Positions 1-64,000 of a stretch of DNA of 64,000 nucleotides are shown here, piece by piece. A model generated the notes under the pieces. The model saw nothing but the letters and a program-made list of their open reading frames with translations, had not been told where the DNA came from and did not search any database. Every line of letters starts with the position of its first letter. Position 1 is the stretch's first letter. The position numbers were made by a program, and so were the translations under genes. Source of the DNA: Bdellovibrionia bacterium (GTDB lineage: Bacteria > Bdellovibrionota > Bdellovibrionia > Bdellovibrionales > JAGQZY01); assembly GCA_030427805.1 (NCBI GenBank), contig JAUICP010000005.1, forward strand, positions 62,001 to 126,000. The letters run 5' to 3'.

Positions 1-206
1 CCTTCGAAGATAACGCGCCAATGGGAGTGACCGTGCATGAAGTCACTGAAGAGGTGGACGCCGGTGAAATCATACTTCAAGAGAAATTAATCGATAGACC
101 GCAACAGAGTGGATTAAGCTTGAACGAACTTCAATTCAGGATACATTTGATCGAACATCAACTCATACGAAAGGCCGTGAAGTTATGGATCCCAAAAAGG
201 ATTTAG
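1..206 (+). CDS. purN: Phosphoribosylglycinamide formyltransferase, C-terminal part
   Basis: The reading frame is already open at base 3 and runs to the stop at 206, so only the last 67 or so residues are present. PurN transfers the formyl group of 10-formyl-tetrahydrofolate to GAR, the third step of purine synthesis. The visible part carries the family pattern GVTVHEVTEEVDAGEIILQ, close to the usual VHxVxxxxDxGPxIxQ, which holds the catalytic Asp. The gene overlaps the next one by 22 nt and heads a run of purine genes, which supports the call. The 5' end lies outside the window. Confidence 0.9.
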   Translation, partial: FEDNAPMGVTVHEVTEEVDAGEIILQEKLIDRPQQSGLSLNELQFRIHLIEHQLIRKAVKLWIPKRI

Positions 207-1486
207 TTATTGTCTCAGCTTTCGGTCGAGGGCACTGGATTTGCCAAGAACTTTTACGGCAAGGATTCCGTGTCGGTTTGGTTGATGTATCGGGGCGACT
301 GGGCCGTTGGGCCCCCGAAGATTGGGAAGGTCCCTTTCCATGTTTTGAGACCAGCCATTTAGATCCCAGTCAAAGGGCGCGCTTGGTTGAAGATGAAGAA
401 ACCTTAGCCTTAGACCGTGGCCTTTGCCTTTGGCTCAAAGATGGTCCCCTCGAATTAAAAAGTCCGCTAACGAGTTTTCTCCTGCGACAGAGAAAGATTC
501 CCAGTTCTGTAGAAGATTATTTGTTGGCAATTCCTTCGGAAAGTTCCCAGCAGAAAAAGGCTCGAATCCAAGAACTTATGAATTTGGATTTCAAAGAAAA
601 CTGGCTCGCCCATTTCGCTCACCAGTGGTCTTCGAGTCGTTACCAAGCTAATCACTTGGCCATGGAATCGGGACAGGCTTTAGCTTTGTTCACACCCTGC
701 TTTATGCGCAGGGCTTCGCGCTTTAGTTTTGAAAAATCCTTGCAGGAATTTAAGCGTCTCGGAGGAGATGTAATTCTAGGTTCAGAATTGCGCGATCTAT
801 CTATTCAAGGAAAAAACATCGCCGCCGTTGAAGTTGGATCCGATCTCAGTGGGGGAGTTCTTAGAGCCGATAATTACTTGTGGATGTTGTCGTCTCAAGA
901 AACCTATTTTCTCTCGGAAACGATTGGTCACCTTTTATTTCCAAAAGGCCCTCTAGATCCCATGTGGGTTTGGTTGCGTTTTCGTGTCGAACTCACTGAA
1001 GGGGTAGAGAAAAATGCCCTACCTGACCATTTTGTGATGATCGATCATCTCGATCTCCCCTGGACGCGAGAGAACTTTTTAACCTGTGTGCGAGCGCCTG
1101 CTTCAAATCAACTTGATGTTTGGATGCGAGTTCCGCAGAAACAGCGATTTCAGCGCCAAGACCTCGAAGAGATGGCTGCAGAAATCATTTTAAGTCTTAA
1201 GCATCGAATGCCTTCAAGCCACCCAAAACTTTTAGAGATGCCCCAAGAATTTCTCTATAACTACGAAGAACTGGGTCCGTCACGACATGGTGTCTATCGC
1301 TCAGAAGATATTGAAGCGCACCCCGAAACCAACCACATTCAAAATATTAAATTTAATTCCCCAGAGACTTGGCCGGGCTTGGATTGGAATAATCAGCTCC
1401 TCAGTCAAAAGTCTCTCTTTAATCAGTACGTTCAAAGTTTATCCAAAGAGGAAGGTTCAGTCGATGATCACACGCTACACCCGTGA
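185..1486 (+). CDS. Unrecognised 433-residue protein inside the purine operon
   Basis: ATG at 185 follows GAAAGG and lies within the end of purN; the 3' end overlaps purB by 23 nt, so the gene is translationally embedded in the operon. The N-terminus, LVIVSAFGRGHWICQELL followed by GFRVGLVDVS, looks like the first beta-alpha-beta of a dinucleotide-binding Rossmann fold (residues about 6-36), as in FAD/NAD oxidoreductases, though the glycine pattern is not classical. A segment near residue 230 (a leucine-rich strand before NYLWMLSS) could be the second part of such a fold. No signal peptide or membrane helix is visible. I do not recognise a purine step for it. An FAD- or NAD-dependent enzyme is the best guess, at low confidence. 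Confidence 0.75.
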   Translation: MDPKKDLVIVSAFGRGHWICQELLRQGFRVGLVDVSGRLGRWAPEDWEGPFPCFETSHLDPSQRARLVEDEETLALDRGLCLWLKDGPLELKSPLTSFLLRQRKIPSSVEDYLLAIPSESSQQKKARIQELMNLDFKENWLAHFAHQWSSSRYQANHLAMESGQALALFTPCFMRRASRFSFEKSLQEFKRLGGDVILGSELRDLSIQGKNIAAVEVGSDLSGGVLRADNYLWMLSSQETYFLSETIGHLLFPKGPLDPMWVWLRFRVELTEGVEKNALPDHFVMIDHLDLPWTRENFLTCVRAPASNQLDVWMRVPQKQRFQRQDLEEMAAEIILSLKHRMPSSHPKLLEMPQEFLYNYEELGPSRHGVYRSEDIEAHPETNHIQNIKFNSPETWPGLDWNNQLLSQKSLFNQYVQSLSKEEGSVDDHTLHP

Positions 1487-2777
1487 AGAAATGGGGCGCA
1501 TTTGGACCCAAGAAAATCGATTTCAAAAAATGTTAGAAGTGGAAGTGGCCGTTGCCCAGGTTCAGGCCAAGCACAAAATGATTCCTACGGCCGCGGCGGC
1601 TGCCATCAAGAAGAAGGGTAAGTTCTCGGTCAAGCGCATTGAGGCCATCGAAAAGAAAACTCGGCACGATGTCATCGCTTTCGTTACAAACGTTGCAGAA
1701 AATGTGGGCCCCCAAGGGCGTTATGTACACTTTGGTCTCACTTCTTCGGATGTTCTCGATACCGCTCTCAGTCTTCTTGTCGCCGATGCTCGACCCGTTT
1801 TAACGTCGTCATTAAAATCTCTTTTGAAGGCCCTAAAGAAGGGCTCAGAAAAGTATTCCGATGTTCTTTGTTCGGGGCGAACCCACGGCATGCACGCCGA
1901 ACCGGTTAGTTTTGGTTTAAAGCTAGCGGGATTTTATACAGAATTCTCTCGTCACATGGATCGAATCAATCGCGCCTTTGACCAAATGGCCATCGGTAAG
2001 CTCAGTGGTGCTGTCGGAACTTATTCAGCACTTCCTCCAGAAATCGAAAAGGGGGTTTGTGACCTCTTGGGTTTGAAGCCCGAAACATTGGCGACCCAAG
2101 TAATTCCTAGGGACCGCCATGCAGAACTGTTTTCAGCACTCGCCCTTCTCGGCGGGGGACTTGAGCGTTTAGCGGTGGAGCTGCGCCACTTACAACGAAC
2201 CGAAGTTTACGAGGTCTTTGAGAGTTTTCAAAAAGGTCAAAAGGGCTCATCGGCCATGCCCCATAAGAAAAACCCAATCAGTGCCGAAAATATCACTGGC
2301 TGTTCGAGACTCCTGAGAAGTTATTGCCTGTCTTCTCTTGAAAACATCGCTCTTTGGCACGAACGAGATATTTCCCACTCCTCGGTAGAGCGAGTGATTT
2401 TTCCAGATGCTCTGATTTTAGCGGACTATGCCTGCGATCGCATGGCGGGTGTGATCGAGCGATTGGATATCGATGAAAAACGCATGCGCGCCAATATGGA
2501 TTTATCCCAGGGACAACTCTTTAGCTCCCATGTACTTCTTGAAATAGTTAAAGCCGGGCTGACTCGCGAAAAAGCCTATGAGTTAGTGCAGCGGGTGAGT
2601 CACTCCCTTAAAGAAGGCGAGCACCTAAAAGAAGCTCTTTTAGAGGATTCTGAGGTAAAGAAATACGTGAAACCCAAGAGCATTAATAAAATCTTCAGTG
2701 GCGAGTCCCATCGCAAGGGAATTGAAAAAGTCGTTAAGCGGGCCTTAAAGTCGGGACCCAAAGGAGTTCAGATTTGA
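1464..2777 (+). CDS. purB: Adenylosuccinate lyase
   Basis: PurB removes fumarate from SAICAR and from adenylosuccinate, acting twice in purine synthesis. ATG at 1464 is chosen because it follows AGAGGAAGG and gives the usual N-terminus MITRYTREEMGRIW; an upstream in-frame codon at 1287 would add unrelated residues encoded over the preceding gene. The 437 residues match the family length. The signature loop GSSAMPHKKNPI carries the catalytic serine, and SGRTHGMHAEP and TSSDVLDTA supply substrate-binding residues. The stop overlaps the TTG start of purC. Confidence 0.97.
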   Translation: MITRYTREEMGRIWTQENRFQKMLEVEVAVAQVQAKHKMIPTAAAAAIKKKGKFSVKRIEAIEKKTRHDVIAFVTNVAENVGPQGRYVHFGLTSSDVLDTALSLLVADARPVLTSSLKSLLKALKKGSEKYSDVLCSGRTHGMHAEPVSFGLKLAGFYTEFSRHMDRINRAFDQMAIGKLSGAVGTYSALPPEIEKGVCDLLGLKPETLATQVIPRDRHAELFSALALLGGGLERLAVELRHLQRTEVYEVFESFQKGQKGSSAMPHKKNPISAENITGCSRLLRSYCLSSLENIALWHERDISHSSVERVIFPDALILADYACDRMAGVIERLDIDEKRMRANMDLSQGQLFSSHVLLEIVKAGLTREKAYELVQRVSHSLKEGEHLKEALLEDSEVKKYVKPKSINKIFSGESHRKGIEKVVKRALKSGPKGVQI

Positions 2778-3508
2778 GTTACGAATTAGGAGTTCTTCTC
2801 TACGAGGGTAAAGCAAAACAAATATATGGTGTGAGAGATCATGAGAATCTCGTTGCGCAAAAATTTAAAGATTCACTGACCGCTTTTAATGCGCAAAAAA
2901 AAGATGAAGTTTCGGGAAAAGGGCAAACTAACTTTGAAATTGCGACGAAGATTTTTAAGTATCTTGAATCAAAAAATGTAGACACCCATTTTGTTAAGAA
3001 ATTGCCCGATGCCTGCTGGATTACAAAAAAACTGGATATGATCCCCCTCGAGGTTGTGGTTAGAAATGTTTTGGCCGGTTCGACGGCTAAGAAGTTTGGA
3101 CGCGAAGAAGGGGAGATCCTGGAAAAGCCTTTAACTGAGTTCTTTTATAAAGACGATGATTTGGGTGATCCTTTCGTCTCAGACGAGCAAGCGCTCTTTT
3201 TAAAAGCGGCAAAAGACTTGGACGAACTCCACCAACTGAAGAAGTTGGCTTTGGTGATCAACCGCAATCTGATGGAGTTCTTTTCGGCCATCGATATTAC
3301 CTTGGTCGATTTTAAATTGGAGTTTGGACGCAACAAAGAGGGAAAAATTATTCTCGGTGATGAGATTTCACCCGATAGTTGTCGTCTTTGGGATAAGACC
3401 AGCCGTGAAAAATTAGATAAAGACCGATTTCGAAGAGATTTGGGGCCGGTTCTTGAGGGATACAAAGAAGTTCTTAGCAGAATTGAAAAGCATTGGAGTC
3501 ATTTATGA
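2774..3508 (+). CDS. purC: Phosphoribosylaminoimidazole-succinocarboxamide synthase
   Basis: SAICAR synthetase couples CAIR and aspartate using ATP. The start is TTG at 2774, overlapping the purB stop by 4 nt with AAGGAG just upstream. The N-terminal LYEGKAKQIY is the family's nucleotide-binding strand-loop. Further signatures are PLEVVVRNVLAGS and LVDFKLEFG, followed by DEISPDSCRLWD, which holds the substrate and metal contacts. The length of 244 residues is typical. The 3' end overlaps purS by an ATGA junction, implying coupled translation. Confidence 0.97.
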   Translation: MSYELGVLLYEGKAKQIYGVRDHENLVAQKFKDSLTAFNAQKKDEVSGKGQTNFEIATKIFKYLESKNVDTHFVKKLPDACWITKKLDMIPLEVVVRNVLAGSTAKKFGREEGEILEKPLTEFFYKDDDLGDPFVSDEQALFLKAAKDLDELHQLKKLALVINRNLMEFFSAIDITLVDFKLEFGRNKEGKIILGDEISPDSCRLWDKTSREKLDKDRFRRDLGPVLEGYKEVLSRIEKHWSHL

Positions 3509-3744
3509 TAAAAGTCGCTGTTAAAATTTTACCCCGACCGGAAGTCCTCGATACCCAGGGCCGTGCGGTCAGCGAGATCCTGAATAAGCAGGGCCATGAA
3601 CTTCACCAGTGCCAGGTGGGGCGCTACGTGGTTTTAGAAATGGAAGAAAGTTCTAAAGACGAAGCTCTTAAAAAGGCCAAGGCCATGGCGGAAAAAGTGT
3701 TACATAATCCTTTAATCGAAGTCTTTGAGGCAGAAGTATTATGA
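3505..3744 (+). CDS. purS: FGAM synthase subunit PurS
   Basis: PurS bridges PurQ and PurL in the three-part formylglycinamidine synthase found in B. subtilis and many other bacteria. ATG at 3505 sits in an ATGA overlap with purC and gives a 79-residue protein beginning MIKVAVKILPRPEVLDTQG, the normal start of the family. An in-frame TTG 12 nt upstream is less likely. The conserved DTQGRAV and the VGRYVVLEM strand are present. It ends in another ATGA overlap with purQ. Confidence 0.96.
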   Translation: MIKVAVKILPRPEVLDTQGRAVSEILNKQGHELHQCQVGRYVVLEMEESSKDEALKKAKAMAEKVLHNPLIEVFEAEVL

Positions 3745-4388
3745 AGAAGATAGGTGTTCTACGCTTTCCTGGAACCAACTGTGATCGCGACATCATCCAG
3801 GCCGTGAATGAATCGGGCGGAGTCGGTGAATATCTTTGGTACCAGGATCGAGTCGATATTAATCAATACGATGGATTTATTTTACCTGGCGGTTTTAGCT
3901 ATGGAGATTATTTGCGCTCGGGCGCACTGGCTGCCCAAGCGCCGGTTATGGATGATATTCGTGAGGCGGCAAGCAAGGGAATGCCCATCATGGGTATTTG
4001 TAATGGTTTTCAGATTCTTTGTGAGGCAGGGCTTTTACCCGGAGCCTTGATGAGAAATACCAGTTCTCGATTTATCGATAAGTGGGTCGACCTCGAAATG
4101 ATTTCGCCCCATCAGTTTTTTGGTGGTCAGCGAATATCAAAGGGAGAAGTGGTTCACTTTCCAATCGCCCATGCGGATGGAAGGTACTACATCGATGAAA
4201 GAGAACTCAATGGCCTACACGACAATGAACAAGTTTGGCTGACCTACAAAGACAACCCCAATGGATCAGTGGCCAATATAGCTGGCGTAAAAAATAAAGA
4301 GGGCAATGTCGGTGGAATGATGCCTCACCCAGAACGAGCACTGTTCGAGTGGATGGGTGGTAGCGAAGGATTAATGATTTTCCTTTAA
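3741..4388 (+). CDS. purQ: FGAM synthase glutaminase subunit PurQ
   Basis: A class I glutamine amidotransferase that supplies ammonia to PurL. The nucleophilic cysteine lies in GICNGFQIL (about residue 86), the His-Glu pair is in MMPHPERA near the C-terminus, and the N-terminus FPGTNCDRD and [14 protein letters not shown] are diagnostic of PurQ. The length of 215 residues is normal. It starts in an ATGA overlap with purS, and its TAA shares one base with a possible ATG of purL. Confidence 0.97.
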
Positions 4389-4402
4389 TGGGAGGACCTA
4401 AA

Positions 4403-6604
4403 GTGGATTTAAAGGAAAAATTAGAGCACTACAGAATTAATAGTGATGAATATGAAGCCATTAAAAAGCAACTGGGACGTGAGCCCCAAGGCGTTGAATG
4501 GGCGATTTATTCGGCCATGTGGTCAGAGCATTGTTCTTATAAAAGTTCAAAGCTTCACCTTAAGAAGCTTTTTAATAGTTCGCCACGGGTTTTACAGAGC
4601 TTTGGAGAAAATGCCGGAGTTGTGGATCTCGGCCAGGGTGAGCGCATTGCTTTTAAGATGGAAAGCCATAATCACCCCAGTTTTATAGAACCCTACCAGG
4701 GGGCTGCGACTGGTGTTGGTGGTATCTTGCGCGATATTTTTACTATGGGAGCACGACCCATCGCCCTCGGAAACTTTCTTTGTTTTGGTGAGCCGAATGC
4801 TCCGCGAATGGAAAGCCTCGTCGACGGAGTTGTACGGGGGATTGGTGGCTACGGAAACTGTGTAGGCGTGCCGACGGTGACCGGTCAAACTGAATTTCAT
4901 CCGAGCTATAATGAAAATATTCTGGTGAATGCTTTTGCCCTCGGTCTTTTTGAAAAGGGAAAAGAAGTCTTTTTGTCAAAAGCCCACGGCGAAGGTAACT
5001 ATGTTGTTTATGTCGGAGCTAAAACAGGTCGAGACGGCGTTCACGGTGCAAGCATGGCGAGTGAGTCTTTCGATGAAGACTCTGAATCTAAACGACCGAC
5101 GGTACAAATTGGTGATCCGTTCTACGAAAAGCTTCTCATCGAAAGTTGCTTAGAAGTTATGGAGAAAGGTCTCGTCGTTGCCATTCAAGATATGGGGGCT
5201 GCTGGCTTGACCAGTTCTTCATTCGAGATGGCCGCTAAGGGTGGAGTTGGTTTAGACATTGATTTGTCTAAGGTGCCTCTTCGTGACTCAAGCTTAACGC
5301 CTGAAGATATTTTGCTCTCTGAAAGCCAAGAGAGAATGCTCCTCGTTTGTGAACCTGGCCAATTCAAAGAACTCGAAGAGGTTTTTCATCGCTGGGGTCT
5401 CGACGCTTCGGTGATCGGAACAGTGACGAGAGAAGAAGCCATTAAACTCCATTGGAAGGGTGAGCTTCTCACGCAAATGGACCCACAGATGATTGTAGAG
5501 AGCGCTCCCGTTTATCGGCGTCCGTTTGAAAAGTGGGAAAATAAGTGGGAAAAAGCCACGAACTTTACTTCAATGGCTCCGAGTGAACCCATAGAAATCA
5601 TTCGCAAAGGCCTTTCAAGTATTGAAGGTTGCTCTCGGCAGTGGATTTACCAGCAGTACGACCAACGTGTCGGTGGTCAGACGCGAAGAGATTGTGAAAG
5701 TAGCATTTCAGTGATTCGACTTCCGCAAACGGAGCGATCAGTGGCTGTCGTTCTCGGTTGTCGTCCCCACGTCATGCGTTTTGATGCCCGGGTTGGAGGT
5801 ATTGATTCTGTGGCCTATCCAGCCCTTGAGTTGGCGATCAAAGGTTTTGAAGCCTTGGCAGTTACAGATTGTCTCAATTTTGGTAACCCAGAAAAATCAG
5901 AGCCCATGAGTGATTTTGTTGCGGCCGTCGAGGGAATGAGCGATATGTGTCGTACGATTACAGCGCCCATAATTTCGGGAAATGTTTCTTTTTATAACGA
6001 GACCCAAAGTCGAAATATTACCCCTACACCGAGTACTGGTGTCGTGGGGCTGCGAGAAGATTTTTCTGATTTACCAACTGACGAATTACTCGAAGAAGGT
6101 CTTCGCGTATTCTGGATTCGATTTAAGCCCGAACAAAATTACTTCTCCGGAATGTGGTCTGACGAAAAAGGCGAGAAAGCCAGCGGCCAGTTTAATTTAG
6201 ATATCGATGAGTTGGCTAATTTCACGCGCTGTATGAAAAATCTTTGTAGTGAACCAAGAGTTAAAGCGTCTCGAATGGTCGGCAAATATGGTTTGGCCTA
6301 TTCTTTGGCTCGCTTTTCAATGGCCGGGTTTGGTGTCGAAGGTCACCCTGGACTGAAAGCAGAACACTACAATCGAGAAGACTTTTATGGCGTACTTATC
6401 GCCACCCATGCCGAAATGACTCAAGAGATGGCCATGGAGCACATTAAAGATTCCTGTAAAGACAGTCCCGGTAATGTTGAGTTTATCGAGCTGGGCCAGA
6501 GTGTTCGCGACCGAATTGCCATTGACCATTGGCAGATACCTTGTTCAGAAATAAAAGAGATCTATTGCAACTCTTGGAGGAAGCATTTTGAAAGCTTGGC
6601 GTGA
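4403..6604 (+). CDS. purL: FGAM synthase large subunit PurL (small-type)
   Basis: PurL is the ATP-dependent synthase that turns FGAR into FGAM using ammonia from PurQ. The start is taken as GTG at 4403 because a perfect GGAGG (4391-4395) lies 7 nt before it. An ATG at 4388 overlapping the purQ stop would place that GGAGG inside the coding sequence. The result is about 733 residues, the size of small PurL, which needs PurS and PurQ. Visible signatures include [11 protein letters not shown] (histidine of the active site), MESHNHPS and the tandem AIRS-like halves, with [11 protein letters not shown] in the first and [11 protein letters not shown] in the second. Confidence 0.95.
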
Positions 6605-7994
6605 TGAATGTGGAGTATTTGGTATTTGGAATCATCCAGAAGCCAGTCGAATGACCTATTTAGGGCTCTATGCGATTCAGCATAGAGGTCAGGAGTCAGC
6701 AGGTATTGTTACCCTGGACTCCCAAGGAGATCACATTCATGCCAAGGGGTTGGGACTCGTCGCGGATATCTTTAAAGAAAGCTCGTTGAACCGCCTTAAG
6801 GGGCAATCGGCCGTAGGACATGTTCGATACTCGACAACGGGTCACAATTATTTGACCAATGCCCAGCCTTTAACAGCGCGTTTGTTTAACGGGCCCATTG
6901 CAATTGCTCACAACGGAAATATTGTTAATGCATCGGTGATTAGAGAGGATCTGAAGGCCCAAGGAGCCATTTTTCAGGGGACAAATGATACCGAAGTTCT
7001 TCTTCATTTATTGGCGAGACACTCGAGTAATCACATTGAAACTTGCTTACAAGATGCTCTCAAGCAAATTCATGGAGCCTATAGTTTCACGCTTTTAACT
7101 CATGATAAATTAGTTGCCGCCCGGGACCCCATGGGTTTTCGGCCCCTTGTAATGGGGCGTTTGAAGGGCGAGAATGGTGCTGACTCCTATGTCTTTGCCA
7201 GTGAGACCTGTGCCTTTGATTTGATTGGCGCTGAGCTCATTCGTGAAGTCGAACCAGGAGAAATCATAACGGTTGATAAGGATGGAATGCGATCGGCGTC
7301 GATCGGAGTTAAAGTTGAAAAGCCGGCCCAGTGTATTTTTGAGCACGTCTATTTTGCTCGACCGGACTCGATTGTTTTTGGTCACTCTGTCTATCAAAGC
7401 CGAAAAGAATTCGGCAGGATTCTCGCCCGAGAAAACTCTGTTGAAGCCGATATCGTTGTGCCCGTTCCCGATAGTGGGGTGCCTTCGGCTCTCGGTTATA
7501 GTGAAGAAAGTGGAATCCCTTTTGAGTTGGGAATTATACGCAATCACTACGTAGGAAGAACATTTATTGAACCCAAACAAAGTATTCGAAGCTTTGGGGT
7601 CAAGGTAAAGCTCAACCCCCAAGCAGAGGTTCTCAAGGGTAAGCGAGTTGTAGTCATCGACGACTCTCTTGTTCGCGGCACCACTTCTAAAAAAATTATT
7701 CAGTTGGTCCGGCAATACGGAGCCAAAGAGGTCCACTTGAGAATAGCGGCTCCACCGACGGTAGGACCTTGTTATTACGGGGTCGACACACCTTCTAAAA
7801 AAGAACTGATTGCTTCCCACCAATCGATCGAAGAGATCAAAAATTATGTGGGGGCTGATAGCCTTTCATACCTTTCTGTGGAGGGGCTTGCAGGAGCTTT
7901 TGGGAGTCATTCGAAGTGCCGTGACTCTGGCTTTTGTGCTGCTTGTTTTGGCGAAGATTATCCAACTGAGTTATTTGATTCGACTAAGGACTAA
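6588..7994 (+). CDS. purF: Amidophosphoribosyltransferase
   Basis: PurF makes phosphoribosylamine from PRPP and glutamine, the committing step. TTG at 6588 is preceded at 7 nt by GGAGG (6576-6580). The translated start [12 protein letters not shown] puts the N-terminal nucleophile at Cys8, so a short propeptide must be removed, as in B. subtilis-type enzymes. The PRPP site is [14 protein letters not shown]. Cysteines in [22 protein letters not shown] and the C-terminal [11 protein letters not shown] fit the ligands of the [4Fe-4S] class. The gene overlaps purL by 17 nt. No convincing terminator follows it. Confidence 0.96.
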
Positions 7995-8067
7995 AGTCAG
8001 GTTTTCTTGATCTTTTGGACTTCATTTTCAGGGCCCTTTGCGAGATAGTGTTTATACAAGGGTTTCT

Positions 8068-10770
8068 ATGAAAAAAATAATGTCCTACTTGATATTGTCT
8101 TTAAGTTTTTTACTCGTCTCCTGCACGAGTTCCGTCAAAAAATTAGATCTCGATGAAAAACAGATTATCTGTCAACGTGGGCCGGCGAGTACCTCGAAGT
8201 CCTGCGAACAAAAATTTGAAAGTCTGGGTTCTAGTCCGCAAGCGGTAAGTATCGCTGCAAGTACCACGAGCTTACAAAACCGATGGCAGGACTACGCTTT
8301 AAAGTATGCTTGGGACCCGATTGAAACGCCTGAGTTTTGGTCGCGACTCATTGGCCTTTCTGCCGTCGAAGATATTACTGACCCGTCTCGGCATCCCATC
8401 GAGGTTTTAGGTCGGGGAGAAAGTCTGGCCTGGAAGAAAGCCGATCGCAATCTTCACGATATGAGTCAAGGAAGTTTTCGTCTTAGTAAGGATATGGTTC
8501 TTGGTTTTCACAAAGATATTTCAGGCGTAGTTAAGGCGCAAAGAGAATGGCTCATGAAGCAAAAGCCGGGTCTTCTTTCGCGTCTCTCGGGCTTGTTTCG
8601 CAGAGGCCCGTGGCGCAAACGAAGCATGTTTGATGTCTTCTCATTGAAGTCGCTTTCTGAAGAAGCTTTTCAGGCAAGTCTTGCCAACCAGGAGATCCTT
8701 GGGATTAAAGTTCGAGAACTCCCGACGTCAAGAGTAGGGAGGCGACGAGCTGTTGTGACTCTTGTCTCGCCAAAAAATATTGAATCAAAAGTCAATGAAT
8801 TGCTCCAGTGGACTAATTCGCAAATGGACTTCATTCGAAGTGGTGATTCAAAAGCCATGGACCCGATTGATTTAGCTGCCGAATTTCAGTTTCGATTTGT
8901 AGGCATTATGCCCTTTGAAGATTTGAGCCTAAGGCTTTCAAGACTTTTCATGGATCGAATTCTTTATGAATTTGGATTGCCACCGAGTACGGAGCACTCA
9001 CATGCGTTTGATTACACCCTTTCTTTAGAAAAGCATAAGAAACGAATTCGTGAAGGGGTCGTGCGCACGGTGACTCGCCTTGAAGGAAAGGACTTTGCCG
9101 AAAAAATTCCCACGATTTGGAATTTGGGGCAGGGAACAAACGATCGAGACCTATTGCGAAACCGTCAAGCCTTGCGACGTCTCAAGCCCGATTCTTGGCA
9201 TGACGTTCTCAAATTTGGTGAAAGTCAAAAGATGTTTGCTTTTGGGCAAGACGGATTTTTTCACGATCAATACGGCGTGCCCTATATCATGCATGAATAT
9301 GCCGAGGATAAGTACAGACTCTATCCAATTCCTGAATCGGTCTATGCCCTTTATGGACGATCGGGTCGAATTAATGGTGAAGAGGGTGTTGAAAGAGAGA
9401 TTAATCCGGTTCATCGCAAGTTGATCGATACTCATGTGCAAGTTCTCAAGGATATGGAAGAAGGGAATATTGCGGCAAAGCTCGTAGAGATTGAGCCCTA
9501 TTCAACGATTGCAAAAGCCAATAAAGCTTCGGAATTGTTTTTTTACGATTGGCAGTTTCCGCTTCTTTCTTGGGTGAGTGAAATTCGTGAAAACCCGATT
9601 TTGGACCCCATGGCGGCGCTATCTCCCAACCGTGGCGACCCCATAAAAAGAAAAGCCGGAGGAACCAGTCAGTTTGAACGGATTTGGTTTCGTGGAATGG
9701 AAGAAATGTTCGTAGGTGATGTTATTGGCCAGTACCAACTTCGCGACCTGGATTTTGCGCAGATGCAAGATTGGGCCGAGAAGAATCTTGCGGGAGACCA
9801 AAAAGACATTATCCTCGGGAAAATTTGGAAGAGCCGAAACATTTTACACGAAGCAGGTCGAAAGCTTCTCAGCAAGTTTTATTCTGAATTGGATCGACTG
9901 AGTCCAGCAGCCAGAAAGATTGCAGAAATGCATCCTCGCTACAAAGGAATTCAACTTTATTTAAAATACACGAAGCTTGGTTATAAAACCTTTTCTGAGG
10001 GCCTTAGCGTATTAGGGGATGATTCTATCTATCTCATGCGGGCCCAAGCGTCGGGAAGGACTTTAATTCTTGGTTTTCGTTCTGAAGTCGATCAAAGAAT
10101 GCTTGCGGACATGCTCTTGCATAGGGGTGGCCGAGATTGGATGATTCAGGTTCAAAATGAAATTGATCGAATTTTAGAAACTATGAGCCAGGACGAAATC
10201 CAAGCAAAGATTGAAGCGGGTGAGAATTTAATCGATGGAGCTCTTGCCAATCAAATCGCCCAGAGAGCGACGACAGACAGTCGTTTTAATGCTCTTTTAA
10301 GAAGCGTCACTCGGCGCGTATTGGCGAATCCTTATCGTTCTCGAGGTTCTGAAGAAGAGTTTCAAAGAACTTTTGTCGAAATGTATTTACATGCTGTCAA
10401 CAATACACCACCAAAGGCAGGGCTTTCGACAACGACGAATCCTTCGCTTTTGACTCGCGTTCGTCAAGATCGAGAGACTGGCGAGTATAAATTGGCATTT
10501 GCCAATAGTGAGTTTGATGGATCCATTTACATTATGCGAATTCCGCGAGAATATGCCAATGTTCAATATGCAACGACCTACGACGATCAATACGAGGTTT
10601 ACGTGCGGAAACCACCAAAGACCATTCAGTCCTGGTTTGCAATTCGCCATAAGCTCGATTTAGAAGATATCATTCCTCCGGAACTCACTGACGTGCCGGA
10701 GCCAACTCGATCGGAAGTTGAAAACTTTCTGCAGGAGTTTTTCGTCCTACGCCGAGGCGTTGATTTCTAA
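8068..10770 (+). CDS. Lipoprotein with a degenerate Fic-like domain
   Basis: ATG at 8068 is preferred over a TTG 30 nt upstream because it begins a clear lipoprotein signal, with a hydrophobic stretch ending LLVSC (lipid-modified cysteine about residue 21). Residues about 235-310 read like a Fic domain: a P-x-x-V helix, a WTNSQMDF segment, DPIDLAAEFQFRFVGIMPFE, then SRLFMDRILYEFGLPP. The catalytic HPFxxGNGR is replaced by M281-P-F-E-D-L-S-L-R289, so the histidine and the GNG loop are lost. The remaining 600 residues are not recognised. The reading is by eye; if right, the protein is a non-AMPylating Fic relative anchored in the envelope. It is a single gene ending in a terminator. Confidence 0.8.
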   Translation: MKKIMSYLILSLSFLLVSCTSSVKKLDLDEKQIICQRGPASTSKSCEQKFESLGSSPQAVSIAASTTSLQNRWQDYALKYAWDPIETPEFWSRLIGLSAVEDITDPSRHPIEVLGRGESLAWKKADRNLHDMSQGSFRLSKDMVLGFHKDISGVVKAQREWLMKQKPGLLSRLSGLFRRGPWRKRSMFDVFSLKSLSEEAFQASLANQEILGIKVRELPTSRVGRRRAVVTLVSPKNIESKVNELLQWTNSQMDFIRSGDSKAMDPIDLAAEFQFRFVGIMPFEDLSLRLSRLFMDRILYEFGLPPSTEHSHAFDYTLSLEKHKKRIREGVVRTVTRLEGKDFAEKIPTIWNLGQGTNDRDLLRNRQALRRLKPDSWHDVLKFGESQKMFAFGQDGFFHDQYGVPYIMHEYAEDKYRLYPIPESVYALYGRSGRINGEEGVEREINPVHRKLIDTHVQVLKDMEEGNIAAKLVEIEPYSTIAKANKASELFFYDWQFPLLSWVSEIRENPILDPMAALSPNRGDPIKRKAGGTSQFERIWFRGMEEMFVGDVIGQYQLRDLDFAQMQDWAEKNLAGDQKDIILGKIWKSRNILHEAGRKLLSKFYSELDRLSPAARKIAEMHPRYKGIQLYLKYTKLGYKTFSEGLSVLGDDSIYLMRAQASGRTLILGFRSEVDQRMLADMLLHRGGRDWMIQVQNEIDRILETMSQDEIQAKIEAGENLIDGALANQIAQRATTDSRFNALLRSVTRRVLANPYRSRGSEEEFQRTFVEMYLHAVNNTPPKAGLSTTTNPSLLTRVRQDRETGEYKLAFANSEFDGSIYIMRIPREYANVQYATTYDDQYEVYVRKPPKTIQSWFAIRHKLDLEDIIPPELTDVPEPTRSEVENFLQEFFVLRRGVDF

Positions 10771-10793
10771 AGCTTTGTAAAAAGCTGTTTTTT
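10771..10793 (+). terminator. Probable intrinsic terminator after the Fic-like lipoprotein gene
   Basis: AGCTTT (10771-10776) and AAAGCT (10781-10786) form a 6-bp stem with a GTAA loop, followed by one G and six T residues. The stem is short and AT-rich, so strength is uncertain. Confidence 0.55.
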
Positions 10794-10831
10794 CGCTTTT
10801 CAGAGCAATATCAGCTTGGTAGCCTAGCTTT

Positions 10832-11776
10832 ATGGCTGCTAAGAAAACTTCATTGTGGAACCCTTTAAACGAATCGTCTCGTGTGAGTCTTATTGCTCCA
10901 GGTTTTAAAACTTTGCCGCGACAATTGGGACCGGCCAAGAGCTTCTTAAAAGATTGGGGCCTCAATGTGGACTATCCGAAGGACACTTTTGGCTCTCACT
11001 TTATGATGGCCCATTCGGATAAGAAGCGCTTTAAAAACTTAAAAAAGGCCCTTCTCACTCCGACCTCAGATGGAGTTTGGTGTATTCGTGGCGGTTATGG
11101 TTCTATGCGACTGTTGCCTTATCTTGATCAAATCAAACGACCCAAGCAGCAAAAGCTATTTATTGGCTTGAGTGATATCACGAGTCTGCTTCTCTATCTC
11201 AAACAAAAATGGGGTTGGACGGTTTTGCACGGGCCGACCCTTGATCGCCTTGGATCGGGGCGTGTTGAGCCAAGAGAACTCGATCTTCTCTACGACATCG
11301 TTTTTGGTGAGACGACCCAGGTAGAGTTTAAGGGGCTGAAAGCTCTCAACTCCCTCGGAAAAAAGAAAGCACTCATCAAAGCACCTATTACCGGTGGTAA
11401 TTTAATAACCCTGCAAGCATCAATCGGTACGCCATACGAGATTGAGACTCGTGGACATTTTTTATTTATTGAGGATATAGGTGAGCGGGCTTACCGAGTG
11501 GACCGGGTCCTTGAGCATTTAAGGCAGGCGGGTAAGTTAAAAGGTGTAAAGGGACTTCTCGTGGGGCAGTTTACTCACGGCAACGAACCCGGTAATAAAA
11601 GGTCACTCGTACCAAAGGCAATTCAAGAGTTTGCACAAACTGTTGATTTTCCTGTGGTGAGTGGAATCGAATGTGGTCACGGTTACATTCAACGTCCTTT
11701 GCCCTTTGGTCCTAAGGCGCAATTGAGTCTTGGAGCAAAACCATTCTTAGTTTGTGATACAGGGTGCGCCGGCTAA
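10832..11776 (+). CDS. ldcA: LD-carboxypeptidase (peptidase S66)
   Basis: LdcA removes the terminal D-alanine from tetrapeptides during murein recycling, in the cytoplasm. The serine-peptidase triad can be placed at Ser114 (IGLSDITS), Glu214 (FIEDIGERAYRVDR) and His283 (ECGHGYIQRPLPFG), matching the order and spacing of the family. CIRGGYGSMRLLP is the other signature. There is no signal peptide, consistent with a cytosolic enzyme. The ATG at 10832 lacks a strong ribosome binding site. The stop overlaps the next start as TAATG. Mpl two genes downstream uses the tripeptide product. Confidence 0.93.
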   Translation: MAAKKTSLWNPLNESSRVSLIAPGFKTLPRQLGPAKSFLKDWGLNVDYPKDTFGSHFMMAHSDKKRFKNLKKALLTPTSDGVWCIRGGYGSMRLLPYLDQIKRPKQQKLFIGLSDITSLLLYLKQKWGWTVLHGPTLDRLGSGRVEPRELDLLYDIVFGETTQVEFKGLKALNSLGKKKALIKAPITGGNLITLQASIGTPYEIETRGHFLFIEDIGERAYRVDRVLEHLRQAGKLKGVKGLLVGQFTHGNEPGNKRSLVPKAIQEFAQTVDFPVVSGIECGHGYIQRPLPFGPKAQLSLGAKPFLVCDTGCAG

Positions 11777-12828
11777 TGCTTGAGGCGCGACTGAACGAGA
11801 AATTCAAATCCATCCCTAAAACCGTGACCCCGGGATTTCGACTTTCTGTTGTCCAAAATGGTAAGAAGAAAGCAGAAGTCAACTGGGGCAAGGTTTATCC
11901 CTATTACGACCTGGCTTCCCTGACGAAAATTTTATTTACAACATCCTTGCTAATGAAACTCGTTAGCGAGAAAAAGCTGTCTGTCGACGATCCCGTTAAA
12001 AAGTACGTCCCTTGGTTTGCAAACTCCAAGGCGAAAGTTAAAAACCTTCTCAACCATACGGCGGGACTGACTTGGTGGTTGCCGATCTACAAAAAGATAA
12101 ACCGACATCAGTCGATTTCTTTTCGCTGGTTAGAACTCCAAGGGATTTTAAAAAAAGAAAGAGTCAAAGAGTCGGGGAAAAGGTCGGTCTATTCCGATCT
12201 CGATTTTTTTTACCTCGCTTTGGTTTTAGAAAAAATATTCGACAGACCACTATCTTGGATTTATCAGAGTCTAGCAGAAGATTCGCCTGTTTTTGAGGGG
12301 CTGCATTTTAATTGGGGTGAAAAGCTTCAGCTTAAATACAAAAAGAGCCAATACGCTCCAACGGAAGCCTGCCCTTGGAGAGAGAAGACCCTTCAAGGTG
12401 AAGTTCACGACGACAATACATGGGCTCTTGGGGGGCTTTCGACCCATGCCGGTCTTTTTGGTGGCTTGGGTGAGGTGGAAGATTGGTTTTTGGCTCTTCG
12501 GAAGTGTTATTCTAGCCCCAAAAACTTTTTGGGAATTAAACCAGAGGTGGCAAAACTCTTTAGCCGACCGTCTCTAGCGAGATCCCAAGGCGACTGGGGT
12601 TTGGGCTTTATGATGCCTTCAAAAAAGGGCTCGAGTGCAGGCAGTTATTTATCGCGCAACTCAATTGGACATACTGGGTTTACCGGGACGTCCTTTTGGT
12701 GGGATCAGAAGAAAGATTTAGCTATTATTCTACTATCCAATCGAGTTCATCCCAGCCGTAAAAATCGTGAATTTGTTAAGTGGCGTCCCAAGATCCACGA
12801 CATCGTATACAAAGAGCTTTTTGCTTGA
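11776..12828 (+). CDS. Serine hydrolase of the beta-lactamase (class C/PBP-like) family
   Basis: ATG at 11776 shares one base with the ldcA stop (TAATG), so translation is coupled; a GTG 12 nt upstream is less likely. The SxxK nucleophile motif is S48-L-T-K51 in DLASLTKIL, the second motif is Y-S-D in SVYSDLDFF, and HTGFTG near the C-terminus matches the third, HxG-type motif. There is no signal peptide, which is unusual for a PBP-like hydrolase. Its place between ldcA and mpl suggests an amide- or ester-cleaving role in muropeptide handling. Substrate is unknown; an esterase is the alternative. Confidence 0.85.
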   Translation: MLEARLNEKFKSIPKTVTPGFRLSVVQNGKKKAEVNWGKVYPYYDLASLTKILFTTSLLMKLVSEKKLSVDDPVKKYVPWFANSKAKVKNLLNHTAGLTWWLPIYKKINRHQSISFRWLELQGILKKERVKESGKRSVYSDLDFFYLALVLEKIFDRPLSWIYQSLAEDSPVFEGLHFNWGEKLQLKYKKSQYAPTEACPWREKTLQGEVHDDNTWALGGLSTHAGLFGGLGEVEDWFLALRKCYSSPKNFLGIKPEVAKLFSRPSLARSQGDWGLGFMMPSKKGSSAGSYLSRNSIGHTGFTGTSFWWDQKKDLAIILLSNRVHPSRKNREFVKWRPKIHDIVYKELFA

Positions 12829-12857
12829 TAGTTTAAAGACTTTTAGAGGAGAGCAGT

Positions 12858-14303
12858 GTGGCAATGGCTTCAAAAGGTTATTTTCAGCAGTTAAAAGCGG
12901 GAGCTCATATTCATTTGATGGGCATCTGTGGTACAGCCATGGGAAGCTTGGCTGGCCTCTTAGTTGATCGCGGTTTTAAGGTGACCGGTAGCGATCAGAA
13001 TGTTTACCCACCGATGTCGACCCAACTCAAAGATCTGGGGATCGAGATCATGGAGGGGTATAAAAAAGAAAATTTACAGCCCCGTCCCGATTTTGTCGTT
13101 GTCGGAAACGTTATTTCTAAACACTATGAAGAGGCCGCCGCACTATTAGAAACAGATATTCCCTTTACATCACTTCCGGTAATGATTGGTCAGGCCATAA
13201 TTGAAGATCGCCATAGTCTCGTTGTTGCTGGTACCCATGGTAAGACGACGACCACTTCGATGGCGACTTGGCTTGCTGAGTGCTGTGGATTTGAGCCCGG
13301 TTATTTAATCGGTGGAATTCCTAATAATTTTAAGAAAAGTTATCGACTTCCGCAAAAAGATCTCTTTGTGATTGAGGGCGATGAATACGATACGGCCTTT
13401 TTCGACAAAGTACCTAAGTTTAATCACTATAGGCCGCGAACTGTAATTTTCACCAGTTGCGAGTTCGACCACGCCGATATTTACGATTCTATCGACGATA
13501 TTCGTAAAGCCTTTAGTCATCTTATGGAGATTATCCCCAAAGACGGTCTCCTTGTTTACTATGCTGAAGAGGATGAAGTTTCGTCTCTTGCCAAGAAGTA
13601 CACGGGGAAGAAAATTGGTTATGGAATCAGTAGGGGCGATATACGGGCGAGAGATATTCGAGTTGAGCCCGGAAAAGCGACTTACTTTAAACTTGAAGGC
13701 GATGTGCCTGAAACGTGGAAGGATGTTGAATTTTGTCTACCACTATTTGGAGACTATAACTTGCTCAACGCCCTATCAACCCTTGCCGTTGCTATTCACT
13801 ACGACTGGCCTCTCGGTCGCTGCAAAGAAGCCCTAGAAACCTTTTTGAGCGTCAAAAGAAGGCAGGAATTATTAGGAGAGCCGGGTGGAATTAAGGTCAT
13901 TGAAGATTTTGCTCATCATCCGACGGCTGTTAAAAAAACCATACAAGGGGTGCGAAGACAGTTTCCGGACGGGCGATTGTTTGCGGTTTTTGAACCTCGA
14001 TCAGCAACATCTCGGCGCAAAGTTTTTCAAAAAGCCTATGAAGAAGCGTTTTTGCAGGCCGATTATACTTTAATCGCTAAACCCTATGATCAATCGAAAA
14101 TTCCCGAAGAAGAACGCTTTTCTACGGACGCGTTGATTTCGAGTTTGAAAGCACACAATAAAGAAGCCCTGGGTGCCGATTCTGTCGAAGAAATCATCGA
14201 GTCCATCCGCAAAGAAGCTCAGTCTGGGGACACGGTTCTCATCATGTCCAATGGTGGATTTGATGGAATTTACGTCAAGCTGCTTTCAGTTTTAGATGTG
14301 TAG
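12858..14303 (+). CDS. mpl: UDP-MurNAc:L-Ala-gamma-D-Glu-meso-DAP ligase
   Basis: Mpl joins recycled murein tripeptide to UDP-MurNAc, bypassing MurC, MurD and MurE. GTG at 12858 is 6 nt from GGAG; the ATG two codons later would be 12 nt away. The N-terminal HLMGICGTAMGSLAGLL binds UDP and the ATP loop is AGTHGKTTTTS (about residues 124-134). DFAHHPTAVKKT and FEPRSATSRR belong to the C-terminal domain. GDEYDTAFFDKVPKF is the usual Mpl segment where MurC differs. The length of 481 residues is typical. The neighbouring LdcA makes the tripeptide substrate. Confidence 0.94.
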   Translation: MAMASKGYFQQLKAGAHIHLMGICGTAMGSLAGLLVDRGFKVTGSDQNVYPPMSTQLKDLGIEIMEGYKKENLQPRPDFVVVGNVISKHYEEAAALLETDIPFTSLPVMIGQAIIEDRHSLVVAGTHGKTTTTSMATWLAECCGFEPGYLIGGIPNNFKKSYRLPQKDLFVIEGDEYDTAFFDKVPKFNHYRPRTVIFTSCEFDHADIYDSIDDIRKAFSHLMEIIPKDGLLVYYAEEDEVSSLAKKYTGKKIGYGISRGDIRARDIRVEPGKATYFKLEGDVPETWKDVEFCLPLFGDYNLLNALSTLAVAIHYDWPLGRCKEALETFLSVKRRQELLGEPGGIKVIEDFAHHPTAVKKTIQGVRRQFPDGRLFAVFEPRSATSRRKVFQKAYEEAFLQADYTLIAKPYDQSKIPEEERFSTDALISSLKAHNKEALGADSVEEIIESIRKEAQSGDTVLIMSNGGFDGIYVKLLSVLDV

Positions 14304-14496
14304 AGTTCTGAGAAAGCCTGTCTTTTTAGGTATTAAGGTCACTTCCGTAATGGGTTAAACACCTATCAACTCTTTTGACAGCCAGCTAAGTTTTGAACAC
14401 TCGTTCAGGATATTAGACAATCTAGGGACCTTTCGCCTGGCCCTGTATTCGCTATAGATAGGATCGTGGTTTGGAGGACTACGTAAAGGAATTCTA

Positions 14497-16662
14497 ATGG
14501 GAAGAATTTTTTCGCGACGTCCTCTTAGGTTTAGGTATAGTCGAACTCTAAAAAACGGAATACTCAAATCGGGTTTACTTTTACTCTTAATGATGGGCTT
14601 GGGCGCCTGTGGAGAGTTTGAAAGTAAAGACTTGGCTAGTGAGCCTAAGGTTCTCGTTGCAAACGAAATGTTTAATAAGTTTAAAAAAGCGATTGATAAG
14701 AATTGTAATGCTTGTCATACGTCGGTCAATTCTCTAACTCCAGGGGTTTCGGATTTCGCTTCTTTAAAAACCGAAGACGACTGGACCAATCATCCTTTAA
14801 AATTGGTTGTGGCTGGTGATTTACGGAAATCTCTCGTTTATTATCGAATGAGATTTGCCAAAACAATTACAGGATCGGCGAGTTCAAACATGCCTTTTGA
14901 AACGGCTGGAGCTCCTGACAATATGACTCAGCAAGATGCCGATGATATTGCCAACTATATTATGTCTCTTGGGCCAACCACGGTTTCTGAGCAAGCTGCC
15001 GACCTCGGAACCCTTGCAAAAATCAAAATGGTTTTAAATGGCAAGGCGATATCAACTCTCGATGTGGCAAGTACTCTTAAAGATGGGTCGAGCATTTTGA
15101 TTGACGAAGAAAAGTTGAAGGCTCGTGTTCAAATATGGCTTCAGGAGCCAGAGGGGCAGGAGAAGCTAAAGAACTTTTTCATGCTAGCCCTTGGGCAGAA
15201 TCAATTGGAAGGTTTTAATAATAGTCTTTTTGGACGGGTGAGCACTGGAAATAACCGCGAAGTTCGTTTTCGTGAGAATATGTCAGAGTCCTTTGCTCGT
15301 ACGGCTCTGAAAATTGCAAATGAGGATCAGCCGTTTACAAATATCGTTTCTTCGAGAAACCACGCAATGACTTCGGCCTTATTATCAGCCTACCGATTTG
15401 TGGATAACTCGAGTGTGCAAAGTGTTCCGATGAATCAAAATACGTTTAGGGATCATCTTCGCGCACTCCCTGTTAGCGACTTTACGGACTGGCGTTTTGT
15501 GAATCTTACGAATCGCAATAACGACAATCCAACGGCATTTGACGATATGGCAGCCTTAAGAGCTGTAGCGGATAATGAAGATTTCAGCCTACAAATAAGA
15601 CGGGTGGGATTCTTTAGTACCCTAGCCTTCCAGGTCAAGTGGATGACCAATGTCGATAATGATTTTCGTGTCACGGCCAATCAGGCACTTATTGGGGCTC
15701 TCAATAAAACCTTCGAAGCCGGTGATGCCACGGCCCACGGTGAGGACCTCAGCGCCCTCGATAGTGATCATGCCGCCCCGGGTACTGCTTGTTATCAGTG
15801 CCATCGCTTGCTCGATCCAATGCGCGCTGTTTTTAGGCAGTCCATGAATGAAAACTATCGTGTACCCGCAAGTGGTATTAGCAATGTCCCGAATGCTTAT
15901 TTTGCCTTTCAAGACTACCGTCAAGATATGCAGAATGTTGGACAGCTAGCGACGAACATTAAAAATCATCCGTATTTTGCGGACTCTTGGGTTGGAAAAC
16001 TCTGTCAGTTTGTTAACTCTCAACCCTGTGATGACAAAGACGACGAGTTCAACCGAATCGCAGATGTCTTTAGAAATAGTAATTTTAACTTTATGACCAT
16101 GGCCGTTGAGCTCTTAACTTCTCCTTTAGTGACTCGAGAAAGAGGGCTCGACAATGCAATGATTAGTATCAGTCGACGAAGTCACTTTTGTAGAGCCCTA
16201 GAGGTAAGGTTTGCAGAGCATATTGAGCGCACGGGTAGTGCTTCCATAGCTCCTCGGGAACTTTGTGATTTAAATAACGATGTTCGAAGTGCCGTGGCTC
16301 TAATTAGTGACGATGACGTTGCCAGAGGGGCCCCTGGATTTGTTCAATCTCCAGATACCAGCCCATTTAACTATCAGTCGGTTGAAAGACTTTGTAAGTT
16401 GATTGCGCCGACCGTAGTTCGCGCTGACCATGGTTTTGGTTTTGGAAATACCGAAGCACTCACAGACTCTTTAGATGCCATGGTGAATACCTTTATGGGT
16501 TTACCGTCGAATCATCCACGACATGAAGCAGCCGAGCGGGTACTCAGGGCGATTTATGACAAGGCGAATTCGACAGAAGTTGGTCTGGATGAAATTAATA
16601 GTCTACGAGAGAGCTTTATCTTTGCATGTAGCTCTCCAGATTTGGCGGGGATGGGATTATGA
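14497..16662 (+). CDS. c-type cytochrome-like lipoprotein (DUF1592/DUF1588-type)
   Basis: ATG at 14497 follows AAAGGA. The N-terminus has an arginine-rich stretch, a hydrophobic core and the lipobox LGAC (Cys38). Two haem-binding CxxCH motifs are seen: C70-N-A-C73-H in the N-terminal domain and C432-Y-Q-C435-H, the latter followed by LLDPMRAVF as in DUF1588-like domains of large cytochrome-associated proteins. This suggests a periplasmic or outer-membrane-anchored redox protein. It overlaps the next gene by ATGA, and that partner is of a type often found beside such cytochromes. The substrate and the family assignment are inferred from motifs only. Confidence 0.8.
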   Translation: MGRIFSRRPLRFRYSRTLKNGILKSGLLLLLMMGLGACGEFESKDLASEPKVLVANEMFNKFKKAIDKNCNACHTSVNSLTPGVSDFASLKTEDDWTNHPLKLVVAGDLRKSLVYYRMRFAKTITGSASSNMPFETAGAPDNMTQQDADDIANYIMSLGPTTVSEQAADLGTLAKIKMVLNGKAISTLDVASTLKDGSSILIDEEKLKARVQIWLQEPEGQEKLKNFFMLALGQNQLEGFNNSLFGRVSTGNNREVRFRENMSESFARTALKIANEDQPFTNIVSSRNHAMTSALLSAYRFVDNSSVQSVPMNQNTFRDHLRALPVSDFTDWRFVNLTNRNNDNPTAFDDMAALRAVADNEDFSLQIRRVGFFSTLAFQVKWMTNVDNDFRVTANQALIGALNKTFEAGDATAHGEDLSALDSDHAAPGTACYQCHRLLDPMRAVFRQSMNENYRVPASGISNVPNAYFAFQDYRQDMQNVGQLATNIKNHPYFADSWVGKLCQFVNSQPCDDKDDEFNRIADVFRNSNFNFMTMAVELLTSPLVTRERGLDNAMISISRRSHFCRALEVRFAEHIERTGSASIAPRELCDLNNDVRSAVALISDDDVARGAPGFVQSPDTSPFNYQSVERLCKLIAPTVVRADHGFGFGNTEALTDSLDAMVNTFMGLPSNHPRHEAAERVLRAIYDKANSTEVGLDEINSLRESFIFACSSPDLAGMGL

Positions 16663-18026
16663 AAAATACAAAGAAGAAAATTATGAAAAGAAATAAAAAG
16701 AAAAACCAAGTACAAGTGGAGCGAAGAAAGTTTATAGCGAACCTCTTTTTAGGAGCTGGTGCCATTGGTATGCGATCTTTTCTATTAGGTCTTCCTCCGG
16801 CATTTCTTAGTCAGAGAGCCATTGCGGCCACGGGTAAAGAGACTTTTCTTATCTTTAGTACGAGGCAGGCCTCTTGCCCGATCAATGCCAATGTTCCCTA
16901 TACCTACGACGATTCAATCGGCATCGAGCATCCCGCTGATTTTGCGACCCCTGTTAACTTCATGCTAGGAAGTTTTGGTGTCGCAGCCGCCGCCCCCTGG
17001 GCCGATTTAGCTGCTGGTATTCGCAATCAGATGCAGTTTTTCCACTATATGAGTCAGTCGAATGCTCACCCAGAAAGTATTGCCACGATTAAAGGGCATG
17101 GTGGAATTAAAACGACCGCCGGGAACGGTACTGAGATGCTTCCGTCGGCCATTGCCCAAGAAACTGCCGAAGCCTTGGGTACCTTAACCAGTAAACCAAT
17201 GATATTAGATACCCCCGGATTCAGCATTTCTTATAATTCGATTTCTCAGGGCGTAACTCAACCGGGACCTTTAAAAAACCTTTTTGCCAGTGGAACAGCG
17301 GTCGATGAAAAGGCCATGATGGACTTTCGAGACTCACAGTTAGATCTTCTCTACAAGGATCTCAAAGCCAATGGTACGGCTAAACAAAAAAGTTTCCTCG
17401 ATAGTCATGCCATTAGTAAAGATCAGGCCCGTCAGTTATCGGGTCAGTTGGGAACTTTGCTCGAAGAAGTTGTTGGTAACAATGCCAATCGCGATCGCGA
17501 TCAATTGATCACAGCCGCTGCGGTTATTGCATCGAAGTCGGCTCCGGTTGTGGTTGTCAGTCTTAATTTTGGTAACGATAATCATCAAGATGCCAACCTC
17601 AATGCAGAGAGGGATTCCCTTATCGCACGAGTCGCCGACCTCAATGATCTTTATTCACGGCTTTCAGCCCTGGGGATTGAAGACAAAACGACCTTTGCCC
17701 TACAAAATACATTTGGTCGCACTCTTCAGAGAAATACTCGAGGCGGTCGGGATCATAATTCAGAGCATGCGGTCATGCCTATGTTCGGACCCAATGTAAA
17801 TCCGGGTGTCACTGGAAGGCTTCAGCCTGTGGCTGGAAGAAAGCTCGGTGGAGCTACTGTTATTAATTCAAATGATGGCACTCAAGTGGGTGCAGATATC
17901 GCTCGCAATGAGACCCTCGGTGCTGCCTGTAAAACTTTAATGGCGGCCTGTGGAGTGAGCGATGAGAGTATACAAAAAAGAGTAACCTCTGGAAAAGTGG
18001 TTAAGTCGGCCATAAAACCGACTTAG
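16659..18026 (+). CDS. Tat-exported DUF1501-like protein
   Basis: The start ATG at 16659 overlaps the stop of the cytochrome gene, indicating coupled synthesis. The N-terminus is very lysine-rich and then shows E-R22-R23-K-F-I before a hydrophobic segment with GAGAIGM, a plausible Tat signal; AATGKE follows as a possible cleavage region. Towards the C-terminus, FGNDNHQDA, a TFALQNTFGRTL strand and GGRDHNSEHAVMPMFG resemble the metal-binding region of DUF1501 (sulfatase-like fold) proteins. DUF1552 is an alternative name for related proteins. The activity is unknown. A strong terminator ends the pair. Confidence 0.78.
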   Translation: MKNTKKKIMKRNKKKNQVQVERRKFIANLFLGAGAIGMRSFLLGLPPAFLSQRAIAATGKETFLIFSTRQASCPINANVPYTYDDSIGIEHPADFATPVNFMLGSFGVAAAAPWADLAAGIRNQMQFFHYMSQSNAHPESIATIKGHGGIKTTAGNGTEMLPSAIAQETAEALGTLTSKPMILDTPGFSISYNSISQGVTQPGPLKNLFASGTAVDEKAMMDFRDSQLDLLYKDLKANGTAKQKSFLDSHAISKDQARQLSGQLGTLLEEVVGNNANRDRDQLITAAAVIASKSAPVVVVSLNFGNDNHQDANLNAERDSLIARVADLNDLYSRLSALGIEDKTTFALQNTFGRTLQRNTRGGRDHNSEHAVMPMFGPNVNPGVTGRLQPVAGRKLGGATVINSNDGTQVGADIARNETLGAACKTLMAACGVSDESIQKRVTSGKVVKSAIKPT

Positions 18027-18074
18027 TTCTTACTGTCTTTAGTTAAATAGAAGATGTGGTTTTTGTTGATGCTG

Positions 18075-18105
18075 GCCCTGCCTAAAAAATAGGCAGGGCG
18101 TTTTT
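18075..18105 (+). terminator. Strong intrinsic terminator
   Basis: GCCCTGCCTA (18075-18084) pairs perfectly with TAGGCAGGGC (18090-18099) around an AAAAA loop, followed by G and five T residues. It ends the cytochrome/DUF1501-like operon. Confidence 0.92.
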
Positions 18106-18200
18106 GGTAGAAGCTTCCTTTTGGTAGTGCACGTGCGTTAGAGCCCTGGCCAAAATCCCTTCTTTTGACGCTGGAACGCTACCAAAAGGAAGCTTCTACC
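18106..18200. repeat. Perfect 22-nt inverted repeat, member of a dispersed family
   Basis: The left arm is 18106-18127 and the right arm 18179-18200; they are exact reverse complements, 51 nt apart. The left arm begins directly after the T tract of the terminator. A module with the same core (CTTCCTTTTGGTAG) occurs on the minus strand at 32782-32803, identical at 19 of 22 bases. No gene lies inside. It could fold in RNA or DNA, or be a relic of a small mobile palindromic element. Confidence 0.85.
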
Positions 18201-18242
18201 TGGTGATTGACGGGGGGAGTAAGGGCCGTTAGGAACTTATTC

Positions 18243-20909
18243 ATGGCCCAAAAAAGTACCAAAAAAACACCGAAAAAGATGACTCCTTTGATGCAGCAAT
18301 ATTGGGAGAATAAATCCGCACATCCCGATAAGGTGCTCCTTTTTAGAATGGGAGATTTCTTTGAAATGTTCCATGAAGATGCACTGGTGGCTGCACCATT
18401 GCTCAATATTGCTCTCACCCAGAGAAATAAAAAATCAGGTGACGATACACCCATGTGTGGGGTGCCCCATCACTCAATTGCTGAAAAAATTAATCGGCTC
18501 CTTGCGGCTGGCCACAAAGTAGCCATCTGTGATCAGGTCGAAGACCCCAAGCAAGCTAAGGGCTTAGTCAAAAGAGCAGTGACTCGGGTACTGAGTCCAG
18601 GTGTGGTCTATGACCCAGAAACCCTTGAGAGCACGAGTTCAAATTATATTTGTGCCTTCGAAGACGGTGTCCTTGCGTTTTTAGAAACGAGCACTGGTGA
18701 AGCTTTTTACTTTAAACTGAGCCTCGAAGAGTCGCAAAAAATGCTGCGACGATTGATGCCTAGAGAAGTGATTGAAGGTGCAACAGAAGTTATTCGCCCT
18801 CTATTAGAGTCGAGCAAGGACCCTTTGTTGGAAACTTTGGTTTTTTCAAAGTTTGTTTTTTCTAAAGAGGATGCTCTCGAGAAGATGATCACTTCTCGCT
18901 GGAAGGGATTGCCGCGAGCTGCTCACATTTTATTGGGTTATTCATTGGAACTCCAAGGGGATGAGTTACTAAAGACCCTGCAGGGTTTTGAGGAGCGAGA
19001 ACTCCTTCATTTTATGGAGTTGAGTCCGACAACGATCGAACACTTAGAGTTGTTTCGCACGAACCAAGGTGATCGAGATCTCAGTTTTTTCGGAAAGCTC
19101 AATCGCACTAAAACAGCCGCGGGAGCGAGACTCTTTAAGCAGTGTCTTGCGTTTCCATTAAAGTCACAATCTGCCATTGAACAAAGACAAAAACAGGTCA
19201 CTTACTGGAAGGAAAACCTTTCTGATTTAAAAACTTTGCGGTCACAGTTGTCGCACATGGGAGATATTCAAAGGCGAATTGGTAAAGTTTCGAACCCCAG
19301 CTGTGGAGTACGGGACTTGGTTTCGTTAAAAGATTCGATTCGTGCCGGTCTCAATTGCGTTCCGCTGGCAAAATCCATGAAGTGGGAAGAGAAAACCTTA
19401 AATCAAGCCTCAGAAATCGTAAATCAAATCGAGCGAACCTTAGTCGAAGAGCCGCCATTGAATATGACTAAAGGGGAATTCATTCGCGAGGGGTTTAGTG
19501 CCGATCTCGATGAACTGATAAAGTGGGCCACCGAAAGTCAAAAGTTGATTTCGGAGCTTGAGGCGAGAGAGCGCGAAGAGACGGGGATACCGAGCCTTAA
19601 AGTACGATACAACCAAGTTTTTGGCTTCTATATCGAGGTGACAAATACTCATAAGTCAAAAGTTCCGAAAGAGCGTTACATGCGCAAGCAAACGCTCACT
19701 AATGCCGAACGTTTTGTAACTGAAGAATTGCAAGAAATTGAAAAGAAGGTTCTGTCGGCGCGGACTAAGCGGATCGATCTTGAAATGAAAATTTTTAAGG
19801 ATCTTAAGAGTACGATTTTAGAAAAGAGCCACGACTTGCTCAAACTCTCTATTGATTGGGCGCGCATGGATCTCTACTCCAGTTTTGCATGGCTTTCTAT
19901 TGAAAATAACTATTGTCGTCCTGAATTTACTTCGAGCAATGAACTAAAAATTGAAGCTTCGAGACACCCCATTGTAGAATTGACTTTAAGTGCTCCGTTT
20001 GTGCCCAACGATATTCATCTTAATCAATCGGGTTGCATCCTTCTGACGGGCCCCAATATGGCGGGTAAGAGTACTCTGATGCGACAGGTGGCACTGACGA
20101 GTCTCCTTTTTCAAATTGGTTCTGACGTTCCCGCGAGTCGGGCCGAGCTTCCGATTTTCGATCAGATATTTACGCGAATTGGTGCTTCAGATTCATTAAC
20201 TGAAGGCCTATCGACCTTTATGGTGGAAATGCTTGAGACGGCCACGATGTTAGATGGTGCTACTGAAAATTCCCTACTTATCGTAGACGAAATCGGGCGA
20301 GGAACTTCGACCTACGACGGAATGGCCCTTGCACAATCGATTCTCGAGTATATTTTACGAGAACTGAAGTGTAAGAGCTTATTTGCCACTCACTATCATG
20401 AACTGACGGAACTAGCTGATTCCTACCAATCATTAGAAAATAAGCACATGGCCATCGAAGAAATTAATGGTGAAATTGAATTTCTTCATTTGCTAAAACA
20501 GGGACCTGCGAATCGCTCCTACGGTGTTCATGTCGCTAAACTGGCGGGAATGCCCGAGACGATTACGGTTCGTGCCAGTCAATTGTTGAAACAACTCGAA
20601 TCATCTTCAAAATTGGGAGCAATGACAAAAGAAAGTCAGGATTCCTCTTTTGAAACTGTCAAAAGTGGCACTGGTGAAGGCGATAGCAAAAACGAGTTAA
20701 CCCAGCAATTGGTTGAAAAAGTTCAAGAACAGGAATCACCAGGTACCGATCAATTAGGTTTTGGGGACTGGCTTGATGGTGAACCGAGTGACTCTAAGTA
20801 CAAAGAACTTATCGATACTTTGATGGATCTGGACACCAGCCATCTCACTCCGATCGAAGCCTTGGTGAAGCTTGATTCTATCCGAAAACAAGCCGAAAAA
20901 ATTCACTAG
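18243..20909 (+). CDS. mutS: DNA mismatch repair protein MutS
   Basis: MutS binds mismatched bases and starts repair. ATG at 18243 follows an AGGA and gives the family N-terminus; an upstream in-frame codon would add residues encoded in the spacer. The mismatch-wedge motif is GDFFEMF (Phe-x-Glu, about residue 38). The ATPase has Walker A GPNMAGKSTLM, the ST and Walker B segments around VDEIGRGTSTYDG, and the signature histidine in ATHYHELTEL. The length of 888 residues is normal. The C-terminal 100 residues hold an acidic, glutamine-rich linker before the final helical tetramer-type segment. Confidence 0.97.
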   Translation: MAQKSTKKTPKKMTPLMQQYWENKSAHPDKVLLFRMGDFFEMFHEDALVAAPLLNIALTQRNKKSGDDTPMCGVPHHSIAEKINRLLAAGHKVAICDQVEDPKQAKGLVKRAVTRVLSPGVVYDPETLESTSSNYICAFEDGVLAFLETSTGEAFYFKLSLEESQKMLRRLMPREVIEGATEVIRPLLESSKDPLLETLVFSKFVFSKEDALEKMITSRWKGLPRAAHILLGYSLELQGDELLKTLQGFEERELLHFMELSPTTIEHLELFRTNQGDRDLSFFGKLNRTKTAAGARLFKQCLAFPLKSQSAIEQRQKQVTYWKENLSDLKTLRSQLSHMGDIQRRIGKVSNPSCGVRDLVSLKDSIRAGLNCVPLAKSMKWEEKTLNQASEIVNQIERTLVEEPPLNMTKGEFIREGFSADLDELIKWATESQKLISELEAREREETGIPSLKVRYNQVFGFYIEVTNTHKSKVPKERYMRKQTLTNAERFVTEELQEIEKKVLSARTKRIDLEMKIFKDLKSTILEKSHDLLKLSIDWARMDLYSSFAWLSIENNYCRPEFTSSNELKIEASRHPIVELTLSAPFVPNDIHLNQSGCILLTGPNMAGKSTLMRQVALTSLLFQIGSDVPASRAELPIFDQIFTRIGASDSLTEGLSTFMVEMLETATMLDGATENSLLIVDEIGRGTSTYDGMALAQSILEYILRELKCKSLFATHYHELTELADSYQSLENKHMAIEEINGEIEFLHLLKQGPANRSYGVHVAKLAGMPETITVRASQLLKQLESSSKLGAMTKESQDSSFETVKSGTGEGDSKNELTQQLVEKVQEQESPGTDQLGFGDWLDGEPSDSKYKELIDTLMDLDTSHLTPIEALVKLDSIRKQAEKIH

Positions 20910-20969
20910 CTACCGAATGAAACATAATACTTTTTGACTGAGGGGAGTGCTTGGGGTGTAACGCAATCG

Positions 20970-20995
20970 CGCTACGATTTGGTACCCGGCACCTA
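20970..20995 (-). repeat. 26-nt repeat starting exactly at a stop codon (copy 1)
   Basis: Read on minus, the sequence begins with the TAG stop of the HD-GYP-like gene and runs GTGCC-G-GGTACC-AAAT-CGTAGCG. It matches 22 of 26 bases with the segment beginning at the hflX stop codon (32822 down to 32797). The core GTGCCxGGxAC is nearly palindromic. The coding sequences upstream of the two stops are unrelated. It also lies 60 nt beyond the end of mutS on plus. Confidence 0.75.
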
Positions 20996-22450
20996 ACTGA
21001 CAAGTTTGGCGAGCATTTCTTTTTCTTCGCCGGTTTTGTAGTGTTTTTTGAAGAAGGCGTAAATGAGATTGAGCATGCGAAGATCGAGCTTAGAGACTTC
21101 TTGGTTTTGGGCAATCAACTTTTCAATGGCGGGCCGGGCAGAGTAGAACTTTCCTTGAGCATCCATTTGTGTCAGTTTGTTAAATTCAATGGCAATATGG
21201 ACGATACGGCTATGCTTAGAAACGGCGACACCATTGGAGCCGCGAGGGATCCCGGAACCATCAATTCGCTCCCAAGCCTGTTCAATGACTTTACTCGAAA
21301 TTTCTAATAGAGGGACTTTGCGCCTTTTAATGAGAAAGATCGCTCGCTTTGGATAGCCCTTGTACTCTTCCCATTCTTCGTCTTCGAGTTCAGAGGGGTT
21401 TTTTAAAACCAGTTCAGTGCTCAGTCCCGAAAGGCCAATGTTGTGGAGAAGGCCGGCGATCGCAATTTCTTTGATTTCATCCTCTTCAAAACGGCAGAGT
21501 TGAGCAAAAATAGCCGAGTAAACGCAGACATTAATGGCTTCGTTGTAAGTTGTTATTTGGTGTCCCGTGTGGCTACGGATCATTGTTTTTATTTTTTCAT
21601 CTTTATTTTTCTTGCTGATTTGCAAGTCTTCTAATATTTCTTCGCAGCCCTTAAGAATTTCTTTGCCTTCATCATAGTCGAGTTCCGCTTCGTCCAGGAA
21701 AACCGACATGATGCTTTGAATTTTATCTTTGGTTTTTTGAAATCGCTCTGTCGAAGAAATTTCACCTTCGGGTAGGTGTTCCCTAGCATATTCATAGAAG
21801 GCTTTGAGTTCTGTTTTTTTGATATAAACCCGGTGGCTAGGAGTTTTTCTAAATTTACTGAGAGTTCTTTCGTCGACCTTTCCATTTTTTTTGCGCAAAC
21901 AAAGTGTTTTGTTATTTGTAGGCAGTCGCAAAAACATGGAGCAAGGAATGATAGTATCCGCTGCGAAGTCTTCGAGATCAACGGGCACGAGTGCCGATGT
22001 TGGAATGGAATCTCCAACGAGATCCACCGGCGCTAAATCAAGAATGATGTCTGAAATGTACTCAGCATCGAAAGGGTAGTGCATACAGCGAGTGGCCCCA
22101 TTCTTTTTAACGATGGCATGGTTTACAGGGGCCTCTGTCGTAAATAAAACCACAGCGGGCACATGGGGGTAACTCATTTTTAAGGCTTGCACCCACTCGC
22201 TCGTTAATTGTGTATCTTCTTGGGCGTCGACAATAGCGAGCAAGGGGTTAAACAGTGCTTCGCTTCCGTGTTCTTTTTCAAAGACTTTTTCGAGGTCCGG
22301 GGCTTCTAGAAGTTTTTCGACACTATCAACCCAGGTTTTTCGGTAGGGGTAGAAACCACTTAACAGAGTTTTAACAGTCGACCAGAAAGACTCCTTGGGA
22401 CTACATATGAGTACGTCCACATCATCTTCGAGGAGTCCACCTCCGGCCAT
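20993..22450 (-). CDS. Degenerate HD-GYP domain protein, likely catalytically inactive
   Basis: The 485-residue protein has a receiver-like N-terminus (about 1-145, VDVLICSPKES and LLAIVDAQED), a middle domain (about 155-225) of the type that precedes HD-GYP domains, and a C-terminal HD-GYP-like domain (about 290-480). Expected metal ligands are mostly missing: the first His is replaced in TYNEAINV, HD is HN (H336-N337), the Hp-box is EYKGYP, HHE is replaced by QAWE, and GYP is GIP. Only the fold landmark ERIDGSG remains. It starts at ATG 22450, sharing one base with the cheX stop. Known family members cleave cyclic-di-GMP; this one probably binds or signals rather than hydrolyses. Confidence 0.85.
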   Translation of the reverse strand: MAGGGLLEDDVDVLICSPKESFWSTVKTLLSGFYPYRKTWVDSVEKLLEAPDLEKVFEKEHGSEALFNPLLAIVDAQEDTQLTSEWVQALKMSYPHVPAVVLFTTEAPVNHAIVKKNGATRCMHYPFDAEYISDIILDLAPVDLVGDSIPTSALVPVDLEDFAADTIIPCSMFLRLPTNNKTLCLRKKNGKVDERTLSKFRKTPSHRVYIKKTELKAFYEYAREHLPEGEISSTERFQKTKDKIQSIMSVFLDEAELDYDEGKEILKGCEEILEDLQISKKNKDEKIKTMIRSHTGHQITTYNEAINVCVYSAIFAQLCRFEEDEIKEIAIAGLLHNIGLSGLSTELVLKNPSELEDEEWEEYKGYPKRAIFLIKRRKVPLLEISSKVIEQAWERIDGSGIPRGSNGVAVSKHSRIVHIAIEFNKLTQMDAQGKFYSARPAIEKLIAQNQEVSKLDLRMLNLIYAFFKKHYKTGEEKEMLAKLVS

Positions 22451-22947
22451 TATCTCTCCACAGTGATTTCAATAAAGAAATTTCCATTATCGCAAGTAAA
22501 TGGAAGAATTAAGGTGGCGCCATCGTGATAGCTCTTAATTTTTCCTCCACCTGTAATAACCGTTGGAATTGCCATTTCAAAACCATAACCCAATTCGTTG
22601 AGCGTGGTCTTAGCTTTACCATAAATCTGGTTAGTCAATTCACCGACGGCATCGGCAACTTCATCGTTAATTTGATCGTGTTGCTCCATCAGCCAGTTTT
22701 CTAAGATATGAAAAACAGAACTGTCATCAAAACTAATAGTTATCGTTCCACGCATGTCACCAGCAACCATCCCAATCATCCCGGCGATTGATCCTTTTGC
22801 TTCGAACTGTGGTTCAACAAAGGGCTTACCTTCTTTGACCTCTGTACCGGTCGACTTAATAACTTCGACCATACCCTCAACGAAGGCATTTACGAGTCTT
22901 TTATCAAGAAGCGGGTTCCCCTGTCCCAATTTTTCGGCCGCACTCAT
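22450..22947 (-). CDS. cheX: CheX-type chemotaxis phosphatase
   Basis: CheX removes phosphate from CheY. The characteristic helix carries the ExxN pair at E103-L-T-N106 in DAVGELTNQIYG, and the strand-rich flanks (DMRGTITISFDD and ATLILPFTCDNG) match the family. The length of 165 residues is normal. The ATG at 22947 is preceded on minus by GAGGT. It lies between cheY and the HD-GYP-like gene in one operon, which suggests that it resets the CheY of this operon. Confidence 0.85.
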   Translation of the reverse strand: MSAAEKLGQGNPLLDKRLVNAFVEGMVEVIKSTGTEVKEGKPFVEPQFEAKGSIAGMIGMVAGDMRGTITISFDDSSVFHILENWLMEQHDQINDEVADAVGELTNQIYGKAKTTLNELGYGFEMAIPTVITGGGKIKSYHDGATLILPFTCDNGNFFIEITVER

Positions 22948-22985
22948 CGTGTTTACCTCATTTAGTTAAGATTAAGGAGGGCAGC

Positions 22986-23399
22986 TTAAGCAGCCTGTCC
23001 GTTATGTTTCGAGTAAAGGGCCTCTAACTTTGTCTTAAGCGTATTAGCGTTGAAGGGCTTAACGATGTAATCGCTCACTCCAGCTTTAACAGCTTCGACA
23101 ATGTTTTTTTGTTCACTTTCAGCCGTAACCATAACAAAAGGCATTTCTTTAAGGTTGGCATCGCCACGAACATTCTTGAGTAAATCAACACCGGTCATTC
23201 CAGGCATATTCCAGTCTGAAATAATAATGTCATAGGGATTTCCATTAGAATGGGCGTCTTTGATCATTGGCCAAGCCGTATTTCCGTCGTCAGCCTCTTC
23301 AATGTTCTTATATCCAAGTTGAGTTAGGACTTTCTTAACGATCTTACGCATTGTGGCAAAATCGTCTACGACGAGAAATTTAGTGTTTTCCGGGAACAT
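22986..23399 (-). CDS. cheY: CheY-like single-domain response regulator
   Basis: A stand-alone receiver domain of 137 residues. The acidic pair is D12-D13, the phosphorylation site D62 (ISDWNMPGM), the switch Thr92 (VTAE) and the conserved Lys114 (VKPF), so all active-site positions are intact. AAGGAGAG precedes the ATG at 23399. It is the first gene of the operon with cheX and the HD-GYP-like gene, 38 nt upstream of cheX. No kinase lies alongside; a remote CheA is expected. Confidence 0.92.
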   Translation of the reverse strand: MFPENTKFLVVDDFATMRKIVKKVLTQLGYKNIEEADDGNTAWPMIKDAHSNGNPYDIIISDWNMPGMTGVDLLKNVRGDANLKEMPFVMVTAESEQKNIVEAVKAGVSDYIVKPFNANTLKTKLEALYSKHNGQAA

Positions 23400-23564
23400 G
23401 TTGCCTCTCCTTTAACGTACAAGGGTTTCAGGTACTTTTATCGGATACCTCACTAAAAACCTTTTCGGAATCCGGTCTAGTTTTATAAAACCTTTTTATT
23501 CTCCATTTGATTCATCGGAATAATGCTGTCAGACTTTTATACAGCTAGGTTTTTTAATTACTTA

Positions 23565-23579
23565 GGTCCACTACGGACC
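23565..23579. promoter_or_regulatory. Palindrome upstream of the LuxR-type gene, possible operator
   Basis: GGTCC-ACTAC-GGACC is a 5-bp inverted repeat 30 nt before the regulator start, in the 210-nt spacer shared with the divergent cheY operon. A similar palindrome, GGTTCCACTATGGAACC, occurs at 26871-26887. A binding site for a dimeric regulator is possible; this is inference. No sure -35/-10 pair was identified in the spacer. Confidence 0.3.
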
Positions 23580-23609
23580 AACTGAACATATAGCGGGGAG
23601 GGAGCAAGG

Positions 23610-23996
23610 ATGCTCAGAGATGTCCTGATTCAAAAGGGTTTGTCGAATCGTGAGGCTGAAGTCGCGGAACTCGTGTCTAAAGGTCTTTCAAACAAGGAAG
23701 TTGCTAACCAGTTGTTCGTTACTGAAAAGACGGTGAAATTTCACCTGACTAACATCTATAAAAAGATGTCTGTGAAGTCTCGAGCACAACTCATCGTTTG
23801 GTGCTTGCCGCACATGGGTTTCATTGAGTCTGAGGCTCAAAGACCTGCAGCAAACACTGAGCCCCAGAACAATCAAATCGATACGATTCCTGCCGGAAAC
23901 GCTACTGTAGGTAGTGACATCCGCAGAAATAACGATATGGGTTCTGGAAACAACGGTGGATCTAACGGTCCAGGCGTTGGCGCTTTCGGTCTTTAA
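23610..23996 (+). CDS. Small LuxR/GerE-type DNA-binding protein
   Basis: The ATG at 23610 follows a GGGGAGGGAG stretch. Residues about 8-66 form a complete LuxR helix-turn-helix: LSNREAEVAELVSKGLSNKEV, then FVTEKTVKFHLTNIYKKM. There is no receiver or ligand-binding domain before it, so any signal must come from a partner. The C-terminal 60 residues are low in complexity and rich in Asn and Gly. It is divergent from the cheY operon and 33 nt upstream of the thioesterase gene. Its targets are unknown. Confidence 0.88.
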   Translation: MLRDVLIQKGLSNREAEVAELVSKGLSNKEVANQLFVTEKTVKFHLTNIYKKMSVKSRAQLIVWCLPHMGFIESEAQRPAANTEPQNNQIDTIPAGNATVGSDIRRNNDMGSGNNGGSNGPGVGAFGL

Positions 23997-24029
23997 TCCT
24001 AAGAGTGAGTTGTTAACGAGGTAGTTTGG

Positions 24030-24530
24030 GTGGAAGGAAAGCCAGTTTCCGCTTCACAAGTGACGATGACTGAGCTAGTCCTTCCTACTCATACGAACTC
24101 GTTTGGCAACATATTCGGAGGGCAGGTTATGTCGTGGATCGATATAGCCTCAGCCATTTGTGCCCAAAGGCACTGCAATGGTCCAGTGGTCACGGCTTCG
24201 GTCGATGACCTTCATTTTATTAATCCCATTAAACTCGGTTGGGTGGTGAACCTAAAAGCCTCCCTTAATTACGTCGGCCGCACCTCTATGGAATGTGGAG
24301 TTCGAGTCGATGCCGAGAATCCTTCCACGGGCGAGTCTTTTCACGCCGTATCTGCTTACAGTACTTTTGTTTGTCTTGATTCCTACGGGAAGCCAAGAGA
24401 AGTTCCTGATCTGATTCTTGAAACTCAAGTTGAAAAAGAACGACATGAACGTGCCAAATTGAGACGTAAACAACGGATCGAACGCAAAAAGAAAATTTCT
24501 GAATCTGAAAAAGCCAAGAAAAACTCCTAA
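24030..24530 (+). CDS. Acyl-CoA thioesterase, hotdog fold (YciA-like)
   Basis: The protein hydrolyses acyl-CoA to free acid and CoA by family analogy. GTG at 24030 follows GAGGT. The hotdog core is about residues 8-120, with THTNSFGNIFGGQVMSWID carrying the N-G-xx-GG substrate loop and VTASVDDLHFINPI in the long strand. After residue 130 it has a strongly basic tail (RAKLRRKQRIERKKK) not needed for the fold, which may bind nucleic acid or membrane. The natural chain length of the substrate cannot be told from sequence. Confidence 0.88.
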   Translation: MEGKPVSASQVTMTELVLPTHTNSFGNIFGGQVMSWIDIASAICAQRHCNGPVVTASVDDLHFINPIKLGWVVNLKASLNYVGRTSMECGVRVDAENPSTGESFHAVSAYSTFVCLDSYGKPREVPDLILETQVEKERHERAKLRRKQRIERKKKISESEKAKKNS

Positions 24531-24565
24531 TAGCCATTTGTTCTTTTAAAAACCGGCCCATCGTA

Positions 24566-24583
24566 CCGATAAATAACTATCGG
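24566..24583 (+). promoter_or_regulatory. Hairpin overlapping the ribosome binding site of the pilin-like gene
   Basis: CCGATA (24566-24571) pairs with TATCGG (24578-24583). The last two bases are part of the GGAG (24582-24585) that serves the ATG at 24595, so folding could partly mask it. Functional effect is inferred. Confidence 0.3.
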
Positions 24584-24594
24584 AGTCGTTTGTT

Positions 24595-25515
24595 ATGTTA
24601 AAAGGTATCCATGCAAATCAAGAGGGTATGTCCCTTCCTGAAGTTTTAATAACTGTTGTTATTTCTGGAATTCTTACGCTCGCTGGAGCCACAATTATCA
24701 ACTTAGCGGCAATGTATTACTCAAATACTGTAAATACATTGGAATCTGAAATTGAAGCCTCTCAGGGTTTATATCTAATTAAGAACGCTCTCGTAGGAGC
24801 CGTCGATATCAGAAGGACAAATGTAGACATTGTTGATGCAAATTCTCCTGGTGTAGTTGGAGTGGGTGATTCGAGAACTCATGGTCTTTTTCGAACTGGG
24901 ACTTCTGCTGGTTTCACCGGTGTTACCCGTACATTGGCTCTTTTTAATAGAGAAACGTCTATTGATGGGGATCGTAGTCAGCTGGAGCCGACAGGAATAG
25001 CAATGGTTGGTTTTAATGCTGGAGCTTTAACTCAGGGAGCCCTTTATATTTACAATATTGATCCAGATACTACCAAGGCAATAAATTACACCAACGGACA
25101 GCGCAACTTTGTCGATTTTGCTGATGGAAATGCTAATATTACGGTCATTCCTCGTGTCGTGAGATGGGAAGTAAATCCATTGAATGCTTTGGGTGTCGAT
25201 CCGGCGGCGGCTCAAGCCGTTGTTCGTCAAGCGGTCAATGGTGATTTATTACTCTCTGTTCAGCTTAATCTAACATTCAGATTTCATCCGTCGGCAAATC
25301 CGCAAGAATGGTGTTGGAGAGCTAACTTGGCCGCAGCTCCCTGCGCTAATGTTCGAGCTCGAGATGTTGTTAAGTCGACAGCGATTGTATTTAGAAATAA
25401 TCGAATTTACTTTGACGCAAACGACGACACTGTTCCTGGAAATTATCCAAAAGCAGATTATAGAGTTAATGGAGGAATATATTATTTTCTTCCTAGAGGT
25501 CCAAGGGTATTTTAA
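24595..25515 (+). CDS. Type IV pilin-like (pseudopilin) protein
   Basis: The N-terminus has a prepilin peptidase site: G|MSLPEVLITVVISGILTLA, with cleavage after Gly11, Met as residue 1 and Glu5 of the mature protein, followed by a long hydrophobic helix. At 306 residues it is larger than a major pilin, which fits a minor pilin or an unusual surface pseudopilin. The rest is not recognised. The next gene starts 12 nt downstream and also has an N-terminal helix, so the two are probably co-expressed. No pilus assembly genes are in the window. Confidence 0.8.
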   Translation: MLKGIHANQEGMSLPEVLITVVISGILTLAGATIINLAAMYYSNTVNTLESEIEASQGLYLIKNALVGAVDIRRTNVDIVDANSPGVVGVGDSRTHGLFRTGTSAGFTGVTRTLALFNRETSIDGDRSQLEPTGIAMVGFNAGALTQGALYIYNIDPDTTKAINYTNGQRNFVDFADGNANITVIPRVVRWEVNPLNALGVDPAAAQAVVRQAVNGDLLLSVQLNLTFRFHPSANPQEWCWRANLAAAPCANVRARDVVKSTAIVFRNNRIYFDANDDTVPGNYPKADYRVNGGIYYFLPRGPRVF

Positions 25516-25527
25516 AAAGGGTGACGA

Positions 25528-26433
25528 ATGTTTGGTAATAATTTGAAGACATCACTGGTAAATGAACGGGGAGGAGGAAACATACTTCTTGTGTTTGTCA
25601 TTACTACATTTGTTATGATTTTGATCGGCTCCATAGCGCAGTATTCTTTGGTATTTTATAGGCAGAGTTTTAGGGTCAAAGAATCTTTAAAAATGATTGA
25701 AGTTATGGAGCAAATGTCAAAAGTTATAAAGAAAGCTTTTGACGAAAACTTGGCGCAGAATGGAGGAATATCAGTTGCAAACTGTAACCCCGGTTATACA
25801 CTTCGCAGTGTAGCTGTTAACGGCAAAACAACTCATTTTTGTTTTGAAGATACGATCGCCGAAAGGTGCGTTGCCGACCCGAGTAACCCGTTGGCGGTAG
25901 GTGTAAGTCCCTATTGTATTCTTAACCCTGGTGTCGATGTTACAAAAATTAGAGGCAAAGAAAACTTAAACTTCTACGTGCAACTGAACGAACCATTACC
26001 TGCGGTTGCAAAAGTAGGAAAGTGGTTGGATCGCAAAATTGTTAGTCTAGGATTAGATCAGGGTGATTTAAAGCCAATTCTCGAAAACTCTTCGATTCAG
26101 TTAAAAACAGCACATGCTCAGTCTTTGATTGAGCAAAGTTATGTACCAGCAAATCCCAATACGAATTTAGGAATTATCACGCCAAGCTGTGCGAATGGTG
26201 ATGCCGATCAGTTTCATGATAATTTGTGTGTTATTTGTGAAGAGGTTGGTGCGGGAGCAGGGTTAGATCGAAGAGATAACTTGGTTCCGGCTGGTCCGAA
26301 CCCAGGGGGAGTAGCAAGGTGCGTGACATTTAGAGTTTGTGCTTTATGGGCAATTGATGATCCAGCAAACCCTACAGCATGCGCTGCAAATGGCTATTGG
26401 TATCAAAAGATAGCTCTTATATCTAATAACTAA
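25528..26433 (+). CDS. Membrane-anchored unknown protein, partner of the pilin-like gene
   Basis: A single hydrophobic segment (about residues 18-46, NILLVFVITTFVMILIGSIAQ) sits after a short Asn/Gly-rich start, in the position expected for a PilX- or PilW-like accessory component, but without a clear prepilin cleavage site. About ten cysteines in the exported part (for example CNPG, CFED, CVICEE, CAANG) suggest disulfides. It lies 12 nt after the pilin-like gene and is followed by a terminator. The function is not known; a pilus-tip or adhesin component is a guess. Confidence 0.7.
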   Translation: MFGNNLKTSLVNERGGGNILLVFVITTFVMILIGSIAQYSLVFYRQSFRVKESLKMIEVMEQMSKVIKKAFDENLAQNGGISVANCNPGYTLRSVAVNGKTTHFCFEDTIAERCVADPSNPLAVGVSPYCILNPGVDVTKIRGKENLNFYVQLNEPLPAVAKVGKWLDRKIVSLGLDQGDLKPILENSSIQLKTAHAQSLIEQSYVPANPNTNLGIITPSCANGDADQFHDNLCVICEEVGAGAGLDRRDNLVPAGPNPGGVARCVTFRVCALWAIDDPANPTACAANGYWYQKIALISNN

Positions 26434-26464
26434 GTTAATCGACAGTAAATACTTCTGAAAGTAG

Positions 26465-26488
26465 AAAACTCCTCCCCAGGAGTTTTTC
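26465..26488 (+). terminator. Intrinsic terminator after the pilin-like pair
   Basis: AAAACTCCT (26465-26473) pairs with AGGAGTTTT (26478-26486) around CCCC, followed by T and then CTT. It closes the transcription unit that starts upstream of 24595. Confidence 0.75.
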
Positions 26489-26960
26489 TTCCCCGAAACC
26501 AACGTTCATGGTTTCGCTGAGCATTTTGTTTCATCTCCAGAAGAGTTCACAAAAATTTTCCGGTCTAACTCAGTTCCAGAAAATCGCCTTCTCAAAAAAT
26601 TGAGAGTGGCTTGAGCCAAGAGAGGGGGAGCGCTAACTTCAACAAGAACATAATCCGCATCAACTTCAACATGAACAGTAAACTGGTCCAAGCCACTCTC
26701 TGGAAATGAAACGCTTGCTGATCTTCCTTAGTGCAAGGGGGGTGCCCCGCTCAAAATGAAATTGTAAGCTTTACAGCCTCGAGCGACCGAAAACTCAACC
26801 CTAATTGTCCATTTGGGTGCCAATGATTGCTCATAAGTACTCGATACTACTTGTGAATTTCAGATTTTTTGGTTCCACTATGGAACCATTAAATCACCCA
26901 TTCTGGCACTCGGTGATTAGAATTTGAAACTGAGTGATTCAGTGAATCTTCAAAAGAAAT
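26489..26960. other. 470-nt spacer without a confident gene
   Basis: The spacer lies between two terminators facing opposite directions. It holds a 12-nt inverted repeat (26602-26613 with 26690-26701), a palindrome TGGTTCC-ACTAT-GGAACCA (26870-26888) and two imperfect copies of ACTcGgTGATT (26916-26942 region). A minus-strand frame of 61 codons from a TTG at 26691 to 26506 is open, but has no ribosome binding site and no recognised product; it could be a remnant. Nothing else was seen. Confidence 0.5.
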
Positions 26961-27005
26961 AAAAAGGCGGCTTCTAGAAATACTCAATTATCGAGAAGCC
27001 CACCT
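26961..27005 (-). terminator. Terminator of the large secreted repeat protein gene (minus strand)
   Basis: Read on minus, a GGTGGGCTTCT arm (from 27005) pairs with AGAAGCCGCC, followed by TTTTTATTT. It lies 10 nt after the stop codon at 27015. The stem has one bulge and a long loop. Confidence 0.65.
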
Positions 27006-27014
27006 TGATGAGTA

Positions 27015-30000
27015 CTAAAGTTGAACTTGGCTGAGTTGTCCTTTGCGAATAACCACTCGACCTTCCAAATCTCGATTGCCCACCTTGTACTTCACCACAT
27101 AGGTCCCAGGGGGTAGGTTGAACACTGGCCCGGTCCCTTGAGTGACTTTTTGGTCGTTCAGGTCGTAAAAATAGAAATAATTGGCCTGGGAGGTTATTTT
27201 AAGCTGACCATAACCTCCGGCGAAAACAGTTCTCTCACGCCCTTCATAAACCTCGGCTTGTATGACAATGCTGGGGGTATAGTCACTAAAAATGAAGTTA
27301 TAAACGCCCGCTGGTAGCTCCATTTCGTCGTCCCAACCTTGATGAACTTTCTTGTCGTCACTTGCGGTTCTGACATACACGTAACTTCGGAAGGGTTGAT
27401 CGAGGCCATCCACCTTATTGAATTTGACCTTGCCGTAGCCAGCGCCAGGGCTCACAGGTGAGTTGAGGCCTCGATTAATTCTCACACCTTTGATGATGAA
27501 ATTCGGGGTGTAATCAGAAAAATTCAAATCGTAGGTCCCTGGGGGTAAATCTACAACCTTCTGTTGCCCTTGGAATACCTTTTCGCCGGTGTCGTTTCTG
27601 GTGATGTAAACGTAGCTCTTTCGTTCTTTGCCAAAAGCATCACGAGGATCCATGGTGAGCCGACCATAACCCGAAGTCATAATACTTGAAATTTTATTAG
27701 CCTCAACTCGTACACCTCGATGAATAATTGGCGGAGTGTAGTCTGTCATGTGAATGTCATAGACTCCGGGTTGAAGATCAATTTGGCTCTCTTGGCCGGC
27801 CCAAACTCTTTCTTGAGTGGAGCTATCGTAAATGTATTTGTAGGACTTCATAAACTGGCCCATGGCATCTTGGTGAACCATTTTTAAGCGGCCATCGCCA
27901 TCCACTTTGGTTGTAACAACTTGGCCCGCCGAAATTTTAGCCAATAGAACAACACTAGGGATGTAAGTACTGACTATGATTTCGTAATCACCAGGGGGTA
28001 GGTCGAATTGGTCATCCCAGCCCGATGTAATTCTTTGGCCATTGAGATTAATATACTTGTAGGTGCGAATGGCTTTTCCCGCGGCATCCAGAGAAAGTAT
28101 GCGAATTCGCCCGCGATCAGCGGCCAAGTCTTTTTCTATAAAGCTATGGCCTTCAAATTCGTCGGCTAGATCCCGCATATAATAGCGAGAAAAGTCTTGG
28201 CGTTCGACGAGGGGACCCAGGTGTGAAGAGGTCTCAAAAGATTTTCGAATCAACTCTTCGCCATCAACTCCAGATTTATAGATACGAATATCGTAATCAC
28301 CTTCGTGGATGGGGCTTCGAAGCTGAACGGGACCTTGCCATCTTCCGCCGATTTGAATCTTCCTTTTGAAAACAAAATCTTCAAGAGAGCGCGGACCATC
28401 GGTCGTGCTGCTCGGTAGAATTCCCAAAAAGGCTGACCTAGCATCGCACCAGGGGAGTTCATAGTTGATTTCCATGAGCTCGTTAGGGAGAAAGCGATCC
28501 TTAGTCAGGGTGACTTGGGGCTCGGGGCTTTCGGTGAGTTGAATCTTTTGCGCCGCCCCCTGGAGTTTTTGGCTCAGACCCATCAATATGGGTTCATAGG
28601 CTTTGAGCGCGCGACCATAGCTATCGAGTTTAGGTTCAAATTGAATATCGGGAGTTGTCTCGGCCAAGCCGCAAGGGCCATCGAGGCATTCGCCCATCTT
28701 AGGAGAAACTCTCTCGATTTCTTTCACGAGTTCTTTAATTCGCGTCAAACGTGAGTCGACACAATCTCGATGTCTTTTTACTTTCGCAAGATTTTCGCGC
28801 TGGATGCGCAGGTCTTCTTCAATTTTTTCGATGAGTTTTTGTCGCTCCATTTGCTCAACAATGGTGTAGCACTGTAGGGCCTTGACCGTAACACCGAGAA
28901 CATTGGCACCAGCTTCGGGTTTTCCTTGCTTAAAGTTCTGAATGGCATTCTTTAGTTCAGATGCCGAGCTTTTAATGCAGAAAAAGAGTGAGACCGTGAG
29001 TTTGTTGAGAGTTCGTAAACCGGGCACGCCCTGTCCTTCTACAAACGGAATCTGAATGTCCCGCGTAAGGTAGTTGAGCATTGTCAGGGAGTCGGCCGCG
29101 AGTTCGTAGGCCTCATCGAGTTGATTGAGGTTTTTCAGGATTTTCTGCTTGCGACTTAAATTGACGGCCTCATCGGGAGATCTCGGCTTCTTTAGAAGCC
29201 CATGGATTCCTTTAACCACATCGCGAACATTGGTAAGAATCTGGCTGACGTCGAGAAGGGCCGCCTGGGTATCTTGCTTCCAGACTTCCTCATCGAGATT
29301 TTTTTGACTTTGAATGCTTAAGTCAAAAAGGGATTTATAGTGCTTTCGAGCCAGTTGATGGTATTCGGCTTGCCAAAGTTGGGTTTCGCGCAAACGTTTT
29401 TCTGCTTCCAGTAAATTTTGTCGAATGGGAGAGACCACATCACATGCAAGCTTTGCACATCGGAAATCATTTTTACAGGATTCGAATTTTCGCTCGAGTT
29501 GATAGAGGTTAGAACTGATGCGCGAAAGATCTTCAAAAACATAGGGAGCATCACCGAGATCTTCCTCGTTACAAATGATTCTTTCAGAGGGTCTAGAGTC
29601 GGCAATGATTGGTCCTTGTTGCTGACACTGTGGAGTCGCTTCACAGGTTTCAAGGGCCCGGAGATTTTTTGGGATATCTTCTTTTAAGCTCCGCAATTCA
29701 GTTCTTAGATTTGAAATGTGATCGAGAGCCGCTTCTCTTTTTTCGATCCACTCATTGATTCGAGTCGTGATCTCTCCCGCTTTGGCAAAAAACTCTGTTT
29801 CGCTTAAAGACTCATCCATATAGATTTTTCTTTTTTCGCCGTGGAGGCCCGCTAAAACCTGAACAGCGACATTGGCTTCTCGGTGGGCCCAGTAGAATTG
29901 GGTCTCAAAGCCATATTCCTCATTGCGAGAACCATTGTAGGCATCGGCTTGGGCCTGGCAATGTTTACACTGACTATGAATAATTCGAGGGGCCTCAGGT

Positions 30001-30569
30001 GGCGGTACGTATTCGACGGGTGGATAAGGTTGGATGGCAGGAGTGTAATGGTTATTGGTCGAATCTCCAAAATCCCCTGGGTTCAGACCAACTTGCCGTG
30101 GGTTTTCAAAGATAAATACGGGACCATTGCGATTGATATCGAGGTCTTCGTTATAGTCGTCGAGATCTTTGTAACTTCCAGAATCACAACAACTGCACTT
30201 TTGCCCGTTGTTGACCATGATGTAAAAGGCTTCGATGGTACCAGCTTTAAGAGCACGGCGAAGGCGACGCTCTAGCGGAGGTGACCAGGGGCGAGTGTAA
30301 ACCGTGTCGTTTTGGATGTATTTAATTTTAACTTGGCTATCGATCGACTCCATACATGAAGTGCAGCGGGGGCTGATTCGGTAAAGGAGTTGAATAAGGC
30401 GACCTGGATAGAAGGCTACTTCCATCTCGGCTTTCTTTTCTTCGAAGGCTTTTTGTACTCCGCGATCAGCAGAGCATGTTCTGGTCTCACAACCAGAGCA
30501 TTGGGCCTCGGCATCGAAGGTTATAAATTGGAAACTAAAAATAAGAGCCGCGAAAACGAAAAATTTCAC
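27015..30569 (-). CDS. Large secreted Cys-rich protein with five C-terminal PEGA-like repeats
   Basis: GTG at 30569 follows AGGGGGAAGA on minus. A signal peptide (MKFFVFAALIFSFQF) ends near DAEAQC. The N-terminal 230 residues hold several Cys pairs (CSGC, CTSC, CSCC, CKHC), suggesting metal binding or disulfides, and a proline-rich stretch around 185. Residues about 270-680 are predicted coiled or helical with scattered Cys. From about 817 to 1184 there are five tandem units of about 75 residues, each with a YxYI/V strand, a QG/GW loop, LPPGxYxxxxSDYTP and a ...V.I strand, similar to PEGA-type beta domains. Function is unknown; a structural or surface role is inferred. Confidence 0.85.
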   Translation of the reverse strand: MKFFVFAALIFSFQFITFDAEAQCSGCETRTCSADRGVQKAFEEKKAEMEVAFYPGRLIQLLYRISPRCTSCMESIDSQVKIKYIQNDTVYTRPWSPPLERRLRRALKAGTIEAFYIMVNNGQKCSCCDSGSYKDLDDYNEDLDINRNGPVFIFENPRQVGLNPGDFGDSTNNHYTPAIQPYPPVEYVPPPEAPRIIHSQCKHCQAQADAYNGSRNEEYGFETQFYWAHREANVAVQVLAGLHGEKRKIYMDESLSETEFFAKAGEITTRINEWIEKREAALDHISNLRTELRSLKEDIPKNLRALETCEATPQCQQQGPIIADSRPSERIICNEEDLGDAPYVFEDLSRISSNLYQLERKFESCKNDFRCAKLACDVVSPIRQNLLEAEKRLRETQLWQAEYHQLARKHYKSLFDLSIQSQKNLDEEVWKQDTQAALLDVSQILTNVRDVVKGIHGLLKKPRSPDEAVNLSRKQKILKNLNQLDEAYELAADSLTMLNYLTRDIQIPFVEGQGVPGLRTLNKLTVSLFFCIKSSASELKNAIQNFKQGKPEAGANVLGVTVKALQCYTIVEQMERQKLIEKIEEDLRIQRENLAKVKRHRDCVDSRLTRIKELVKEIERVSPKMGECLDGPCGLAETTPDIQFEPKLDSYGRALKAYEPILMGLSQKLQGAAQKIQLTESPEPQVTLTKDRFLPNELMEINYELPWCDARSAFLGILPSSTTDGPRSLEDFVFKRKIQIGGRWQGPVQLRSPIHEGDYDIRIYKSGVDGEELIRKSFETSSHLGPLVERQDFSRYYMRDLADEFEGHSFIEKDLAADRGRIRILSLDAAGKAIRTYKYINLNGQRITSGWDDQFDLPPGDYEIIVSTYIPSVVLLAKISAGQVVTTKVDGDGRLKMVHQDAMGQFMKSYKYIYDSSTQERVWAGQESQIDLQPGVYDIHMTDYTPPIIHRGVRVEANKISSIMTSGYGRLTMDPRDAFGKERKSYVYITRNDTGEKVFQGQQKVVDLPPGTYDLNFSDYTPNFIIKGVRINRGLNSPVSPGAGYGKVKFNKVDGLDQPFRSYVYVRTASDDKKVHQGWDDEMELPAGVYNFIFSDYTPSIVIQAEVYEGRERTVFAGGYGQLKITSQANYFYFYDLNDQKVTQGTGPVFNLPPGTYVVKYKVGNRDLEGRVVIRKGQLSQVQL

Positions 30570-30903
30570 TCTTCCCCCTAAACAAATTACTTTGAATGAC
30601 TCGATATCCCACAGCTCGTGGTGAAAGTAAATCAGTACCTTTTGAGGCTAGGATATTGGAAGTACGCATTAATTTTCTTTTGGAATTCTCTTCACGACTT
30701 CTGGAGTTGCAGTTTTGACAAATTTTCAGAAGATCCAAGTGTCTTAAAATGAGACTGTCAAAAAAGAATCAGTAGTTCATTTCTTAAATAGGCGTCTAGA
30801 GGCTAGGCGAAACCCAGCGGTCAAATAGAATTGGCGCCCTCTAGAAGTGCCCTGGAATTGCAATCCTTATCGGTGAGTTGGTCGGCTGGAGAAGGAGAGA
30901 TGT
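30570..30903. other. Divergent intergenic region, 334 nt
   Basis: This space lies between the large minus-strand gene and the small membrane protein gene, so it should carry promoters in both directions. A TTGACA is present on plus at 30715-30720, but no TATAAT-like box follows at 16-18 nt. TCTAGAGG (30795-30802) and CCTCTAGA (30838-30845) form an 8-nt inverted repeat with a 35-nt loop. No gene was seen. Confidence 0.4.
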
Positions 30904-31281
30904 TTGAGCAAGGTAGATAATATTAATCGGGCCCTTGAGAATCTGGGCTATCAAGACAAAATAAAGTTGAGTCCCTTAGAAAAGTTTTTGGTAAGGATCG
31001 GGCTCATCGAAGGACCTCTGGTTCTTACACACCCATTACGGGCATTTTGCGTTTATGCCTGCTATTGGTTCTTAGTTTTCCCATTGGCATTTTCGTTCCT
31101 CATGTTTTTGGTGACCCCATTTGTAGGGCTCCAATCGAACCCCGTTTCGTTTATCAATTTAATGGGGCAAATTGAGGGAGTAATGCTCATTATGTTTTTA
31201 GGCAGCGTTTCGTGGGCACTTTTTATGATTGTCATCAATTGGCGCGTTCGCCGAGTCAAAGGCCTAGAGATTAAGGCTTAA
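30904..31281 (+). CDS. Small membrane protein of unknown function
   Basis: TTG at 30904 follows AAGGAGAG. The 125-residue protein has two hydrophobic segments (about 43-72 and 83-107) after an N-terminal cytoplasmic part, with a short basic tail (WRVRRVKGL). It could be a two-helix inner-membrane protein. Its stop codon overlaps that of the convergent hydrolase gene. No family is recognised. Confidence 0.72.
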   Translation: MSKVDNINRALENLGYQDKIKLSPLEKFLVRIGLIEGPLVLTHPLRAFCVYACYWFLVFPLAFSFLMFLVTPFVGLQSNPVSFINLMGQIEGVMLIMFLGSVSWALFMIVINWRVRRVKGLEIKA

Positions 31282-32588
31282 CTAAATTCATCGAGAATGA
31301 CATCAATTAAGGAGTTTCGGATCGAGTCCCGTTCAATGTGGGGCTCGTGCTCTGAATTTTCAAATCCATTTCTATAGATATGGCAAGAGCCCTCTATTTT
31401 GTTATTGAAGGCTTGGCAGAACTCCTCTTGCCCCCGGTTGTCGACTACGGTTTCTCGTCCTGCCTGAATAATAGCAATCCGAAGATTTTTCTCTTTTCCA
31501 GAAAGAGAGTTGGTCTTTGCGTGGGTGAGCATGCGCTTCCAAGAACCTCTTTTAAAGAGTTTTGTCGTTGATAGGACTCCTTGATAGACCCAACCAAAAG
31601 TGGGACCGCTAATGGGGATGTTAGCAGGGTGCTGTTCTTGTATTTTTAATTGAAACCAATATCGATGGGGGTCACTGGTCAACTGATTGGTTGGTTCACC
31701 GTTGAAAGTTTGCTGCGAAAACGGATGATCCTCAGCCCGCCACTGATTTACGATGCCATGGACATAATCAGTCCATTTAATAAGGCCCATGTTTTTCATG
31801 ATGAAGACAGCTGCTTTAGAAATGAATTGATTGAAGTAACCTGTTCCCGTCGAAAGGGCTCTCCCGGCCTTAAAAAGTTGAATCTTAGTTACAACGGCAG
31901 GGGGAAGGGCGATCTTCAGCATCGGACTAGTTAAGATGGACTTCTCAAAGGGGTTCGGGTGATCCTGAAGGTATCGCGTGGCGATGAGTCCGCCCATGGA
32001 GTGACCGTATAAGTAGAGCTTTTCAGAGTCGAGTAGGCTGCCCCCATCTGCTTGAACGGCGTGTTCGACGAAGCGTGCGAAGTCATTGGCATAAAAGTCA
32101 AAGTTTTCAACATAGCCTTTGTGCCGTTCAAAATCGGATTCGTCGTCGATGAGCCGAGACGACTGTCCTTGTCCGCGGTGATCGATGGCGTAGATGGGGC
32201 CATATCCTTTTTGTAAGAGGTCGTAGGCAAGCTCGGTGTACTTCAATGCAGTTTCTCTAAACCCTGGAGATATAAATAGGGCACCCAGAGGTCCTTTTTC
32301 TGAACCAAAGCGCGTGTAGCTTATTGTCACATCTTGACCGTCAGCCTTTGGATGAGTGCTCGTAAATTCGTGTTGCGAGTAAAAAGGCACGGCTTGGCTA
32401 AAGGTCGATTTATCAGAACCGGTGAGTGCCAGTTCGAGCATTCGAACCTGTTTTTCACTGGGTTCAAATGGAGCAAAGTGACCTTCACAAATATCGAAGG
32501 CTTTAGCAAAGCTTGCTGTAAAGCACAGGCTCGCAAAAAAAACGAGAGAGCATAGTTTGAATGTTTTTTGCGCCCATCGAAAGATCAA
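31278..32588 (-). CDS. Exported alpha/beta hydrolase (monoacylglycerol lipase/lysophospholipase-like)
   Basis: A TTG start at 32588 is chosen: AAAGGAAG lies a few bases upstream, and it leads directly into a signal peptide (hydrophobic CSLVFFASLCFTAS, cleavage near SFAKA|F). A GTG at 32624 would add 12 residues and has no ribosome binding site. The nucleophile elbow is GHSMGG, the acid lies in AGRETVVDN and the His in SEHEPHIERD, the triad of Hydrolase_4 lipases; AIDHRGQGQSSR is the usual lid-side loop. Lysophospholipase L2 and monoglyceride lipase are the nearest types. It probably acts in the periplasm on phospholipid or glyceride. Confidence 0.85.
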   Translation of the reverse strand: MIFRWAQKTFKLCSLVFFASLCFTASFAKAFDICEGHFAPFEPSEKQVRMLELALTGSDKSTFSQAVPFYSQHEFTSTHPKADGQDVTISYTRFGSEKGPLGALFISPGFRETALKYTELAYDLLQKGYGPIYAIDHRGQGQSSRLIDDESDFERHKGYVENFDFYANDFARFVEHAVQADGGSLLDSEKLYLYGHSMGGLIATRYLQDHPNPFEKSILTSPMLKIALPPAVVTKIQLFKAGRALSTGTGYFNQFISKAAVFIMKNMGLIKWTDYVHGIVNQWRAEDHPFSQQTFNGEPTNQLTSDPHRYWFQLKIQEQHPANIPISGPTFGWVYQGVLSTTKLFKRGSWKRMLTHAKTNSLSGKEKNLRIAIIQAGRETVVDNRGQEEFCQAFNNKIEGSCHIYRNGFENSEHEPHIERDSIRNSLIDVILDEFS

Positions 32589-32779
32589 GTTACTTCCTTT
32601 TGAGTGTTTCAGTCGATCAGGCACTATAGCAGTGTTTGACTTTAGCTGCTTAAAAAATCAATAAAACAGGTTTACGGAAGATACATAGGTCCAAAAGTTT
32701 TCGTATTTTAGTCTAAAATGCAGAGAAAGAGGCTTGGGAGTTCCCTGTTAACAAAGGTTTTCATTTTATAATGCATGTT

Positions 32780-32822
32780 CGCTACCAAAAGGAAGACGCT
32801 ACCATTTGGTGCCAGGCACTTA
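32780..32822 (-). repeat. Stop-codon repeat plus GGTAG module (copy 2)
   Basis: On minus it starts at the hflX stop TAA (32822) and runs GTGCCTGGCACC-AAAT-GGTAGCG to 32797, matching copy 1 at 20995-20970 at 22 of 26 bases. It continues into GGTAGCG...CTTCCTTTTGGTAG (32803-32782), the module seen as a perfect hairpin at 18106-18200. GTGCC-T-GGCAC is an exact short palindrome. Confidence 0.75.
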
Positions 32823-34055
32823 AAGGGAGAGGTCCATGAGGGTTTGCACGAGGTAGGGGCGCCACTTGTTCATTTGGTTTTTGGTCATCTTTGCGTAACA
32901 GACCGTACCCTGAGTGGCGGACTCTTTGCGCATGATTTGAGCTTCGCGACCCAATTGAAAAATTTTGTATTCTTCATCTTTTGGAAAAAAGAGTTCAGTG
33001 TCTTCGTAAAGAGATTGCAGGCATTCGAGCATGAGACCTTTCAAGCGATCAATACCCTCGCCGGTGCGAGCACTTACAAAGCAACGGGGGTAGGTCTTAA
33101 CCTGAAACTTCTTCTCGAAAGGAGCGGCATCGATTTTGTTATAAACGTGAATGAGAGGTTTATTCTCCCAGCCAAATTCTTTAATCAAGCTATTCACGAC
33201 TTCGATTTGCGATTCCATTTGGCCCGATGATAAATCAATCACGTGAATCAATACATCGGCATCAGCGGATTCTTCAAGAGTGGCTTTAAAAGCTTCAATC
33301 AAATGGGTCGGAAGTTTTCTGATAAATCCCACTGTATCTGTGACGACAGCGTTGGGACCATCGGGTAAATGGATTTTTCGCGTGGTCGGATCAAGTGTCG
33401 CAAAGAGTTTATCCTGCTCGAGGACACTGGCCGAAGTGAGCTGATTGAGTAGAGTACTCTTACCCGTATTCGTATAGCCAATGAGAGAAAAACTCGGCGT
33501 TTGGTTGCGCTTGCGATTGGAGCGATGCTGGGCCCGCTTTTTTCGAACAGTTTTTAATTGTTTTCTAATTTGTTTAACGCGATCGCGGATGCGACGACGA
33601 TCCATCTCGAGTGCCGTTTCTCCGGGTCCGCGAGTTCCAATACCACCTGCTTGTCTAGAGAGTGACCCCATCCAAGCGTCGACCATTCGAGGCATTTGAT
33701 CGAGCATCTGTGCCAATTGAACCTGTAGCTTTCCTTCGTGGCTTTGGGCTCGGAGGGCAAAGATATCTAAAATTAATTGCGAGCGATCGAGAACGCGGGC
33801 CTTCCAGGCTTTTTCTAAGTTCCTTGTCTGGATACCACTCAATTGGTGATCGATAACGACAAGGGATGCGCCAGTATCTGCTACCAGATCTGCAATCTCC
33901 TGAACCTTACCCGAACCGAGTAGGGTCGCTGGATGATACTTTTCAACGATTTGCGTGCAATTTCCGACGATTTCACCGCCCGCTGAACGAGCGAGCTCCT
34001 CAAGCTCTAGAAGACTGAGCTTGATATCTTTGAATGCTTCACCTTTGAGGCCCAC
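32820..34055 (-). CDS. hflX: GTPase HflX
   Basis: HflX is a ribosome-associated GTPase. The G domain has P-loop GYTNTGKST, switch DPTTRK, G3 DTVGF and NKID. The HflX-specific N-terminal domain has HPATLLGSGKVQEI and IDHQLSGIQTRNLE, with SRQAGGIGTRGPGE joining the two. The only standard start is GTG at 34055 (MGLKGE), but that would cut off the family's first strand: codons upstream in the same frame read PDRVIVAGV, back to a stop at 34121-34119. AAGAGG (34120-34115) lies 8 nt before an in-frame AUA at 34106. The gene follows maeB, probably in one transcript. Confidence 0.9.
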   Translation of the reverse strand: MGLKGEAFKDIKLSLLELEELARSAGGEIVGNCTQIVEKYHPATLLGSGKVQEIADLVADTGASLVVIDHQLSGIQTRNLEKAWKARVLDRSQLILDIFALRAQSHEGKLQVQLAQMLDQMPRMVDAWMGSLSRQAGGIGTRGPGETALEMDRRRIRDRVKQIRKQLKTVRKKRAQHRSNRKRNQTPSFSLIGYTNTGKSTLLNQLTSASVLEQDKLFATLDPTTRKIHLPDGPNAVVTDTVGFIRKLPTHLIEAFKATLEESADADVLIHVIDLSSGQMESQIEVVNSLIKEFGWENKPLIHVYNKIDAAPFEKKFQVKTYPRCFVSARTGEGIDRLKGLMLECLQSLYEDTELFFPKDEEYKIFQLGREAQIMRKESATQGTVCYAKMTKNQMNKWRPYLVQTLMDLSL

Positions 34056-34147
34056 ACCAGCAACTATAACTCGATCGGGCTCTATTTTTTGGTTAACTTC
34101 AGCTATTTTTTCAACCTCTTATCCGAGTCTGACCTCAGCCAGTCTCG

Positions 34148-36439
34148 TCAGTAGTTCTCCTCGAAGGCCTGACATTCCAGGGCTGTAAGGACTACTGTAT
34201 TTACTATATCGTCAACAACGGACGTTCTCTGCAGTACATTAGCAGGTTTTTTAACTCCCATAAGGAAGGGCCCTATAACCTCTGCACCGCCTAATTGTTG
34301 TACCAATTTGTAACTAATATTTCCAGAGTCTAAATTCGGGAAAATCAAAATATTGGCCCCGTCCTTAGTCTTGGCGAAAGGAAAGATCCGCTCTACGACC
34401 TCAGAATTGACCGCTGTGTCCGCTTGCATCTCTCCATCCACCGTATAGTTAGGTTTCTGTTGAGCCACCAGGCGGGCCGCCTCCTGCATCTTACGAGGAC
34501 TCTCACCACGGCCCGTAAAGTTGGTATAGCTGAGCATAGCGATCTTTGGGCTAATTCCGAAATACTCGGCCACCTGGCCGGCGTGGATGGCTGCTGTGGC
34601 CAATTGCTCGGCCGTAGGGTTGATATTAACTGCCGTATCGGCAAAGAACACCACCTTGTCCTTAAGGAGCACGAGATTCAAGCCCGAGGCGCAGTTTCTG
34701 CGGCCGGTTCCGATGATCTGTAATATTGGTTTTACGGCCTCAGCATATTTAATAGTCGCTCCACTGACCATACCGTCAGCATCGCCCAGGTGAACGGCCA
34801 TCGCCGCAAAGTAATGGGGATCGCCAATAAGTCTTTCCGCTTCTCGCTCCATAACCCCTTTGCGCTGGCGCATCCGGTAGAGTTCTTCTACATAGCGCCG
34901 ATAGTTTTTGTGGCTTGAAGGATGAATGATCGGTTCCGTTTCGAGGTGGTTTCGCAAAGAATCCAGTTTATTTTCTTCGATCACCTTTTTTACATTCTCG
35001 GGATAGCCCACCAAAACTGGGTGAACCACTTTTTCGTCAATCAAGATGTTACAGGCTTTTAAAATTTTACTAGAAGCTCCCTCGGGAAAAATAATCTTGG
35101 GCAAGTTTTTGTTCCGCGTACGACATTGGGATTTCACTCGATTGATTGCCGAGCGCACGAATCCCACTTTGTAGCCTTGCATGGCTTCGAGGCGATCCTT
35201 ATAGGCATCAAAATCTTCGATCGGTTGAGTAGCAACTCCAGAATCCATGGCAGCCTTGGCAACAGCGGGTGCCACCCAAAGGAGCACGCGAGGATCAAAA
35301 GGCTTGGGAATAATATACTCGGGCCCGTAACTAAAGTTCTGTCCGCCATAGGCCTGGGAGACCTTTTCTGGAATTTCCTGTCTGGCCAGTTTTGCCAGGG
35401 CGTGCACAGCTGCCAATTTCATTTCTTCGTTGATAGCGGTCGAAGCCGTATCCAACGCGCCCCTAAAAATAGAGGGAAAGCCAAGAACATTATTCACTTG
35501 GTTAGCAAAATCAGAACGACCCGTGGCCATAATCACGTCGGGTCGAGCCTCTTTGGCATCAGTCGGTAGAATTTCTGGATCGGGATTGGCCATGGCAAAA
35601 ACAATAGGTTTATCAGCCATGCTCTTCACCATATCTTTAGTGACAGCTCCTCCGACACTCACTCCGACAAAGCAATCGGCCCCTTTCATGGCATCGGCCA
35701 AACTTCGAGCTTCGGTGTTATTGGCAAATTCCTCTTTAAAGGGGTTCATCCCTTCGGTTCGTCCTTTGTAGATAACACCTTTACTGTCACACATAATGAG
35801 GTTTTGTGGTTTGACCCCTAAATTAAAAAAGAGGCGGGCACAGGCTACGGCTGCGGCACCGGCACCATTCACAACCATCTTTAAATCTTCTAGTTTGCGC
35901 CCAGTTAAATCGACGGCATTGATGAGAGCCGCGGCAGATATGATCGCAGTTCCGTGTTGATCGTCGTGAAAGACGGGGATTTTCAATTCTTTTTTGAGTC
36001 GCTCTTCGATTTCGAAACACTCGGGCGCTTTGATATCTTCGAGGTTAATTCCGCCAAATGTAGGTTCAAGAGCTTTGCAGGTCGCAATAAACTCTTCGAC
36101 CCCCGAAGATTTGAGTTCGAGATCAAAAACGTTGATGTTTGCAAACTGCTTAAATAGTACTCCCTTACCTTCCATCACCGGTTTACTGGCTTCGGGACCA
36201 ATGTTTCCGAGTCCCAAGACTGCCGTTCCGTCTGAGATTACTGCAACTAGGTTTCCCTTGGTCGTATATTTATAAACGTCTTGGGGGTTTTTGGCGATTT
36301 CCTTACAAGGGGCAGCCACTCCTGGAGAGTAGGCCAAAGAGAGTTCCCATTCACCTGCCGTAGACTTTGATGGTTGTACATTAACCTTACCCGCAGGTGG
36401 TTCAGCGTGATAGCGAAGAGCTTCTTTGTTTAAACTCAT
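34148..36439 (-). CDS. maeB: NADP-dependent malic enzyme with phosphotransacetylase-like domain
   Basis: The enzyme decarboxylates malate to pyruvate, making NADPH. ATG at 36439 (MSLNKEALRYH) is chosen over longer in-frame codons because of a GGAGA about 8 nt upstream and the usual protein length (763 residues). Domains are malic N-terminal (LAYSPGVAAPCKEI), NAD(P) binding (VVNGAGAAAVACARL), and from about residue 425 a PTA-like domain (KIIFPEGASSKIL), which usually regulates rather than catalyses. It sits divergent from the FadJ gene. Malate-derived pyruvate and NADPH would suit growth on fatty acids or amino acids. Confidence 0.94.
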   Translation of the reverse strand: MSLNKEALRYHAEPPAGKVNVQPSKSTAGEWELSLAYSPGVAAPCKEIAKNPQDVYKYTTKGNLVAVISDGTAVLGLGNIGPEASKPVMEGKGVLFKQFANINVFDLELKSSGVEEFIATCKALEPTFGGINLEDIKAPECFEIEERLKKELKIPVFHDDQHGTAIISAAALINAVDLTGRKLEDLKMVVNGAGAAAVACARLFFNLGVKPQNLIMCDSKGVIYKGRTEGMNPFKEEFANNTEARSLADAMKGADCFVGVSVGGAVTKDMVKSMADKPIVFAMANPDPEILPTDAKEARPDVIMATGRSDFANQVNNVLGFPSIFRGALDTASTAINEEMKLAAVHALAKLARQEIPEKVSQAYGGQNFSYGPEYIIPKPFDPRVLLWVAPAVAKAAMDSGVATQPIEDFDAYKDRLEAMQGYKVGFVRSAINRVKSQCRTRNKNLPKIIFPEGASSKILKACNILIDEKVVHPVLVGYPENVKKVIEENKLDSLRNHLETEPIIHPSSHKNYRRYVEELYRMRQRKGVMEREAERLIGDPHYFAAMAVHLGDADGMVSGATIKYAEAVKPILQIIGTGRRNCASGLNLVLLKDKVVFFADTAVNINPTAEQLATAAIHAGQVAEYFGISPKIAMLSYTNFTGRGESPRKMQEAARLVAQQKPNYTVDGEMQADTAVNSEVVERIFPFAKTKDGANILIFPNLDSGNISYKLVQQLGGAEVIGPFLMGVKKPANVLQRTSVVDDIVNTVVLTALECQAFEENY

Positions 36440-36658
36440 AGTGATTTCTCCAGATCCAGCCACTTTTAGATATAAACTAAAGGCTAGGAGGTTTTGGCGA
36501 CATCTGTCAACGGTCCATTCTGATTTATCGGCGGTGCTGAGAGCCTCAGCTTTTGCAGTATTCATATAAAAACGTAACAAAAAGCGGATGACAGAGAGGG
36601 GTGGGCTCCCTAAAATCCCAAAGTATTAACATTCTGCTTCCAACTGAGGTGCTTTTAA

Positions 36659-38893
36659 ATGGACATAAATACCGAGACTAACAATGATAAAAAAACAAGT
36701 AATTCATTGAATGGAACGACTAAGGATCAACAGAGTATGAGCATCGAAGAAAGTGTGCGTTTGGTAGCAAAAGGGGACGTGGCTCTTATTGAATGGGATC
36801 TCATTGGCGAGAGCGCCAATAAAATGAGCAGTGCAACCATGACGCGTTTTAAGGAAGTTTTAGAGCAAGTCGAAGAAAATAAGGATTTCAAAGCAGCTGT
36901 CATTATATCGCGCAAGAAATCCATTTTCATGGCCGGCGCAGATATCAATGAAATAAAAAGCTTAAAAACTAAAGAGGATTTCTCTAAGGCCGTTGAAGGC
37001 GGTCAAGAGGTCGTTAATTTTCTCGAGGACATGCGAGTGCCTGTTATTGTGGCAATTCATGGTGCCTGTATGGGCGGCGGTTGTGAAATGGCCATAGCCT
37101 GTGACTATCGAATCGCTACTGAGGACAAGGCCACGAGAATTGGCTTACCCGAAGTTTTGTTGGGAATAATTCCCGGTTTTGGTGGTTGTGTCCGCTTGCC
37201 GCGACTCATAGGGATTGAGGCCGCCTACGATATTATTCTCAACGGAAAAGCCGTCGACGGCAAAAAGGCCAAGCGCATTGGTCTTGTTGATAAAGTGGTA
37301 CCGGTTAAAGAACTCGAAAATGAAGCCATGAGAATGGCCCATAAAATTATCAAAAAGAAGTCGGGAAAACGCTATAAGGAATTTACTGGAAGAGGACTCC
37401 AGAAAAAAGTGATCAATTCAAACCTCATGAAGGGCTTTGTTTCGAATATGGCCAAAAAGAATGTGATGAAATTCACGGGTGGTCATTACCCAGCCCCTCT
37501 CAAGGCCATTGAAGTCATCAAGAAAACCTACGGACTCCCTCGTTCTCAAAGGGACCGGGCTCTTCGCATCGAGAGAGAAGCCTTCTGCGAAGTGGCAGTG
37601 ACCCAAGTTTCTAAAAATTTGATCAATGTCTTCTTCTTGCGAGAAGATGTTAAAAAGCGCAACGGTGTTGCCGACGCTTCTGTTAAAGGGCACGACGTTC
37701 ACACTGTGGGCGTTCTCGGAGCGGGAACCATGGGTGGTGGAATCGCCTATGCGGCCGCCGATAAAGGGATGTTTGTGCGCATGAAAGATATCGGGCAAGA
37801 AGCTATCGATATTGGATATCAGGCAGCTGAAAAGATTTGGAAGAAAAAGCTGAAGCGCCGTCGCCTCTCGAAATACGAGTTCAGCGAAAAGAAGTCCCGT
37901 ATTACGGGTGTTCTTGATTACACAGGCTTTGATAAACTCGACGTCGTCATCGAGGCTATTGTTGAAAATATGGATATTAAAAAGAAGGTTATTGGAGAAA
38001 CGGCTTCGAAAGTTCCAGCCGATTGTATAATTGCCACGAACACCTCATCACTCTCTGTCAACGAAATGGCCAAAGGCCACCCCAATCCAGCGAACTTTGT
38101 GGGAATGCACTTTTTCAATCCAGTTGATAAAATGCCACTCGTTGAAGTAATTCGCGGTGAACAGTCATCAGATGAAGCCACAGCGACAATCTTTAATCTC
38201 GCTAAAAAGATGGGTAAAGTTCCCGTAGTGGTCAAAGATGGCCCCGGCTTTTTGGTGAACCGCCTTCTTATTCCCTATCTGATTGAGGCCGCTCACTTTC
38301 TTCAAGAGGGAATGGATATTCAGAAGGTTGATGATCTTTACAAAAAACAATTCGGTATGCCGATGGGACCATTTCATCTTCTCGACGAAATTGGACTTGA
38401 TGTTGGAGTGAAGGTTTCGAAAATTTTCCGCGAATCCCTCGGTGAGAGAATCGAGATTCCCGATACAATGGTCAAACTGGAAAAGTCTGATCGTATGGGT
38501 AAGAAGAACAAAAAGGGATTTTACCTCTGGGATGAAAATGGCAAAAAAGGGGGCGTCGATACGAGTATTTATTCAGAGTTTGGACTCGGTACTCCTACGA
38601 ACCCTCTGACCGACGAAGAAATCATTGGCCGTGGTATTTATAATATGATTAATGAGGCCGCGACGGTTCTGATCGAAGAGAAGATTGTTGAGTCTCCAGG
38701 TGAGTTAGATCTTGCCATGATTATGGGGACGGGGTTTCCGCCGTTCAGAGGTGGATTGCTTCGCTACGCAGATACGATCGGCACACAAAAGATTTGTGAC
38801 GACCTTGAAGTCTTTGCGACTAAGTACGGTGAACGTCTCCGTCCAATGCAGACTTTGCGGACTATGGCTAAAACGAATCGCAGCTTTTACTAA
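36659..38893 (+). CDS. fadJ: FadJ-type bifunctional enoyl-CoA hydratase/3-hydroxyacyl-CoA dehydrogenase
   Basis: The protein performs the hydratase and dehydrogenase steps of beta-oxidation. ATG at 36659 follows GAGGTG. Residues about 30-225 are an enoyl-CoA hydratase domain, with FMAGADINEI and CMGGGCEMAIACD for the oxyanion hole and GLPEVLLGIIPGFGG for the catalytic Glu. From about residue 350 the NAD-binding HGVLGAGTMGGGIA-type loop and GMHFFNPVDKMPLVEVI (catalytic His) mark the dehydrogenase, followed by two C-terminal helical domains. The first 30 residues are Asn/Asp-rich and unusual. FadJ rather than FadB is a guess, as no partner thiolase is in the window. Confidence 0.93.
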   Translation: MDINTETNNDKKTSNSLNGTTKDQQSMSIEESVRLVAKGDVALIEWDLIGESANKMSSATMTRFKEVLEQVEENKDFKAAVIISRKKSIFMAGADINEIKSLKTKEDFSKAVEGGQEVVNFLEDMRVPVIVAIHGACMGGGCEMAIACDYRIATEDKATRIGLPEVLLGIIPGFGGCVRLPRLIGIEAAYDIILNGKAVDGKKAKRIGLVDKVVPVKELENEAMRMAHKIIKKKSGKRYKEFTGRGLQKKVINSNLMKGFVSNMAKKNVMKFTGGHYPAPLKAIEVIKKTYGLPRSQRDRALRIEREAFCEVAVTQVSKNLINVFFLREDVKKRNGVADASVKGHDVHTVGVLGAGTMGGGIAYAAADKGMFVRMKDIGQEAIDIGYQAAEKIWKKKLKRRRLSKYEFSEKKSRITGVLDYTGFDKLDVVIEAIVENMDIKKKVIGETASKVPADCIIATNTSSLSVNEMAKGHPNPANFVGMHFFNPVDKMPLVEVIRGEQSSDEATATIFNLAKKMGKVPVVVKDGPGFLVNRLLIPYLIEAAHFLQEGMDIQKVDDLYKKQFGMPMGPFHLLDEIGLDVGVKVSKIFRESLGERIEIPDTMVKLEKSDRMGKKNKKGFYLWDENGKKGGVDTSIYSEFGLGTPTNPLTDEEIIGRGIYNMINEAATVLIEEKIVESPGELDLAMIMGTGFPPFRGGLLRYADTIGTQKICDDLEVFATKYGERLRPMQTLRTMAKTNRSFY

Positions 38894-38896
38894 GTC

Positions 38897-39664
38897 CTAT
38901 TTTTTAGAGCGTCGGCGCCGACGCTTTTTATTCTTTTTCTTTTTAGAGTCCGCCGACGCGGCCGGCTTGCGATAGGGTGCCAGGTAATTTTTCTTAACTT
39001 CAGGCACCTTGCCCGTTTGAAATTTGTAGAGTCCTTTTTTGCGAGCCTCATCGATCATTGCCGTGGCACGGGATTCAATGAGTCCGCAAACCTTTTTCAT
39101 TCCCTTGGGGCAGCGTCCTCGAGAGCGATTTTTCAGTGTTGTTAAAGTTACGAATGGAGTTGTGGGCTGAATACTATCAACGATAAACTTTCGGTAGCCC
39201 TTACTTTTTATCATTCGCTTCATCATGGGTTCAACATTGAACCACTGGGCAGCAATGGTTGTAGGAACTCTTGTTTTTCTCGAAACACCAAAGAGCTCTT
39301 TATCACAAGTTCTGTTGTAGCCCTTGTAGACCTTCCACATAAGGCCTGGCCAGTGAAGAGTTCGATCCATTTCGACGAGCATTAGGTAAATTCGCTTACA
39401 TCGAGGAGACATCTTCACGCCCAATTTATCGAGAAATTCGGCATGACTCATTTTAACGGCAGGCTTATAAAGAGGAGCCTCCGTTCGCAGTTGCTTTCCA
39501 GATTTAACAGAGGCTTTGCTCGAAGCTTTTGCCACTGGTTTTTTATTCGATTTTTTTGCGACTGGTTTTTTACTTTGTGCCTGTGCCTTAGTACTCGTTG
39601 CTGTGTAGGCTAAAGAAAAAAGAATACTGAGTACTAAAACTTGAGCTATCTTTGGATAGTTCAT
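38897..39664 (-). CDS. Exported basic protein of unknown function
   Basis: ATG at 39664 is preferred over a GTG at 39670: the GGAGG upstream is 6 nt from the ATG but directly abuts the GTG. A signal peptide (IAQVLVLSILFSLAYT) ends near KAQAQ. Next comes a Lys/Ala/Ser-rich linker, then a folded-looking part from about residue 75 with three or four Cys (SPRCKRIY, NRTCDKE, GRCPKGMKKVC), and a poly-Lys/Arg tail (KKKKNKKRRRRR). It ends 3 nt from the stop of the convergent fadJ. No family is recognised; a role binding anionic polymer such as DNA or teichoic-like surface is only a guess. Confidence 0.7.
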   Translation of the reverse strand: MNYPKIAQVLVLSILFSLAYTATSTKAQAQSKKPVAKKSNKKPVAKASSKASVKSGKQLRTEAPLYKPAVKMSHAEFLDKLGVKMSPRCKRIYLMLVEMDRTLHWPGLMWKVYKGYNRTCDKELFGVSRKTRVPTTIAAQWFNVEPMMKRMIKSKGYRKFIVDSIQPTTPFVTLTTLKNRSRGRCPKGMKKVCGLIESRATAMIDEARKKGLYKFQTGKVPEVKKNYLAPYRKPAASADSKKKKNKKRRRRRSKK

Positions 39665-39996
39665 ATTCACCCTCCAACCTATTGGAATTATAGCAGTCCA
39701 AAGGGGAATTGTCGCTTTTGTGTACGATAATCTGCAAAAAGGCGAGGCCAGTCTGTTTCATAGTGAGAAATTGTCTAGTTTTTAGACGGTTTGAAGCTCA
39801 AGTCTAAAATAGGGTGGGTAGAGATTTGGCCCTTCTGGAACCTAAGTTGCAAATTATTAAAAACGAGTCCCAGTTTTTTGGGCTCGGTTGAATAGAACGT
39901 TATCTCTTTAATTCTTCTAGCACGTTGTCGGTATTTATTTATTTGGAGGAATGAGCCTCCAAAAATTTGTCTAGATAGTAACAGCTTGAGGATAAA
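39665..39996. other. Divergent intergenic region, about 330 nt
   Basis: Upstream of both the minus-strand basic protein and the plus-strand lipoprotein. It should hold two promoters, but no sure -35/-10 pair was found. An imperfect GAG(T)CCC...GGGCTC stem (about 39865-39885) is the only structure noticed. TTTGGAGGA at 39950 is too far from the lipoprotein ATG (39997) to serve it. No gene seen. Confidence 0.35.
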
Positions 39997-40659
39997 ATGA
40001 GATACCTACTCTTATTATTATTAGTTCTTTCAACTGGTCTTGTGGCTTGTGGTAAGAAAAACGGTAAACCTTCAATTTCAACGACCAATCGCGAACGGGC
40101 GGCTGGACCTGATATTGGTACCAGGAACCACCTTTCTCCAACTGATGGGTCAGCTTGGGGTGAGATTACTGGAACTCCTCAGAATGCCTTTCAAGAGGCA
40201 GCAGAAGGTCTCATCGAATCAATTATGGATTCTCAATATGTTGGATACATTTCAGGAAATTCTGGAGACAATACTGGAATTCGCTTCTGGGGTGATGTCA
40301 GTACCGGTGGTGCTTTAACGACAAATATGCCTTCAACATCGGTAAGCTCTGGAAGTATGAGGCTCGTTATTTGGGATGAACATGCCGGTAAAACCGATAG
40401 TGCTTCGGGCGAAGTGATTCCTGAAATTCCTTTTTACTTCAATTCAGTATCTGGAACCGTTCAGGGTAATCAGGCCCAATTAATTTTTAGACAATCTGAT
40501 GGATATACAACAGTAGAAATGGTTGGATACTTTGACGCTGAAAATTTTGTCGGTGTCTTTCGCTATCAGAACTTAACATCCTTTGATAACAGTACTCCTT
40601 GGCGTGGTGAGTTAGGAAACTTTGCCGTTCGTACGTGTCAATTCTTTAGATGTAACTAA
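39997..40659 (+). CDS. Lipoprotein of unknown function
   Basis: The signal is short and leucine-rich with the lipobox LVAC (Cys18), followed by GKKNGK. Residue +2 is Gly, which does not mark inner-membrane retention. The remaining 200 residues are rich in Gly, Ser, Thr and strands (RFWGDVSTGG, QAQLIFRQSDGYTTVEMVGYF), giving a likely beta-barrel-like or lipocalin-like domain, with a C-terminal pair of cysteines (RTCQFFRC). No family is recognised. A weak terminator-like hairpin follows. Confidence 0.78.
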   Translation: MRYLLLLLLVLSTGLVACGKKNGKPSISTTNRERAAGPDIGTRNHLSPTDGSAWGEITGTPQNAFQEAAEGLIESIMDSQYVGYISGNSGDNTGIRFWGDVSTGGALTTNMPSTSVSSGSMRLVIWDEHAGKTDSASGEVIPEIPFYFNSVSGTVQGNQAQLIFRQSDGYTTVEMVGYFDAENFVGVFRYQNLTSFDNSTPWRGELGNFAVRTCQFFRCN

Positions 40660-40680
40660 TTAAAATAATTCAGGTTTAAG

Positions 40681-40700
40681 CCTCATTTCTGGTGAGGTTT
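40681..40700 (+). terminator. Weak terminator after the lipoprotein gene
   Basis: CCTCA (40681-40685) pairs with TGAGG (40693-40697) with flanking A and T residues, followed by TTTT. The stem is only 5-7 bp. Confidence 0.4.
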
Positions 40701-40738
40701 TAGTTGTCAAACCGGTTTCAGCTCGGCAAGCTGGAGCT

Positions 40739-41830
40739 ATGTCTTTTAACGTCAGTTTCAAACATCAAGCCTTAGAAGCCCTTGTGGGTGGGCAATCTCC
40801 TTTGGACTTTAGTAATTTGTCTGTGGGCCATCTCGATGGCGCCCATGAATTTCTCTTAGCCTACGGTTACGATGTTGAACTCCCTGAAGATTTAAAGGTC
40901 GTCGAGATGATTCACCGCCAGGCGGTGGCACTCCTACGAGATAAACTCCTCGATGAAGGCGAAGAATTGCCAAAAGAAGTTTACGACCCGCAATCTCTCG
41001 AAGATATCGGAAGTCTCTTTGTTTATGCCAGTAACTTGGATGGCAAATATGACTCCATTCAGCCCTGGGCCTGTGCTCTTTTAAAAGTTATGCACGTTTT
41101 TGCCCATCTAGAAAATGATATTTTTCATTTGTTTCCACAGGATATTAAGACCCAACTCATTCGGCCCTTTCAAAGTTTTATTTACGAGGATTCTGTGACG
41201 AATAAGTCGGTAATGGGGTCCGAGCAGGATGGTGAAAAAATCGTTTTGGAGCGATTTGAAATCAAACCGACAAAATCACTGACCAGTTCAGTGATTAAGC
41301 TTCTCGCTAAGAGAGATATGTTTGCCATGACTTTGCTCGACAAGGTCGGCGTTCGTTTTGTGACCAGGAATGTTTTTGATTCCTTTCGAGTTTTGCGATT
41401 TTTGCACGAACACTCGCTCGTATCCTTCCCTAATAGTATTGTCGATCAAGTGACCAATACCATTTATCCGGTCAATTTGTTCTTTGAAGCGATGGATGAG
41501 CTGCGAAGTCGAAGTCCTATGGCACCCCTTGAAGAGATCGACGAGGTTATGGAAAGAAAACTCGATCAGCATTTTTCGCGCGCCGAATTTGTTGAAAAAG
41601 AAAATATTTTTTCTGGAGACTCCTATCGATTTATGAAGTTTATTTCGAGAAAGCTCATTCGCATTAATATGCCAGAAGGACGTCAGGTTCGATTCTTTTA
41701 CCCTTTTGAGGTTCAGATAATGGACTATGATACCTATCTTAAAAACCTTCAAGGGCCGCAAAGCCACAAAAGTTATAAAGAACGACAGCGGATGGCCGCA
41801 CGACGAAGAATTTTTGGATTTAAAGGGTAG
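40739..41830 (+). CDS. Unknown protein with RelA/SpoT-like sequence pattern
   Basis: A 363-residue cytosolic protein with no signal peptide. Residues about 180-330 show, in order, KPTKSLTSSVIKLLAKR, L-L-D201-K-V-G-V-R-F-V and, near 320, P-F-E324-V-Q-I-M. This resembles the RelA/SpoT nucleotidyltransferase pattern (R-x-K...S...K, D-x-x-G-V-R, E-V-Q-I-R), including both acidic positions, but the gap between D and E is about twice as long and the usual NGYQSLH is absent. The family name is therefore not assigned. It lies 5 nt upstream of an acyltransferase gene, probably co-transcribed. Confidence 0.75.
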   Translation: MSFNVSFKHQALEALVGGQSPLDFSNLSVGHLDGAHEFLLAYGYDVELPEDLKVVEMIHRQAVALLRDKLLDEGEELPKEVYDPQSLEDIGSLFVYASNLDGKYDSIQPWACALLKVMHVFAHLENDIFHLFPQDIKTQLIRPFQSFIYEDSVTNKSVMGSEQDGEKIVLERFEIKPTKSLTSSVIKLLAKRDMFAMTLLDKVGVRFVTRNVFDSFRVLRFLHEHSLVSFPNSIVDQVTNTIYPVNLFFEAMDELRSRSPMAPLEEIDEVMERKLDQHFSRAEFVEKENIFSGDSYRFMKFISRKLIRINMPEGRQVRFFYPFEVQIMDYDTYLKNLQGPQSHKSYKERQRMAARRRIFGFKG

Positions 41831-41835
41831 GGCTT

Positions 41836-42579
41836 GTGCATTTTATTTATAGAATTCGTTCAGTCATTGGAAGTGTACTTTTTGTTATCACGACGCTGAT
41901 ACTCAGTATCGCAATGATCATTGTCGGATATTTGCGAATAAAGACTGTTCAAGATTGGATCGCTCGCATTTGGGGAAATTTATTCTGTCTTTACTATGGT
42001 ATTCGATACACATTGGAAGGTACTGAGAATTTCCCGAAAGGCAGAGGCTTCCTCGTTCTCTTTAATCATCTGAGTCATGCGGACATACCACTTCTATTCG
42101 GCTCCATTCCCATTAGTTTCCGTTTTGGTGCAAAGATCGAACTTTTTAAAATTCCGTTTTTTGGCCCCGCCATGCGCGCCTGTGGTGTGCTCCCTATCGC
42201 CCGTGGTGATCGGAAGAAGGTTTTTCAAGTCTACAAAGAGGCCGAGGCAAAATTTAAAAAGGGGTATAGTTACGGATTAGCTCCAGAGGGAACGCGACAA
42301 GAAAAAGCTGAGATTGGACCTTTTAAAAAAGGACCATTTATTTTTGCGGCTAATGCTAAAGCACCTTTGGTTCCGGTTGTTATAAAGGGGACCCATCAAA
42401 TAATGAAAAAACACTCATTAATGGTTAATGGTAACGCCTTCCGCAGTCATGTTAAACTCAAAGTACTACCACCCACTTATACCGATGATTGGCCCGATGT
42501 CGTTGAAAATAAAGATTTCTTAGAAGAACAGATTGCGGTTATTCGTTCGCAATTTATTCGTGCATACAATGAAATGTAG
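41836..42579 (+). CDS. plsC: 1-acyl-sn-glycerol-3-phosphate acyltransferase
   Basis: PlsC makes phosphatidic acid at the inner membrane. GTG at 41836 follows AGGG at a short spacing. The acyltransferase motifs are FNHLSHADIPLLF (HX4D) and GLAPEGTRQEKA (EGTR), with GVLPIARGD between them and PLVPVVIKG at motif IV. A hydrophobic N-terminal helix (about 9-33) anchors the protein. The length of 247 residues is normal. It is probably translated with the preceding gene, only 5 nt away. Confidence 0.9.
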   Translation: MHFIYRIRSVIGSVLFVITTLILSIAMIIVGYLRIKTVQDWIARIWGNLFCLYYGIRYTLEGTENFPKGRGFLVLFNHLSHADIPLLFGSIPISFRFGAKIELFKIPFFGPAMRACGVLPIARGDRKKVFQVYKEAEAKFKKGYSYGLAPEGTRQEKAEIGPFKKGPFIFAANAKAPLVPVVIKGTHQIMKKHSLMVNGNAFRSHVKLKVLPPTYTDDWPDVVENKDFLEEQIAVIRSQFIRAYNEM

Positions 42580-42649
42580 AAACTGACCCCGTTTAACTCT
42601 CGTCGTCTCGCAAACACAGGAATGTGGATTAGTTTATAAAATGGAGTAT

Positions 42650-44044
42650 TTATTGAACATTTCTAAGGCGCTGCCAGCTGCGGCCGCCGTTTCGCGTGTA
42701 GAAGTGTTCTTTGCTTTTCGTTCCTAGATCGAGCTGAATCAGTATTTGATTGCCTTTTGCATCTTTGGGCTCGATTTTTTCAATTCGGAGTCTCTCGGCA
42801 TTATGGCGCAGGGACTGGGGCAATTTAGAGAGGATTCGATCCCATCTAATGTAGGGCCTAAAACTCGATCCATGATCCGAACTCTGATAGGGACCGACAA
42901 AGATTTTTCCCGAAGTTGATATTGCGATGGGATGGTTTTGATTGTGAAACTGATCGACTTTCTCCCAGCGCTGGCCATCGATCGTTTTATAAATTCCCCC
43001 CGCCGAAACAAATGAAAGTCGTGGAATTTTTGGTGAAGTCGCCATATCAAATAAATTGCGCTTAAAGAGCTGCTTTGAGCTAAGGATGAGCTTGTTCTTC
43101 TGCTCGTGGTTTTCAAGCTGTTTTTCTTCCCATTGAATAGGCCACCAAAACTGACCCTTTCGGCGGATGCTGGATCTTCCCCATCGAACTCTCTTTTCGC
43201 TGAGCTTTATTAAAGGTTCATAGGATTTCAGGGGTTGAACCCGGCTCGAAGAGAAAGACGCTTTTGTATAAATGTAAGAAGGCTGGCCATTGTTTACAAT
43301 AAACTGGCTATCAGTTTTGATTTTGTAAATCGTGTCTTTAACAAGGTCCGCATCGAGGCCACGAATAATTCCCCTTTGTGTGTAAACATCGGTCGCAAAA
43401 TTAAGTCGCGAAAGAACTCCTTGGTTCTGGATGTATCCAGTACGAACACGACCGCCTCGATCCACAAAACGAACTTGGATCCAGTCCTTGGTGAGGTGAG
43501 TGGGGATCAGTCGCCAATTTATGGGTACGTGGGTGATGACTTTAGAGCGATGGTTTGCTTGGGCTCGAAGTGGGAGAGATTTTTTCAGCATGAGATAGCC
43601 GATGTCTTCCTCTTCTGGGATCAAATTGTGAAATTCGATCCATCCAAATCGCCTTGAGTCGTCCAAGAGCTTAACTTTGACCCATTGATTTTTATGCTGG
43701 AGGACTTGGACTCTCGTACCGGGAAAAACATTCCGCATGGGCAAATCATCCCATTTGGGCCGAGCTCTTAGGCTGGGATTTTTGCCAATTTGGGCGAATT
43801 GCGAGAAGAATTCTGAAGGAAGAACATCTCGCGCAGAGACCCAGCCCTGTATCCCTTTAAGGCTTCTGACTCGAAGCCATAGTTGAACAGTCACCTTGTC
43901 TGTATTTTTCTCTAGAATCGATCTACGATAGTGACCTGTTGGAATGGGGTGCTGCGGACTCAAGTAAACGGGGACCGCTCCCACCTCGCTCACTGCCAAG
44001 ATCAACATCATCCATAATGTTGAAACTAATGACTTTCTAAGCAT
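42650..44044 (-). CDS. Exported protein with bacterial SH3-like repeats
   Basis: ATG at 44044 opens a signal peptide (KSLVSTLWMMLILAVSEVGA). Residues about 30-250 contain three SH3-like stretches, seen as VQLWLRVRSLKGIQGWV, VQVLQHKNQWVKVKLLDDSRRFGWI and KSLPLRAQANHRSKV with IQVRFVDRGGRVRTGYI, each ending in the usual GW/GY strand. The C-terminal part has beta-propeller-like strands (GIYKTIDGQRWEKV, HFYTRNGGRSWQRL, as in BNR/Sortilin-like repeats). It probably binds peptidoglycan or another envelope partner. A GGAGG lies 16 nt before the ATG but 7 nt before an in-frame AUA. It is divergent from the porin-like gene. Confidence 0.8.
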   Translation of the reverse strand: MLRKSLVSTLWMMLILAVSEVGAVPVYLSPQHPIPTGHYRRSILEKNTDKVTVQLWLRVRSLKGIQGWVSARDVLPSEFFSQFAQIGKNPSLRARPKWDDLPMRNVFPGTRVQVLQHKNQWVKVKLLDDSRRFGWIEFHNLIPEEEDIGYLMLKKSLPLRAQANHRSKVITHVPINWRLIPTHLTKDWIQVRFVDRGGRVRTGYIQNQGVLSRLNFATDVYTQRGIIRGLDADLVKDTIYKIKTDSQFIVNNGQPSYIYTKASFSSSRVQPLKSYEPLIKLSEKRVRWGRSSIRRKGQFWWPIQWEEKQLENHEQKNKLILSSKQLFKRNLFDMATSPKIPRLSFVSAGGIYKTIDGQRWEKVDQFHNQNHPIAISTSGKIFVGPYQSSDHGSSFRPYIRWDRILSKLPQSLRHNAERLRIEKIEPKDAKGNQILIQLDLGTKSKEHFYTRNGGRSWQRLRNVQ

Positions 44045-44148
44045 ATAGTATATTTTGAGTCCTCCCCCAATTAACCTCAAGACTAGTTTTGGCTGACCTA
44101 GGCCGAGTTTGGCTGGACCCACCAAAGGGGAAAGCAGACAATAGGGTA

Positions 44149-45177
44149 ATGAGGCCTTTGCTTTCTTTCTCTATTTTTTTCATCTGTTTTATACATCTAG
44201 GACAGACTGAAGAAATCGGTAAAATTTCAGTGAGTCAGATCTACCTGAATCCGAGTTTTAATTATCGCGAAATGAATCGCAAATCTGATTTTGATATTGA
44301 TGATTGGTTTGTCGATGTTGATTGGGAAAAGGATGAAGCAATTTCAGGGAAAATCAAACTCGGTGGCCAGAAACTCATGCCCACGGCTCGTTTCTACGAA
44401 AACTCCAATAGTGACGAATTGAATCTACTAGAAGTGTACCCCGAGTTTAAGAAGAGTTGGGGGAGAATTCGTCTGGGACGAATCGAATTACCTTTTTCGA
44501 TGGAGCGATTGCACAGCGAAGAAAAGTGGTGGTTCCCAGAGAGTTTAGTATTGCAAAATTCCTTCGTCGCAAGAAGGGACCTAGGGCTTTACTTCGAAAA
44601 TCAATTTGCCGGTTTTTACACTCAGTGGGCTGTTCACGAGGGAGAGAATGGCGATAACCTCGACTCCCAGTATTGGTTGACGGCTCGTTGGTACTTCAAA
44701 GACAGCCAAGGATTTGTAATTGGTTTTTCAGCACAGACGGGCCGAACCGAGCCGACGAGTACCGATCCACAGGGCACTCGTGCTCCCATTCGCGGATTCC
44801 AGGTCGATGAGAATGCTAAAATTTTTCATTCAAATTTTTTCTTTGGTTGGATTCGGCCTGAGTGGCAATTTGTCTTCGATGGATATTTTGGTGAAAACAG
44901 ACAAGGTGCGGCCGATGAACAGTGGCACAGTCTACGAGCTGATTACAGTCACGACATCAATAAGAACTTATCGGGTTTACTCAGGCTTGATAGTCTAACC
45001 ATCGGCAATAAAACGAGTCGGCCTCGAATCACTGAGATGAGTCTCGGTTTTGCCCTTAAAACAGACTACGAAGACTCAAAATTATTTGTTTATGGTAAGC
45101 GCCGTGACGATCAATTATTGCGTCATCCGGATCATTCGTTTCAGATTACCTGGCGTGTTTCATCGCAAATCCTGTAG
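44149..45177 (+). CDS. Outer-membrane porin-like protein
   Basis: ATG at 44149 is chosen for its signal peptide (LLSFSIFFICFIHLG, then QTEE); a longer frame upstream lacks one. The 342-residue protein has repeated amphipathic strand pairs with aromatic ends (RIRLGRIELPFSMER, YWLTARWYFKD, GFVIGFSAQTGR) and ends ITWRVSSQIL, close to a barrel-closing strand. Phosphate-selective porin O/P-type proteins share this look. The solute is unknown. A 104-nt spacer separates it from the divergent SH3-repeat gene. Confidence 0.72.
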   Translation: MRPLLSFSIFFICFIHLGQTEEIGKISVSQIYLNPSFNYREMNRKSDFDIDDWFVDVDWEKDEAISGKIKLGGQKLMPTARFYENSNSDELNLLEVYPEFKKSWGRIRLGRIELPFSMERLHSEEKWWFPESLVLQNSFVARRDLGLYFENQFAGFYTQWAVHEGENGDNLDSQYWLTARWYFKDSQGFVIGFSAQTGRTEPTSTDPQGTRAPIRGFQVDENAKIFHSNFFFGWIRPEWQFVFDGYFGENRQGAADEQWHSLRADYSHDINKNLSGLLRLDSLTIGNKTSRPRITEMSLGFALKTDYEDSKLFVYGKRRDDQLLRHPDHSFQITWRVSSQIL

Positions 45178-45288
45178 ATAAAGTCCTAAATTGTCTCATT
45201 GTTGGGTCCCATTCTGAGAATTTCGCAAGGCTTGTTAATGTCCTGTAAAGAGCACATAAATAGGGGCTAAATTACCGATAAGACTGAG

Positions 45289-46740
45289 ATGGGTCGATTT
45301 AATTTTTCCAAGATGAAAGCTGCATTTTCGGTAGCTGTCCTTTTGACAGTCGCATTGATTGTCATGCTGTTTTGGACATCGAGACAATCCCTTCACTTTA
45401 TTCGCACACTTGAAAAGGTTCACTTTCCAGCCATTGAAGTTTCATTAAATACCATTAAGGTTGAAGAGAAGATTTTTGGAGAGCTCAGTAGAGAGCTATT
45501 TCTCGGTGAAATTTCAACAGAACTCGATAATCTTCTCCCGAGTTTTAAGGAGTTAACGGCTCAACTCTTTGAATTTTCCAGTGATTATGATCACTGGGGA
45601 ATTGAAATCGCCGAGCAAAGTTATATCCGAAATAAATCCTTCAACGACTATATTTTCTTAGTCGAAGAAATTCGCTCTACATTGAGAGAGGGTGAACTTC
45701 TAGAAGCTCAAGAAATGTTAAGTTCCGTTGAGTTTGTCGATCTCCGTGCTCAGATCCAAGAACAAATGGAAAAAGAAGTTCAATACATTTTTGGTCTTAA
45801 AAACAGAGTTGTGAGTGAATACAACAGTCACCTCAATTACTTTTTGTGGGAGCTTTTTATTAGCTTCCTTTTTCTGGGGTCAACCTGGTTTTTTATGATT
45901 CGTGCCTACAACCGAAGCCTTAACGAAAAGAAAGAGGCCGAGGAAAGGTACGAAAAACAAAGAATTCTCTCGGCTCAAAATATGAAACTGGTAGCGATCG
46001 GTGAAATGGCGGGTAATATTGCCCACGAAATCAACAACCCTCTCGCGGTTATCAGAGGCTACAGCCAGCAACTCATTCGATTGCGAGATAGCGACAAAGA
46101 GATTAGTCCGCAAAAGACTGAAGAGATGCTCGAAAAAATTATTCGCACAACAGATCGAATTTCAAATATTGTAAAAAGCTTGCTAAAGCTTAGTCGAAAA
46201 TCGGTCAACTCAGAAAAGATATGGCAAAGTTTGGACGCCATTGTCGAAGACTCGGTTAATCTTTGCGGAGAAAAATTTACCAATTTAGGTATTCAACTAG
46301 AGGTCGATCTATCGAATACGGATAAGTACTTAATAAACTGTCACCCCATTGAAATTTCACAGGTGATTCTCAACCTTCTCAATAACTCGGCGGATGCTAT
46401 TGAAGGCTTCGACGAGCCTTGGATCCGCGTTCGATCAAGAGTTGTCAAAGGGGATCGACTGCAACTGACCATTACCGACTCTGGAGAGGGCATACCAGAG
46501 ACAATTCGAGAAAAGATCATGACGCCTTATTTTTCTACTAAACCCGAAGGGAAGGGGACTGGTTTGGGTTTGAGTATTTCTTCTTCAATTATTGCCGAAT
46601 CGGGAGGCTTCCTCTTTTACAATGATGGGGCGAAGAACACGGAGTTTGTGATTGAATTTCCGGCAGTTAGGGAGGGAGCTCGTGAAGCCTCGGCCCTGAC
46701 TTCCGCAAAAGCGAAAAATTCCAAAAAAACAGCCGCTTAA
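45289..46740 (+). CDS. Membrane sensor histidine kinase
   Basis: Two transmembrane helices (about 11-30 and 185-205) enclose a 155-residue periplasmic, mostly helical sensor without a recognised name. After a coiled linker (NEKKEAEERYEKQ) the phosphoacceptor is H246 in GNIAHEINNPLAVI. The ATPase has the N box LNLLNNSADAIEG, G1 ITDSGEGIPE and G2 GKGTGLGLSIS. The cytoplasmic C-terminus ends in an Ala/Lys tail. No receiver gene lies beside it, so it is an orphan kinase. The following dehydrogenase gene is 92 nt away, without a strong terminator between. Confidence 0.9.
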   Translation: MGRFNFSKMKAAFSVAVLLTVALIVMLFWTSRQSLHFIRTLEKVHFPAIEVSLNTIKVEEKIFGELSRELFLGEISTELDNLLPSFKELTAQLFEFSSDYDHWGIEIAEQSYIRNKSFNDYIFLVEEIRSTLREGELLEAQEMLSSVEFVDLRAQIQEQMEKEVQYIFGLKNRVVSEYNSHLNYFLWELFISFLFLGSTWFFMIRAYNRSLNEKKEAEERYEKQRILSAQNMKLVAIGEMAGNIAHEINNPLAVIRGYSQQLIRLRDSDKEISPQKTEEMLEKIIRTTDRISNIVKSLLKLSRKSVNSEKIWQSLDAIVEDSVNLCGEKFTNLGIQLEVDLSNTDKYLINCHPIEISQVILNLLNNSADAIEGFDEPWIRVRSRVVKGDRLQLTITDSGEGIPETIREKIMTPYFSTKPEGKGTGLGLSISSSIIAESGGFLFYNDGAKNTEFVIEFPAVREGAREASALTSAKAKNSKKTAA

Positions 46741-46832
46741 GTCCCTAAAAAGGGCCTTCAATTTTTGACCTCCTTTCCACTTCCAGTTATAAGTAGCTCT
46801 TAAATGTTTTGATAACTAACTAGGAGCGTCAA

Positions 46833-47696
46833 ATGAGTATTAAACAAGTTGCCGTTATTGGAGCCGGGCAAATGGGAAATGGGATTGCCCAAGTCCTCGC
46901 AATGAAAAATTTCGATGTGATCATGTTGGATGTTTCTAAAGATGCTCTCGATCGAGGGATGGCCACAATTACAAAAAGTTGTGACCGCCTTATTAAAAAA
47001 GAAAAAATGACAGCCGATGAAAAAACGGCACTTCTTTCTCGAATCACCTGTACCGAGTCCTATGGCGACTTGAAGAATGCCGATATGGCCATCGAGGCAG
47101 CCACAGAGAATGTGGACCTTAAGCTTAAAATTTTTAAAGAGCTCGATAAGAGTCTTCCTGAAAAGGCCTTGTTGTGTACGAATACTTCGTCAATTTCTAT
47201 TACTAAAATTGCAGCCGTTACTTCGCGACCCGAAAAGGTGGCCGGGATGCACTTTATGAATCCGGTGCCAATTATGGTCTTAGTTGAAGGGATTCGTGGA
47301 CTGCAAACAAGTGATGATACTTTTAACTCTGTTCGTGCTCTGGCTGAAGAGTTGGGAAAAGTTTTTGTTGAGGGCCGCGATATGCCAGGATTTATCGTCA
47401 ATCGAATCCTTATGCCCATGATTAACGAAGCGACCTACGCCCTTTATGAGGGAATTGCCGATGTTGAGGGGATTGATCAAGCCATGAAGCTTGGCACGAA
47501 TCAGCCGATGGGACCATTAACTCTTGCCGATTTTATCGGTTTGGATACCTGTTTAGCGATCATGAATGTACTCCATGATGGGCTTGGAGATTCAAAGTAT
47601 CGACCGTGCCCTCTTTTGGTTAAGTATGTTGAGGCGGGATGGCTCGGTCGAAAAACCGGCCGCGGTTTTTACGACTATGAAGGAGGGAAGGCCTAA
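46833..47696 (+). CDS. 3-hydroxyacyl-CoA (3-hydroxybutyryl-CoA) dehydrogenase
   Basis: Interconverts 3-hydroxyacyl-CoA and acetoacyl-CoA with NAD(P). ATG at 46833 follows AGGAG. The N-terminal nucleotide loop is [12 protein letters not shown], the catalytic His lies in [12 protein letters not shown], and [16 protein letters not shown] leads into the helical C-terminal domain ending [11 protein letters not shown]. The 287-residue length is that of the stand-alone HBDH type. It overlaps the hydratase gene as TAATG, and both precede icmF in one probable operon. Confidence 0.93.
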
Positions 47697-48472
47697 TGAG
47701 TGCTGTAGAATTAAGTATTGAAAATGGTATTGCCCTTTTAAAGGTCAATCGACCCAAAGCCTTAAACGCACTTAATATCGAGGTGCTCAACGGAATTGAT
47801 GAAGCCATCACTAAAGTTCAAGGCGATAAATCGATTCGCTCCATGATTGTAACCGGCGAAGGGGACAAGGCTTTTGTCGCCGGTGCTGATATCAAAGAAA
47901 TTGACCAGCTCGATGAGAAGACGGCCTTTGAATTTGCGCAAAAAGGGCAAAGTATTTTTCGTCGCTTTGAAAAGCTAAAAATTCCGGTCATTGCGGCCGT
48001 GAATGGGTTTGCTCTCGGTGGAGGCTTAGAACTCGCTTTAAGTTGTGATTTCATTATTGCCAGTGGTAATGCTCAATTTGGATTGCCCGAGTGTACTCTC
48101 GGCTTGATTCCAGGGTTTGGCGGCACGGTGAGACTGGCTCGAAGAATTGGTCCCCATTTGGCGAAGGAACTCACATTTAGCGGAAACTTTTATTCGGCCG
48201 AAGATGCCTACCGCATGGGGCTTGTCAGCCGAGTGGTTGAGCGTGAACAATTGCTGAGTGAAGCCCAAAAGATGGCCCAAACTTTTGCTAAGAGAGCACC
48301 ACTGGCTCTTGCGGGTATTAAGGCTTCAATCGACAAGGGCATGGATTGTGGAGTCGATCAAGCCCTAGAAATTGAAGCCCAAGTTTTTTCTCGTCTTTTT
48401 AACTCAAAAGATCGAGAAGAAGGGACAAAAGCTTTTATCGAGAAGCGAACTCCCAATTTTACAGGCGAATAA
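47696..48472 (+). CDS. Enoyl-CoA hydratase (crotonase family)
   Basis: Adds water to 2-enoyl-CoA in beta-oxidation. ATG at 47696 overlaps the stop of the dehydrogenase. The oxyanion hole comes from FVAGADIKEI and NGFALGGGLELALSCD; the active Glu positions lie there and in GLPECTLGLIPGFGG. The length of 258 residues is usual. Paired with the upstream dehydrogenase it rebuilds the two activities of FadJ as separate proteins, probably for short chains that feed IcmF. Confidence 0.93.
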   Translation: MSAVELSIENGIALLKVNRPKALNALNIEVLNGIDEAITKVQGDKSIRSMIVTGEGDKAFVAGADIKEIDQLDEKTAFEFAQKGQSIFRRFEKLKIPVIAAVNGFALGGGLELALSCDFIIASGNAQFGLPECTLGLIPGFGGTVRLARRIGPHLAKELTFSGNFYSAEDAYRMGLVSRVVEREQLLSEAQKMAQTFAKRAPLALAGIKASIDKGMDCGVDQALEIEAQVFSRLFNSKDREEGTKAFIEKRTPNFTGE

Positions 48473-48497
48473 GAGATAGAATTTTAGAGGAGTATGA

Positions 48498-51400
48498 GTG
48501 AGCTATCAGCCTAAGAACCCTATTCGAATTGTGACCGCAGCCTCTCTTTTTGATGGGCACGATGCGAGTATTAATTTAATGCGTAGACTTCTTCAAGATG
48601 CCGGTGCCGAAGTGATCCATTTGGGTCACAATCGTTCAGTAATGGATGTGGTGACCGCAGCTCTTCAAGAAGGAGCCCAAGGAATATGTCTTTCTTCTTA
48701 CCAGGGAGGTCATGTTGAGTACTTTAAGTATGCAAAGGACCTATTGCGCTCGGTAGGTGCTGATTACGTTAAAATTTATGGTGGCGGCGGCGGTGTCATT
48801 GTTCACGATGAAAAACGAGATCTTGAGGCCTACGGCATCGACTATATTTTTCACCCAGAAGACGGGCGAAAACTTGGCTTAGAAGGGATGATTGAGGTCA
48901 TCATTAAGGGCTGTGACTTTAATTTACAAGAGGTCGAACTCAACCTGAGTAATAAAGAAAAGCTCGAACGCCGAGAGGACATGCCCCATAAACTTCTTGG
49001 AGTCGCTCTTGATTTTATAGATCGTGGCGAGAAGATTCCAGCGGAACTTAATAAAGCGCTCGAAAGCTTTGCATTAAATCGTAAAGAGTCTCCACTTGTT
49101 TTAGGTGTAACCGGAACGGGTGGGGCTGGGAAGTCGAGTCTTGTCGATGAACTCATGGGTCGATTTTTAAATTTCAATAAAGACTTAAAGATCGCTACAA
49201 TTTGCGTAGACCCATCGAAGAGAAAGACCGGTGGAGCCCTCCTTGGGGATCGGATTCGCATGAACTCACTGAGTCGAAAAGGGAGCTTTATGCGTTCTGT
49301 CGCCTCTCGAGGTTCAGGAAGTGAAATTGCTCAAAGCCTTCCTCCTATGCTCGAATTTTTAAAAGGCATGGATTTCGATTTAATTATTGCTGAAACTTCG
49401 GGAATTGGTCAGGCCAACGTAGCTATTACAGAAGTGTCCGACCTCAGTCTTTACGTAATGACTTCAGAGTTTGGTGCCCAAAGCCAGCTCGAAAAAATCG
49501 ATATGATTGATTACGCCGACTTGATTGCGATCAATAAGGCCGATCACAGGGGGTCGCTCGATGCCCTACGAGATGTGAGAAAGCAGTACAAAAGATCGCG
49601 AAAGCTCTTTGAAGCAAAAGATGAAGATATTCCGGTCTTTCTGACCCAAGCCGCTCAGTTTAATGATATTGGCGCCAATGAGCTCTTCTTTTCTTTGCTG
49701 GGTCTACTCAGCGGAAAGGATTCTCGGAAAGACTTTTTCAATCTATCCGATGAGGAAAAAAATAAAATTCGTGGAGTTGAGCAACAATCTATTATTCCTC
49801 CTGCTCGACAAAATTATTTGGCCGAAATCGTAAAATCAGTGCGCGATTACAAATCTAAAACAGAAGTTAAAGCGATTCAGGCCAGTAAACTTGGGGCCAT
49901 CGAAAATCTTCGCGATGACCTAAAGAACGCTGGGCAGGACCTAGATACCTTAAAAGGGACTCTTGAAGCTCAGTTCGAGAAATCAGAATTAGATCGACTT
50001 CATAATTGGGATCAAGAGATCGACACTTACAAAAAAGATGAGTACGTCTATGAGGTCCGCGGGAAAGAAATTCGCCAGCCTCTTGTTGTCGAAACATTAA
50101 GTCATACTAAAATTAAGCGGGTCGAGCCGCCGAGATATGCCGACTGGGGTGATCGTTATCGCTACTTCCGACTCGAAAACTTTCCTGGGCAATTTCCTTA
50201 CACGGCGGGTGTCTTTCCTTTAAAAAGAATCGGTGAAGATCCCACACGGATGTTTGCCGGCGAAGGACCACCAGAGCGTACCAACAAACGATTTCATTAC
50301 CTATCGAAAGACCAACCTGCCAAACGCCTGTCGACGGCTTTTGATTCAGTCACCTTGTACGGAAATGATCCTGACAAGCGCCCTGATATTTACGGTAAAG
50401 TCGGTGAGAGTGGTGTTAGTATCTGTACTCTCAATGACATGAAGAAACTTTACGCAGGATTTGATCTTTGTGACCCAAAAACTTCAGTTTCTATGACGAT
50501 CAATGGACCTGCGCCCATGATTCTGGCCTTTTTTCTGAATGCGGCTCTCGATCAGCAAGTGGAGAAAAAAGAAAAAGAACTGGGACGGCCTCTCAAAGAT
50601 AATGAACTCTCTGAACTTAAAGAGTTCACCCTGCAAAACGTTCGAGGAACGGTTCAAGCTGATATCTTAAAAGAAGATCAGGGGCAGAATACTTGCATCT
50701 TTTCGATCGATTTTGCCCTCAAAATGATGGGGGATATTCAACAGTATTTTATCGATCATAAAGTTCGAAACTTTTATTCAGTCAGTATTTCTGGCTACCA
50801 TATTGCCGAAGCGGGAGCGAATCCTATTTCGCAACTGGCATTTACTTTGAGCAATGCTTTTACATTTGTTGAATATTATTTAAGCCGTGGAATGGATATT
50901 AATGAGTTCGCACCGAACCTCTCGTTTTTCTTCTCGAATGGATTGGATCCTGAGTATTCAGTCATCGGTCGGGTGGCACGAAGAATTTGGGCCGTGGCCA
51001 TGCGCGACCTTTATGGGGCCAATGACCGATCTCAGAAGTTAAAATATCATATTCAAACCTCGGGACGATCACTGCACGCTCAAGAAATTGATTTCAATGA
51101 TATTCGTACGACCTTGCAGGCCTTAATTGCCGTTAATGATAATTGTAATTCTCTTCATACTAATGCCTACGATGAGGCGATTACGACTCCCACGGAGGAG
51201 TCGGTTCGAAGGGCCATGGCCATTCAAATGATTATCAATAAAGAATTTGGTGCGGCCAAAAACGAAAATCCAAACCAAGGTTCTTTCTTCTTAGAAGAGC
51301 TCACTCATTTGGTTGAAGAATCCGTTCTCGATGAGTTTATGCGAATTAACGAGCGCGGTGGAGTTCTTGGAGCCATGGAAACCCAGTATCAACGCGGAAA

Positions 51401-51752
51401 AATTCAGGAAGAGTCCATGTATTATGAAACCCTTAAGCACAATGGCGATATGCCAATTGTTGGGGTCAATACGTTCATTAATCCTGAGACCCAAGTTGAT
51501 GGCTATGAGCCTCCTAAAATCGAGTTAGCCCGAGCTTCCTATGAAGAAAAGGACTATCAACTCAATAATTTGCTGGCTTACCAGAAAGAGCATGAAAAGG
51601 CTGCTTCTTCGGCATTGAAAGGGCTCAAAGAAGCCGCTCTTTCGGGCGAGAATATTTTTGCTGCCCTCATGGAGGCCGCTCGATACTGTTCCCTTCACCA
51701 GATGACTCAAACCCTGTTTGAGGCCGGTGGGGAGTACCGAAGAAACCTTTAA
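48498..51752 (+). CDS. icmF: Fused isobutyryl-CoA mutase
   Basis: Interconverts isobutyryl-CoA and n-butyryl-CoA using adenosylcobalamin. GTG at 48498 follows AGAGGAG; the nearby ATG leads to an early stop. Domain order is B12-binding (about 1-145; SLFDGHDASINLM with the base-off His), a MeaB-like G domain (about 185-430; Walker A GTGGAGKSSL at about 206-215), then the mutase barrel. Phe586 (TRMFAGEG) and Gln730 (DQGQNTC) are 144 residues apart, as are the known specificity residues Phe598 and Gln742 of characterised IcmF, so isobutyryl-CoA use is expected. It ends the operon with hydratase and dehydrogenase and lies before a terminator. Confidence 0.95.
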   Translation: MSYQPKNPIRIVTAASLFDGHDASINLMRRLLQDAGAEVIHLGHNRSVMDVVTAALQEGAQGICLSSYQGGHVEYFKYAKDLLRSVGADYVKIYGGGGGVIVHDEKRDLEAYGIDYIFHPEDGRKLGLEGMIEVIIKGCDFNLQEVELNLSNKEKLERREDMPHKLLGVALDFIDRGEKIPAELNKALESFALNRKESPLVLGVTGTGGAGKSSLVDELMGRFLNFNKDLKIATICVDPSKRKTGGALLGDRIRMNSLSRKGSFMRSVASRGSGSEIAQSLPPMLEFLKGMDFDLIIAETSGIGQANVAITEVSDLSLYVMTSEFGAQSQLEKIDMIDYADLIAINKADHRGSLDALRDVRKQYKRSRKLFEAKDEDIPVFLTQAAQFNDIGANELFFSLLGLLSGKDSRKDFFNLSDEEKNKIRGVEQQSIIPPARQNYLAEIVKSVRDYKSKTEVKAIQASKLGAIENLRDDLKNAGQDLDTLKGTLEAQFEKSELDRLHNWDQEIDTYKKDEYVYEVRGKEIRQPLVVETLSHTKIKRVEPPRYADWGDRYRYFRLENFPGQFPYTAGVFPLKRIGEDPTRMFAGEGPPERTNKRFHYLSKDQPAKRLSTAFDSVTLYGNDPDKRPDIYGKVGESGVSICTLNDMKKLYAGFDLCDPKTSVSMTINGPAPMILAFFLNAALDQQVEKKEKELGRPLKDNELSELKEFTLQNVRGTVQADILKEDQGQNTCIFSIDFALKMMGDIQQYFIDHKVRNFYSVSISGYHIAEAGANPISQLAFTLSNAFTFVEYYLSRGMDINEFAPNLSFFFSNGLDPEYSVIGRVARRIWAVAMRDLYGANDRSQKLKYHIQTSGRSLHAQEIDFNDIRTTLQALIAVNDNCNSLHTNAYDEAITTPTEESVRRAMAIQMIINKEFGAAKNENPNQGSFFLEELTHLVEESVLDEFMRINERGGVLGAMETQYQRGKIQEESMYYETLKHNGDMPIVGVNTFINPETQVDGYEPPKIELARASYEEKDYQLNNLLAYQKEHEKAASSALKGLKEAALSGENIFAALMEAARYCSLHQMTQTLFEAGGEYRRNL

Positions 51753-51772
51753 TAGAGGGTCTAAGTAGCTGA

Positions 51773-51798
51773 AAAAACGAAAGTTCCTTTTCGTTTTT
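51773..51798 (+). terminator. Probable terminator after icmF
   Basis: AAAAACGAAA (51773-51782) pairs with TTTCGTTTTT (51789-51798) around GTTCCT. The stem is all-AT except one CG pair; the T run is inside the stem end. It could work in both directions. Confidence 0.55.
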
Positions 51799-51862
51799 GG
51801 CTCAAAAGATGAATAATATTCAAGGCTTCACGGAACCCTTGAAGCCGCTGACGCGCCGTATT

Positions 51863-51901
51863 AAACCCATGTCCATAGTTTATAGGAGATTCTATGGGTT
51901 T
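51863..51901 (+). promoter_or_regulatory. Leader hairpin that includes the start codon of the deamidase-like gene
   Basis: AAACCCAT (51863-51870) is the exact reverse complement of ATGGGTTT (51894-51901), whose first three bases are the start codon. CCATAG (51873-51878) can instead pair with CTATGG (51892-51897). TAGGAGA (about 51883-51889) lies in the loop. Either pairing would limit initiation. A second stem, GGCTTCA/TGAAGCC, lies at 51824-51846. This is a structural inference from sequence. Confidence 0.4.
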
Positions 51902-52844
51902 ATGGTGTTTACAGTTCTTAAAGAAATCCGTGCTGGTGGCGGTTCTCGCATTGTTAACCGGTCAAGTTTGTTTGGCTGAATGGAAGTATGAGCCCATTGA
52001 TATTCACTATGGTGAAGCTTGGTCGAGACTTCCCAGAGAAGAAGTCCTTAAGATTTTCGATCATCCCGATCATTTTTACTACTATTGGCGCAAGCAAACT
52101 TTTTGGCGTTCGAAAAAAGCGGTCCATGAAATGAATCAAAAAGATTTAGATGAGCTCGCTAAAGATTGGTTCATGAAAGGGAAAACGGACCGGCCCGATT
52201 TTATGACTCGAGAAGACGCTCAAGCACTTTTTAATTTTATAAAGAATCATCCCGTAGCTGGTCTTCACATGGTTGATCACTATGATCCCCACGGAAATAT
52301 TCAATTCTGTTTTGGGAAAGCCTTTGCCACTCATATTGCTTCTTTGCATGCCGGCCTCGATCCCGACTCCGTTCGCAAAGTCTTTGCTGTTGGAAAAATG
52401 GGGAAATGGTCGTTTCATGTGGCCACAATGGTTAAAGCCCATGAAGGCGGATATTGGGTTATTGATCCGCTCCTTGATAGACCGATGATGGTTTACGAGT
52501 GGATGGAGTATTGGGATAATCGTTATAGCAACGCAAAAATGCGTTTTTATTATACCGAAGGGGATCGATTTGCCTACTCTGTTCCCGACTATTCTCGAGT
52601 TAATCTCGGTTTAGATTTATCGGCCCAAGCTGATTTTTATAATAATTATTTTAAAGACTTCTTAGATAACATAGTTAAGCCTGAAAATCGGGTGGGCTTA
52701 CCCGAACTGAATAAGCGCGAAAATAATCAACCTTTTTACGATGTTCTATCCTATTACAGTCGTCCTACGGTTTACCGTAGTCCTTTCTTTGGTGGATTGA
52801 AGTGCGAAGTTCACTTTAAGTTCTTGAAAGAGAGAGGAAGGTAA
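51894..52844 (+). CDS. Exported protein-glutaminase/transglutaminase-like cysteine enzyme
   Basis: ATG at 51894 follows TAGGAGA. A signal peptide (VLVAVLALLTGQVCLA) ends before EWKYEP. Residues 139-191 show a Cys-His-Asp order in typical context: QFCFGKAFATHIASLHAGLD (C139), WSFHVATMVKAHEGG (H175) and YWVIDPLL (D191), as in secreted protein glutaminases and related deamidases. A MYEWMEYW-like aromatic block follows. The remaining C-terminal part is unassigned. If right, it deamidates glutamine in proteins outside the cytoplasm. Its stop overlaps the next start as TAATG, so both are probably made together. Confidence 0.78.
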   Translation: MGLWCLQFLKKSVLVAVLALLTGQVCLAEWKYEPIDIHYGEAWSRLPREEVLKIFDHPDHFYYYWRKQTFWRSKKAVHEMNQKDLDELAKDWFMKGKTDRPDFMTREDAQALFNFIKNHPVAGLHMVDHYDPHGNIQFCFGKAFATHIASLHAGLDPDSVRKVFAVGKMGKWSFHVATMVKAHEGGYWVIDPLLDRPMMVYEWMEYWDNRYSNAKMRFYYTEGDRFAYSVPDYSRVNLGLDLSAQADFYNNYFKDFLDNIVKPENRVGLPELNKRENNQPFYDVLSYYSRPTVYRSPFFGGLKCEVHFKFLKERGR

Positions 52845-54553
52845 TGGTTTTTTTTCGAGCTTGTTTACTTTTTTTAACTCTGCTGGCTTGTCTGCCCACG
52901 TTTGGGCAAACTCCTCAGGGCTTTGACGAGTATATTGATCTCGAGCAAAACTACAATGTGTTTGGACGAACCAGCGAGGTCTTGTCCCCAGAGCAGGCCG
53001 CCGAGCGGAATCTTTTCGGAATTTATATTCCGAGTGACCAGTTAACAGTAGTTCGTTCAAAAAAATGGCGAGAGGACCCTTGGGCTTCGGTTTTGGGGGA
53101 TCACCGCCTGAGTCTTCCCTTGTTTGTTAGAAATGACCAAGAAGACAAAATGAATCTTATTAAAGACGCTAACCCAGGTGCCCTGGTTTTTAGTGAGCAA
53201 AAGGCCCTCCGCCTACAGGGGAAAAGTTCATTTCTCTCTTGGTGTGATGGGTGTCAGCGGCCGATGACATTTTTGAAAATTCAAACCAAGTGGGGCAGTC
53301 AGCAAAAAAATACGGCCTACCATGGGCAGCTCGCTGTGAGAGTTAATGACGTTATAGAAAGTCTTATGGAAGGAGCTTCTGGCTCAGGAGTTGATTACTT
53401 TCCCGAACGATTCTCGGTAGCCTACAAAGACGATAATGTCAGGCATTCGTATTCAGTACGATCTTTAGAAACGAAATTTCAGAGCGCTATGGGGCAAAGT
53501 AATGAGGTGATGCTTCCGGTCCATGGAATTCTTCGCAAAGAGTTTTTTGCCGAAAGAGGTTGGGATCTGGATCAATGGGTCCTCGAAGAGTACATTCCCC
53601 ATTTAGCGAAAATGAATGCATATTTACAATTTGAAAAAGGGATTTATCTTGAGGGGCACACTCAGAACCTCGTTGTATTCGTTGACCAAGACACTGGCGA
53701 AATCAACCGTATGGCCTTTCGCGATATTGCTGACATCATGATAGACCCTTTTATCGGACTGGCGAAGGGTGAAAAACATCATTATGAGAGTTTAAAAGAA
53801 ACGACCCAGCCTTGTCTTATTTATCAGCGGACCTATGAAGATCCAGATATTCCGACGCCAAAGGCCTACTATGAGTGGTATATGGGGCAGGGGATAACGA
53901 CTTCGACAAAAAATTGGTTTAAAAAGCGGAAGATCGCTAAAAAATACCTACAGGTCTTTTTTGCAGAATACGAAAGTCTTACTGGAGAAGCCGTGCCGCG
54001 ATCGATTCGCCGTAGTGTTAGAGAAGGATTTGCGCTCCAATATTTGGGTTCGGAATCGTCGGCTTCAATTATGGGAAATGCAGCAGAAGCCCTACAGAAG
54101 CACCAGTTTGCTAAACTATGGCAGTCCTATTTTCGACCGCAAAATTTTAAAGAAGTGCCCGTTAGCGAAAAAAGTGTTGAGCTGATTCAAGAGCTTCTCA
54201 AGACAAACTCCTTTGTTTTCTTTGAGAGTCATGCTTTGGGACTCATCAAAGGGATTAAGGTTAAAAGCTCGCAATCACTTTTGAAGCGTCTCTTCTCTGT
54301 TTTCTCCAGGTCCCGAGCGAAACTCTACTTTGATGGCGATCAATTATTCATTCAAAAATCCAATGGTCGCCCCTTGGGTCTCGCCTATATGTTGAGTGAA
54401 GAACAGAAGCTGGATTTTCGCCTTCTTTTGGCCTCCGACCCCCTTCTGAGTGAGGCCAAGCAAAGTCATGGATCCGATCGAGCGAACCAACTTTCGGTGG
54501 TTCCGCAGAACAGGGCCATTGGACTTTGCGAACTCAGCTTACTCGGCCGTTGA
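52844..54553 (+). CDS. Exported protein with an IucA/IucC-like C-terminal motif
   Basis: A signal peptide (ACLLFLTLLACLPTFGQ) precedes a 550-residue protein. Around residues 255-300, YLEGHTQNLVV and NRMAFRDIADIM give E270-x-H272-x-x-N275 and R293-D294, the pattern of the C-terminal lobe of IucA/IucC-type (NIS) siderophore synthetases, which are normally cytosolic. Two nearby cysteines (WCDGC) lie about residue 138. No other NIS gene is in the window and the export signal argues against classic siderophore synthesis. It shares one base with the deamidase-like gene, so the two may act together. A terminator follows. Confidence 0.75.
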   Translation: MVFFRACLLFLTLLACLPTFGQTPQGFDEYIDLEQNYNVFGRTSEVLSPEQAAERNLFGIYIPSDQLTVVRSKKWREDPWASVLGDHRLSLPLFVRNDQEDKMNLIKDANPGALVFSEQKALRLQGKSSFLSWCDGCQRPMTFLKIQTKWGSQQKNTAYHGQLAVRVNDVIESLMEGASGSGVDYFPERFSVAYKDDNVRHSYSVRSLETKFQSAMGQSNEVMLPVHGILRKEFFAERGWDLDQWVLEEYIPHLAKMNAYLQFEKGIYLEGHTQNLVVFVDQDTGEINRMAFRDIADIMIDPFIGLAKGEKHHYESLKETTQPCLIYQRTYEDPDIPTPKAYYEWYMGQGITTSTKNWFKKRKIAKKYLQVFFAEYESLTGEAVPRSIRRSVREGFALQYLGSESSASIMGNAAEALQKHQFAKLWQSYFRPQNFKEVPVSEKSVELIQELLKTNSFVFFESHALGLIKGIKVKSSQSLLKRLFSVFSRSRAKLYFDGDQLFIQKSNGRPLGLAYMLSEEQKLDFRLLLASDPLLSEAKQSHGSDRANQLSVVPQNRAIGLCELSLLGR

Positions 54554-54558
54554 ATTTC

Positions 54559-54579
54559 GCGCTATTTCAGCGCTTTTTT
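54559..54579 (+). terminator. Intrinsic terminator after the exported gene pair
   Basis: GCGCT (54559-54563) pairs with AGCGC (54569-54573) around ATTTC and is followed by six T residues. Confidence 0.75.
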
Positions 54580-54669
54580 GTCACTCTATATAGATAATCT
54601 ACACTGTCTGGCTTCTGAGAAGGGCACAGAATTCGCTCTGCTAGTTTCCATTAAAAAAGGAAGAGTAGC

Positions 54670-56226
54670 GTGGTTCGGTTTGTTATTATTTTCATTTCGT
54701 TGATTATTTTCCCCCTTGTCGGTCTACAGGCCCAAGAAGAAGAGTTTGCTTCGCAGATCATGGGGCATCCACAATTAAGGCGCCTATCATTAGCGGGTGG
54801 AACGTTAACGGAAGAGAAACGAGATGAGTTGAGACGACGTCTGGAGCAGCTCGAAAGCCCCAACGTTCATTATGGGAAGAGACAAAAGCAAGGGCGAATG
54901 TTGCTCAGTAATCTAAAAATGATGCTCGATTTAGCCGAAGATTTTAAGCTGCAGAATGTGGGTTCCGGTGAAAAGCTAGAGACTTTAGTGGTTCAGGTTC
55001 TGTTAATGATCGTCTCTGAATTGAAAGATCATGAAATTACTGGTTTTCACATCAACGTACTTAACTCGTCCATTGAAATGTCCTATGGGGATTTAAACAA
55101 AGTAGTAAAAGCGGGGTCGAATGCCCGTAAGCCAGTTGGTGAAGTAAAGTTTAATGGATTGATTTATTCTCAAGAGCTGGTTGATGAGTACAATGGTATT
55201 CAATTACAAATTGCAAATGTACTGCAAAGGGGACTTCGTCTTCAATCAAGTGTAGCAGATGCAGAGGCCGAAGAAACGGTGGCAACTCTAGAGCTCAGTG
55301 CCAGCGAGGATGGTGTTTATACATCGGAAGGGACCCCGGCTTTTAGAAAATCACACGCCCTTGACTATTTCGCGGCAAACTACCTCCAACCCAATGGGAA
55401 ATATGCTTATAATCGTCCGCGTGCTGAGCGTATTGCCATGCGTGAATACTTGATGAACCGACGAAGTGGTATGAGTTTTGGATCCCTAGGAAGAATTTTT
55501 GGAGCGGAGAGCGCAGGTCAAGTTGCGGAACTGGTTGGAGAGTTGGACTCTGCTGAAGATATTGATTTTGCCTTAGAAACGAATCCTGCGATGGTTGACG
55601 ATGTCTTGGTTTCAATTGTTGAGATGAATCGACTGGGACTCGGCGATCGCGTCGATGATGTCATAAAAGCCAGCCTTGAAGGAGTGGCAGCAATTGGCGA
55701 GAAAGTCCCTGTTGATCAGTATTTCTCGGGTTTAGCTCGGGTGTTAACTGACCCTGTAAAAAGAAATCAATTGGCAAGTCTTCCCGTTCTTGGATCTGAT
55801 GTCATCATCAATGCGGTGTCTTTAGATCCCGACGGCGATACGCGAGTTATCGTGCAAAGTGTGATGGCAGAAATTATCGAGAAGGTTGGTTACTCAGGGG
55901 ACGCCGATGATCTTGCCGAGCGTGTTGAAGGAGCCATGGGGAGAGCCTTAGCCGAGGGATTTCGTCTTCCTGGGAGGGTTCTCGGTCTCGGTGTTCAAGC
56001 CGTTGGATTGACGGCAGTCGGTGTTAGAGAAACCGGTCAATTCCTTGGCGATAATGTACCTGTTGTTGCCGAAGGATTTTCGAATAGTTTTTCGGAAGGA
56101 GCGAGTCGAGTTACCTCTGGTGCCAGAAATCTTTGGCGACAGGCCCGAGAGCGCATGGGCCAAGGACAGAGCCCAGGCAATCTTCTTCCAGCACCTGCGC
56201 GCACTTGCCAGTCTAACTTCTTATAA
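54670..56226 (+). CDS. Exported protein of unknown function, helical
   Basis: GTG at 54670 follows AGGAAGAG. A signal peptide (FVIIFISLIIFPLVGLQA) is followed by EEEF. The first half has a long charged helix region (KRDELRRRLEQLE), the second is Ala/Val/Gly-rich with repeated short helices (AEIIEKVGYSGDADDLAERV). There is one Cys near the C-terminus (ARTCQSNFL). No catalytic motif or family is recognised. It is a single gene between two terminators, and its end is close to the large inverted repeat. Confidence 0.75.
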   Translation: MVRFVIIFISLIIFPLVGLQAQEEEFASQIMGHPQLRRLSLAGGTLTEEKRDELRRRLEQLESPNVHYGKRQKQGRMLLSNLKMMLDLAEDFKLQNVGSGEKLETLVVQVLLMIVSELKDHEITGFHINVLNSSIEMSYGDLNKVVKAGSNARKPVGEVKFNGLIYSQELVDEYNGIQLQIANVLQRGLRLQSSVADAEAEETVATLELSASEDGVYTSEGTPAFRKSHALDYFAANYLQPNGKYAYNRPRAERIAMREYLMNRRSGMSFGSLGRIFGAESAGQVAELVGELDSAEDIDFALETNPAMVDDVLVSIVEMNRLGLGDRVDDVIKASLEGVAAIGEKVPVDQYFSGLARVLTDPVKRNQLASLPVLGSDVIINAVSLDPDGDTRVIVQSVMAEIIEKVGYSGDADDLAERVEGAMGRALAEGFRLPGRVLGLGVQAVGLTAVGVRETGQFLGDNVPVVAEGFSNSFSEGASRVTSGARNLWRQARERMGQGQSPGNLLPAPARTCQSNFL

Positions 56227-56237
56227 AATCAAATCCC

Positions 56238-56263
56238 AAAGCCCATTCACCCAATGGGCTTTT
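56238..56263 (+). terminator. Intrinsic terminator, plus strand
   Basis: AAAGCCCATT (56238-56247) pairs perfectly with AATGGGCTTT (56253-56262) around CACCC, with one more T and CTCTT after. It lies 11 nt beyond the stop at 56226. Confidence 0.85.
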
Positions 56264-56293
56264 CTCTTACAAAAACTCTTTTTAGCTTTAGCC

Positions 56294-56608
56294 CTTTTTT
56301 ATTGATCTGACGGCCCCTATTTTTTTCTCAAACAAGTCCTCATCTCTTAGGCTCTTGATTTTCAATCTCTTACCCTCATCGACGGGAGTTACCGGGGGTT
56401 ACTTTTTCGAGTTCCGCAGGCCCTGTTGTCTTTCTTTATTTGAGAATAACTTACTTTTGAATTAAAGCGGCCAAGCGCCGAGGACTATTTGAGAAAAAGT
56501 GATCCCTGGGGACTCCCGTCGGTGAGGATTTTGTAAGAGATTGAAAATCAAGAGCCTAAGAGATTGCGGAACTCGAAAAAAATAGGGGCCGTCAGATCAA
56601 TAAAAAAG
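56294..56608. repeat. 315-nt mosaic inverted repeat
   Basis: Three arm pairs match in order: outer 33 nt (56294-56326 with 56576-56608, exact), middle 32 nt (56342-56373 with 56533-56564, exact) and inner 16 nt (56374-56389 with 56512-56527, one mismatch). Two further segments are exchanged between the arms: CTCAAACAAGTCCTC lies next to the outer arm on the left (56327-56341), while its partner lies near the centre on the right (56480-56493); CGAGTTCCGCA lies near the centre on the left (56408-56418), while its partner is next to the outer arm on the right (56565-56575). Both swapped segments adjoin T/A runs. No open frame of note lies inside. Confidence 0.9.
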
Positions 56609-56639
56609 AGAAAGCCAAAAATTTAAGTTTTTGAAATAA

Positions 56640-56666
56640 AAAAGCCCACCGGTGTAGGGTGGGCTT
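56640..56666 (-). terminator. Intrinsic terminator of the acyl-CoA dehydrogenase gene (minus strand)
   Basis: AAAGCCCACC (56640-56649) pairs with GGTGGGCTTT (56657-56666). On minus, the stem is followed by TTTATTTC after the TTT of the arm. It lies 24 nt past the stop. Confidence 0.85.
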
Positions 56667-56690
56667 TGGTAGAAGTATTTAGAGAAGGCT

Positions 56691-57848
56691 TTACTTGGCC
56701 AGTTCCATCTTGGCGATGGTTTGAAGCTGCATGTTTGATGTGCCTTCATAGATTTGGCCGATCTTAGCATCGCGCCAGAATTTTTCAGCCGGATATTCTT
56801 TAGTGAAACCGTTTCCACCGAAAAGGTCGATGGTCATTGAAGTGATTTTTTCGGCGGCCCTTGAGGCGTAAAGTTTTGCCATGGCGGCTTCTTCGATAAA
56901 ATCGAGGCCGGCATCTTTTAAGCGAGCGGCATTGTAAACCATAAGTCGCGAAGCTTCGAGGCTCAGGCGCATTTCTGCCAATTGAAACTGTACCCCTTGA
57001 AACTGGGCAATGGATTTCCCAAATTGCTCACGGCCTTTGATGTACTCGAGAGTGGCTTCGTAGGCACCTTGGGCAATACCCAACATTTGCGCGCCAATAC
57101 CGATCCGTCCCTCGTTAAGGGTTTCAATGGCAATTTTATAACCTTTACCCACTTCACCAAGTACATTCTCCTTAGGAACTTCGCAGTTTTCAAAAAGGAT
57201 TTCACAAGTAGAGCTGGCTCGAATACCGAGTTTGTCTTCTTTTTTACCGACACTGAATCCTGGAAAATCTTTTTCAACGAGGAAGGCAGTGATTCCCTTG
57301 TAGCCAGCATCTGGGTTGAGGTTAGCAAAAACAATGAAGATATCGGCGTACTCGGCGTTTGTAATCCAAAGTTTGTGACCATTGAGAACATACTTATCCC
57401 CTTTGTCCTCAGCTTTGAGGCGCAAGGCAAAGGCGTCAGATCCACTTGAACTTTCCGAGAGGGCGTAAGCTCCAACCCATTCCGTAGCCATCTTTGGTAA
57501 ATACTTTTCTTTTTGTGCATCGGTGGCCCATCGAAGTAGAGCATTAGTTACCAGGGTATTTTGCACATCACAGGCAACACTGACAGAGCCGTCGATTCGA
57601 GCTAACTCTTCAACCGCGATACAAGCCGTTGTAAAACTAGCGGCAGTTCCACCAAAATTTTCAGGAGTTTCGATTCCCATAAGACCCATTTCAAAGAGTT
57701 TTTTAAGCAGGTCTCTGTCCATTTCACTTTTCTGATCCATCTCTAATCGTTTGGGCAGAATCTCGCTTTCAGCAAACTCTCTAATGGCATCGCGAAAGGC
57801 CACTTCATCTTCAGATAATTGCGTGATCGCTGGACGTATTTCAGACAT
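56691..57848 (-). CDS. Acyl-CoA dehydrogenase, short/branched-chain type
   Basis: A flavoprotein that oxidises acyl-CoA to 2-enoyl-CoA. The catalytic base is Glu368 in IYEGTSNMQLQTIAK, the position used by short-chain enzymes. FAD and substrate contacts are in YALSESSSGSDA and KLWITNAEYADIF, and LFGGNGFTKEYPAEKFWRDAK is near the C-terminus. The 385 residues and the overall look resemble short/branched-chain (2-methylacyl-CoA) dehydrogenases, fitting the IcmF pathway in this window. It is 55 nt downstream of the fadL-like gene on the same strand. Confidence 0.93.
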   Translation of the reverse strand: MSEIRPAITQLSEDEVAFRDAIREFAESEILPKRLEMDQKSEMDRDLLKKLFEMGLMGIETPENFGGTAASFTTACIAVEELARIDGSVSVACDVQNTLVTNALLRWATDAQKEKYLPKMATEWVGAYALSESSSGSDAFALRLKAEDKGDKYVLNGHKLWITNAEYADIFIVFANLNPDAGYKGITAFLVEKDFPGFSVGKKEDKLGIRASSTCEILFENCEVPKENVLGEVGKGYKIAIETLNEGRIGIGAQMLGIAQGAYEATLEYIKGREQFGKSIAQFQGVQFQLAEMRLSLEASRLMVYNAARLKDAGLDFIEEAAMAKLYASRAAEKITSMTIDLFGGNGFTKEYPAEKFWRDAKIGQIYEGTSNMQLQTIAKMELAK

Positions 57849-57903
57849 TCTTCTCTCCTTTTTAAGGCTTCATATACTGGCTTCTTGGCGCGTAAAAATC
57901 AAT

Positions 57904-59142
57904 TCAAAAACTGTAACTGGAGCCCAGTGAAAGGCTGAATATTTTCTCGTCAATGGGCAACAAGCGCCAGGAATCTCCAATGAGGTGAACACTTTGGCCC
58001 CTCCCACCAGAATAATAGCCACCGAGACTCCAAGTCATTTTATCGCTAGACAGCAAACCGAGATTGCTCGAAAAACCCCACATATGGGTTTTTGGAGGTT
58101 GTCGAACCGCCAATGAAACTTGAGGTTCTTTCATACTCGAAAAGTTACTAAAAAGGCCAAAGCGCCACTTGAGCCAGCGGCGCAACTTAACTTCAAACCC
58201 CGTTGAGATATTCCAGGTGCCATTATGGCGGATCAGTTCGCGTCCCAAATGACTTTCCATATCGAAATATTGCAGGGGTTCCGAATAGGTCATATCGAGA
58301 GTAAAACGCGTCCCTTCCTTTTGATAGGCGAGTCCCAAACGATACAACCCGGGTATTTTAGTTTCGGACTTAATATCATTGAGCCGAGTTACATTTCGAT
58401 CAAAGGGAGAAGATTCAGTCTTTGACTGGTAGAAATCTCCCTTGCCACTAATTTCAATGGAAGGAAACCGATAACTGAGACCGAAACTCCAGTTATTATT
58501 CAATTGCAAAAGATAACCCAAGATATACACGAGAGAGTTATTTGTAAGACTCTTTTCTTCGGTTCTTAAATCAACAGAGGTCCCGCCTTTAAAGTTTTCA
58601 TCGGTGAGTGAGAGCAGGTAACTTCGAGCTGTGTAATAGATAGACAAGCCAAGGGCCTGATCTCCATCTAAATTGAGCGCAAAATTTCCACCAAACCAAA
58701 GGCTTTCATCATTGAGTTTCAGGTAGTGGGACTGATCATCAGTGGAAAGTATTTCTCCAGAAAAAAAGTTGTAGTCATTGACCAATATAGAAAGACCTAA
58801 AGAAAAACTACCATAGGAAACCACACTGCTCGAAGCCGCAGGTATGGATTGAAAAAAACCTCGATTCAGCCGCAAACTTTCTTGCAAGAGACTTTGGCTC
58901 TCTCCAAATTCGGTTTCGTATTTATTATAAAGAGTTAGGGTTGCAGAGAATTCACGACCATTAATGAGAGCGATTCCGGCTGGATTGTAATAGGAGAGGG
59001 CGGTGGTGTCTTCAACCAAGGCCACGGAGGCGCCACCCATGCCGGCAGCCTGGTTTCCTAGGAGGATTGAATTGCTATTGGAATAGGCAGCTAATCCGGC
59101 GATTGCATAAAAAAAAGTCAGTGTAAAAAATAAATAGCCCAT
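57904..59142 (-). CDS. FadL/OmpP1-type outer-membrane transporter
   Basis: Transports long-chain fatty acids or other hydrophobic molecules across the outer membrane. A signal peptide (FFTLTFFYAIAGLAAYS) is followed by LLGNQAAGMGGASVALVEDTTALSYYNPAGIALI, the plug region typical of the family (NPA motif). Many amphipathic strands follow, ending SLSLGSSYSF with the C-terminal Phe of outer-membrane barrels. ATG at 59142 has no clear ribosome binding site. It is first in an operon with the acyl-CoA dehydrogenase, which supports a fatty-acid substrate. Confidence 0.86.
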   Translation of the reverse strand: MGYLFFTLTFFYAIAGLAAYSNSNSILLGNQAAGMGGASVALVEDTTALSYYNPAGIALINGREFSATLTLYNKYETEFGESQSLLQESLRLNRGFFQSIPAASSSVVSYGSFSLGLSILVNDYNFFSGEILSTDDQSHYLKLNDESLWFGGNFALNLDGDQALGLSIYYTARSYLLSLTDENFKGGTSVDLRTEEKSLTNNSLVYILGYLLQLNNNWSFGLSYRFPSIEISGKGDFYQSKTESSPFDRNVTRLNDIKSETKIPGLYRLGLAYQKEGTRFTLDMTYSEPLQYFDMESHLGRELIRHNGTWNISTGFEVKLRRWLKWRFGLFSNFSSMKEPQVSLAVRQPPKTHMWGFSSNLGLLSSDKMTWSLGGYYSGGRGQSVHLIGDSWRLLPIDEKIFSLSLGSSYSF

Positions 59143-59278
59143 GGATTAAAAAAAGAATCATTTGAAATGAATGATTTTGCAAGAAGGCTGTTGCAGAGGC
59201 TTTACACCGAACAGCAAATTCGTTAAGACTGAAAGTTCTGGGGGGAATCGATGAAGACCTTCCGAGCGAGGCCATAAA

Positions 59279-60289
59279 ATGTCTGAAGATACTGCAAAAC
59301 AAGAAAAGCCGATTCGTCGAGTGATGGCTGGGATGCGTTCAACGGGGCGCCTTCATATCGGTCATTATTTTGGGGCTTTAAAAAACTGGGTGCATCTTCA
59401 AGATCAGTACCAGTGTTTTTTTGGTGCAATGGATTGGCATGCGATGACCACGTCTTACAAGAGTTCAAAAGAACTCCGAGAGCTCGCCTATGACAACGTG
59501 GCCGAATGGTTGGCCTGGGGTTTAGATCCCGAGAAATCGACAATTTTTATTCAATCTCAAGTGCCAGAGCACATAGAGCTCTTTATGTATTTTGCCATGA
59601 TCACGCCCTTGGGTTGGCTTGAGAGGGTGCCTACCTGGAAAGATGCCGAAGAAGAGGCAAAGGCCAGTGACACCCACAACCTCGGTCGACTTTCATATCC
59701 GGTTTTACAGGCGGCTGACATCGCAGTTTATCGCGGTGAAGGTGTACCGGTCGGACAAGATCAGGTGGCTCACCTGGAGCTGTCTCGAGAGATTATTCGC
59801 CGAATGAACCATTTGTACAAGGTGAAGCTTCCCGAACCAAAACCACTTCTTACGGAAATTCCTCTGCTCAGCGGCACTGACGGGCGCAAGATGTCCAATT
59901 CCTACAACAATGTTTTTTATCTTCTCCAAGAAGAAAAAGAATTGAAAAAGTCGGTCAATAAAATGGTCACAGATCCGCAAAGGGTTCGTAGGGAAGATAC
60001 CGGAAATCCCGATGTCTGCCCGGTCTTTAAGTTTCACCAGCTCTTCTCCACAGAAGAGGATCGCAAGTGGGTTCGCGAAGGATGCACCACGGCAGGAATT
60101 GGTTGTGGAGACTGTAAAGGCCGCCTTTATGACAACCTAAATCAATTTATGGGTTCTGCCCGTGAAAAGAAAAAAGAATTGTTGAAAGATAGGGAGAGGC
60201 TTGATTCAATTCTAGCCAAAGGGTGTCAAAAAGCTCGAGAGGAAGCGAGTCAAACCTTAAAAAGGGTCAAGGATAAGACCGGTTTTTAG
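59279..60289 (+). CDS. trpS: Tryptophanyl-tRNA synthetase
   Basis: Charges tRNA(Trp). ATG at 59279 follows GAGG. The class I signatures are RLHIGHYFG (HIGH at 26-29) and GRKMSNSYNN (KMSKS-type, about 201). GVPVGQDQVAHLELSREI is the usual substrate region. The length of 336 residues is normal. It is followed by scpA after 20 nt, a common bacterial order. Confidence 0.96.
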   Translation: MSEDTAKQEKPIRRVMAGMRSTGRLHIGHYFGALKNWVHLQDQYQCFFGAMDWHAMTTSYKSSKELRELAYDNVAEWLAWGLDPEKSTIFIQSQVPEHIELFMYFAMITPLGWLERVPTWKDAEEEAKASDTHNLGRLSYPVLQAADIAVYRGEGVPVGQDQVAHLELSREIIRRMNHLYKVKLPEPKPLLTEIPLLSGTDGRKMSNSYNNVFYLLQEEKELKKSVNKMVTDPQRVRREDTGNPDVCPVFKFHQLFSTEEDRKWVREGCTTAGIGCGDCKGRLYDNLNQFMGSAREKKKELLKDRERLDSILAKGCQKAREEASQTLKRVKDKTGF

Positions 60290-60309
60290 TTAAAGAGGAG
60301 AGAGAAGAC

Positions 60310-61296
60310 TTGAGCATCCATGTACACCTGCATCAATTTGAAGGGCCTTTGGCTCTCCTGCTCTATCTGATCCGAAAAGAAGAAATGGATATCATGGATA
60401 TTAACGTCCATGAGATTACCAAGCAGTACCTCGAGTATATCAAGCGAATGAAAGAACTGGATCTCGAAGTCGCCGGTGACTTTGTCGCCATGGCCGCGAC
60501 GCTGATTCATATTAAATCGCGAATGCTTCTTCCCAATTACGATGAAGATGGTGAAGAGATCGAGCAAGAAGATCCACGCAAAGAACTCGTGCAAAAACTT
60601 CTCGAATACCAAATGTTCCAAGAGGCGGCGAAAAAACTTTATGATCGCCCGCTGATGCGCCGAGATTTTTGGGCTCGCGGTGAAAAAGAAATTCACCTTC
60701 CTGACGAAGACGAAGGTGAAATTATTGTTGAAGAGGGCGGTTTATTTGCCCTGATTGCAAGTTACAAACGAGTGCTCAATAAGGTGCAAAAGAATGTTCA
60801 CGAAGTGGGAGAGAATACTCAGTCAATCGCTTCGCGAATTATGGAAATTAAAAGTTCATTAGTGGCGGGAGTTAAGCTCGGGCTATCAAAATTAATTACC
60901 GCTAAAGAAGCCCCGCAACAGCGTTATCAATTGCTGATTACTTTTCTCTCTGTTCTAGAGTTGGCAAAAATGGGTTTCTTGAGTGTTTTCCAGAGTGAGA
61001 ACTTCGAAGACATTCACATTACGGCCAAAAAGACCATCGATGACGATGCTATTAGTAATGTTGAAGAGTACGACAACATTCAATCGGAAGATCTCGCCGC
61101 TGAAATTTTTGAGCAAGCAGAGATCGAGTCAGAATTGGATTTCCCTGAAGGTGAAACCGAGGCTATGGATTTAGGAATGGCTTCGGATGAAGATATCGAA
61201 GAAGCCGAAGCTGAGATAGATCGCAATGATACTGAAGATCGAAATGACGATAGTGAATCAAGTGGGCCTGGTCGCGAACCAGAGATAATGGCTTAA
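60310..61296 (+). CDS. scpA: Segregation and condensation protein A, with acidic tail
   Basis: The kleisin subunit of the SMC-ScpAB complex that condenses and separates chromosomes. TTG at 60310 is preceded by AGAGGAGAG. The N-terminal FEGPLALLLYLIRKEEMDIMDI and FVAMAATLIHIKSRMLLP are diagnostic. The C-terminal winged-helix region ends about residue 240; beyond it lie about 85 residues very rich in Glu and Asp (EDIEEAEAEIDRND). The protein is longer than the usual 250 residues. It sits 10 nt before scpB, which encodes its partner. Confidence 0.94.
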   Translation: MSIHVHLHQFEGPLALLLYLIRKEEMDIMDINVHEITKQYLEYIKRMKELDLEVAGDFVAMAATLIHIKSRMLLPNYDEDGEEIEQEDPRKELVQKLLEYQMFQEAAKKLYDRPLMRRDFWARGEKEIHLPDEDEGEIIVEEGGLFALIASYKRVLNKVQKNVHEVGENTQSIASRIMEIKSSLVAGVKLGLSKLITAKEAPQQRYQLLITFLSVLELAKMGFLSVFQSENFEDIHITAKKTIDDDAISNVEEYDNIQSEDLAAEIFEQAEIESELDFPEGETEAMDLGMASDEDIEEAEAEIDRNDTEDRNDDSESSGPGREPEIMA

Positions 61297-61306
61297 GGAG
61301 AAAGCT

Positions 61307-62785
61307 GTGAGTGAAAATCAATTTCCAAAAGATCAATCTAATGATGGGCAAGAGGCGGAAGAAACTGTTGTAGCCATGGGTAATGATGAAATTGAAAATC
61401 CTGAGACTGATCCTGTCATGGCAGAAGAAGAGTTGGAAGCAACTGCGGACGATCTTGAAGTCTTAGAGGCCAGAGAACTTGAGCAAAAAGATCCTGAATC
61501 AGTTCTTGAGCAAATTGAATTTCAAGTGACCGATAAAGAAATTATCGAAGACGAGAAAGAAGAAGAAATTTTCGTCGACCAGGAACAATTGGTCTCAATT
61601 ATTGAGAGTCTGTTGTTTGCAACGGATAAACCGCTTTCAATAAATAGTATGGCCCAGGTTTTTGTTGGAACTAATATCAAGAAGAAGCAAATTCGCTCGG
61701 CAGTCGAAGATCTCATGGGTGTTTACGCTGACGTGACTCGGGGAGTGACGCTAGAAGAAGTATCTGGTGGCTATCAACTTCGCACTAAAATTGACAATGC
61801 TAACTTTTTAAAGCGCCTCAATAAAGTAAGGCCGTTCCGACTTTCGGGTCCAGCTCTCGAGGTCATGGCTATTATTGCCTATAAGCAACCGATTATTAAA
61901 TCCGAAGTGGATCAAATTCGGGGAGTGGAGTCTGGTCACCTGGTTCGCGCCCTCATGGAAAAGGGCCTGGTTTGCTTTTGTGGAAAGTCTGAGCTTCCAG
62001 GAAAGCCAATGCAGTATGGAACCAGTCGAAAGTTTCTCGATATTTTCGGCTTGAGAAACCTCAAGGAACTGCCCAGTCTTGCAGAAATTGAAGAATTGCT
62101 TCCCGATGGAATCGGCGATGAGGAAGACGAAGAAGTCCTTTCAGATATTACAGATCATTTGGCTGAGGAAGCGGCTTCAACTTACTCTGAAGGACAAGAA
62201 GAGCTTGAGAAAATTGTCGACCAGATTAACTCAATTGATACATCGACTGAGTTTTTTGAAGAAGAAAAGCGTCGTCAAAGAGATAAAAGAGATCGCGATC
62301 GTGCCGCTAACCTCAGGGAAGCAATCGATCTCGGGGAATTGGTCGAGGATAAGGATATGAAGTGGTTGCAGCGATACGAAGAAAAACTTGCTGAGATCCA
62401 AGCAGAAAAAGAAGCCCAAGAAAGTGCTGAAACTGAAATCCAAGATCCGGTCCTCAATATTGATGGGGTTGAAGCTGTGCCAATGACTTCGGAGTCTCTT
62501 TCTGAAGAAGAGTCCGGTGAGACCTCGGGCCTTGAGGTCGAACGGGAAGCTAACTTCACCGATGAAATCCAGGCTCTCTCAGAAGAGTCCTTTCAAGAAA
62601 AGCAATTATTGCCTGACGATGAAAGTGAAGAGCTGTCAGTTGTCAGCATCGAAGAGGCCCTTTTTGCCGATAGCGATACCGATGCCGACCCAGAAATTTC
62701 GACTGAAGATGAAGAAGAAACCAGTGACGAAGAGCTTGATCAATTCTTAGGATTAGGGGACGATAAAGATAATCCATCAGACTGA
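61307..62785 (+). CDS. scpB: Segregation and condensation protein B, with long acidic extensions
   Basis: GTG at 61307 follows AAGGAG. The two winged-helix domains of ScpB lie at about 92-260, with IIESLLFATDKPLSINSM, SGGYQLRTK, LEVMAIIAYKQPI and YGTSRKFLDIFGL all present. The total is 492 residues against about 180-200 for most ScpB. About 90 acidic residues precede the core and about 230 follow it, with one basic, Arg-rich coiled stretch (KRRQRDKRDRDR) in between. ScpA also has an acidic tail. The extensions probably bind partners or tune the complex; this is inferred. Confidence 0.93.
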   Translation: MSENQFPKDQSNDGQEAEETVVAMGNDEIENPETDPVMAEEELEATADDLEVLEARELEQKDPESVLEQIEFQVTDKEIIEDEKEEEIFVDQEQLVSIIESLLFATDKPLSINSMAQVFVGTNIKKKQIRSAVEDLMGVYADVTRGVTLEEVSGGYQLRTKIDNANFLKRLNKVRPFRLSGPALEVMAIIAYKQPIIKSEVDQIRGVESGHLVRALMEKGLVCFCGKSELPGKPMQYGTSRKFLDIFGLRNLKELPSLAEIEELLPDGIGDEEDEEVLSDITDHLAEEAASTYSEGQEELEKIVDQINSIDTSTEFFEEEKRRQRDKRDRDRAANLREAIDLGELVEDKDMKWLQRYEEKLAEIQAEKEAQESAETEIQDPVLNIDGVEAVPMTSESLSEEESGETSGLEVEREANFTDEIQALSEESFQEKQLLPDDESEELSVVSIEEALFADSDTDADPEISTEDEEETSDEELDQFLGLGDDKDNPSD

Positions 62786-62850
62786 GGTGGTTTATTAGAG
62801 TTGCACTCAAAGTACTTTTTTATAGTTTTCTTATTTTTCATTTAACAGCA

Positions 62851-63402
62851 GTGGTGCTGGTACCTAATGAAAAGGCCATTCAAACCCGAGTGGCGCAAAA
62901 CCTTATTTTACCCTATTTAAATCTATTCGGTTTTAATACCCATTGGCGCTTTTTTTCGCCGGGCCCCATGCCAGCACTTTATATGGAATACCAACTCAAT
63001 AAAGAAGTGCAGAATGAAGATTCGACACAATCGGTAGACATGATTCAAGAGAGAATCTTTCCCAAGAAGAAGGGCGGGCTTTTTTATTCGTCCTCCTATA
63101 TTCGCAGACTCTACACTCTTAGACACCACGGTTTTAATCGCGAACGAATCGAAAACTTTTTTGCGCCCTATTTTTGCCGAATTCATCCTGAGTCAGAAAA
63201 TATACATTTTGAGTTTTTCACCTACAAAATCCCACGTATTGAGAGCTTTGAAGAAAAAATTGTTTACGAAGATTTAGAAAGAAAGATGATTCACGAACTC
63301 AACTTTCAATGTGATCTCGAAGCTCCCAAGGCGAGCGAAGAGGGGAAGACCCAGTACCGTTTTCTCGACGAGGGGGATTTCAAGACGGAGGATGAAGAAT
63401 GA
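62851..63402 (+). CDS. Membrane-anchored partner of an HTTM protein
   Basis: GTG at 62851 is the first standard start, but the open frame extends to 62773. There it encodes RVALKVLFYSFLIFHLTAVV, a transmembrane anchor. GAGG (62784-62787) lies 6 nt before an in-frame AUU at 62794, so the true start may be AUU (or CUG at 62782). The exported part has LFGFNTHWRFFSPGPMPA, a sequence of the type found in small proteins encoded before HTTM genes, and a charged C-terminus. The ATGA overlap with the HTTM gene supports joint action. Function unknown. Confidence 0.75.
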   Translation: MVLVPNEKAIQTRVAQNLILPYLNLFGFNTHWRFFSPGPMPALYMEYQLNKEVQNEDSTQSVDMIQERIFPKKKGGLFYSSSYIRRLYTLRHHGFNRERIENFFAPYFCRIHPESENIHFEFFTYKIPRIESFEEKIVYEDLERKMIHELNFQCDLEAPKASEEGKTQYRFLDEGDFKTEDEE

Positions 63403-64000
63403 TTGCAGCAGTCCTGGGGCAGTTTTCTGATTTCTTTCGCTATTTAGACCGTTTTTGGACGGGGCCAGTTTCGTTAAAAGCTCTTTCAATATTTAGAATT
63501 CTTATTGGTGGAAACCTTTTTATTTTATACAGCATTCGTCATTTTGACCTTAAATTTCTTTTTGGGGACGAGGCTGTCGTTCCCTACTCGATGTCACTAG
63601 ATATTCTGCCGCCATTCTACAAACCGCCTTTCGCCTTTTTTCCTGAGAACTTTGCCCAGGTGGAACTCTTTCATACCTTTTTAATGATCAGTTTGCTCAT
63701 GCTGACTCTGGGATTATTTGGTCGTTTTTTTGCGATCGTCGCCCTATTTTTTCACGTGGCTTTTTTGCAGAGAAACTACGCCATCGTTTATGGGGCTGAA
63801 ATTGTTTCTTGTTACTGGCTTTTCTTTCTCGCGCTGGCCGATAATAGTCGCTACTACTCTGTGCGCAATCTCATTCCGCGGCTTAAGCGCAAGGGGGCCG
63901 GAGGAGACTGGCTCACCACAATGGCTTACCGCCTTATCCAGATTCAGATTTGTATTATCTACGCCTATACGGGCTGGGAAAAATTAAGGGGTAATGATTG
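63399..64000 (+). CDS. HTTM (vitamin K carboxylase-like) membrane protein, 5' part
   Basis: The frame from ATG 63399 has no stop before the window ends, giving 200 residues of an incomplete protein. Hydrophobic segments, VSLKALSIFRILIGGNLFIL, FHTFLMISLLMLTLGLF, FFAIVALFFHVAFLQRN and IVSCYWLFFLALAD, and the phrases RNYAIVYGAE and YAYTGWEKLRG match the HTTM domain, related to gamma-glutamyl carboxylase. In bacteria the family's chemistry is mostly unproven. It overlaps the anchored partner gene by ATGA. Confidence 0.88.
   Translation, partial: MIAAVLGQFSDFFRYLDRFWTGPVSLKALSIFRILIGGNLFILYSIRHFDLKFLFGDEAVVPYSMSLDILPPFYKPPFAFFPENFAQVELFHTFLMISLLMLTLGLFGRFFAIVALFFHVAFLQRNYAIVYGAEIVSCYWLFFLALADNSRYYSVRNLIPRLKRKGAGGDWLTTMAYRLIQIQICIIYAYTGWEKLRGND

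Follow-up and report, generated by a model that had tools for sequence, protein, structure and literature searches.

NIS synthetases are normally cytosolic enzymes that use ATP to build siderophores, and an N-terminal GHxxHPxxKxR motif is one of their features. To our knowledge, ATP is not expected in the periplasm, nor are ATP-dependent ligases and kinases expected outside the cytoplasm. MYXO-CTERM and GlyGly-CTERM are C-terminal sorting tags that possess a membrane helix and a basic end. In a report on the NIS synthetase AcsD, adenylation of a carboxylate is followed by condensation (PMC3323832). The locus described here was found in a Bdellovibrionia bacterium of the phylum Bdellovibrionota, a relative of bacterial predators (GenBank:GCA_030427805.1, contig JAUICP010000005.1, forward-strand positions 62,001–126,000); this stretch of 64,000 nt is called the window, and all positions are counted within it. 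It contains two overlapping genes for exported proteins, P0001 and P0002, resembling protein-glutaminase and NIS synthetases, respectively, and a third gene downstream (Table 1). We give about an even chance (roughly 0.48) to the reading that they form a small genus-level operon in which P0001 and P0002 are exported enzymes belonging to the same tail-bearing class, as distinct from a proven two-step pathway.

Table 1. Positions of genes, predicted sites and signals at the locus
Feature	Position in window	Strand	Remarks
Gene 1 (P0001)	51894..52844	+	316 aa, exported protein-glutaminase-like Cys-His-Asp enzyme; from ORF, Pfam, PDB profile and family alignment
Gene 1 signal peptide	51894..51977	+	Residues 1-28, predicted cleavage after CLA; from sequence, home-made test
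Catalytic Cys139 codon	52308..52310	+	Invariant in 25/25; aligns with the protein-glutaminase Cys in the PDB match
His175 codon	52416..52418	+	Invariant in 25/25
Asp191 codon	52464..52466	+	Invariant in 25/25
Gene 1 C-terminal Cys tail	52803..52841	+	C304, CEVHFKFLKERGR
TAATG overlap	52842..52846	+	Gene 1 stop and gene 2 start, one base in common
Gene 2 (P0002)	52844..54553	+	569 aa, exported NIS-synthetase-like protein
Gene 2 signal peptide	52844..52906	+	Residues 1-21, predicted cleavage; from sequence, home-made test
ATP-loop equivalent to K145	53219..53278	+	G126-K-S-S129 without the NIS Arg; K145 aligns with NIS Lys293
R206	53459..53461	+	Aligns with the Arg of NIS 'RE'
E270-G-H272-T-Q274-N275	53651..53668	+	Aligns with the NIS ExHxQN motif
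R293-D294	53720..53725	+	Aligns with NIS (R/K)D
Gene 2 C-terminal Cys tail	54527..54550	+	C562, CELSLLGR
Terminator-like hairpin, then T run	54559..54573	+	Directly 3' of gene 2
Gene 3	54670..56226	+	518 aa, exported

A one-base overlap of the first two genes and signal peptides on both products had been reported in an earlier note on this DNA, and both observations were reproduced, the former as a TAATG junction that is also present in the sister sequence (L052), the latter by a rough home-made test that made at least one false call (fragment L063). This test scored P0002 as lipoprotein-like owing to its LLAC; because the sister protein reads LLVC, a plain Sec signal is likelier. The gene order 1-2-3 is common to both genomes of the genus, gene 3 being syntenic in the sister genome. 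Comparison of the window with L052 gave dN/dS values of 0.028 for gene 1 and 0.09 for gene 2 at a dS of about 0.5, and these low ratios indicate that both genes are maintained by purifying selection. The hairpin 3' of gene 2 is weak evidence, because 9 terminator-like sites were observed in the window versus 4.1 expected.

In P0001, residues C139, H175 and D191 had been proposed to stand in a protein-glutaminase-like context, and this Cys-His-Asp triad was indeed found in 25/25 aligned family members, P0001 included; after residue 30, C139 and C304 are the sole cysteines of the protein. The Pfam model Gln_deamidase_2 matched P0001 with an E value of 6e-4 and 20.5 bits, which is under the curated cut-off of 25 bits, and matched 23 of the 25 family members at E ≤ 0.05 (best 3.4e-8). 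Searching the family profile against the PDB retrieved the protein-glutaminase structures 8z3i (9.4e-9) and 2zk9 (0.016), and the NCBIfam model of the Chryseobacterium protein-glutaminase recognized only 2/25 members (best E 0.0026). The likeness to protein-glutaminase (2zk9, 3a54, 8z3i; PF18626) comprises 1) the order Cys-His-Asp and the signal peptide, 2) a W-x-[FY]-H-V motif followed by an IDP motif in the profile alignment, and 3) a region of approximately 110 residues ahead of the Cys, whereas P0001 differs in scoring under the Pfam cut-off and in carrying a C-terminal Cys tail. As far as sequence can tell, P0001 is related to protein-glutaminase and is predicted to be a deamidase; the family assignment made previously was a good lead, with P0001 itself remaining below the cut-off.

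The E-x-H-x-x-N and R-D motifs noted previously in P0002 were located at E270-G-H272-T-Q274-N275 and R293-D294. P0002 keeps K145, H272-T-Q-N275 and R293-D294 of the NIS ATP site, and its E270 aligns with E442 of AcsD; its ATP loop reads GKSS and not S-x-R-S/T, the NIS loop Arg (R281 equivalent) being missing, and a Gln occupies the position of AcsD R305, in a column of unsure alignment. When P0002 alone was scanned against Pfam, FhuF was matched with an E value of 0.031 and 15.2 bits versus a cut-off of 25.2, and no match to IucA_IucC was obtained; a GRAS match (E 0.0051, slightly better than that of FhuF) was rejected as implausible and likewise under its cut-off. A profile of the small clade of P0002 failed to reach the cytosolic NIS synthetases (best E 0.19 versus 0.3 for the best decoy). 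AF2 models of P0001 and P0002, each built from two sequences (the protein itself and its counterpart in L052), were unusable, with a mean pLDDT of 37 and 31, respectively.

In the alignment of 65 exported members including P0002, Q274 and D294 showed no variation, and H272, N275 and R206 showed very little. The profile of these members matched AsbB (1.6e-8), IucA (7e-6) and AcsD (2.4e-5) in the PDB, NIS synthetases making up 12 of the 13 matches at E ≤ 1, and profile-profile comparison with nine cytosolic NIS synthetases of the same phylum gave a probability of 96.9 and an E value of 1.5e-10 over about 250 columns. In a decoy test with a 15-member profile, only cytosolic NIS synthetases scored below 1e-3 outside the family, the best reversed decoy being at 0.51; FhuF and IucA_IucC matched 24 and 14 of the 65 members, respectively, at E ≤ 0.01. 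Among the exported chains with letters at the respective sites, Lys was present in 60/66 (Arg in the other 6), His in 62/68, Gln in 68/68, Asn in 66/68, Asp in 68/68 and the loop Arg in 53/66, and an Arg equivalent to R305 was present in 15/56, subject to the unsure column alignment. Signal peptides were called in 55/69 proteins of the NIS-like set, at least one of them falsely (L063), versus 0/9 cytosolic NIS synthetases, and the GHxxHPxxKxR motif occurred in 0/69 exported versus 5/9 cytosolic chains. In comparison with the described NIS synthetases (AsbB 3to3, IucA 5jm7, AcsD 2w02/3ffe; PF04183, PF06276), the ATP-site half is aligned and the Lys, Arg(E), HxQN and (R/K)D motifs are present, whereas the Bdellovibrionota family is exported, is devoid of the N-terminal motif, mostly lacks R305 and in many members bears a C-terminal Cys. 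Judged from these sequence comparisons, P0002 belongs, as a divergent member, to a large Bdellovibrionota family whose proteins are mostly exported and match the ATP-site half of NIS synthetases; the IucA/IucC-like nature proposed earlier was likewise a good lead, in that the exported family matches NIS structures, with P0002 searched alone staying sub-cut-off. The part of the gene neighbours of this family that was scanned contained no constant partner and included peptidase S9, subtilase, PLD, PhoH, amidotransferase, and FGE-sulfatase plus ankyrin.

Both families are present in 67 of the 368 genomes surveyed, and the adjacent pair was found only in two genomes of one genus (g1). Nine loci among 188 plus the window contained both families, namely the window, L052, three loci of genome G000 (L001, L006 and L093), three of G075 (L007, L036 and L072) and L158 of G143. 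The last is a looser case, in which the NIS-like gene and the gene for a 619-aa Gln_deamidase_2 protein (5.7e-31) are on opposite strands, separated by about 1.2 kb; in G014, G017 and G019 the families lie 12–13 kb apart, by coordinates read by eye among the matches listed. The genome under study has 5 deamidase and 2 NIS-like places, both families being multi-copy. The lack of adjacency in this survey ruled out the pair as a conserved unit beyond the genus. Since adjacency was limited to the two g1 genomes and the looser G143 case, a conserved obligatory coupling is not supported, and the coupled modification system suggested in the earlier note finds weak support, the genes not being together outside the genus, which is one of the outcomes named in that note as refuting it; an operon of genes 1 and 2 at the genus level is supported.

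A short Cys-polar-x-x-hydrophobic tail forms the C-terminus of the products of genes 1, 2 and 3; neither these tails nor the third tail-bearing gene had been mentioned before. In the product of gene 3, for which the Pfam scan gave no credible family, the sole Cys after residue 30 sits in the tail CQSNFL. A less specific form of the motif, which fits all three window proteins, was found in 27/66 exported NIS-like proteins, 10/33 deamidases, 25/29 exported ABC1 proteins and 12/1312 other sampled proteins, and the strict form in 19/66, 9/33 and 26/29 of the same families, 0/8 cytosolic NIS synthetases and 6/1312 other proteins; the tail of P0002 fits the less specific form only, neither the strict nor the loose one. 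The motif was defined post hoc, once the tails had been seen, and the enrichment counts differ from one to the next in motif and signal-peptide test. Each of the 5 deamidases encoded in this genome carries a Cys among its last 16 residues. The exported Bdellovibrionota branch of ABC1/UbiB atypical kinases (PF03109) resembles P0002 in export, ATP-type kinase motifs and a similar tail, and differs in lying outside the operon of genes 1-3 and in being without significant sequence relation to the NIS-like proteins, hhalign giving a probability of 4.1 and aligning just the stretch of the catalytic loop; no sequence relation was seen among the deamidase, NIS-like and ABC1 families.

An early count of Cys in the last 14 residues (99/236 proteins with a signal peptide versus 27/214 without) gave an impression of strong enrichment, owing to the choice of loci for the two families; in the G000 stretches alone, tail Cys counts were 35/155 versus 20/156 (p 0.026). 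The first motif, pooled over sampled parts of three genomes, gave 8/385 versus 1/495 (p 0.013), the p values for single genomes being 0.029, 0.59 and 0.36. With a stricter motif and a laxer signal test, no significant enrichment was detected (5/582 exported versus 2/573 other proteins, p 0.45), and a sole Cys lay near the end in 4/49 cases versus 3.0 expected; on these two results, the idea that the tail marks exported proteins in general was rejected. It was also observed that L218, one of the 2 non-exported proteins with the tail, has a signal-like start. NCBIfam contained no curated sorting-tag model matching the 65 NIS-like (E ≤ 0.001) or the 25 deamidase members (E ≤ 0.01). Like MYXO-CTERM and GlyGly-CTERM, the tail is a short C-terminal element on exported proteins of unrelated fold, whereas here only a Cys-hydrophobic tail is present. 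There are hints that the recurring tail may be an unrecognised delivery or anchoring signal, and the similarity of the tails hints, separately from the adjacency evidence, that P0001 and P0002 may share a last export step. In searches of one open-access library, assessed by titles and the opening lines of abstracts, neither exported NIS-like proteins nor the Cys tail was found.

It is rather unlikely that genes 1 and 2 are chance neighbours with unrelated roles. Both families are multi-copy, no adjacency was seen in other genera, and a rough calculation, for which copy and gene numbers were assumed, puts the number of genomes with the two side by side by chance at about 0.075 over the survey, so that one independent adjacent case is not extraordinary; however, the one-base overlap has been retained at a dS of 0.5, and three consecutive genes carry similar rare tails. 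Coupling of the two in consecutive steps, in which P0001 converts Gln to Glu and P0002 adenylates the new carboxylate and condenses it with an amine or alcohol, amounting to a net ATP-driven transamidation outside the producer, seems highly improbable: the overlap in both genomes of the genus, the NIS chemistry of adenylation plus condensation as given in the AcsD report (PMC3323832), and the presence of E270 would agree with it, whereas adjacency is confined to one genus though 67/368 genomes carry both families, and R305, a key active-site residue of AcsD, is without an equivalent in P0002.

P0002 and its exported relatives might also work without ATP, as binding proteins or pseudoenzymes built on an ancestral NIS scaffold and serving, for example, periplasmic ligand sensing or sequestering. 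This would suit a periplasm that is expected to be free of ATP, the absence of the loop Arg and R305 from P0002, and the lack of GHxxHPxxKxR in all 69 exported chains, but we consider it unlikely, as the ATP/Mg site is near-invariant at its Gln, Asn and Asp across a very divergent family, which is unusual in pseudoenzymes, and the tail-bearing exported ABC1 proteins retain kinase motifs in 29/29 cases. That the role of the tail is purely structural, for instance in forming an intermolecular disulphide or in capping the fold, and that it arose several times, is conceivable though doubtful; the lack of enrichment in exported proteins at large and its absence, even in the less specific form, from 23/33 deamidases and 39/66 exported NIS-like proteins are in its favour, whereas one short pattern recurs across three families without sequence relation, and the tail Cys is often the sole Cys of the exported chain (33/66 NIS-like, 23/29 ABC1).

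Under the preferred reading of a genus-level operon, P0001 and P0002 would leave the cytoplasm by Sec, and the tails of both would serve the same last step, at which the proteins might be anchored, covalently modified or delivered further. P0001 would turn Gln side chains into Glu by hydrolysis via a Cys139 thioester, while K145, H272, N275 and D294 of P0002 would bind ATP-Mg, and P0002 might activate or phosphorylate a substrate where ATP exists outside the cell, most plausibly in a prey cell. The two would belong to one exported repertoire and need not act consecutively on one substrate. A further reading, distinctly unlikely in our view, is that Cys-polar-x-x-Phe/Leu is a C-terminal signal of Bdellovibrionota for delivery or anchoring, carried by exported deamidases, NIS-like and ABC1 proteins that would be sent into prey, with prey ATP as the fuel and genes 1-3 as one such operon.

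The exported NIS-like and tail-bearing ABC1 branches imply either that ATP drives chemistry in a foreign compartment or that these folds are put to a new use. The tail provides a simple searchable handle, suggesting how exported proteins of unknown kind in these bacteria may be grouped. If the reading of the tail as a signal for delivery into prey is true, the NIS-like and ABC1 kinase-like enzymes would need a cytoplasm, which the prey would supply.

The overlap of one base between genes 1 and 2, as described in the earlier note, was confirmed by TAATG at 52844, and a relative of the pair with the same junction was found in L052, a sister sequence of the Bdellovibrionia. Upon comparison, the products P0001 (316 aa) and P0002 (569 aa) were 97% and 91% identical to the L052 proteins, with dN/dS of 0.028 and 0.09, respectively, at a dS of about 0.5, and the final 94 residues of P0002 were looser (0.24). 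In the sister genome G075, gene 3 was present in two parts, each at the end of a different contig, and one of these contigs is that of the pair; therefore, the order gene 1-gene 2-gene 3 is kept in both genomes. Among 138 genomes of the order, gene 3 was found in two, which belong to the genus of the 4.5-Mb host genome. The genes form a genus-level operon. The exported gene 3 product had no credible Pfam match and carried its sole Cys in a CQSNFL tail. Terminator-like sites numbered 9 versus 4.1 expected, so that the hairpin following gene 2 is weak evidence.

Features of the locus (window positions)
Feature	Position	Strand	Remark
Gene 1	51894-52844	+	ORF
Gene 2	52844-54553	+	ORF; one base common to gene 1 (TAATG)
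Gene 3	54670-56226		follows gene 2
Terminator-like hairpin and T run	54559		3' of gene 2; weak

Family searches covered the genomes of the phylum and, outside it, PDB and profile libraries. Gln_deamidase_2 matched 23 of 25 members of the P0001 family with E values of 0.05 or lower (the best being 3.4e-8), and the family profile recovered solved protein-glutaminases from PDB; the proposed deamidase relationship thus holds for the family, although P0001 alone (E 6e-4) remained under the curated Pfam cut-off. The suggested C139, H175 and D191 were all invariant among the aligned members, as were F140, G141, G154, G167, W172, W203 and F253. For Chryseobacterium protein-glutaminase, a putative triad C156-H197-D217 and a pro-peptide of 114 residues are given in PMC13298967; in P0001, about 110 residues separate the signal peptide from the Cys. 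Matches to P0001 at 0.001 occurred in 38 of 140 genomes of the order and matches to the family profile at 1e-4 in 144 of 368 phylum genomes, the window's genome having five such places (one appearing as two pieces in the phylum profile search).

The IucA/IucC-like character proposed for gene 2 was likewise found at the family level, whereas P0002 alone fell under every Pfam cut-off (FhuF 0.031, GRAS 0.0051, SOCS 0.066). A profile of 15 members (A2) had AsbB (5e-5) and IucA (0.0085) as its two top PDB matches, and with 65 members (A5), NIS synthetases made up 12 of the 13 PDB matches at E up to 1 (AsbB 1.6e-8, IucA 7e-6, AcsD 2.4e-5, then DesD and others). Profile-profile alignment with nine cytosolic NIS synthetases of the same phylum gave a probability of 96.9 (E 1.5e-10) over positions 178-461 of the cytosolic profile. 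In a search with A2 of 784 proteins, each also included in reversed form, only cytosolic NIS synthetases, including L134 and L148, scored below 1e-3 outside the family (L138 at 0.012; best reversed decoy 0.51). A profile of the small clade of P0002 matched 43 exported members below 1e-3, yet did not reach the cytosolic NIS synthetases (0.19; best decoy 0.3), and hence the tie of P0002 to them goes via its relatives. It was also observed that one exported A5 member, probably L180:665-2428 as judged from its N-terminal sequence, apparently carries a nicotinate-nucleotide adenylyltransferase-like domain as a fusion, and that the NIS-like gene at L063:3263-6124 is apparently broken into two open frames separated by 22 bases, of which the first has a partial IucA_IucC match under the cut-off. 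No IucA_IucC match was present in the window's genome and one in its sister.

Active-site positions were numbered as in AcsD, assigned by spacing, and counted in 69 exported chains and fragments, with those having letters at the position as denominators. Conservation was found at Lys293 (K in 60/66, R in 6), the loop Arg281 (53/66), the RE-motif Arg (65/68), Gln446 (68/68), Asn447 (66/68) and Asp464 (68/68), whose roles we take to be those usual in NIS synthetases. His was retained at 444 in 62 of 68 chains and Arg at 305 in no more than 15 of 56, the latter being a position of uncertain alignment; PMC3323832 names these two, along with E442, among the active-site or mutated residues of AcsD. 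P0002 lacks the loop Arg and R305 and retains K145, R206 and Q274 together with E270, H272, N275, R293 and D294, which constitute the E-x-H-x-x-N and R-D noticed earlier. Five of the 9 cytosolic chains carried the motif GHxxHPxxKxR, and none of the 69 exported chains did.

A rough test called signal peptides in 55 of the 69 exported chains (at least one call, for fragment L063, being false), compared with 0 of 9 cytosolic NIS synthetases and 17 of the 43 genes in the window. On visual inspection, most of the 14 chains without a call were truncated, split, or had a hydrophobic start missed by the test or through start codon choice; no such start was seen in L168. The nine cytosolic sequences clustered (support 100/99) in a 77-row tree, where they fell into one fork together with 16 exported rows (89/79); P0002 grouped with proteins of genomes G267, G203 and G345 (93/90 and 91/93). 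Because of this mixed fork, a root used for drawing only, and long branches, which were flagged, a single exported clade is not supported. At 1e-6, matches to the A5 profile were obtained in 128 of 368 genomes; this is an upper bound, as a part of them may contain cytosolic NIS synthetases only. Ordinary NIS synthetases were observed as two neighbouring genes in each of five genomes of genus g7 (G004, G006, G007, G009 and G010; L132-L136, L144-L148), likely a siderophore cluster.

That the pair stays together in relatives was true of both genomes of the genus; elsewhere, only a loose case was seen. Both families occurred together in 9 of 188 loci plus the window, eight of the nine being views of one place in two g1 genomes or L052. 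In the ninth, L158 of G143, the gene of a 619-aa Gln_deamidase_2 protein (L158:1540-3396, minus strand; 5.7e-31) and that of an exported NIS-like protein are about 1.2 kb apart and on opposite strands. Both families were present in 67 of 368 genomes versus 50 expected if independent (p 2e-4, kinship ignored); they therefore tend to share genomes, yet were seen side by side only in the window's genus. Two other NIS-like genes, L053:57-2338 (G128) and L054:7000-10044 (G029), directly adjoin or overlap neighbours that are related to each other and have ankyrin repeats, which in L053 are weak; the L054 neighbour also has an FGE-sulfatase domain.

The three proteins of the operon end in KCEVHFKFLKERGR (P0001), LCELSLLGR (P0002) and TCQSNFL (gene 3). 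All fit C[ERSQKN]xx[FLIM] within the last 15 residues, which was found in 27/66 exported NIS-like proteins, 10/33 deamidases, 25/29 exported ABC1 kinases and 12/1312 others, the latter being sampled stretches of G000, G010 and G143 minus members of both families and the ABC1 protein of L222. A stricter motif, C[ERSQKN]x[LIVMNHA][FLMY], which P0002 does not fit, gave 19/66, 9/33 and 26/29, respectively, with 0/8 for cytosolic NIS synthetases and 6/1312 for others; mid-protein stretches of NIS-like, deamidase, ABC1, cytosolic NIS and other sets gave 0, 0, 0, 0 and 3. As the motif was drawn up after such tails had been viewed, the deamidase and NIS-like counts are descriptive and no test is attached. 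The tail Cys was the sole Cys after residue 30 in 33/66 NIS-like and 23/29 ABC1 chains, in which an intra-chain disulphide is thus impossible; P0001 has a single further Cys in this region, the catalytic one. Further tailed exported proteins included an M23 peptidase, a C92 amidase-like protein and a transglutaminase-elicitor-like protein (L073:7262-8437, minus strand) separated by two genes from a nearby deamidase family gene. Enrichment among exported proteins at large was not significant, which disfavours a general role of the tail.

The ABC1/UbiB-type protein at L222:7909-9993 (minus strand; ABC1 match E 1.5e-30) was first noticed by its tail, and its relatives were gathered afterwards as the 30 best loci (L273-L302), 29 with whole chains (all except L293). 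Among these whole chains of the Bdellovibrio group, 20 were mutually close and nine divergent; 27 had a signal peptide and all 29 had HxDxHxxN and D[FY]G. A cytosolic ABC1 protein, L252, had no tail. Similar tails thus occur in three unrelated families: hhalign detected no relation between deamidase and NIS-like proteins (probability 0.4) or between NIS-like proteins and the ABC1 protein (4.1), the latter alignment being confined to the kinase catalytic loop, which was paired with HxQN. BLASTP of protein P0004 against P0002 gave 0.70 at best.

The exported NIS-like family and such a tail were absent from the titles and abstract beginnings of the open-access literature searched, neither appeared among the NCBIfam matches of the 65 NIS-like and 25 deamidase members scanned, and the main text of PMC11656739, on Bdellovibrionota comparative genomics, does not contain siderophore, glutaminase or Iuc. 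Since the tail of P0002 fits only the less specific motif, we place slightly less confidence both in the best explanation, a small operon of exported enzymes with similar tails, and in the more novel one of tail-mediated delivery, which has a probability of roughly 0.20. P0001 and P0002 are predicted to be active enzymes; P0002 would then use ATP outside the cell, the tail may serve as a routing signal, and the place of action may be the prey.
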